DNA of 28,792 bases, taken from IMG/VR virus record IMGVR_UViG_3300042402_003058, positions 1 to 28,792 of that record. The stretch is one strand, 5' to 3'. How positions within the stretch are numbered: position 1 is the first letter of the stretch; each line of letters begins with the position of its first letter. This DNA comes from a virus. The notes beneath the pieces are model-generated. The model saw only the letters and a program-made list of their open reading frames with translations. It did no database searches and was not told the origin of the DNA. This document shows, piece by piece, positions 1-28,792 of this stretch. Both the position numbers and the translations under genes were made by a program.

Positions 1-116
1 CAGTTACGGAAGAAAAAGCTAAACAGATGATGGATTCTGCTGAATTAACTATAATAGAGGCGATGAACCCCAAAGAGTTTTTAGCAAAACATAATTTGAA
101 AAAAATTGGAAAATAA
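1..116 (+). CDS. C-terminal fragment of an unrecognised protein (5' end outside the window)
   Basis: The frame starting at base 3 is open from the window edge and ends at TAA 114-116, giving the last 37 residues of a protein. The tail is helical-looking and charged, with a run of acidic and lysine residues, then a segment around Asn-Pro-Lys-Glu-Phe-Leu and a basic end (Lys-Lys-Ile-Gly-Lys). No family can be recognised from so short a piece. The stop lies 8 bases inside the proposed start of the next gene, so the two are probably translationally coupled. It could be a chance open frame, but the close overlap and lack of other candidates make a real gene end more likely. Confidence 0.45.
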   Translation, partial: VTEEKAKQMMDSAELTIIEAMNPKEFLAKHNLKKIGK

Positions 117-750
117 TAATTATAAAATTAAAAGGGGATTTATTACACCATCCGAGTCCAAACAAATAATAAATTGGATAGACTCAATTGACCATAGTGG
201 TAATGGTGCTAATCATCATCTTTCGGAATTATCAAAAGAACTAAAAGGTAAAACTTATATGTTTGATATTTCGGATACACCTTTTACAAATTATATTACA
301 AAGTTTCAAGCGGTATCAGATGTTTCAAAAGATAAACTACCTGATTTGATTGATACCATTATTGATAGAATCGCAGAAGAATTTGAATTTCCTAAAAACC
401 ATATCTTTTTACAAGTGGTAGATATGAATAGTGGTGGAAAGATAAATCCTCACTATGACGCGGCAGTTGAAGGACATGTTAATTATAAATGTAATATTAG
501 TGTTTTATCGGAGGATTACGAATTATTTTTAGATAAAGATGTTATAAAAATAAATCAAGGTGATCTATACGGATTTGAGGCATCTCTATACAAACATTGG
601 ACAAACGAATTCAAATCAAGAAGAGTTTTCCTAAGTTTTGGTTTTATATTACCATACGATGTGGTGGGTAGAACTACAACCGATGTAAGAGTCCGATTAA
701 GTAAAAGAATTGAAAGGTATTTTCAGAAAACAATAGAAACCACCAATTAA
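106..750 (+). CDS. 2OG-Fe(II) oxygenase family protein
   Basis: A 214-residue protein with the layout of a 2-oxoglutarate/Fe(II)-dependent dioxygenase. The iron ligands appear as His117-x-Asp119 (in Pro-His-Tyr-Asp) and His164 (Lys-His-Trp), followed by Arg172/Arg173 in a beta strand ending Phe-Leu-Ser-Phe-Gly-Phe, where the 2OG-binding arginine sits. The family hydroxylates proteins, small molecules or bases, and such genes are frequent in T4-like phages; the substrate here cannot be told. No ATG occurs until about residue 52, which would cut into the fold, so I take the TTG at 106, overlapping the upstream stop by 11 bases. The start is therefore less certain than the family. The gene stands just before a small structural gene and the polymerase, with no terminator between. 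Confidence 0.75.
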   Translation: MENNNYKIKRGFITPSESKQIINWIDSIDHSGNGANHHLSELSKELKGKTYMFDISDTPFTNYITKFQAVSDVSKDKLPDLIDTIIDRIAEEFEFPKNHIFLQVVDMNSGGKINPHYDAAVEGHVNYKCNISVLSEDYELFLDKDVIKINQGDLYGFEASLYKHWTNEFKSRRVFLSFGFILPYDVVGRTTTDVRVRLSKRIERYFQKTIETTN

Positions 751-781
751 AACAAACATAAACAACAATCGGTTCTTAATG

Positions 782-789
782 TATTTATA
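782..789 (+). promoter_or_regulatory. Late-type promoter motif candidate (TATTTATA)
   Basis: Exact TATTTATA ending 4 bases before the ATG at 794. If it works as a -10 element the transcript would start at or very near the start codon. Confidence 0.4.
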
Positions 790-793
790 ACAT

Positions 794-1150
794 ATGGAAT
801 TTCACATAAGACAAGGGGCAACTGACCCAATATTAAAGATGAGAATGATTGACGACGGTAAAAACGATAAGTCATCATTCAATGAAATGTTAGCAAGTGG
901 TACAACAATCACCTTTGAGATGTCTGATGTGACAACGGGTGAACCTATGGTATTAGGATCTGAATGTCTTTTAACCAATAGAACAAAGAAGTATAACTAT
1001 ACAACTGACGAATATTACATCACACATAGATTTACAACCGAACACACATCACAAGTTGGTAGATTTGAGGGTAAGGTAACGATTACATTTGATAATGGTA
1101 ACATTCTTATATTACCTATTAAAGAAAAATTATACATCAATATTTCTTAA
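794..1150 (+). CDS. Small beta-rich structural protein, BppU-N-terminal-like
   Basis: A 118-residue protein, predicted to be mainly beta strand. It opens with Ile-Arg-Gln-Gly-Ala-Thr-Asp-Pro-Ile, followed by strands around Thr-Ile-Thr-Phe-Glu-Met-Ser and a late Gly-Arg-Phe-Glu-Gly-Lys-Val-Thr-Ile-Thr-Phe. This order matches the small immunoglobulin-like domain at the N-terminus of phage upper baseplate proteins (BppU, DUF2479 type): a glutamine-glycine-aspartate/threonine start, a 'valid input' strand, then a 'GxYxxxxxxTF-G' strand. That points to a virion part, perhaps an attachment domain for fibres or baseplate, but the match is by pattern only. It has its own TATTTATA motif and is followed by an untranslated stretch before the polymerase gene. 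It lies away from the main tail cluster. Confidence 0.45.
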   Translation: MEFHIRQGATDPILKMRMIDDGKNDKSSFNEMLASGTTITFEMSDVTTGEPMVLGSECLLTNRTKKYNYTTDEYYITHRFTTEHTSQVGRFEGKVTITFDNGNILILPIKEKLYINIS

Positions 1151-1168
1151 TACCCCCTTTTTTAATTA

Positions 1169-1176
1169 TATTTATT
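1169..1176 (+). promoter_or_regulatory. Late-type promoter motif candidate (TATTTATT)
   Basis: One mismatch from TATTTATA, 64 bases before the polymerase ATG. It would give a leader of about 58 bases that includes the hairpin at 1195-1208. Confidence 0.3.
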
Positions 1177-1194
1177 ATTGTAAACAAGGCAAAC

Positions 1195-1208
1195 TGTGGT
1201 TTTCCACA
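1195..1208 (+). promoter_or_regulatory. Small hairpin in the DNA polymerase leader
   Basis: TGTGG (1195-1199) and CCACA (1204-1208) can pair around a TTTT loop, 32 bases before the polymerase start. In T4 the polymerase gp43 represses its own translation by binding a leader hairpin. This stem is short and further from the start, so a role is only a suggestion. Confidence 0.3.
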
Positions 1209-1240
1209 AGCTAATACGTCACATTAAAAAAATATAAAAC

Positions 1241-4138
1241 ATGAAAGAGGTTATCTCTCAGGAAGTTATTGAAGGCTTCCTCAATGGTGGCGACGATGAA
1301 ATGTATATCGTCGGAGTTGAATACGACTATCCAACCAACACAATCTACAAGATTATTCAGGACCCTGAACAGGGGAAAATTATTAAACCTGATACATTTA
1401 CGCCATTTTTGTGGGCTGGTGATTTGACAGGTATGAATTTCTATGGAGATTCAAAGGCAATGCAAAAGAAACGTATGGGTGAGTTTGGTATTCTAATTGA
1501 AAAATTGGATACTCACGGAAACGAACGTTTAGAAAATGGTATGACCCATATTGTTAGAAGTATTAAATCTTATACAGATTTAGTATCGTTCTTTAGAATG
1601 GGTGGATTAAATCCTTGGGATGAAAAGTGTCGACACTTATTTACCATCTTAAACCCTGTGGAACAGTATCTTATACAGAAGAAAAAAAGATTATTTAAAG
1701 GTATTGATGATTACGGCGGAGTTAATAGATTTGTATTTGATATTGAAACCACAGGTCTTGATCCTGAGACTTGTGTTATTATATTAATTGGAGTTAAGGA
1801 CAACCGTGGAATGAATGAAACAATTCCGGCGTTTGGTGAAGACGGTGAAAAGAAATGTATAGAAAGATTTTTTCAATACATTAAAGATTTAAAACCAACC
1901 ATTGTTGCAGGTTATAACTCGGCATTCTTTGACTGGCCATTTATATTAAAAAGAGCAGAAATATTAGGTGTTGATGTCAATAGCCTCACACAAATCTTTA
2001 CATCTCAAGGAATGAAAGAGAAGGAAGGAATGTTAAAACTTGCAAATGAAGTTGAGCCTTATAAACAACACGTTATATGGGGATTTAATATCATCGATAT
2101 TGCACATTCTGTAAGACGTGCTCAGGCAATCAATAGTGAAATTAAAAGTTGGGGATTGAAATATATTACAACATATTTGGAAAAAGAAAAACCTAATCGT
2201 GTGTATGTAGATGGGGCAAAGATTTCTAAAATATATCTTGACAACGAAAGTTATTATGTAAATCCAAAGACGGGTGGGTATAAACAAATCGGAGAACCCG
2301 GTACAGAAAATTTAACACAAAAATATCCTGGTAAGTTTGAGATATGGACAGGAAGAAAAATTGTAGAACAGTATCTTGATGATGACTTGTATGAGACCAT
2401 GGTCGTAGACGATAGTTTCTCTCAATCAACATTTTTACTTTCTAAATTGGTTCCTACCACGTATGAAAGAATTGCAACAATGGGAACCGCAACACTGTGG
2501 AAAATTATCATGTTAGCGTGGTCATATGAACACAACTTGGCAATTCCCGAAAAAGACGAGAAACGTGCTTTCACAGGAGGTTTATCTCGTTTATTAAATG
2601 TGGGATATGCAAAGAACATTGTTAAGTTTGACTATTCATCACTCTACCCATCTATTCAATTAGTATATGATGTGTTTCCTGATTGTGATGTTATGGGTGT
2701 ACAAAAATCAATGTTAAAATATTTCAGAAACATTCGTATTAAATATAAAAACTTAGCGGGTGAATTGAAAAATAGTGATCCTGTCATGTCTGAGGTATAT
2801 GACCGTAAACAATTACCAATTAAGATTTTTATCAATGCGTATTTTGGTAGTTTATCGGCACCACACGTATTCCCTTGGGGTGAAATGAATTCAGGTGAAA
2901 CCATTACCTGTATTGGTCGTCAGTGTTTACGTATGATGATTATGTTCTACATGAAGAAGGGTTATAAACCTCTCGTAATGGATACGGATGGTGTGAACTT
3001 TGAAACGCCCGATACTGCAAAAGATGCTGTGTATGTCGGTAAAGGATTAAATGAATTAGTAACCGAAGGAAAAGAATATACGGGTATTGAAGCACATACT
3101 GCGGAGTTTAATGATATTTTTATGAGAGGTGAAATGGGTTTAGATATTGACTATGTTGCGCCAGCTTGTATTAATGTTTCTCGTAAGAACTATATCATTA
3201 AGATAATAAAGAAAGGAAAAGAGAAAATTAAATTGACAGGTAACACAATTAAATCTAAAAAATTACAAACATATATTGTTGAGTTTTTAGATGAAGGATT
3301 AAAGTATTTGTTAAATGGTGATGGTCATTCATTCGTGGAATTATATTACGATTATGTGACAAAGATTTACGAAAAAGAAATTCCATTATCAAAGATTGCA
3401 AACAAAGCACGTGTTAAACAAAGTATTAATGAATATAAAAAGTATGTTATGAAAACTACTAAGGCTGGTTCATTAATGTCTCGTCAAGCACATATGGAAT
3501 TGATTATGAATAGTGATTATCCCGCAGGTTTAGGTGATACAATTTATTATGTTAATAATGGAACAAAAAAATCATCAGGTGATGTGCAGAAGATTACAAA
3601 ACCAACAAAAAAACAACAAGAAGAATTTACAGCAAAGAATGGTTATCCGATGCCAAATGATTATATCGAGGTCAATTGTTATATGATTGATGAAAAGGAA
3701 ATATTAAATAACCCAGATTTAAAAGGTGATTATAATGTTCCTCGTTATTTAAATAATTTTAATAAACGTGTTGAACCTTTATTGGTTGTTTTTAATCCGG
3801 CAATTAGAGAAGATATATTAATTGAAGATCCAAAAGATAGACAATACTTTACAAAAGCACAATGTGATTTAGTGAATGGTTTTCCATTAAAAGAAGAAGG
3901 TCAAGATAAATTAGATGAGGTTATGACTTTATCTGATAGTGAAGTAATCTTTTGGAATAGAGTTGGGCGTGATCCTTACTTTATGTATGTGGAAAATAGT
4001 TTAGAGCTTGCAGATCAATATTGGGTGGAACATAACAGAAAGGTTGTTACACTACAAGCTGAAAGTACTAAATCTAATGAAGAAGAAATAATCGAAACAA
4101 ATGGTCACGATTATGCATTTCACGCAATAGAAAGTTAG
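1241..4138 (+). CDS. Family B DNA polymerase (T4 gp43-like)
   Basis: A 965-residue replicative DNA polymerase with proofreading. The exonuclease part shows Exo I Asp167-Ile-Glu169 in Phe-Asp-Ile-Glu-Thr-Thr-Gly and Exo II around Asn226...Phe230-Asp231. A late Tyr-Leu-Asp-Asp-Asp near 378-382 is in the place of Exo III. The polymerase part shows motif A at Asp464 with Ser-Leu-Tyr-Pro-Ser-Ile (467-472), motif B Lys528...Asn532-Ala-Tyr-Phe-Gly536, and motif C Asp581-Thr-Asp583. Motif C is followed by Gly584 rather than the usual Ser. Length is close to T4 gp43 (898). The first ATG of the frame is used; it follows an A-rich leader without Shine-Dalgarno. The stop interlocks with that of the convergent minus-strand gene (4-base overlap), with no terminator between them. 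Confidence 0.95.
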   Translation: MKEVISQEVIEGFLNGGDDEMYIVGVEYDYPTNTIYKIIQDPEQGKIIKPDTFTPFLWAGDLTGMNFYGDSKAMQKKRMGEFGILIEKLDTHGNERLENGMTHIVRSIKSYTDLVSFFRMGGLNPWDEKCRHLFTILNPVEQYLIQKKKRLFKGIDDYGGVNRFVFDIETTGLDPETCVIILIGVKDNRGMNETIPAFGEDGEKKCIERFFQYIKDLKPTIVAGYNSAFFDWPFILKRAEILGVDVNSLTQIFTSQGMKEKEGMLKLANEVEPYKQHVIWGFNIIDIAHSVRRAQAINSEIKSWGLKYITTYLEKEKPNRVYVDGAKISKIYLDNESYYVNPKTGGYKQIGEPGTENLTQKYPGKFEIWTGRKIVEQYLDDDLYETMVVDDSFSQSTFLLSKLVPTTYERIATMGTATLWKIIMLAWSYEHNLAIPEKDEKRAFTGGLSRLLNVGYAKNIVKFDYSSLYPSIQLVYDVFPDCDVMGVQKSMLKYFRNIRIKYKNLAGELKNSDPVMSEVYDRKQLPIKIFINAYFGSLSAPHVFPWGEMNSGETITCIGRQCLRMMIMFYMKKGYKPLVMDTDGVNFETPDTAKDAVYVGKGLNELVTEGKEYTGIEAHTAEFNDIFMRGEMGLDIDYVAPACINVSRKNYIIKIIKKGKEKIKLTGNTIKSKKLQTYIVEFLDEGLKYLLNGDGHSFVELYYDYVTKIYEKEIPLSKIANKARVKQSINEYKKYVMKTTKAGSLMSRQAHMELIMNSDYPAGLGDTIYYVNNGTKKSSGDVQKITKPTKKQQEEFTAKNGYPMPNDYIEVNCYMIDEKEILNNPDLKGDYNVPRYLNNFNKRVEPLLVVFNPAIREDILIEDPKDRQYFTKAQCDLVNGFPLKEEGQDKLDEVMTLSDSEVIFWNRVGRDPYFMYVENSLELADQYWVEHNRKVVTLQAESTKSNEEEIIETNGHDYAFHAIES

Positions 4139-5250
4139 ATTACATTAAATGGCGAAGGCATTGCTCTATATTTAAGTGCCTTATTAAGATTCTCCGCTTC
4201 GGCACCTTTTCTTTCAAGGATTTTTTCGGGGCGGAGTCTTTCTAATCTATTCATAAGTTCTTCCACCAATTTAGATTTCTCGTCTTTACCTTCCGTAATT
4301 AATGAAGAATAATCTAATTTAACAGTACTATCAGGAACTTGTAAGTCACCCGAGAATTTACCCCAAATACGACCTAAACCTTCCTTAGCGTAAGCAATCA
4401 AATACTTTCTAACCCAGTTTTGTGCCGGTTTATTTAATGATTCCCACATCAATGGTTCGGTTTCAACATCGGACGGTAATTTAATAACATCTTTATTATT
4501 TTTTAAACAAGTATCTCTATCCATAGTATCATAATACCAATACCATACATTATAATTTTTTCGTTGAACGGAACCAAAATCAAATTTACCACCTGGTACA
4601 TTGTATAAGTGAACTAATTTTTTTCCTTCTGGTCCCGCAGTAATTCTATAAGTTAAATCACCACCAATTAATCTATTTTTAATGGATCTATCTTGCATTC
4701 TTAATAATAAATCAAATGCTGGCATCATAAAGTATGAACCTGAGTTACCCATTTGTGCAAATCCACCAGCACCACCAAAACCTAATCCACCAAGACCACC
4801 AAATCCCGCCATAAACGGATCAACAAATGAATCATTTAATTCTGCACGAGTAAACCATAATAATTCATTTATCTCACGACCGGCTGGTATTTCATAAACC
4901 TGAGTTCCTCCTGTAAGTGCAAAATAATCCTTTTTCAATTCCCAATCACCACCAGCTTGTAAACCTACAATTTTAGAATATGAGTGAGTATATTGTGTTT
5001 CGTAATCTAAACTTCTTGTTGTGAACGCTCTTGATAATGATTGTGTATCCACATCTAAACCCGCTAACGCCGACCATTGAGACTCAATCAACCAATCACT
5101 AACGTATTGTTCGTATTCAGACAAAGCTAATTCCATGAAGGTATCCATTTGTTCTTCGGTAAGTTCAATACCACGAACTGGCATACCTAATAGGTGAAAT
5201 ACCTGTGTATATAATTTATCCTTTTCCGCTTGTGAAATAATTTGAGACAT
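4135..5250 (-). CDS. Head-tail neck protein candidate (T4 gp13-like)
   Basis: A 371-residue protein. Its N-terminal 60 residues follow a pattern seen in gp13-type neck proteins of T4-like marine phages: a hydrophobic helix ending Leu-Leu-Gly-Met-Pro (about 19-23), then Glu-Leu-Thr-Glu-Glu-Gln and a helix of the form Ala-Leu-Ser-Glu-Tyr-Glu-Gln-Tyr. Gp13 closes the packaged head and joins the tail. The middle holds a glycine-rich loop (about 148-168, repeated Gly-Gly-Leu/Phe) of a kind that is often disordered. The C-terminal 60 residues are charged and helical. Supporting context: the next tail genes on the plus strand fit the gp14 and gp15 positions. Against: it is on the opposite strand and separated from them by a helicase gene. 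The assignment rests on pattern and order only. Confidence 0.45.
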   Translation of the reverse strand: MSQIISQAEKDKLYTQVFHLLGMPVRGIELTEEQMDTFMELALSEYEQYVSDWLIESQWSALAGLDVDTQSLSRAFTTRSLDYETQYTHSYSKIVGLQAGGDWELKKDYFALTGGTQVYEIPAGREINELLWFTRAELNDSFVDPFMAGFGGLGGLGFGGAGGFAQMGNSGSYFMMPAFDLLLRMQDRSIKNRLIGGDLTYRITAGPEGKKLVHLYNVPGGKFDFGSVQRKNYNVWYWYYDTMDRDTCLKNNKDVIKLPSDVETEPLMWESLNKPAQNWVRKYLIAYAKEGLGRIWGKFSGDLQVPDSTVKLDYSSLITEGKDEKSKLVEELMNRLERLRPEKILERKGAEAENLNKALKYRAMPSPFNVI

Positions 5251-5265
5251 AATTTGATTTATTCT

Positions 5266-5273
5266 TATAAATA
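5266..5273 (-). promoter_or_regulatory. Late-type promoter motif candidate (TATTTATA on minus)
   Basis: Reads TATTTATA toward the minus-strand gene starting at 5250 (15 bases between). On the plus strand it reads TATAAATA, the T4 late promoter sequence, 15 bases before the ATG at 5289, so it could serve both directions. Confidence 0.4.
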
Positions 5274-5288
5274 TCTTATATTTCTATT

Positions 5289-5492
5289 ATGAACGAGAAA
5301 CTAAACGAATTATTCAGTATCTGTGGGATTAACGACTTCGTATTCCACTTACAAAAAGAGGGTGAAACTAATTATATAGACTATACTTTAGACCCTAAAA
5401 ACATTGTAGTGAATATTCCCGATATTGAAGATAAGAAGTTAGATCAGTTAATAACCGATAAAATTGAGGAATTAAAGGAGGCTTTTAAGTAG
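5289..5492 (+). CDS. Small acidic protein of unknown function
   Basis: A 67-residue acidic protein, ATG start, not assigned to any family. It has one helix, a central beta-like part (Tyr-Ile-Asp-Tyr-Thr-Leu, then Asn-Ile-Val-Val-Asn-Ile) and a C-terminal helix rich in Glu and Lys. It is the only plus-strand gene between two minus-strand genes: it is divergent from the neck candidate (38-base gap holding a TATAAATA/TATTTATA element) and converges on the helicase gene, overlapping its 3' end by 21 bases. Codon use looks like its neighbours. The overlap makes antisense effects possible but nothing in the sequence shows this directly. Confidence 0.55.
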   Translation: MNEKLNELFSICGINDFVFHLQKEGETNYIDYTLDPKNIVVNIPDIEDKKLDQLITDKIEELKEAFK

Positions 5493-7223
5493 GTCTTTAC
5501 TGAACGATTCTGAATACTCCCCGTCGCCCATAACTTGGTCGATGACGTTCTTTTTCTTTTGTAAAATATTATAAATTACCTTTTCAATTGTATTCTCAAA
5601 AACAGGGTAATAAACTAGTACACTATTTTTTTGACCATAACGATATGCACGATCTTCACCTTGTGAATGATCCGCTGGTACAAATGATAAGTCATTCATG
5701 ATAACAACTTCTGCTGCGGTTAATGTAATACCAACACCAGCAGCTTTAATATTACCAATGAACACTTTTACTTTATCTTCATTTTGAAATCTATCTACAG
5801 CATCTTGTCTTTTATCTTTAGACATACGACCATCAAGCGTTACAGAATTCTTTTTGTACTTATCATGTAACATATCAAGAGTCATAGTAAAGTTAGTTAG
5901 TACAATTACTTTCTTTCCTTGTTCTAGACATTTATCTATCAATTCACAAGTGTATGGTATTTTTTCATAAGAAATAAGTTGTCTAATTTTCATTAAACGA
6001 TTTAATGTTACACTAATTGTTTCATCGTTTTTCTTATCATTAGTAATGCGTGTAAACTCTTCTAGTTCTTCATCATACATTTTACTTGTAAGTTCTACAA
6101 ACACAGGTGTAACAATCTTTTCAGGTAAATCAAGGATGTCAGTTTTCATTCTACGAAGAACGTATGATTTGGTACGTTCACGAAGTTCGTCTAAATTGCT
6201 TGCCCCACTTGTGTTCCAAACTTTTCTATTACCAACTGTAAATTGATAACCTTTACAATATCTACGGACATATGATTGCCAATTTAATGTCAAAGGTGAA
6301 TCGACAATTTTTAATAAGTTGAAATAGTTAATAGGTCTTGAAGTCATTGGTGTACCGGTTAATAGCCATACTTTAGGTATTTGTTCTAAAACATCATTTA
6401 ACAAACGTGTTCTATTCGCTGTGGTATTTGAAATGTAATGTGCTTCATCTACAATTGCCAAATCAAATTTTTCATTAACTAATAATTTATAATCATCACT
6501 ATCTTCACTTTTATCTGTTGTGTGATAATTTTTTATAATATCATAATTAATAATATAAAAATCAAATGTAGATCCCCATTTACGTCCTTCGACAATTAAT
6601 ACACGTCGATCGGAGTAATTTGCAATCTCTCTTTGCCAGTTAATTTTAAGTGAAGCTGGACAAACAATTAAAACTTTTTTTGCACCACATTCTAATGCTC
6701 CAATAACTGCCGACGTAGTTTTACCCAAACCCATATCGTCAGCAAGAATAAACTTATCATTAGCTAATAATTTTTCAATTGCTACTTTTTGATGTTCCAT
6801 AGGTGGACGAACATCGTATGGACTATAATCAATAACTCTATTTAATTTTTTTTCTTCTTGAACAATTGCGGCCTTAGGTAACCACATTGCATGGTTTTGT
6901 TGACGTTCAAATACTTTACCCCAAATGTGATAAGCCTTATCGGATTCACATAATAATTTTTCACACCATACTTTATCTGGGGGAGTTGGTAATAACATAT
7001 CTTCCATCAATTTCTCACCAAACGTAGATACGATACTGATGTTTTTACGTGCAACCTTAGGTACGGTATCTTTATATTTGATAACATACTCCGACTGTGG
7101 GCGAGTCAATTTAAAGTTTTTAACCTCAACAAATTTTCGTTTGTATTCTAATAAAACATTATTGGACCCGTCATATTCATTTAATATTTCTCTCGCTTCA
7201 ACTTCTGGTATTTTTCTTTCCAT
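5472..7223 (-). CDS. SNF2-family DNA-dependent ATPase / helicase
   Basis: A 583-residue superfamily 2 ATPase of the SNF2 type. In order: a lead-in with Gln145 in Pro-Met-Glu-His-Gln; Walker A Asp-Asp-Met-Gly-Leu-Gly-Lys-Thr (162-169); motif Ia region Cys-Pro-Ala-Ser-Leu (188-192); DEAH box Asp259-Glu-Ala-His262; motif III Leu-Thr-Gly-Thr-Pro (288-292); motif V Ala-Gly-Val-Gly-Ile-Thr-Leu-Thr (495-502); and motif VI Gln521-x2-Asp-Arg-Ala-Tyr-Arg-x-Gly-Gln531. All motifs for ATP-driven movement on duplex DNA are present. Residues 1-130 form an N-terminal part with no recognised domain. In phages such enzymes are linked to replication fork remodelling or recombination, possibly filling the role of UvsW in T4; that is inference. 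ATG start, 5 bases after a TATTTATA element on its strand. Confidence 0.9.
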   Translation of the reverse strand: MERKIPEVEAREILNEYDGSNNVLLEYKRKFVEVKNFKLTRPQSEYVIKYKDTVPKVARKNISIVSTFGEKLMEDMLLPTPPDKVWCEKLLCESDKAYHIWGKVFERQQNHAMWLPKAAIVQEEKKLNRVIDYSPYDVRPPMEHQKVAIEKLLANDKFILADDMGLGKTTSAVIGALECGAKKVLIVCPASLKINWQREIANYSDRRVLIVEGRKWGSTFDFYIINYDIIKNYHTTDKSEDSDDYKLLVNEKFDLAIVDEAHYISNTTANRTRLLNDVLEQIPKVWLLTGTPMTSRPINYFNLLKIVDSPLTLNWQSYVRRYCKGYQFTVGNRKVWNTSGASNLDELRERTKSYVLRRMKTDILDLPEKIVTPVFVELTSKMYDEELEEFTRITNDKKNDETISVTLNRLMKIRQLISYEKIPYTCELIDKCLEQGKKVIVLTNFTMTLDMLHDKYKKNSVTLDGRMSKDKRQDAVDRFQNEDKVKVFIGNIKAAGVGITLTAAEVVIMNDLSFVPADHSQGEDRAYRYGQKNSVLVYYPVFENTIEKVIYNILQKKKNVIDQVMGDGEYSESFSKDLLKSLL

Positions 7224-7228
7224 CGTAT

Positions 7229-7236
7229 TATAAATA
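7229..7236 (-). promoter_or_regulatory. Late-type promoter motif candidate (TATTTATA on minus)
   Basis: Exact TATTTATA in the direction of the helicase gene, 5 bases before its ATG. Forms a divergent pair with the plus-strand copy at 7266-7273. Confidence 0.4.
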
Positions 7237-7265
7237 ATATAACTAAATAGAATGTATATTTAAAC

Positions 7266-7273
7266 TATTTATT
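7266..7273 (+). promoter_or_regulatory. Late-type promoter motif candidate (TATTTATT)
   Basis: One mismatch from TATTTATA, 5 bases before the ATG at 7279; an AGGA directly after it may act as a weak ribosome binding site. Confidence 0.35.
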
Positions 7274-7278
7274 AGGAT

Positions 7279-7791
7279 ATGAACAATAAACTACCGATTA
7301 CTCGTTTAGGTAAGTTCTTCTCACAGGACGACTTTGATATTAACATTCAGATGGGTCAGGAGTATCTACACGGGGATTTGAATATGAAATTGGTCTTATA
7401 TCGTGTTGATAGACAAAAGACCGATAATGACGACGTATACGCCGAGGCGGGTATGGATGAGATTAAGTTTTTCCCGCCGGTTGAGTTTAATGCGTTGGTT
7501 AAAATAGATGAACCTAAAAATTCAACTTACACCAAAGGTCTTATGAGATATAATGAACCAGGTAATATGATATTATCTGTTTACATTACACACCTCAACG
7601 AATTGGGAATTGATATTAGATACGGTGATTATATTGGTTACGCGGATTCAGAAGAAAAATTGAGATATTACACGGTTACCAATGACGGTAGAGTAACATC
7701 TGATAATAAACATAAAATGTTCGGATACAAACCACATTATAGAAATATAGTTTGTGCCCCTACACAAGAAGGAGAATTTAGAGGAGTTTAA
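7279..7791 (+). CDS. Neck / head-closure protein candidate (gp14 position)
   Basis: A 170-residue protein without membrane segments. It starts with a loop-rich part and then shows beta segments, including Gly-Asp-Tyr-Ile-Gly-Tyr (about 113-118) followed by a Tyr-Tyr-Thr-Val strand. This resembles the 'GD-I-Y ... K-Y-I/V' ending of phage head-closure and gp14-type neck proteins. Its position directly before a gp15-like gene and shortly before sheath and tube is where T4 has gene 14. It is shorter than T4 gp14 (256). Its stop at 7789-7791 touches the start of the next gene at 7793, so the two are almost certainly co-transcribed. The identification leans mostly on gene order. Confidence 0.4.
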   Translation: MNNKLPITRLGKFFSQDDFDINIQMGQEYLHGDLNMKLVLYRVDRQKTDNDDVYAEAGMDEIKFFPPVEFNALVKIDEPKNSTYTKGLMRYNEPGNMILSVYITHLNELGIDIRYGDYIGYADSEEKLRYYTVTNDGRVTSDNKHKMFGYKPHYRNIVCAPTQEGEFRGV

Positions 7792-7792
7792 T

Positions 7793-9052
7793 ATGGGAAT
7801 ACCGAAAAGAAAAAACATGATCAATGTTTACGGAAAAAAGGACACCTATCAAGGTGAACACGTAGGAAAAAGAAGACAGGAGTTATTAGATATGATAACT
7901 AAGTCGGATTCATTTCTTCCCGATTCTATTTTACACGATGATCTAGATAAGGGTATGTTGGATTATGTTAAAAAAACATTCATGGTTGTTTCTGATGGAA
8001 CTCAAATACCAATTATCGAAAAAATACTTACAATTCAAAGGTGGGGTGAGTTTAGTGCAAATTGGGAGTTTTCCGATGGGGATGGTAATGTTAAATTGCC
8101 GTTTATTGCGATCATTAGAAAACCTGATGTGCAATTTGGTACAAACCCATCAATACAAAGAACTATACCCGAAAGACACCAATTTCATTACGCCACAGTA
8201 CCGACGTGGGATGGTAATGCTATGGGTGCTGACATTTATAAAATACCACAACCAATTGCATGCGATATAACATATGACATTACAATTGTTTGTAATAAGT
8301 TTAGGGATTTAAATAAGTTCAATAAAATTGTTTTACAACATTTTACTTCAAGACAAGCATATACAAAAGTTAAAGGACATTTTATTCCAATAATTTTGAA
8401 TAGTATTGAGGACAATACCCCAATGGAAACAATGGATGGTCGTAGATTTTATATGCAAACATATAAGTTCATTATGTTAGGATTTCTTATTGATAGCGAC
8501 GAGTTTGAAGTTAAACCCGCAATATCAAGAGCGTTTCTTGTTAATGAATCATTAGGTGGCGCAACTTTTAAAAAGAGATATATCACAAAAACAATAGATG
8601 TTGTAATTTCAACAATTGTGGCCGGAGAAAATCAAACAATTTTCACCGTGGGAGAAAGTATTAATGTGTTATTTAACGTCGCAATTAATGGTATCGTACA
8701 GGAGAAAGATGTTCATTATAGACATTTAGGTGGGACATCTAATATAATATTTGACTTAGCTGGTACCCCTTTAATGGGTGATGTTGTAACTATAAATTAT
8801 TATAAAGGTAAAAACGATAAAATGTATGATCAGTTTGATAATGAATTGCAAGTTGGTCGTGAAACATTTACATATAACGGAAACGACCTTTCTTTTACTT
8901 TAAGTCAAAAAATAAATACGGTTATTAGTATAACAACAAATGGTTTGATCGAATTTGATGAGGAAAACTATCAGTTGACAGATAAGAATGAGGTAACGCT
9001 TACCGGCGCACCCGTTAATGGTTCAAGAATTGACTTTGTCTATCTATACTAA
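7793..9052 (+). CDS. Tail terminator / sheath stabiliser (T4 gp15-like) with C-terminal beta repeats
   Basis: A 419-residue protein. The open frame reaches back to a GTG at 7754, but the ATG at 7793 follows Gly-Ala-rich GAGGAG at 7781-7786 and starts just after the upstream stop, so I take it. Residues about 60-250 resemble gp15: strands with Pro-Phe-Ile-Ala-Ile-Ile, then Ile-Ala-Cys-Asp-Ile-Thr-Tyr-Asp-Ile-Thr-Ile-Val, a helix ending Leu-Gln-His-Phe, and a final Phe-Ile-Met-Leu-Gly-Phe strand. Gp15 caps the tail and holds the last sheath ring. From about 285 on there are two similar beta units, each with a 'xxNGxxxxxxxY' core followed by 'P-x-x-G-x-x-Ile-x-x-x-Tyr'. These extra units are absent from T4 gp15. 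The 3' end interlocks with a minus-strand gene (4-base overlap). Confidence 0.6.
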   Translation: MGIPKRKNMINVYGKKDTYQGEHVGKRRQELLDMITKSDSFLPDSILHDDLDKGMLDYVKKTFMVVSDGTQIPIIEKILTIQRWGEFSANWEFSDGDGNVKLPFIAIIRKPDVQFGTNPSIQRTIPERHQFHYATVPTWDGNAMGADIYKIPQPIACDITYDITIVCNKFRDLNKFNKIVLQHFTSRQAYTKVKGHFIPIILNSIEDNTPMETMDGRRFYMQTYKFIMLGFLIDSDEFEVKPAISRAFLVNESLGGATFKKRYITKTIDVVISTIVAGENQTIFTVGESINVLFNVAINGIVQEKDVHYRHLGGTSNIIFDLAGTPLMGDVVTINYYKGKNDKMYDQFDNELQVGRETFTYNGNDLSFTLSQKINTVISITTNGLIEFDEENYQLTDKNEVTLTGAPVNGSRIDFVYLY

Positions 9053-9207
9053 TCGTCTCCGTAGATGTCTTTCTTTTTAGGTTTACAATATTCTTCGATA
9101 AATTTTTCTAGGACTTTATACATTTTCAGTCCATTTTTATCACAGTGTACTTTCAACATTTGGTGATGTTTCTCGCTTATTTTGACGTTTTTTTGAGTAT
9201 TTTCCAT
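9049..9207 (-). CDS. Small ribbon-helix-helix-like DNA-binding protein
   Basis: A 52-residue gene: ATG at 9207-9205, TAG at 9051-9049. The sequence shows the ribbon-helix-helix (CopG/Arc-like) pattern: an early strand Asn-Val-Lys-Ile-Ser (7-11), helix 1 through Glu-Lys-His-His-Gln-Met-Leu-Lys (12-19), an Asn-Gly turn (25-26), and helix 2 Val-Leu-Glu-Lys-Phe-Ile-Glu-Glu-Tyr (32-40), with a basic tail. Proteins of this fold bind DNA as dimers through the strand, often at tandem short boxes. It would be a repressor-like regulator. The divergent region before the sheath gene holds several AAAGAT/ATCTTT boxes, a plausible target. Its stop overlaps the gp15-like stop by 4 bases. A TATTTATC motif lies 16 bases upstream. 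The fold is inferred from the pattern. Confidence 0.65.
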   Translation of the reverse strand: MENTQKNVKISEKHHQMLKVHCDKNGLKMYKVLEKFIEEYCKPKKKDIYGDD

Positions 9208-9210
9208 ATA

Positions 9211-9278
9211 AAAGATATAAAAAGATAAATAACTATCTTTTTAAGAAAAGTATGGAAATCTTTGATAAAAACAAAGAT
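9211..9278. promoter_or_regulatory. Operator candidate: five AAAGAT/ATCTTT boxes in two inverted repeats
   Basis: AAAGAT occurs at 9211, 9221 and 9273 and its complement ATCTTT at 9235 and 9258. Two perfect inverted repeats result: 10 bp at 9218-9227/9234-9243 (6-base loop) and 7 bp at 9258-9264/9272-9278 (7-base loop). They overlap the motifs for both divergent genes, as expected of a shared operator. Confidence 0.4.
9224..9231 (-). promoter_or_regulatory. Late-type promoter motif candidate (TATTTATC on minus)
   Basis: TATTTAT core in the direction of the ribbon-helix-helix-like gene, 16 bases before its ATG and inside the 10-bp inverted repeat. Confidence 0.35.
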
Positions 9279-9285
9279 ATTTATT
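9278..9285 (+). promoter_or_regulatory. Late-type promoter motif candidate (TATTTATT) for the sheath gene
   Basis: 37 bases before the sheath ATG, directly abutting the second inverted repeat. The leader after it is A/C-rich with no Shine-Dalgarno. Confidence 0.4.
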
Positions 9286-9322
9286 AGATAAGTAATAAAA
9301 TAATTTAACCAAACAAAAATCA

Positions 9323-12300
9323 ATGGCAAGTAATAACAGAGTATTCGTGTCACCGGGTGTTTACACATCTGAGCTCGATTTAACATTTGTAGCACAGAGT
9401 GTAGGTGTTACGACATTAGGTTTAGTGGGTGAAACCTTAAAAGGTCCAGCTTTCGAACCAATTTTAATTTCAGATTTTGACGATTTTAAATTGTATTTTG
9501 GTACAACATCACCTGAAAAAGATGGTAATGGTAATCCAAAGTATGAATTAGGATATGTTGCAAAATCATATTTACAAGAATCAAATCAATTATTCGTAAC
9601 AAGAGTATTAGGTCTTTCAGGTTATAAACCATATAAGACTTTCGGTATTAAAACTAGCGGAGGTGTTATATTACAAGAATATGTTGGAAGTACTGATGTG
9701 GGTGAGATTACAATAACTACCACAGGTATTACAACAACAGAAGTTGGCGGTAGTACTCTATTAACAAATATTATCAAACATTTATCTGGTGTTACATCTT
9801 ATAATGGAACCGATATTGTTAGTTTATTAAAAAGTAAGTATGGGGGATATACTGGTTTAACAAATACATCAACTAACGAGTTTTTTGTTTTAGGTGCGCT
9901 TCCAACAGGAGAAACGGGTAATGGTACTGAATTGGTATCTCTATTAACTGAAAAATTATACGACGATAATAATAATACTAAAGAATGGTGGAATGCTATG
10001 CATTATGATGCAAACGGTTTTGTAACCCCACCATCTGGTGATGATGTTTCAGGTGTCTATTCTTATTTATTTCAATTTGATAACTCATCAAATAAATGGA
10101 CAATATTTAGATATGAATGGGATGCTAGATTAGCGTCTGATTATCATAATGTGGTAGTTGCAGCACTTAGATCAAGAGGTGTATATAGCGGTCAAACATT
10201 AGTTCATGAAGTAACGGGTAATACAAGTTTTACATTATCTGCAATTACCGGTCAGACTATTGATACAAACCCATTAGGTGAATTTAATATTAAAGTTACC
10301 GGAATTACCGAAGGAGCAAAAGAATTTACATGCAGTTTTGATAAATCATCAACAAAATATATCAGTAAAGTATTAGGAACTGATGTTTTTGATAAAGACA
10401 ACGGAGATTATCCTGTTTATGTTCATGAAGTTTATTCTAATTACTTAAAATCGGCTTATGAAAGAGGTTTAATAAGAGGTATTCAATTAGATCCTTCATA
10501 TGAATTGGAAGGTGAAAATTTCTTGGGACAATGGGATACCACAATATCTCCAATGGTTGTTTCAGAAGTACGCGGTGGTAGAGTTGCTGATTTATTCCAA
10601 GTTCAAACAATTTCTGATGGTGAAGCTGCTAACTACCAAGTTAAAATTAATATTCAAAATATTAATTTAGAAACAATGGAATTTGATTTAGTTGTTCGTG
10701 ATTTTAACGACACAGACGACAATCAAGTTGCTCTTGAAAAATACACAAGATGTTCAATGAATCCTGATATGCCAGGTTATGTGGCAAGAAAAGTTGGTAC
10801 TTCTGATGGTGAATATCCGTTAGTATCAAAAAGAATTATGTTAATTATGGCATTAGACGCCCCAGTTGATGCAGTTCCAGCAGGTTTTAAAGGATTTGCT
10901 AACAATGAAAACTTTGGCGCGGACAATGATACTTTAGGTAGTGTTACCTTTAAAACTAAATACTTTGATGCGGGTGATGTTGAAACATACGATGCTTCAG
11001 GTGCACCAAATATTGAAGCTGGTGATAAGGTAAGAAAGGTAATGTTAGGTTTATCGAGCACAGTTGGATTTGATTATGACCTATTAAAGTATAAGGGTGC
11101 ATCTGGTAATACTGAAACAACTGGTTTCCATTTATCTAAAAATGCAGCAACAATCACAGGCGCAACTAACGTTACAACAAATATGTTAGGTCAAACCCTT
11201 GAAGATGTATTTGGTGTGGGTGGTTATACTAACACCACAGGTTTTGCATATTACACAACACCTTATGACCTAGAAGGTCAATCCGATGAAGATACTAACA
11301 AATTGACAAACATTAATTTCCGTAAGTTTACATTCGCAGTTTATGGCGGTAGAGATGGTTGGGATATTTACAGAAGAACAAGAACTAATACAGACGCTTA
11401 TATCTTCGGTAAAACAACTTATAAACAAGGTATAACCACAACAGGAGGTACGTTCAGTGCACTAGCTGATTATGCGAATTCGGATTACTACGCCTATTTA
11501 CAAGGTATTGAAACATATGCAAATCCTGAAGCGGTAGATATTAACGTATTTGCTACTCCTGGTATTAACTTCCAAGATCATAGTTCATTGGTAAACCAAG
11601 CTATTGATATGGTTGAAAACGAAAGAGCCGATTCATTGTATATTATGAACTCACCTAATATTACAGGTGCAACTGCAACTGATGAAATTGTGGCAGCGTT
11701 AGATACAGCATCTATCGATTCTAACTATTCAGCAACATATTGGCCTTGGATTCAAGTAAGAGATACTGATAATGCAACTAATCTTTATATCCCACCAACA
11801 GGTGAGGTTGCTAAGAACATCGCATTAACAGATAATGTTTCTTATCCTTGGTTCGCTGTGGCGGGTTACTCAAGAGGTTTGGTTAACGCTGTTAAAGCAA
11901 CCAAAAAGCTTACGCTTGACGATAGAGATGTATTATATAAAAATAGAATTAACCCAATTGCCACATTCTCAGACACCGGTACTATTATTTGGGGTAACAA
12001 AACTTTACAAGTTAGAGAATCTGCATTAGATAGAATTAACGTAAGAAGATTGTTATTAAGAGCAAGAAAGTTAATTTCTGCAGTTTCTGTAAGATTATTG
12101 TTTGAACAAAACGATGATCAGGTTAGAAATGAATTCTTGAGATTGGTTAATCCTATCTTAGATGGTATTAAGAAAGAAAGAGGTTTATACGATTTCCGTG
12201 TAACAGTATCTAACGATCCTGAGGATATCGATGCAAACACTATGAGAGGTAAGATTTATATTAAACCAACTCGTTCTCTTGAATTTATCGATGTAGAGTT

Positions 12301-12340
12301 CATTATTACTCCAACAGGAGCATCATTCGAAAATATCTAA
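9323..12340 (+). CDS. Tail sheath protein (T4 gp18-like)
   Basis: A 1005-residue contractile tail sheath subunit. The N-terminus has the typical opening Val-Ser-Pro-Gly-Val-Tyr-Thr-Ser-Glu (9-17), then Gly-Leu-Val-Gly-Glu-Thr-Leu-Lys-Gly-Pro-Ala (33-43) and a Phe-Gly-Thr turn. The C-terminal core starts around 670 with Val-Tyr-Gly-Gly-Arg-Asp-Gly-Trp-Asp and ends with the sheath-type strands Lys-Ile-Tyr-Ile-Lys-Pro-Thr and Phe-Ile-Asp-Val-Glu-Phe. Sheath subunits form rings around the tube and contract to drive it into the host. The protein is much longer than T4 gp18 (659): the extra mass lies between about 100 and 620, where outer surface domains sit, so the sheath probably carries large exposed domains. 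Followed by a strong terminator; its leader contains a possible operator. Confidence 0.93.
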   Translation: MASNNRVFVSPGVYTSELDLTFVAQSVGVTTLGLVGETLKGPAFEPILISDFDDFKLYFGTTSPEKDGNGNPKYELGYVAKSYLQESNQLFVTRVLGLSGYKPYKTFGIKTSGGVILQEYVGSTDVGEITITTTGITTTEVGGSTLLTNIIKHLSGVTSYNGTDIVSLLKSKYGGYTGLTNTSTNEFFVLGALPTGETGNGTELVSLLTEKLYDDNNNTKEWWNAMHYDANGFVTPPSGDDVSGVYSYLFQFDNSSNKWTIFRYEWDARLASDYHNVVVAALRSRGVYSGQTLVHEVTGNTSFTLSAITGQTIDTNPLGEFNIKVTGITEGAKEFTCSFDKSSTKYISKVLGTDVFDKDNGDYPVYVHEVYSNYLKSAYERGLIRGIQLDPSYELEGENFLGQWDTTISPMVVSEVRGGRVADLFQVQTISDGEAANYQVKINIQNINLETMEFDLVVRDFNDTDDNQVALEKYTRCSMNPDMPGYVARKVGTSDGEYPLVSKRIMLIMALDAPVDAVPAGFKGFANNENFGADNDTLGSVTFKTKYFDAGDVETYDASGAPNIEAGDKVRKVMLGLSSTVGFDYDLLKYKGASGNTETTGFHLSKNAATITGATNVTTNMLGQTLEDVFGVGGYTNTTGFAYYTTPYDLEGQSDEDTNKLTNINFRKFTFAVYGGRDGWDIYRRTRTNTDAYIFGKTTYKQGITTTGGTFSALADYANSDYYAYLQGIETYANPEAVDINVFATPGINFQDHSSLVNQAIDMVENERADSLYIMNSPNITGATATDEIVAALDTASIDSNYSATYWPWIQVRDTDNATNLYIPPTGEVAKNIALTDNVSYPWFAVAGYSRGLVNAVKATKKLTLDDRDVLYKNRINPIATFSDTGTIIWGNKTLQVRESALDRINVRRLLLRARKLISAVSVRLLFEQNDDQVRNEFLRLVNPILDGIKKERGLYDFRVTVSNDPEDIDANTMRGKIYIKPTRSLEFIDVEFIITPTGASFENI

Positions 12341-12367
12341 TCTAAAAGGAGATATAAAAATAAGAAG

Positions 12368-12392
12368 GGAGGTCGAAAGACCTCCTTTTTTT
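12368..12392 (+). terminator. Rho-independent terminator after the sheath gene
   Basis: Perfect 7-bp stem GGAGGTC/GACCTCC with a GAAA loop, followed by seven T. It lies 28 bases after the sheath stop and separates sheath from tube transcripts. Confidence 0.92.
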
Positions 12393-12400
12393 GTTATGAG

Positions 12401-12414
12401 GTTCCACGTGGAAC
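12401..12414. promoter_or_regulatory. Perfect 14-bp palindrome identical to a chromosomal parS core
   Basis: GTTCCACGTGGAAC reads the same on both strands. It equals the core of parS sites bound by chromosomal ParB proteins, for example those of Pseudomonas aeruginosa, and differs at two symmetric bases from the Bacillus form GTTTCACGTGAAAC. The outer bases (G before, T after) do not extend the palindrome. As an RNA hairpin it would have only 5 pairs and no T-run, so it is not a second terminator. Binding by a host or phage ParB is inference; no parB gene is in this window. Confidence 0.55.
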
Positions 12415-12426
12415 TATTATTTAAAT

Positions 12427-12434
12427 TATTTATA
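12427..12434 (+). promoter_or_regulatory. Late-type promoter motif candidate (TATTTATA)
   Basis: Exact copy 13 bases after the parS-like palindrome, far (272 bases) from the tube ATG. It lies in very A/T-rich DNA, so chance is possible. Confidence 0.2.
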
Positions 12435-12501
12435 ATATAATATAAAGAAAAAATAATTATACTACATATAAAATAGTATCGCTAGTTTTACCAGTATTTA
12501 A

Positions 12502-12509
12502 TATTTATA
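12502..12509 (+). promoter_or_regulatory. Late-type promoter motif candidate (TATTTATA)
   Basis: Exact copy 197 bases before the tube ATG in A/T-rich DNA; may be chance. Confidence 0.2.
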
Positions 12510-12598
12510 TTAGTAGTATTAATTGTAATTTATTTTAAGTAAGTAATATATATTAATTAATATTGAATAATGGTTATGTAAAAAACTACGGAAAAAAA

Positions 12599-12626
12599 TT
12601 GACATTGTCAACCTTTTGGGTATAAT
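12599..12626 (+). promoter_or_regulatory. Consensus sigma70-type promoter for the tube gene, with inverted repeat over the -35
   Basis: TTGACA (12599-12604), 16-base spacer, TATAAT (12621-12626): both boxes are perfect. TTGACA is also the left half of a 13-base inverted repeat TTGACA-T-TGTCAA (12599-12611) that could be an operator. Bacteroidota housekeeping promoters normally look different (TTTG at -33, TAnnTTTG at -7), which makes this site notable. Confidence 0.5.
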
Positions 12627-12659
12627 TAATCTAAAATAAAATTATTTCTCTTTTGGATA

Positions 12660-12667
12660 TATTTATA
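12660..12667 (+). promoter_or_regulatory. Late-type promoter motif candidate (TATTTATA) for the tube gene
   Basis: Exact copy 39 bases before the tube ATG, the same spacing as the sheath gene motif (37), with a similar A/C-rich leader. Confidence 0.45.
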
Positions 12668-12706
12668 AGAAAGTAAATAATTAACAAAACTTAACAAACA
12701 CACAAT

Positions 12707-13195
12707 ATGGCCGATTTATTAATGAAAATGCCGACTCCTTACGAACCGAAAAGGGTCAACCGATTTATCGTAAGATTCAACTCAACTTTGGGTATAAACG
12801 AATGGTATGTGTCTGCTGCATCAAGACCAAGTGCTAAAATCAATTCAGTAGCAATTCCTTTTTTGAACACATCAACCTATGTTGCTGGTAGATTTGAGTG
12901 GAATGAAATTAAAATGACTTTTAGAGATCCAATTGGTCCTTCAGCATCACAAGCACTTATGGAATGGTTCCGTTTACATGCTGAATCGGTTACAGGTCGT
13001 ATGGGTTATGCCGCTGGTTACAAAAAAGATATCGAATTGGAGATGTTAGATCCAACTGGAGTTGTGGTTGAAAAATGGTTATTAGAGAACTGTTTTTTAA
13101 CTGATTTAAACTTCGGTGAATTAGATTATAACAGAGATGATTTAGCGAACATTACATGTTCATTAAGAATGGATAAATGTATATTAATCTATTAA
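12707..13195 (+). CDS. Tail tube protein (T4 gp19-like)
   Basis: A 162-residue tail tube subunit, almost the exact length of T4 gp19 (163). It shows the family's order: an N-terminal Tyr-Glu-Pro-Lys-Arg-Val-Asn-Arg-Phe strand (13-21), Ser-Arg-Pro-Ser-Ala (40-44), Thr-Phe-Arg-Asp-Pro-Ile (about 70-75), Trp-Phe-Arg-Leu-His-Ala (87-92), a Lys-Asp-Ile-Glu-Leu-Glu-Met-Leu-Asp-Pro-Thr-Gly strand pair (106-117), and a closing Ile-Thr-Cys-Ser-Leu-Arg-Met-Asp strand. Hexameric rings of it make the rigid inner tube inside the sheath. It stands as a single-gene unit between two terminators, which would allow high, separate expression. The start follows an A/C-rich leader with no Shine-Dalgarno. Confidence 0.95.
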   Translation: MADLLMKMPTPYEPKRVNRFIVRFNSTLGINEWYVSAASRPSAKINSVAIPFLNTSTYVAGRFEWNEIKMTFRDPIGPSASQALMEWFRLHAESVTGRMGYAAGYKKDIELEMLDPTGVVVEKWLLENCFLTDLNFGELDYNRDDLANITCSLRMDKCILIY

Positions 13196-13216
13196 TATTA
13201 TAGTTTTTCATATGTT

Positions 13217-13255
13217 AAAACCGATAGTTCACAAGATTATCGGTTTTTCTTTTTT
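13217..13255 (+). terminator. Rho-independent terminator after the tube gene
   Basis: Perfect 10-bp stem AAAACCGATA/TATCGGTTTT (13217-13226 and 13238-13247) with an 11-base loop, running into a T-rich tail (TTTTTCTTTTTT). Confidence 0.88.
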
Positions 13256-13298
13256 AAAAACTTTACTTTGAACTAGTTATTAGGTAAATTAAGGTATT

Positions 13299-14048
13299 AT
13301 GGAAGAATTAAGAATTGACCCAACAATTGCATATGATGTTGTAGAATTACCTAGTAGAGGTATTCATTACTCAAATAAAAGAAAATCTGTTAGAGTTGCA
13401 TACCTAACTGCGGCAGATGAGAATATTTTATCATCACCTAGTTTCTTAAATACAAATACTGTTATACCTGAATTGCTTAGAAGAAAAATTTTAGATAGAG
13501 ATTTCTCAATAGAAGAAATCGTTGAGGAAGATAGACAAGCGATTTTAATATTTTTAAGAAATACAGCTTTTGGATCGGAATATACATTAACAACTTACGA
13601 TCCAAAGACAGATAAAGAGTTTAATACAATAATAAATTTAGAAACTCTTAAACTGAAAGACTTCAAATTATCTGAAAATGCAAATGGTGAGTACAGCTAT
13701 TATTTACAAAAAAGTAAGGTAGACATTACCTTCAAGTTTTTAACAAGAAAACAAGAAGATGAAATAGAAAAAATTAAAGAGAGTTGGAGTGGGTCGGGTA
13801 TTGCACCAGTAGTCACAAAACAACTCGAAATGATGATTAAATCATTCAACGGAGTTACAGATGCGTTAAAGATTAGAAGTTTTGTTGAAATGATGCCTAT
13901 TAAAGATTCACAAGATTTTAGAAAGTTTATCAATGAAAATAAACCAGGGTTAGATTTAACCCAAGAAGTAACAACCCCATCAGGAGATACGATCCAAGTT
14001 AATATTGGGTTTGGGGTAGAATTTTTTCGCCCTTTCTACGGACTATAA
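13299..14048 (+). CDS. T4 gp26-like baseplate / tail assembly protein, in-frame part
   Basis: A 249-residue product resembling the T4 base-plate protein family of gp26: Glu-Leu-Pro-Ser-Arg-Gly-Ile-His-Tyr (16-24), a Val-Arg-Val-Ala-Tyr-Leu-Thr-Ala-Ala-Asp-Glu strand and turn (31-41), the helix Pro-Glu-Leu-Leu-Arg-Arg-Lys-Ile-Leu (56-64), and Asp-Arg-Gln-Ala-Ile-Leu-Ile-Phe-Leu-Arg (78-87). Gp26 is needed for hub assembly in T4. The gene lies between tube and tape measure, the slot that in long-tailed phages holds the tail assembly chaperone with its recoded extension. The frame ends at TAA 14046-14048 right after Val-Glu-Phe-Phe, but a well-formed continuation lies in the +1 frame (14020-14178). 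AAGG lies 7 bases before the ATG. Confidence 0.7.
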   Translation: MEELRIDPTIAYDVVELPSRGIHYSNKRKSVRVAYLTAADENILSSPSFLNTNTVIPELLRRKILDRDFSIEEIVEEDRQAILIFLRNTAFGSEYTLTTYDPKTDKEFNTIINLETLKLKDFKLSENANGEYSYYLQKSKVDITFKFLTRKQEDEIEKIKESWSGSGIAPVVTKQLEMMIKSFNGVTDALKIRSFVEMMPIKDSQDFRKFINENKPGLDLTQEVTTPSGDTIQVNIGFGVEFFRPFYGL

Positions 14049-14178
14049 AAAGTCACAATTAGACGAAATTTTATATATGGTTAAAAAAGGATTCTCATAT
14101 GGAGATGTTTTAACTATGCCGGTTTATCTAAGGAAATATTATGTTAATTACATAATAGAGTTGGAAAATACTAAATAA
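14020..14178 (+). CDS. +1-frame C-terminal extension of the gp26-like protein (or separate gp51-like small gene)
   Basis: The +1 frame opens just after a TAG (14017-14019) and runs 52 codons to TAA 14176-14178, filling what otherwise would be a gap before the tape-measure gene. Its product has a phage-protein look: Phe-Phe-Ala-Leu-Ser-Thr-Asp-Tyr, a helix Leu-Asp-Glu-Ile-Leu-Tyr, then Gly-Phe-Ser-Tyr-Gly-Asp-Val and Met-Pro-Val-Tyr-Leu-Arg-Lys-Tyr-Tyr. A 'GF...V..MP..LR..Y' pattern closes gp26/gp51-region proteins in T4-like marine phages as I recall them. There is no start codon before ATG 14077 (33 residues). A +1 shift at TTT-C (14025-14028) would give one 292-residue protein. A one-base overcount of the T run at 14022-14027 would have the same effect. 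Confidence 0.6.
   Translation, partial: NFFALSTDYKKSQLDEILYMVKKGFSYGDVLTMPVYLRKYYVNYIIELENTK
14022..14030 (+). other. Candidate +1 recoding site TTT TTT CGC
   Basis: Six T are followed by CGC, an arginine codon likely to be rare in this A/T-rich genome. Phe-tRNA on TTT (14025-14027) can slip forward to TTC (14026-14028), after which reading continues GCC-CTT-TCT in the extension frame. The permitted window is narrow: between TAG at 14017 in the new frame and TAA at 14046 in the old one. Confidence 0.4.
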
Positions 14179-14181
14179 TTG

Positions 14182-14189
14182 TATTTATA
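14182..14189 (+). promoter_or_regulatory. Late-type promoter motif candidate (TATTTATA)
   Basis: Exact copy only 3 bases before the ATG at 14193. A transcript from it would be nearly leaderless. Confidence 0.35.
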
Positions 14190-14192
14190 GGT

Positions 14193-16124
14193 ATGGCAGC
14201 AAGTAGAAGTCAACTAGCAAGATCAGCAGCAGGTGGAAGTGAATCACAATATTTAAGTGATTGGGCAAGTTATAATAGAATTGGTACACTAAGTGCTGAA
14301 CAAAAAACCGCAGCACTTGCTCAAAGATCTGAATGGGCTAGAAGTATTAATACAGGTAGCAATAGTAATAGCAACACATCACAAGGCTCAATTGTAAATC
14401 CAATGGATGTTGCTAAAGCTGGCGAAGGAACATCAAAGATTTCAGATATAGCCAGCCAATATAAATCTGGTATACAAATTACAGATTTCGCAACTCCTTT
14501 GACTTTTGCTAAAAAAATGAACGACGAAATTTTAAAGCAATTAACAGTTGAATCAAATTTACACACAGAAATTAATGAAGGTCTAGGTTTAACCGGTCAA
14601 TTATCAAAAGATTTTAGAGATACATTAATTCAATCAATACCAGCAGCCACACAATTAGGATATGACATCGGTAATATTACCGATATGATGACAACACTAT
14701 CAGATAAAACGAGTAAGTTTAGTCTTATTTCTTCAAATACATTAGACCAAAGTTTTACGACCTCAAGGGCATTTGGTATGACACTAACACAGTTAGCCGA
14801 AGCGTTTGCTGAGTTTGAAAAAGTTGGTTATGGTGCTGCGGATACGTTAGATAAAATTAACCGTGCTGGTTTAGAATCTGCATCCCTTGGTTTAAATTCT
14901 AAAAAAACAACACAAGATTTAAAAACAAATATTGAGAAATTAAATGAATATGGGTTTAAAAATGGTATTGAGGGGTTAAACAGAATGGTACAAAAGTCCG
15001 CTGAGTTTAGAATGAATATGGCGGAAACATTCAAAGTTGCTGAAAAGGTTATGAATCCAGAATCTGCAATTGAGTTAACAGCCAATATGCAGATGTTAGG
15101 TGGCGCAATAGGTGACTTAAATGATCCACTTAAATTGATGTATATGGCAACCAATGATGTTGAAGGATTACAGGATGCAATACATGGTGCAGCAAGTTCG
15201 TTAGCGGTATATAATGAAGAACAAGGAAGATTTGAGATAAAGGGAGCTAATTTAAGAAGAGCAAAAGAAATGGCAGCTCAGTTAGGTGTATCATATAGTG
15301 AATTTGCTAAAGGGGCGATTGCGGCGCAAGAAAGAATTATAGCCAATGATGCATTATTAGCAAAGGGTTTTGATATTGACGAAAAAGATAGAGAATTTCT
15401 TACCAATTTATCACAAATGAAAGATGGTGAAATGCAAATCGTAATACCAAAATCGTTAGAAGATACCATAGGTAAGGAATTGGGTAAAAGTGAAATAAAA
15501 TTGAGTGAATTAACTAGTGAACAAATAAATTTATTAAAAGAACAAAAAGAAAAATTAGAGCAGAAAACCGCCGAACAAATGGCTGGAGAAATGTTAAGTG
15601 AAACTAAAAGAATGGCTAACAACATGGAAGCGTTTATTAAATCAATGGCGATATCAGGTAAAAAACAAGCTTTTGGTAAGGAAGGAGAGTTATTAGATGG
15701 TAGTGATAAAATAGTACCTTTATTAGGACCGATTTTAAAACAAATGAAAGACTTTGCGGATAGTGGTTTAGCATTATCTAAGGACCCAGGTAGAGTTGCG
15801 GCAACCGTAAAACCAGCAATAGACGCACTAAAAAATATTTCAGGTGAAGCAGACGGATTACTACGTTCGGCACAACAAGTTTTAGACGGAATAAAAAATG
15901 AATTTTTTAACTCAAATAGTACTCCAAAATCAAAAGATCAACAAAAATTAGAAGAAGAAAACGAAAGAAGAAAAGAAAGACAAAAAGTCAAAAACAACGA
16001 TAATGCTTTTATGTTCAACGCTAATCTTAAAGTAACTCATGTTGGACTGGAAAACAATTTAACAATACAACAAACGGAAAAGGGTTATTTAACCCCTATG
16101 ATCAATATGTCTAACATGTCTTAA
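14193..16124 (+). CDS. Tail tape-measure protein candidate
   Basis: A 643-residue, mostly alpha-helical protein rich in Ala, Lys, Glu and Asn. It has a low-complexity Ser/Asn segment near residues 50-65, long helical stretches from about 95 to 540, a strongly charged coiled-coil-like segment around 445-485, and another (Glu/Arg/Lys-rich) near 587-610. It ends with a short beta-like tail. No membrane segment or enzyme motif is seen. It follows the gp26-like gene, where the tape measure lies in tailed phages, and its size is near that of T4 gp29 (590), which sets tube length. The helical make-up and position support this; there is no diagnostic motif, so another internal tail protein remains possible. 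Starts at the first ATG after a TATTTATA element. Confidence 0.55.
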   Translation: MAASRSQLARSAAGGSESQYLSDWASYNRIGTLSAEQKTAALAQRSEWARSINTGSNSNSNTSQGSIVNPMDVAKAGEGTSKISDIASQYKSGIQITDFATPLTFAKKMNDEILKQLTVESNLHTEINEGLGLTGQLSKDFRDTLIQSIPAATQLGYDIGNITDMMTTLSDKTSKFSLISSNTLDQSFTTSRAFGMTLTQLAEAFAEFEKVGYGAADTLDKINRAGLESASLGLNSKKTTQDLKTNIEKLNEYGFKNGIEGLNRMVQKSAEFRMNMAETFKVAEKVMNPESAIELTANMQMLGGAIGDLNDPLKLMYMATNDVEGLQDAIHGAASSLAVYNEEQGRFEIKGANLRRAKEMAAQLGVSYSEFAKGAIAAQERIIANDALLAKGFDIDEKDREFLTNLSQMKDGEMQIVIPKSLEDTIGKELGKSEIKLSELTSEQINLLKEQKEKLEQKTAEQMAGEMLSETKRMANNMEAFIKSMAISGKKQAFGKEGELLDGSDKIVPLLGPILKQMKDFADSGLALSKDPGRVAATVKPAIDALKNISGEADGLLRSAQQVLDGIKNEFFNSNSTPKSKDQQKLEEENERRKERQKVKNNDNAFMFNANLKVTHVGLENNLTIQQTEKGYLTPMINMSNMS

Positions 16125-16152
16125 CATTACAATTAAAAAACCATATATTATC

Positions 16153-16160
16153 TATTTATA
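16153..16160 (+). promoter_or_regulatory. Late-type promoter motif candidate (TATTTATA)
   Basis: Exact copy 14 bases before the ATG at 16175, in the short gap after the tape-measure candidate. It would drive the 16175-27112 operon. Confidence 0.4.
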
Positions 16161-16174
16161 GATAAAAGAATAAG

Positions 16175-19100
16175 ATGCCATTAGATTTTAACACGACTAA
16201 AGATTTTAGGGATAAAATGTTAAAAAGGACATTAGATCCTGTTTACGGAAGAAGTCCGTCCCCAAAAACTTTCACAAGTACAAACTATAGTGTTCAAAAT
16301 CTAGGAGATAGTGAAAACCTATTGTTACCAAATGTGGATGATAGCAGATCAAAGGATTTATCAATTCCAAAAAAATCTAATATATTTAAACCAGCCGAAT
16401 ATCTTGTAAGAGATTCACTTCAAGATTTACCAAGAAGAGCAAATTTAAGTTTATATCCATATTTTGTGGCTACCGAAAATAATTTACTTGGTATAATGAC
16501 AACAAGTAATTATGATACAGAATCGGAACTTTTTAAATTTGCTGCAAAAAATATCAGAACAAACCCACAAGGTCCAGTTTTAGCAAGAATTAGTCAAAAT
16601 CTTAATACCACCATAAATGAGAGAAATAGAATAGGTGAGGCCTTAGGTGGTAACACAACTACATTAATTAATATCCTTAGGGGTAAGGAACCTCTTATTG
16701 CTGGGAACCCTAAAATTACGGTTTCAAGTAGTTTACTTGGACAAGGAATAGATTTTTTACAGACTGTTGCAGGAACTCAATTACCATTTAGTACAATACC
16801 GGGAGATTACTTAACAAACCCCCGTAATCCGATCAATGTTAGACCGACGGACGTTTCGTCGGGAACAAAGGCTTGGCAGGATTTAACAGGTGTTTTAGGG
16901 TCAATAGTAGGTATTCAGAGAAGACCACTCCCATCAAGAAAACCATCAGATATTTTAATCGAACATATGGGTAGTTCTACCAAAAATAGATTATTCGATT
17001 TATTATCTTTTTCAAAATATGCACCAAATTATACCACATCGGCAAGATCACAAGCATCAACAACTTTGGGAAAGTTTCCAAGTCAAGTTGCACAAGGTTT
17101 TAAATCACTTTTTGGTATGGAAGCACCAAATCAAGGTGCTTATATTGGTGATGATAGAGAAAACGATGTAAAACAAGCAACAAAAGATTTGTTTAGCGGT
17201 AGACCTGTTAGAAGTAGTTTTTATTTGTCACGTATGTTCGATCCAATCTCTGCGGAGTTATTTCACAGTAGTAAAAATGTAATTGAAAATGGACCAATTG
17301 GTGGCAATTTAACATGGATAAGCGGAAACAAAACAAGTGCAGCTAATCTTACCAATTTACAAAAAACAAAATCTACGGATTTTAAGTTTAGAACGGACTC
17401 AATATTAGACATAACGCAACAAATATTAGATACTAAACCACAAAATGGCGGGGACGCGTTAGCACACATAGGTCATATTTTAGACCAAACAAGTAAATAT
17501 TTTAAAGATGGAGACACCCTAATTTCAAGAGGGTCTGGTGTTCGTTATATTGATAATTCAGGACAAGACATTGGTGTTGAATATGCGAGAGTTTGGACAA
17601 AAGATAGACCTTATTTAACATACGGTAATACCATGCCGTTATATAAAGAAACAACAAAAAAACCATATTATCAAGGTGGGGAAACACCATTTAGAAGAAC
17701 GGGTATTAGAAAATTTGACGGTAGCGTAATGACAAATACTTGGAACCTTAATATTGCCCCAATGTCAGATGGTACAAGCAGCGACAAGTTTCCCGGATCT
17801 AGCAACATCCTACCAAATCCAAACGGTAAAGGATTTTATGCTAAAAAGTACATGTTATCAATTGAAAATCTAGCATGGGGTGCATCAACAACACCCGGAT
17901 TTACAGTTAACGATTTACCATATTCTGAAAGAGGACCAAATGGTGGTCGTGTAATGTGGTTTCCACCATATGACTTAAAAGTAAGTGAGCAAAATAGTGC
18001 AAAATGGGAACCTAATACTTTTTTAGGTAGACCCGAACCAATTTATACATATCAAAATACAGAAAGAAGTGGACAGTTATCATTTAAGATAGTTGTCGAT
18101 CACCCAAGTATATTAAACTTATTAATTAGAGAACATTTTAAATCAGTTAACGAAACCGATGTAGATGCTTATATTAATGCATTTTTTGCTGGTGCTAAGG
18201 ATATTGATTTTTATAGTTTAATTAGACAATACCCTAATTTGAATAGTGACGATCTCTCTATGATACAAAACTATTTGAATAATAGTAAAGATCCTGTGGT
18301 AATAAATAATTTAAAAAATGCAACTAGTGGTAAGGTTGCCGATAATCCGGGTGGAACTTCGACCGCAGATGCTAATAAACAAAACGTTACAAAAAAACTA
18401 GATTTAATTTTCGTTAATAATGATCCAGGCGGAGGAGATTCCAACGAATCTGCATCTAATTATCAAACATTAGCAAATTTTAATGAAAACTTAAGTCAAA
18501 CAAAATTAAATGACGCTCTAGTTAGTGTTATCAATGGAACAACAAAAGAAGCTGCTGCCGATAGAATTTTACTTTTTGGTAAAGATACAATTACAAGTTC
18601 AGAATCTGGATCAACAGTTAATAAAATTATAACCGATCATCAAACAACCTTTAGTGCAAATAATACCGCAAAGGCCGAATTGATTAGTTCTTTAGATACT
18701 TTAATAACCGATTTAGAAAGTAAAAGTGTAAAAGGTGACGTTGTCATTTTAATTTCATCTAGAACAACAAAATCAGGGAATGAAAAAGGTAATTATCAAT
18801 TATCTGTTAGAAGGTCACATTCAATTTATAAAACAATATTAGAAAAGGTTAATAAAAATAATGTAAAAAGTGAATGGAATTTTGAAAAATTGGATAGTCA
18901 ATCTTTTCCGAATGGAATGGAAGTGTATGTATATGAAAATCAATATCCATTAAATTCATCAGATAAAAAAGGATTAGGTTATGAAGGTCAAACTGGTAAG
19001 CTTATTATAAGAACAACAAATTATGGATATTTAAAGAGTCACGAAAAATACGATTGTTCAAAAGTAAGTTATAATAATACTGACTTAACCAGATACTCAC

Positions 19101-20944
19101 CTTTATCGTACGGTTGTAGATCATCTTCATATTCAATTGAATATTCTAAATCAAATAAAAGCGATAAACCTGTTAACACATCAAGCCTCACTCAACTAAC
19201 ACCAGGGGGTAGAGTTAGTACGAATACTACTAAACCACCCACTGACCTAATGAAAAGGATTATAATGAAAACATTGTCGGAAGAATTTTACTTTAAAAAA
19301 TTAGAGGAAACTTCACCAATGATTTATAGTTCATTAAAAGAAAAATTGAGATACTTTCATCCAGGTTTTCACTCAATGACACCAGAAGGATTAAACTCAC
19401 GTTTAACTTTTTTACAACAATGTTTAAGGCCAGGAGATACCATACCTGTTAAAGGTTTATCTGACAATTCAGATATAAACGCAAGAAATACAACATTCGG
19501 CCCACCACCTATTTGTGTTTTACGAGTTGGTGATTTTTATAATTCTAAAGTTGTTATAAGAGATCTTAACATACAATTTGAATCAAACATTTGGGACTTA
19601 AATCCGGAAGGTATTGGTATTCAACCAATGATTGCGGAGGTAACAATGCAATTAAATTTCTTGGGTGGTCAGGGATTAGAAAAACCGGTAGAAAGATTAC
19701 AAAATGCTTTATCATCTAACTTCTTTGCAAACACAGAAATATATGACGAAAGATCAATATCAACGAACACAAAGATTGGCGGACAAGATGCAAACGAGTT
19801 TACAAGAGAGTTTATTCAGTCATTAAGTGATAGAATAAATCCACCGGTTGTTGCGAAGGATACAAGTATAACTCCGGTTACCGAAGGACAATATATTGGA
19901 ACCATAGAACCTAATCAACCTTCTATCGATTACACAAATGCAGTTAATCAACTATTTGAAAAAACTAGTACATATTTTACAACATACGAAAGTTTCTATA
20001 ATAATGTTTTAACATCTTATGGACCAATATTAACAAACTTAATCATGAATCGAGATTATAGGAAATTGAATGCTTATAACGTATTCACAGGAGATACGAG
20101 TACCGCGATTAGTTTATTTGGTTTATATACAGACAAAACATTACCAACCTATATTGATGAGCTATCAACAAAATTAACAACATATATAAAAGATTCTAAT
20201 CCGTCATATTTGATTGATATGTTTGATTTAAAAGATGTTGTTCCCGAGAAATATAAAACCGATATTAATGAGTTTTTAACTAACAACATAAATAATATAA
20301 TACCAACAAAATTAAATGAAATTAATGAGATAAAAAGTATTAATGATTTTGAAATAAAAAGAAACGAATTAATTGAATCATTAGATAAATTGAACTACAT
20401 AACAAAAAACGGTTCTGATGTTAAAACAGAAAAAAATAAATCAACAGCAATTGTATTAAAAACAATAACACCACCAGGATTTAGTGATTTTGATAAAAAT
20501 AAATTTTATTTAAATTATAATACAGCTATTGATTATATTGATAGCAATACAACAAAAATGTATGAAAAATTAGACACGACGTTTAATTTTGAAAATATTG
20601 TAATTACCGATAATGTCGTAAAAAATATATTAAACGCAATTTTAAAAGATAGCGCGGACGATATTGTTACAGGAATTGGTATGGTTTTATCTTCCGAAGA
20701 CTACTCAACATTAGACAAGTTGGAAAATAAAATTAAAGATAAAATTAATAAATGGTTTACAAAAATAAAAGAAGAAAATTTAAAGTTTGCAAAACCACCA
20801 ATTCGTAAAAATAGTAAACCTATTACTTATACAATGCCACCATTAGATATAAGTGAAGTTGAAACCCCAACAACGGACGAAATAAAATGGTTGTTTGGTG
20901 AAAAACATAATGTTACAGATTCATTAAATTATTATAGAATATGA
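16175..20944 (+). CDS. Large baseplate / tail-tube initiator protein with an OmpA-like insertion
   Basis: A 1589-residue protein. Two blocks look like baseplate proteins of T4-like marine phages: residues about 590-650 (Met-Trp-Phe-Pro-Pro-Tyr-Asp-Leu, Phe-Leu-Gly-Arg-Pro-Glu-Pro, Glu-Arg-Ser-Gly, Val-Asp-His-Pro-Ser) and about 1105-1195 (Phe-Gly-Pro-Pro-Pro-Ile-Cys-Val-Leu-Arg-Val-Gly-Asp, Trp-Asp-Leu-Asn-Pro-Glu-Gly-Ile-Gly, Gln-Asn-Ala-Leu). Between them, about 735-990, lies a segment with the OmpA C-terminal pattern, best seen as Asn-x2-Leu-Ser-x2-Arg-Ser-x2-Ile near 875-886. In OmpA this domain grips peptidoglycan. The usual Gly-His-Thr-Asp is here Ser-Arg-Thr-Thr, so ligand binding may be lost. 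Residues beyond 1200 are helical and charged. The gene's TGA overlaps the next ATG (ATGA), so translation is coupled. Confidence 0.7.
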   Translation: MPLDFNTTKDFRDKMLKRTLDPVYGRSPSPKTFTSTNYSVQNLGDSENLLLPNVDDSRSKDLSIPKKSNIFKPAEYLVRDSLQDLPRRANLSLYPYFVATENNLLGIMTTSNYDTESELFKFAAKNIRTNPQGPVLARISQNLNTTINERNRIGEALGGNTTTLINILRGKEPLIAGNPKITVSSSLLGQGIDFLQTVAGTQLPFSTIPGDYLTNPRNPINVRPTDVSSGTKAWQDLTGVLGSIVGIQRRPLPSRKPSDILIEHMGSSTKNRLFDLLSFSKYAPNYTTSARSQASTTLGKFPSQVAQGFKSLFGMEAPNQGAYIGDDRENDVKQATKDLFSGRPVRSSFYLSRMFDPISAELFHSSKNVIENGPIGGNLTWISGNKTSAANLTNLQKTKSTDFKFRTDSILDITQQILDTKPQNGGDALAHIGHILDQTSKYFKDGDTLISRGSGVRYIDNSGQDIGVEYARVWTKDRPYLTYGNTMPLYKETTKKPYYQGGETPFRRTGIRKFDGSVMTNTWNLNIAPMSDGTSSDKFPGSSNILPNPNGKGFYAKKYMLSIENLAWGASTTPGFTVNDLPYSERGPNGGRVMWFPPYDLKVSEQNSAKWEPNTFLGRPEPIYTYQNTERSGQLSFKIVVDHPSILNLLIREHFKSVNETDVDAYINAFFAGAKDIDFYSLIRQYPNLNSDDLSMIQNYLNNSKDPVVINNLKNATSGKVADNPGGTSTADANKQNVTKKLDLIFVNNDPGGGDSNESASNYQTLANFNENLSQTKLNDALVSVINGTTKEAAADRILLFGKDTITSSESGSTVNKIITDHQTTFSANNTAKAELISSLDTLITDLESKSVKGDVVILISSRTTKSGNEKGNYQLSVRRSHSIYKTILEKVNKNNVKSEWNFEKLDSQSFPNGMEVYVYENQYPLNSSDKKGLGYEGQTGKLIIRTTNYGYLKSHEKYDCSKVSYNNTDLTRYSPLSYGCRSSSYSIEYSKSNKSDKPVNTSSLTQLTPGGRVSTNTTKPPTDLMKRIIMKTLSEEFYFKKLEETSPMIYSSLKEKLRYFHPGFHSMTPEGLNSRLTFLQQCLRPGDTIPVKGLSDNSDINARNTTFGPPPICVLRVGDFYNSKVVIRDLNIQFESNIWDLNPEGIGIQPMIAEVTMQLNFLGGQGLEKPVERLQNALSSNFFANTEIYDERSISTNTKIGGQDANEFTREFIQSLSDRINPPVVAKDTSITPVTEGQYIGTIEPNQPSIDYTNAVNQLFEKTSTYFTTYESFYNNVLTSYGPILTNLIMNRDYRKLNAYNVFTGDTSTAISLFGLYTDKTLPTYIDELSTKLTTYIKDSNPSYLIDMFDLKDVVPEKYKTDINEFLTNNINNIIPTKLNEINEIKSINDFEIKRNELIESLDKLNYITKNGSDVKTEKNKSTAIVLKTITPPGFSDFDKNKFYLNYNTAIDYIDSNTTKMYEKLDTTFNFENIVITDNVVKNILNAILKDSADDIVTGIGMVLSSEDYSTLDKLENKIKDKINKWFTKIKEENLKFAKPPIRKNSKPITYTMPPLDISEVETPTTDEIKWLFGEKHNVTDSLNYYRI

Positions 20945-21267
20945 GTAGGGAGTATTTTGATAGGTATCAATTTTTTATAAATGATGGCAATTTTAGAATA
21001 GTTCCAGGTATTGACATACCAATCAAAGGGACCGATAAATATATACAGTTTAAAAGAGGTAAAGATAGATTGGATAAAATGTCTCAAGAATATTATGGAA
21101 CACCAACATTCGGTTGGTTAATATTAACAGCTAACCCAACTATTGGTAGTGTTGAGTTTGAAATACCTGACAATTCTTTTATAAGAATACCATATCCATT
21201 AATTAGCTCTTTACAAGATTATAAAAGAAGCGTAGAATTGTATAATCTATATTATGGCGAAGAATAA
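20941..21267 (+). CDS. Baseplate wedge protein, gp53/LysM-like
   Basis: A 108-residue protein with the core of gp53-type and LysM-related tail proteins: Tyr-Ile-Gln-Phe-Lys-Arg-Gly-Lys-Asp-Arg-Leu-Asp-Lys-Met-Ser (34-48), Tyr-Tyr-Gly-Thr-Pro (51-55), Gly-Trp-Leu-Ile-Leu-Thr-Ala-Asn-Pro (58-66), and the closing Ile-Pro-Asp-Asn-Ser-Phe-Ile-Arg-Ile-Pro-Tyr-Pro. In T4, gp53 (196 residues) clamps neighbouring wedges together and has a LysM-like domain; this one is close to the domain alone. It overlaps both neighbours: 4 bases with the gene before (ATGA) and 14 bases with the gene after, so the three are one translational unit. Confidence 0.72.
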   Translation: MSREYFDRYQFFINDGNFRIVPGIDIPIKGTDKYIQFKRGKDRLDKMSQEYYGTPTFGWLILTANPTIGSVEFEIPDNSFIRIPYPLISSLQDYKRSVELYNLYYGEE

Positions 21268-24200
21268 AATATCTAATTCGGAAGATATACATGTTAAGGT
21301 TGATCAAAATAATTTAATATACATCGACCCAAACTCAACTATTGATGGAGATGGTAACATTACCCCAAGGAACATTGCTCAGGAAAAATTGGTAATGTAT
21401 GTTAACCTTGAAGCGGATTTAGTCCCTCGTTCAATATTAGCATCTGGTAACGACAGTAACACTTTAACAAGTATTGCGAGTGGAACATTAAATTTCTTAA
21501 AAAACGGAGACGGACAAGACTACGATACAAGATGGACAGATTCGTTTTTAAACACAGAAGAAAAAAAAGACAGCAAAGGAATACCAACCGGAGAGTTTTA
21601 TCAATCAGATAAAACAGGACAATCTTTTGGTATTAATGATATTAATATATCAATAAAGGGTTTTAACTCAATCCCTACAATCAGTATTAATTTTATTGAT
21701 GTTAGAGGTAAGACATTATTTGAATCTCCAGAAAATTCACCTTACAAGGCATTCTTTCATATTCCATGGCCAATATTTTATTTAACAGTAAAAGGTTTTT
21801 ATGGTAAGGCTATAAAATATAGATTACATTTGGTTAAGTTCACAAGTAAATTTAATGAATCAAGCGGCAATTTTGAGGTGAACACTTCATTTGTTGGATC
21901 AACATATGCATATCTATCAGATATACCATTACAAGGAATATTAAACGCACCTTACCTATTTCCACATGAATCTGAAAAAACAACTAAAGTAGACACCAAG
22001 ACAGGCAAAGAATTACAAACATTATCAAAATCATCTAGAGGATATGAGATGTTAAATACGGTTTATAATGAATATAAACTAAAGGGATTAATTGATAATG
22101 ATTTTCCAGTTAAAACATTAAGAGAAGTTTTAACAATTGTTTCTACATTAGATAGTTTATTAGAAAAACAAATATTCAGTGAAGTAGTTGACATGAGATT
22201 GTTTAGCGCAATGAAAGAATTTGGAGAACAAATTGATACATTTGAAAAATCAGTACGAGGATGGGCAAGACAAAATTTAGAAACCACACCAGTTTCATCA
22301 TTTAATGAAATTAATTCATTAGATACAACATCGGTTTTTCAATCTTTTTATACCAAAGAAACTGATAAAAAATCTAAAAGATTAATTGAAGGACCAAATG
22401 AAGGTACCCTAGAACATCTAATTCAAAAATATACAAAATTAATAGACTCTAGTATTTTATTTAATGAAAATCTAATAAAAGCGCAACCTAAACAACCCCA
22501 CATGATTAACAATACTGGGGCGGCATTTACTAAAAGTTCATTAGGTATTACTAATGTAGAAACTAACATCGGACAACACTATTATACCGAAGAAACAACA
22601 AGTAATGTTGCGGTTAGGATTGATAAATTGGTTAGTAAAATACAGGAGATTAGAAAAAATTATGAAGAACAAAGAGAAAAATTAGAAATTGCGGTTCAGA
22701 ATAAAATGAACGAAATTGTAAGTAATAAAAAGAATGGTTTCGGATTTGAACCAACAATAAGAAACATTTTTGCGGTTATATTGTCTAATGCTGAAGTGTT
22801 AATACGTTTAATGAAAGACGTACATAAAAGAGCATTTGACCAATCGGAAACAAGAAAAAAAATAGTATCCAATTTTTCTAAAGAATCTGATGGTGAGTCT
22901 ATATATCCTTGGCCTGAAATGAAAGCCACAGTAAAAAATAAAGAAAATACCATTATATATCCTGGCGACCCTAATTTCCAAGCTAAACTAGGTTCGGACA
23001 ACCCAACTAGATGGCCCGAAGTTTCGTTTATTGAATCCTATATCGGGGTGTCAACAAATAAAATAGATCCGTTAGCCGAGAAAGAAGCGGGTATAGACAA
23101 AGCAAGCTCACAGACTCAAAACAATATTGATAATAAAAAAATTAAAAAAATAAGTTCAGCAAACGGTGTTGTTAATATATTACCCTATGTCAATAAATTG
23201 CCAGATTCTTTTCTTTATGAAATACAAGAAAGAGTGTCAATGTATACATTAGTTGATACATTCTCAACTAATACTTTACAAGAACTGGCTGGTATCGAAT
23301 ATATTAATATTTCCGAGTCACTTATAGGTGAAAGAAGTTTAAGAAAATTACTAAAAGAAAAAGTATTAGGACCTATAACTTTAATAGAACAATTAGAAAA
23401 ATTATCTCCTTTTGAAAAATTTTCATATTATCAAGATAGCTTACCAACGACGAATTATTTGGCTTCATTTAATCAACAATCATTTAATATTGAACAATAT
23501 AAATCATCAAATGGTTTTAGCGACAATGGCTCATATACTGGATTAACAAAAGAATTATCTAATGTTGTTACAGAAGAATATAGAACAAACATATATCCAT
23601 TTTCTTCTGATACGTATTTGACATATTTAAATGGTGTTACAAAATATGATAAAACATTATTACAATTTAATGGATTTTTAGAAGTTGATACTGCACAAGG
23701 TTTAATAACCGGTCAAATCGATCCTAAATTTTGGGTTAAGTCAGGTTATGAAACAAATTTATTTGCTAGAAAGTTTAATATAAATCAAACATCAACAAAT
23801 ATTTTAAACACACCATATTTTCATAAACAATTATATAGTGACTTTTTTAACACAACAACATCATATGGAAAATATGCGGGATCTGCATATCTTTTATTAA
23901 ACTCAATGGCGTTTACAGATTTAAGTGATATAAAATCTGGTTTTACAATTAATACCAAAACACAATATAACGATGTTTTAACATCATCTTTATTTAAAGA
24001 AATTGGATCAAGTCAATTTGTACCATATCATTTAATGTTGAAATGGGGATCGATATACCATAGATATAAAAAATATATAAACGAAGATATAGACATCTTA
24101 ACAGGCTTCACTACATCAAATACAAATACAACACCAACTAAAATAGATGGGTTTGATTTTTTTGATAATAGAACCGGACAAGTATTTTATACTGACCCAA

Positions 24201-27112
24201 GTTCAATTACTGGAAACCCTATTACTTATATTTCACAAAATGACCCCGTTACAACTTTACCATTAGATGGTCAAATTGACGTAGGTATACATCCATATTA
24301 TGATGATATATTTTATAATATTGTAAATAATATAAGTTATTTTGATTTTCAACCTAATGACACGAGAGATTATGATAACGCCATAGTGGACGGTAAACTT
24401 TTTTTAAAAAGTGATTCGGTTAGTTCAATCGGAAAAACAATTAACTATTGGTCACAATTTGTTGATAACGAATCTTTATTAGGCTTAACAACATTAACAT
24501 TATTACCATCAGCAGGAGGTAATGATTACATAGGAAAAAAGACCTCAAAACCTAACGAAACAATTAACTCAAGTAATTCTTTTGATGTTGAAGAACAAAA
24601 TCATTTCAGAATTGTATGGGATAGTGATATTTTAAATGATAACTATTTTAGTAGTGGTTACACCTTTTCATCACCAATTGAATACGAAACGTCAATAGAC
24701 GGAAAATACGGAATTAATAGTAACTATAAAAAAGTTATGGATTTAATCGCCACCTTTAGTCCGTCAATATTAGATGAGTTTGAAAATCAATTTTTAAATT
24801 TTGCATCAGAAAATCTTAATTTAAATGTTTCAAACAAACCATTTGAAAATGTTGTGTTTAGTAATTTTCAGGTACTATTAAAGGAGATTGTTTCGGTAAA
24901 CAAAACCCCTAATGACACCAGCGATATATCAACTAAAATTAAAAATATTCAAACTAAACAAGGTGCGAAATTAACCAATATAACCACATCTATATTATCT
25001 TCTGACAATCTTATAAAAATTACATTAGGTAATCCAAAGGAACTTGATTTACATGTTTTAAATGGGTTTGTTGGAAAAGATGAAAATAATACATTTAAGT
25101 ATAACAAGTATGATAATACACCGTCATTATTAGTTAGAAATGAAAAATTGTTAAAACTTTATTTAGGACCAGAACCCGAACCTTTTTCGGGATCAACTAA
25201 TACGTGTTATGAAGACTTCTTTATTGACAATGACGTTGAAATAACAGAAGAAAATGTATTGCTTTTTAGAACAATAGTTTATATATACGCAGGGTTTAAA
25301 AAGCTAAGTTTAACAACTACATTTAAGGATTATTTGGAACAAAACATATTAACACCAACAAGCATAAGGTATAATACGTTTATGGATGAATTAATCCCTA
25401 AATTTAGAGGCCTCAATTTTGAAGAAGACCCACAAAGAATAGTTTTTTTTGATGGATATAATAACAAAGCCCTAAAAGTAGAGTTGTACAATTTCTTTAA
25501 ATCAATGAATGATAAATGGATAGCCGGTAACTCAATAGGTCAGCGTTCATTATTAGAAGAATTTTTATTTTTAGATAAGGCAAACAAAGATATTGGTAAT
25601 GAGTATTATTTTGATTTAACAAGATTAACAATGTTAGGTAACGAGAAGAATCTTAAGATGAGTTTGTTTAGTGCAATCTCAACTTTATTGAGTGGAACCG
25701 GTTTTGACTTAAGAGCACTACCAGCATATGTTAACTTCTACGGAACAAACTTTTCAAACTCACCTAAAATTATACCATCTAAAAAAATTGCCCAAAACCT
25801 ATTTGGAACATTTTTAGAGGTTGACACACAAGAATCGTCACCTAAGATTGTTATTCAATACGTGGGTAAAAACTCAACACGACCTGACATGTCGGACAAG
25901 AAAAATGGTAAATACAAATTTACCGACGACAGTTATAATATTGGTAATGTTAATAACAATCCAGTAATGATCACATTACCAAAAGTTTTTAAAACCGGTG
26001 ATTTAGCAAAGACAAATAAAGTTGTTGCTTTTGAAGTTAGCTTTGGTGATCAAAACCAAGGTATTTTTAAAGGAGTACAATTAGATCAAGCATCAATAAA
26101 AAATACAAGTGAATCTTTTGTTGTGTTAGAAAATTTGGCTCGTTCAGAATCTGGATCATCTTCATATAACGTGGATATTGGACTTTTTGATTATTATAGA
26201 CAAGCGGCATATACCTGTGACGTTACCTGTATGGGTAATGTAATGATACAACCAACAATGTATTTTTACTTGAAAAACATTCCAATGTTTAAAGGTACAT
26301 ATTGGATAACAGAAGTAACTCACTCAATTAGAAATGGATCTATTACAACAACATTTAAAGGATCAAGAATGCCATACACAGCACTTCCTGATTTAACAGA
26401 TTCATTTATGTCAAGTTATAGAACTCTATTTGATAAAATACAAAGAAAGGCTATTAATAGAATTAATGGTAAGGATAAAGTTACTGAAACAACAAAAACG
26501 GTAACAAATGTGGATGGTAACGTTTATACATATGATGCTGGTAAAAAAGCAATACCAAATGAAAAATTTGTAGAAACAGCATCAATTACAGACGCAGGGG
26601 TACCGTTCAATGGATTTGAAGGTTCAAGAAATATTAGTCAAGTTGAATATGGCGGTAAAAAATGGTTAAGAGCGTATGCTGTTGAAATGGGTACAAATGA
26701 ATATCAAATACAGAAAGACGCTAAAATGTCAATCATAGCCCAATCAAATACTAAAGTAAACACATCAATTCCATTAACTTGGGAAATAATCAAAACGTTC
26801 ACAGACAAATATCAATTTTTTGCAACTAAATTTGCGTTTAAAAAATTAAAAGTAGACGATGTGAATTTTAAAGAGTTTAAGGTTGATGACATGATTAAAT
26901 TAGAAACAACATTTTTTAATCCTGAAACTGGTAAAGACCCTATAAAAGTTAAAACCGATTTTAAATTAGATGAAAGTGTTACTAACCCAATAAAGTTCTC
27001 CGGAGCGATTGATAATTTTGATAATGATAATTATGGAATTGCAATGTCAGAAAAATTAATGCTTGATTTAAAATTAAAACCGGGTGATATTGTATACTTT
27101 AATGTTGGGTAA
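21254..27112 (+). CDS. Giant baseplate hub-like protein
   Basis: A 1952-residue protein, the largest in the window. Residues about 125-235 form a recognisable block (Ile-Lys-Gly-Phe-Asn-Ser-Ile-Pro, Ile-Asp-Val-Arg-Gly-Lys-Thr-Leu-Phe-Glu, Val-Lys-Gly-Phe-Tyr-Gly-Lys, Phe-Val-Gly-Ser-Thr-Tyr-Ala) of a type found in structural proteins of large myoviruses. Near 1640-1715 comes a hub-like end: a Cys-x3-Cys (Cys-Asp-Val-Thr-Cys), Pro-Thr-Met-Tyr-Phe-Tyr, Gly-Thr-Tyr-Trp-Ile-Thr-Glu-Val-Thr-His-Ser-Ile and Thr-Thr-Thr-Phe-Lys-Gly-Ser-Arg, as at the end of gp27/VgrG-type hub proteins. The long middle and the last 230 residues are unassigned. T4 gp27 has 391 residues, so this would be a hub with very large insertions. 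Start at ATG 21254 is inside the previous gene; an earlier start is not needed. Confidence 0.6.
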   Translation: MAKNKISNSEDIHVKVDQNNLIYIDPNSTIDGDGNITPRNIAQEKLVMYVNLEADLVPRSILASGNDSNTLTSIASGTLNFLKNGDGQDYDTRWTDSFLNTEEKKDSKGIPTGEFYQSDKTGQSFGINDINISIKGFNSIPTISINFIDVRGKTLFESPENSPYKAFFHIPWPIFYLTVKGFYGKAIKYRLHLVKFTSKFNESSGNFEVNTSFVGSTYAYLSDIPLQGILNAPYLFPHESEKTTKVDTKTGKELQTLSKSSRGYEMLNTVYNEYKLKGLIDNDFPVKTLREVLTIVSTLDSLLEKQIFSEVVDMRLFSAMKEFGEQIDTFEKSVRGWARQNLETTPVSSFNEINSLDTTSVFQSFYTKETDKKSKRLIEGPNEGTLEHLIQKYTKLIDSSILFNENLIKAQPKQPHMINNTGAAFTKSSLGITNVETNIGQHYYTEETTSNVAVRIDKLVSKIQEIRKNYEEQREKLEIAVQNKMNEIVSNKKNGFGFEPTIRNIFAVILSNAEVLIRLMKDVHKRAFDQSETRKKIVSNFSKESDGESIYPWPEMKATVKNKENTIIYPGDPNFQAKLGSDNPTRWPEVSFIESYIGVSTNKIDPLAEKEAGIDKASSQTQNNIDNKKIKKISSANGVVNILPYVNKLPDSFLYEIQERVSMYTLVDTFSTNTLQELAGIEYINISESLIGERSLRKLLKEKVLGPITLIEQLEKLSPFEKFSYYQDSLPTTNYLASFNQQSFNIEQYKSSNGFSDNGSYTGLTKELSNVVTEEYRTNIYPFSSDTYLTYLNGVTKYDKTLLQFNGFLEVDTAQGLITGQIDPKFWVKSGYETNLFARKFNINQTSTNILNTPYFHKQLYSDFFNTTTSYGKYAGSAYLLLNSMAFTDLSDIKSGFTINTKTQYNDVLTSSLFKEIGSSQFVPYHLMLKWGSIYHRYKKYINEDIDILTGFTTSNTNTTPTKIDGFDFFDNRTGQVFYTDPSSITGNPITYISQNDPVTTLPLDGQIDVGIHPYYDDIFYNIVNNISYFDFQPNDTRDYDNAIVDGKLFLKSDSVSSIGKTINYWSQFVDNESLLGLTTLTLLPSAGGNDYIGKKTSKPNETINSSNSFDVEEQNHFRIVWDSDILNDNYFSSGYTFSSPIEYETSIDGKYGINSNYKKVMDLIATFSPSILDEFENQFLNFASENLNLNVSNKPFENVVFSNFQVLLKEIVSVNKTPNDTSDISTKIKNIQTKQGAKLTNITTSILSSDNLIKITLGNPKELDLHVLNGFVGKDENNTFKYNKYDNTPSLLVRNEKLLKLYLGPEPEPFSGSTNTCYEDFFIDNDVEITEENVLLFRTIVYIYAGFKKLSLTTTFKDYLEQNILTPTSIRYNTFMDELIPKFRGLNFEEDPQRIVFFDGYNNKALKVELYNFFKSMNDKWIAGNSIGQRSLLEEFLFLDKANKDIGNEYYFDLTRLTMLGNEKNLKMSLFSAISTLLSGTGFDLRALPAYVNFYGTNFSNSPKIIPSKKIAQNLFGTFLEVDTQESSPKIVIQYVGKNSTRPDMSDKKNGKYKFTDDSYNIGNVNNNPVMITLPKVFKTGDLAKTNKVVAFEVSFGDQNQGIFKGVQLDQASIKNTSESFVVLENLARSESGSSSYNVDIGLFDYYRQAAYTCDVTCMGNVMIQPTMYFYLKNIPMFKGTYWITEVTHSIRNGSITTTFKGSRMPYTALPDLTDSFMSSYRTLFDKIQRKAINRINGKDKVTETTKTVTNVDGNVYTYDAGKKAIPNEKFVETASITDAGVPFNGFEGSRNISQVEYGGKKWLRAYAVEMGTNEYQIQKDAKMSIIAQSNTKVNTSIPLTWEIIKTFTDKYQFFATKFAFKKLKVDDVNFKEFKVDDMIKLETTFFNPETGKDPIKVKTDFKLDESVTNPIKFSGAIDNFDNDNYGIAMSEKLMLDLKLKPGDIVYFNVG

Positions 27113-27136
27113 TTAGAATATTAATAAAAATTGGGA

Positions 27137-27144
27137 TATTTATA
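27137..27144 (+). promoter_or_regulatory. Late-type promoter motif candidate (TATTTATA)
   Basis: Exact copy 17 bases before the ATG at 27162, in the gap after the giant hub-like gene. Confidence 0.4.
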
Positions 27145-27161
27145 CTTATAAAACAAATATT

Positions 27162-27365
27162 ATGGAAAATAATAGATTAAATAATACCATGGACCAATTT
27201 CTAAATCCTAAAAAAGTTAGAAATACGTCAAATGATGGTATGGAAAGAGAAGAATGCGATTTGGTAACAGGGGAATGTTACACAATTAGAGAAAAAGACG
27301 GAATCGTTGAAAGAATAAATAAAAAATACGTTACAAACGACGGAAGACAATTATTACAAGATTAA
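27162..27365 (+). CDS. Small protein of unknown function with two cysteines
   Basis: A 67-residue protein, not recognised. The N-terminal third is Asn-rich and probably loose; the rest reads as a compact unit with Cys38 and Cys45 in Glu-Cys-Asp-Leu-Val-Thr-Gly-Glu-Cys, then a strand pair (Tyr-Thr-Ile-Arg-Glu-Lys-Asp-Gly-Ile-Val-Glu-Arg) and a polar end. Two cysteines alone are too few for a zinc finger unless it pairs. It has its own TATTTATA motif and is followed after 4 bases by the proline-rich gene, so it probably heads that small operon. The A-rich leader has no Shine-Dalgarno. Confidence 0.6.
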   Translation: MENNRLNNTMDQFLNPKKVRNTSNDGMEREECDLVTGECYTIREKDGIVERINKKYVTNDGRQLLQD

Positions 27366-27369
27366 TACT

Positions 27370-28062
27370 ATGTTAGAGAAAAAATTATTAGAAGAAGTAA
27401 AACGTTTCAATGCCATCAATAAGTATGGTAAGAAAATGATCATGGAACAAGATGCACCTCCACCTCCTCCTGCGGAAGATTTAGCGAGTGATGTTCCACC
27501 CCCACCTCCAGCGGGTGATATGGGCGCACCAACAGATGTTCCACCTCCACCTCCAGCAGGTGATATGGGCGGCGAAGTACCTCCACCTCCAGGTGATGAA
27601 ATGGGTGCAACTCCAATGGACGATCCAATGGGTGGTGACACGGAAGAAATTGATATTACAGATTTAGTTAATATGACTAAAAATATCAAAAACGATCTTG
27701 AAAATAATAAACAAGACAATTCCGCAGTTATTAATAAAATGGATGACGTATTCACTAAATTGAATGATTTAGAAAGTAAGTTGGCTCAAATGGATCAAGT
27801 TATGGCTAAGATTGATCAATTAGGTGCAACAGTTGAGGCTAATAAACCTAAAAGTGAAGTTGAGAAATTGGAAATGAGATCTTTGGATTCATATCCATTT
27901 AACGAAAAACCACAAGAGTTTTTTGCTCACAAACAAGGTGAAATGAGAGCAAGTGGTAAGAATGAATATGTATTAACTAAGGACGATGTTGAAAATTACC
28001 CTGTTGATCAAATAAGATCGTCATTTAACCAAGAAGATCAGAAAGATGAATATAGCTTCTAA
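27370..28062 (+). CDS. Proline-rich repeat and coiled-coil protein
   Basis: A 230-residue acidic protein of unknown function. After a helical start (1-26) comes a low-complexity segment at about 29-85 with four runs of proline (Pro-Pro-Pro-Pro-Pro-Ala and shorter) spaced by Gly-Asp-Met-Gly. The DNA under it repeats with a 45-base period (27490 and 27535). Residues about 93-155 have a heptad-like, Leu/Ile/Met-rich pattern and probably form a coiled coil. The last 75 residues are polar, with Pro-Phe-Asn-Glu-Lys-Pro and Gln-Glu-Phe-Phe-Ala. Polyproline linkers often act as spacers in virion proteins, so a structural or scaffolding role is possible. The 3' end overlaps the next gene by 17 bases. 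Confidence 0.6.
   Translation: MLEKKLLEEVKRFNAINKYGKKMIMEQDAPPPPPAEDLASDVPPPPPAGDMGAPTDVPPPPPAGDMGGEVPPPPGDEMGATPMDDPMGGDTEEIDITDLVNMTKNIKNDLENNKQDNSAVINKMDDVFTKLNDLESKLAQMDQVMAKIDQLGATVEANKPKSEVEKLEMRSLDSYPFNEKPQEFFAHKQGEMRASGKNEYVLTKDDVENYPVDQIRSSFNQEDQKDEYSF
27490..27579 (+). repeat. Tandem repeat, about two 45-base units coding Pro-rich linker
   Basis: Units beginning GATGTTCCACC at 27490 and 27535 code Asp-Val-Pro-Pro-Pro-Pro-Pro-Ala-Gly-Asp-Met-Gly. Differences are mostly at third positions. A degenerate unit lies on either side. Confidence 0.75.
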
Positions 28063-28417
28063 AATAAAGTTCCTAATGGAACTTCAGGCTCAAGTTAAGA
28101 TTAACCATTGGCAAACCAAAGGTTATGCAAGACATAAAGCTTTTGATAAATTGTACGAAGGATTAGTCGATTTGACAGATACTTTCGCTGAGGCTGCGAT
28201 GGGTAAGTATGGTAGATTTACATTGGAGAATGAAGATAAAACATTAAACATTGTGAATTTAACCGAATTGGACTTAAAAGAGATGTTACAAACATCTAAA
28301 GAGGCGTTGATACAATGGAATAATGAGTTCGATTTAACAGATACGGATATAATGAATATACGTGATGAAATTTTGGGATTATTAAATAAAATAACATATC
28401 TATTAACATTAGAGTAA
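28046..28417 (+). CDS. Dps/ferritin-like small protein (DUF5856-like)
   Basis: A 123-residue helical protein. Its first 60 residues resemble Dps/ferritin-like proteins and the phage DUF5856 group: Glu12-Leu-Gln-Ala-Gln and Asn20-His21-Trp-Gln-Thr-Lys-Gly, then Arg-His30-Lys-Ala-Phe-Asp, and Asp45-x3-Glu49. In Dps the ferroxidase ligands are His-x11-His-x14-Asp-x3-Glu; here the second His, Asp and Glu keep exactly that spacing (30, 45, 49), while the first two His are 9 rather than 12 apart. Dps proteins store iron and protect DNA from oxidants. Whether this small phage version binds metal is not known. The start codon lies 17 bases inside the upstream gene, so translation is probably coupled. 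Confidence 0.6.
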   Translation: MNIASKIKFLMELQAQVKINHWQTKGYARHKAFDKLYEGLVDLTDTFAEAAMGKYGRFTLENEDKTLNIVNLTELDLKEMLQTSKEALIQWNNEFDLTDTDIMNIRDEILGLLNKITYLLTLE

Positions 28418-28438
28418 AAATAAAAAAAAATATTTAAG

Positions 28439-28666
28439 ATGCAATCAGGATCAGCAGCAAGAACGGCTTCAAATACGGCAACAGGTTCATTAACATATAT
28501 CGACGGTTTAATATCGGGAGCAACAGCCCAAGGACTATATCAAATTAGTTTAGACCCAAGGTACGTTAATGAGGCAATAGTAACCACATTAAAAAATTAT
28601 GGTTATAGAGTTCATACTAAGAACAATTTTATGGGTACCAATAACGATTATGTTATTACTTGGTAA
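28439..28666 (+). CDS. Small conserved-looking phage protein, function unknown
   Basis: A 75-residue protein. After a Ser/Ala/Thr-rich start it shows Ile-Asp-Gly-Leu-Ile-Ser-Gly-Ala-Thr-Ala-Gln-Gly-Leu-Tyr-Gln-Ile (about 21-36), then a helix around Val-Thr-Thr-Leu-Lys-Asn-Tyr-Gly-Tyr-Arg-Val (48-58) and a final Tyr-Val-Ile-Thr-Trp strand. This 'A...GL..I ... L...GY.V ... Y.I.W' plan recurs in small phage proteins and virion appendages; I cannot name its role. The leader (TATTTAAG just before the ATG) is a weak form of the upstream motif. A strong terminator follows 27 bases after the stop, so it ends the 27162 operon. Confidence 0.6.
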   Translation: MQSGSAARTASNTATGSLTYIDGLISGATAQGLYQISLDPRYVNEAIVTTLKNYGYRVHTKNNFMGTNNDYVITW

Positions 28667-28692
28667 TAAAAAAAATACTTTAAAAATAATTC

Positions 28693-28721
28693 AACCCAGA
28701 TTTTATAGTCTGGGTTTTTTT
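28693..28721 (+). terminator. Rho-independent terminator at the end of the small-gene operon
   Basis: Perfect 8-bp stem AACCCAGA/TCTGGGTT (28693-28700 and 28709-28716), 8-base loop, then a run of T to 28721. Confidence 0.9.
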
Positions 28722-28767
28722 ATGTATATTATAACATAAATGATTTTATAATTTAAATTTTAATTCT

Positions 28768-28792
28768 ATGAGTACATTTGATGCAGTACTTG
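28768..28792 (+). CDS. Start of a further gene (3' end outside the window)
   Basis: An ATG after an A/T-rich leader opens a frame of eight codons (Met-Ser-Thr-Phe-Asp-Ala-Val-Leu) to the window edge. It follows the terminator by 46 bases, so it starts a new transcription unit. Too little is visible to name it. Confidence 0.5.

Follow-up and report, generated by a model that had tools for sequence, protein, structure and literature searches.

Why a virus should carry a likeness of parS, the DNA mark that bacteria use for chromosome segregation, among its tail genes is the question raised by a short palindrome in the window, the whole 28,792-base virus record analysed here, which encodes a DNA polymerase, a helicase and neck, sheath, tube and baseplate-hub proteins according to its open reading frames and PHROG matches. 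The palindrome, GTTCCACGTGGAAC at positions 12401–12414 (no strand assigned), is a perfect 14-bp dyad with G or C at 8 of its 14 bases, and we identify it as a 14-bp parS core from its sequence and from relatives of the phage. It lies in the sheath–tube gap, which spans 366 bases at 20.2% G+C in the window, and it is one of five perfect 14-bp palindromes that the window contains. The preliminary description had called it a G+C-rich palindrome in A/T-rich DNA that was unlikely to be due to chance, and both points hold: when the gap was shuffled base by base 20,000 times (the manner of shuffling throughout this study), one of the shuffled sequences contained a perfect 14-bp palindrome having eight or more G/C bases.

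We examined how the gap is organized. The tail sheath gene (9323–12340, plus strand, 1005 aa; PHROG tail sheath phrog_23, E 3.7e-62) is followed by an intrinsic terminator of the sheath transcript (12368–12392, plus strand), recognized in the sequence by its GGAGGTC/GACCTCC stem, GAAA loop and seven T, and the palindrome begins eight bases past this T-run. The terminator scan also contains this stem, given there on the minus strand, and places 12400–12415 among the six terminator-like sites of the window. By hand count, four or more consecutive T are found no more than 12 bases upstream of the dyad in 28 of the 37 dyad-bearing regions described below. Nearer to the tail tube gene (12707–13195, plus strand, 162 aa; PHROG tail tube phrog_4542, E 6.5e-28), an alignment of 22 regions reveals a conserved block, GTAAAAAACTACGGAAAAAAATTGACATTGTCAA (12578–12611, plus strand), and the promoter scan places a TTGAC-N3-GTCAA dyad (12599–12611, plus strand) as the -35 element of a perfect sigma-70-like match (12599–12626; 12/12). 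Alignment and word counts further point to ATATTTATA (12659–12667, plus strand), upstream of the tube gene, as the probable late-promoter word of the phage; ATATTTAT is invariant and the final A nearly invariant across the 22 aligned gap regions, and TATTTATA stands upstream of 26 of 214 genes in the related genome G001 and 27 of 199 in G004. The preliminary description had also pointed to an A/T palindrome at 12550–12563 as a mark of a special locus. That palindrome exists, and the stretch holding it has no visible conservation in the 22-region alignment, the conserved downstream elements being others.

Several further features of this neighbourhood were recorded. At window positions 12578–12611 and at the same place in relatives stands a conserved GTAAAAAACTACGRAAAA together with a TTGAYAnnnTCAA dyad (alignment A1), and upstream of the GTAAAAAACTACGRAAAA block relatives have CCCAGTAT...ATACTGGG with a variable number of CTAGT repeats, of which the window lacks the CCCAGTAT part. 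After the tube gene, the terminator scan finds a probable terminator at 13217–13247, in which a long hairpin (AAAACCGATAGTT...ATTATCGGTTTT) is followed by a T-rich tail. In L122, L133, L038, L188/L190 and L244, other open frames seem by eye to end beside the dyad or to occupy the gap; these extra frames could represent insertions of free-standing genes, homing endonucleases for instance.

To follow the dyad among relatives, we ran three IMG/VR scans, using as queries the tube protein and two proteins related to it and taking 80 loci each among the matches listed. Of 216 loci examined, 18 were dropped for want of sufficient upstream DNA, and the other 198 yielded 96 distinct upstream regions, from which a non-redundant set of 54 regions at no more than 90% identity, window included, was drawn. 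The preliminary description had staked its reading on the palindrome recurring at this position in related phages, and a GTTYC-N4-GRAAC dyad with up to two mismatches does lie in the gap of 37 of the 54 regions, the window among them (26 perfect, 10 with one mismatch and 1 with two); the one- or two-mismatch matches of four regions (L238, L350, L277 and L353), which fall in other elements or elsewhere, were left out by name before this count. The start of the tube gene follows the dyad at distances of 240 to 337 bases in the 37 regions, and 17 of the 54 regions have no dyad. On a tree of tube proteins, dyad-bearing lineages occur on either side of the midpoint root, and the distribution takes 7 dyad changes against a mean of 14.7 for shuffled labels, which indicates clustering by descent; at least three of the changes are forced by well-supported branches. 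Because of this distribution, the dyad in the sheath–tube gap is probably ancestral to the phage family and was lost several times.

Among the 17 dyad-less regions, six (L298, L310, L346, L350, L340 and L292) form one clade (support 99) in which GTAAAAATTGAGATGA is conserved in the gap instead and the remainder of the gap is kept. No dyad was seen in the sheath–tube gap of four distant named phages (Mel-JY01, immuto, RM378 and LR756508). A search for relocated dyads in 16 records at up to one mismatch gave a match in four and none in G019–G023, which had been picked as dyad-less at the site. All 18 larger related records have the dyad at the sheath–tube gap, all of them being known beforehand as dyad-bearing and chosen from the 80 loci of the first tube scan; they also contain 19 scattered extra matches to the 14-mer at up to two mismatches, against 8 for a reversed control. 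Near position 820 of L378, a 16-mer site is flanked by CCAGTATACTGG and a terminator-like hairpin, and because of these flanks L378 probably belongs to the window's family.

How closely does the conserved dyad resemble parS? Across the 37 non-redundant regions, the majority base at each of 16 columns (-1 to 15) spells TGTTCCACGTGGAACA, which is the perfect parS of Pseudomonas aeruginosa, the sequence of its parS2 and parS3 (PMC4368675, in its available part). The family majority thus bears out the earlier assignment of the palindrome to the P. aeruginosa type of parS core. The window's own site agrees with this 16-mer at 14 of 14 core bases and differs at both outer bases (T and A). Measured against TGTTYCACGTGRAACA, the 16-bp palindromic parS consensus, 32 of the 37 sites lie within two mismatches (0 in 5 sites, 1 in 12, 2 in 15 and 3 in the other 5), and 34 have at least one perfect half-site GTTYCAC. 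Variation is nevertheless common, with 27 of the 37 sites differing from the 14-base consensus GTTYCACGTGRAAC, and CACGTG is unchanged in 16 sites, including that of the window, and altered in 21. The four central bases are still constrained (A in 36, C in 34, G in 28 and T in 29 of 37). According to the available part of PMC4368675, P. aeruginosa ParB binds more weakly to natural two-mismatch sites such as TGTTCCACGAGGAACG, and an intact CACGTG core is important for ParB. Taken together, the mismatch and half-site counts and the loss of CACGTG place the variation mostly within that of natural parS, with many sites of the weaker kind.

We next looked for a ParB that might act on these sites. 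The preliminary description had raised the possibility of a ParB-like protein encoded elsewhere by the phage, an idea that the related genomes do not bear out: ParB_N (PF02195) was found in 0 of the 18 related dyad-bearing records, most of which may be fragments but one of which, G001, looks complete (310,542 bases with a 99-base end repeat), and the same search was positive in 10 of 14 control genomes. By PF02195, then, no parB sits on the same genome as the site, as it would in a self-contained phage ParABS of the phage-plasmid type, and this lack of a recognizable ParB gene in the family suggests that the virus borrows the segregation machinery of its host. A single perfect 16-mer is present in G001 and likewise in G004 (288,260 bases); neither genome has one with one mismatch, and the looser GTTYC-N4-GRAAC dyad occurs in both one further time. 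G001, noted along with L218, L220 and L221 (240–310 kb), also carries one tmRNA gene and 31 tRNA genes, 28 of them within the final 10.5 kb.

The host of the window's phage family is probably a member of the Bacteroidota, as judged from the sequence around gene starts. Shine-Dalgarno words are scarcely in excess (upstream of 2 of 214 genes in G001, control 2; 9 of 199 in G004, control 2), and TATATTTG and TATCTTTG, which fit the TAnnTTTG promoter box of Bacteroidota, are enriched upstream of genes in G001; both fall outside the top 15 words of G004, so that the clue is clearer in the former genome. In a study of 12 gut species, two of which are Bacteroidetes, homologues of ParABS are recorded together with parS sites sought at up to two mismatches (PMC10197239, in its available part). 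A match to one cyanobacterial MAG, 25 residues long, was discarded as uninformative about the host.

Lone parS sites proved to extend well beyond this family. The preliminary description had supposed that parS is not to be expected in phage structural regions; an expectation of its absence from phages needs correcting, and parS sites are in strong excess among phages as a whole. The 14-mer occurs at no fewer than 120 IMG/VR loci; among the 120 listed, one (L038) encodes a tube or sheath relative in the DNA examined around the site, and 59 also carry the T and A that flank the core in the 16-mer, where about 7.5 would be expected by chance. The parS 16-mer was found in at least 120 stretches, against 10 in the whole collection for a reordered control palindrome of the same half composition. 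The 16-mer sites are intergenic in 67 of 127 cases at loci averaging 20% non-coding DNA, compared with 20 of 61 for 14-mer sites lacking the flank and 4 of 10 for the control palindrome, at loci with 29% non-coding DNA. ParB_N was detected in 0 of 29 larger IMG/VR records with the 16-mer (contigs of at least 30 kb among 80 rows shown) and in 1 of 10 control records.

Deposited phage genomes gave the same picture. As blastn with the bare 16-mer returned nothing at E 10, we searched with N-padded 18-mers and counted 16–17 contiguous matching bases; the two palindromic parS forms matched 108 (GTTCC) and 315 (GTTTC) of 50,697 phage records, and the composition-matched control palindromes (three for the GTTCC form, two for the GTTTC form) matched 0 records each. 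Among the matched records are microviruses and phages of Pseudomonas, Acinetobacter, Listeria, Bacillus, Lactobacillus, Gordonia, Arthrobacter, Microbacterium and Ruegeria. Among the matches listed, Pseudomonas phages appear under the GTTCC form, which is that of P. aeruginosa itself, and Listeria, Bacillus and Lactobacillus phages under the GTTTC form, to which the B. subtilis parS consensus TGTTNCACGTGAAACA belongs. Part of the matches is probably host DNA, namely the unannotated multi-contig Listeria phage LM records (within the 315) and a recF contig (within the 108). Two further groups, Klebsiella (10 records, most of them resembling RaK2 in name and size, the site lying, where annotated, inside a baseplate wedge or hypothetical gene) and Mycobacterium (27 records, with the rows shown placing the site in a hypothetical gene of similar-size phages), may each represent one inherited chance event, since the sites are in genes and the phages are alike. 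In vB_PpuM-KoPa-4 and Roomu-2, two phages of Pseudomonas putida KT2440, the sites fall outside annotated genes.

In 15 named phages with sites, which we picked from the matches, ParB_N was found in one (Stenotrophomonas phage BUCTxx99), and 10 of the 15 records have more than one site at up to one mismatch. Pseudomonas phage XD2 and Acinetobacter phage 313 have four sites each, Bacillus phage BcoS-136 has four perfect sites inside about 1 kb, Glutamicibacter phage Voltaire has two sites whose starts are 19 bases apart, and Bacillus phage B103, in which ParB_N was not found, has two perfect GTTTCACGTGRAAC sites. Clusters were observed in other genomes too. The gokushovirus KT264816.1, a 5-kb ssDNA phage without ParB_N, has two parS-type sites 2 bases apart at 2894–2923 (L450), one perfect and one with one mismatch, and further microviruses have parS-type sites. 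L417 contains TGTTCCACGTGGAACA five times in 11.5 kb, with similar downstream sequence (GCTACG...) at most of them, and resembles a repeated control element, and in L104, L383, L411, L420 and L421 TGTTCCACGTGGAACA is paired with TGTTTCACGTGAAACA with 7–8 bases between them. In the part of the literature that was searched we came across no paper describing lone parS sites in phages at large; the available parts of a survey of ParB folds that includes phages (PMC12704722) and of a study of Cluster O phages with a different repeated palindrome (PMC4351075) are silent on them.

The main rival to a parS-type function is that the dyad serves as operator for a different dimeric DNA-binding protein, encoded by phage or host, which regulates either the tube gene or transcription reading through from the sheath gene; its likeness to parS would then be the convergence of a short palindrome. 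It is made the main rival by the intact CACGTG in only 16 of 37 sites and by the 17 of 54 regions without a dyad, and we regard it as possible but rather unlikely. An operator would be at home in a conserved gap with further dyads (TTGAYAnnnTCAA and CCAGTATACTGG) and a late-promoter word, and it would tolerate both a dyad core that varies among relatives and the replacement by a different word at the same spot in one clade. Against it, the distance to the tube start varies over 240–337 bases, so that the dyad is not phased with the promoter; the majority bases equal parS at 16 of 16 columns; and parS 18-mers are far commoner in phages than control palindromes.

Two further explanations fare considerably worse. 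It is improbable that the dyad is one initiator site in a replication origin, or part of another cis-acting locus, beside the A/T-rich CTAGT-repeat stretch: the gap is indeed A/T-rich, with several dyads and with CTAGT repeats in relatives, but the GC skew of G001 and G004 tracks the coding strand and does not change over at the site, and the dyad may be missing while the remaining block persists. An RNA element, either a back-up terminator or a processing hairpin after the sheath terminator, is similarly hard to credit. The terminator scan does record, for the window, a stem of six pairs whose tail contains T, a five-pair plus-strand stem is kept in 27 of the 37 dyads (21 Watson-Crick and 6 with wobble), and of six sites folded with DNA parameters, four do clearly better than their shuffles. 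Yet the other two are no better folded than many shuffles by the same parameters, the stem has a mismatch in 10 of the 37 dyads, the presumed loop is conserved, and RNAalifold over 22 regions yields -1.42 kcal/mol with three pairs in the dyad. No T-run was seen after the dyad in the 22 aligned regions, and Rfam gave no match for the gap at gathering score. We therefore rejected an intrinsic terminator as the identity of the dyad on the grounds of the absent T-run, the RNAalifold energy and the stem mismatches. This agrees with the preliminary description, which had judged the palindrome not to be an obvious terminator; the strong hairpin with seven T ends eight bases earlier. A chance palindrome, for which nothing but the shortness of the site speaks, has a negligible probability in view of its conservation, with a dyad at up to one mismatch in 37 of 54 real regions (including L238, where it belongs to another element) and in 20 of 1080 shuffled ones.

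We favour, with moderate confidence, the reading of the palindrome as a parS-type site for host ParB, binding and benefit being the parts that we infer. With similar confidence, we consider that the site has been retained downstream of the sheath terminator in a group of large phages in which our search found no ParB and which probably infect Bacteroidota. The earlier interpretation thus survives in its parS identity and not in its suggestion of a phage-encoded ParB. In the proposed mechanism, host ParB would load on the phage site with CTP, close as a clamp and slide onto phage DNA, and the host ParA and its partners would then treat the ParB-coated phage genome as they do a chromosome origin. 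The phage genome might thereby be positioned in the cell, or be passed to daughters during a slow or dormant (carrier-state) infection, and a ParB clamp that slides and requires quiet DNA would be well placed behind a terminator. ParB binding and spreading, the action of ParA and the benefit to the phage are all predictions of this model. A broader proposal, which we offer tentatively and hold to be somewhat short of probable, is that lone parS sites matched to the host ParB are a general phage device, through which many ParB-less tailed phages and microviruses of separate descent would use the host segregation machinery to position, retain and transmit their genomes, with the window's family having kept its site since the common ancestor.

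If host ParB does bind these sites, chromosome segregation would be a host function widely exploited by virulent phages, which would matter for how phages persist in cells that divide or lie dormant and for where their genomes are positioned during infection. The question is open to direct test in cultured phages, for example those of P. putida KT2440, and the form of parS might serve as a clue to the host, given the phage lists under the GTTCC and GTTTC forms.

Among known systems, chromosomal parS provides the sequence itself: the 16-mer of P. aeruginosa parS2 and parS3, TGTTCCACGTGGAACA, equals the family majority, and weaker sites decay in a like manner. In contrast to chromosomal parS, the predicted site here is on a phage genome, between tail genes, with no ParB found. 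The phage-plasmids P1 and N15 encode their own ParABS; they have a centromere site on the phage genome in common with the window's family, but they encode ParA and ParB, whereas in the family ParB_N was not found. Closer in this respect are phi29 and its relatives, virulent and ParB-less like the window's phage family, for which Meijer et al. in 2005 reportedly implicated host Spo0J (ParB) in trapping the phi29 genome in spores; phi29 is, however, a small phage of a spore former, whereas the window's family consists of large phages, probably of Bacteroidota. The integrative element SGI1, according to the available part of PMC10954446, carries sites resembling parS and makes use of ParABS from IncC plasmids. 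The lender there is a plasmid and the case is experimentally proven, whereas the phage family is known from sequence and its presumed lender is the host chromosome. By the PF02195 search, the family has the first mark of such a parS-only hitchhiker, parS without a ParB of its own, and like SGI1, as far as that source describes it, the phages would be elements whose parS-type sites borrow the ParABS of another replicon. By analogy with SGI1 and phi29, the likely gain for the phage is the positioning and inheritance of its genome in host cells.
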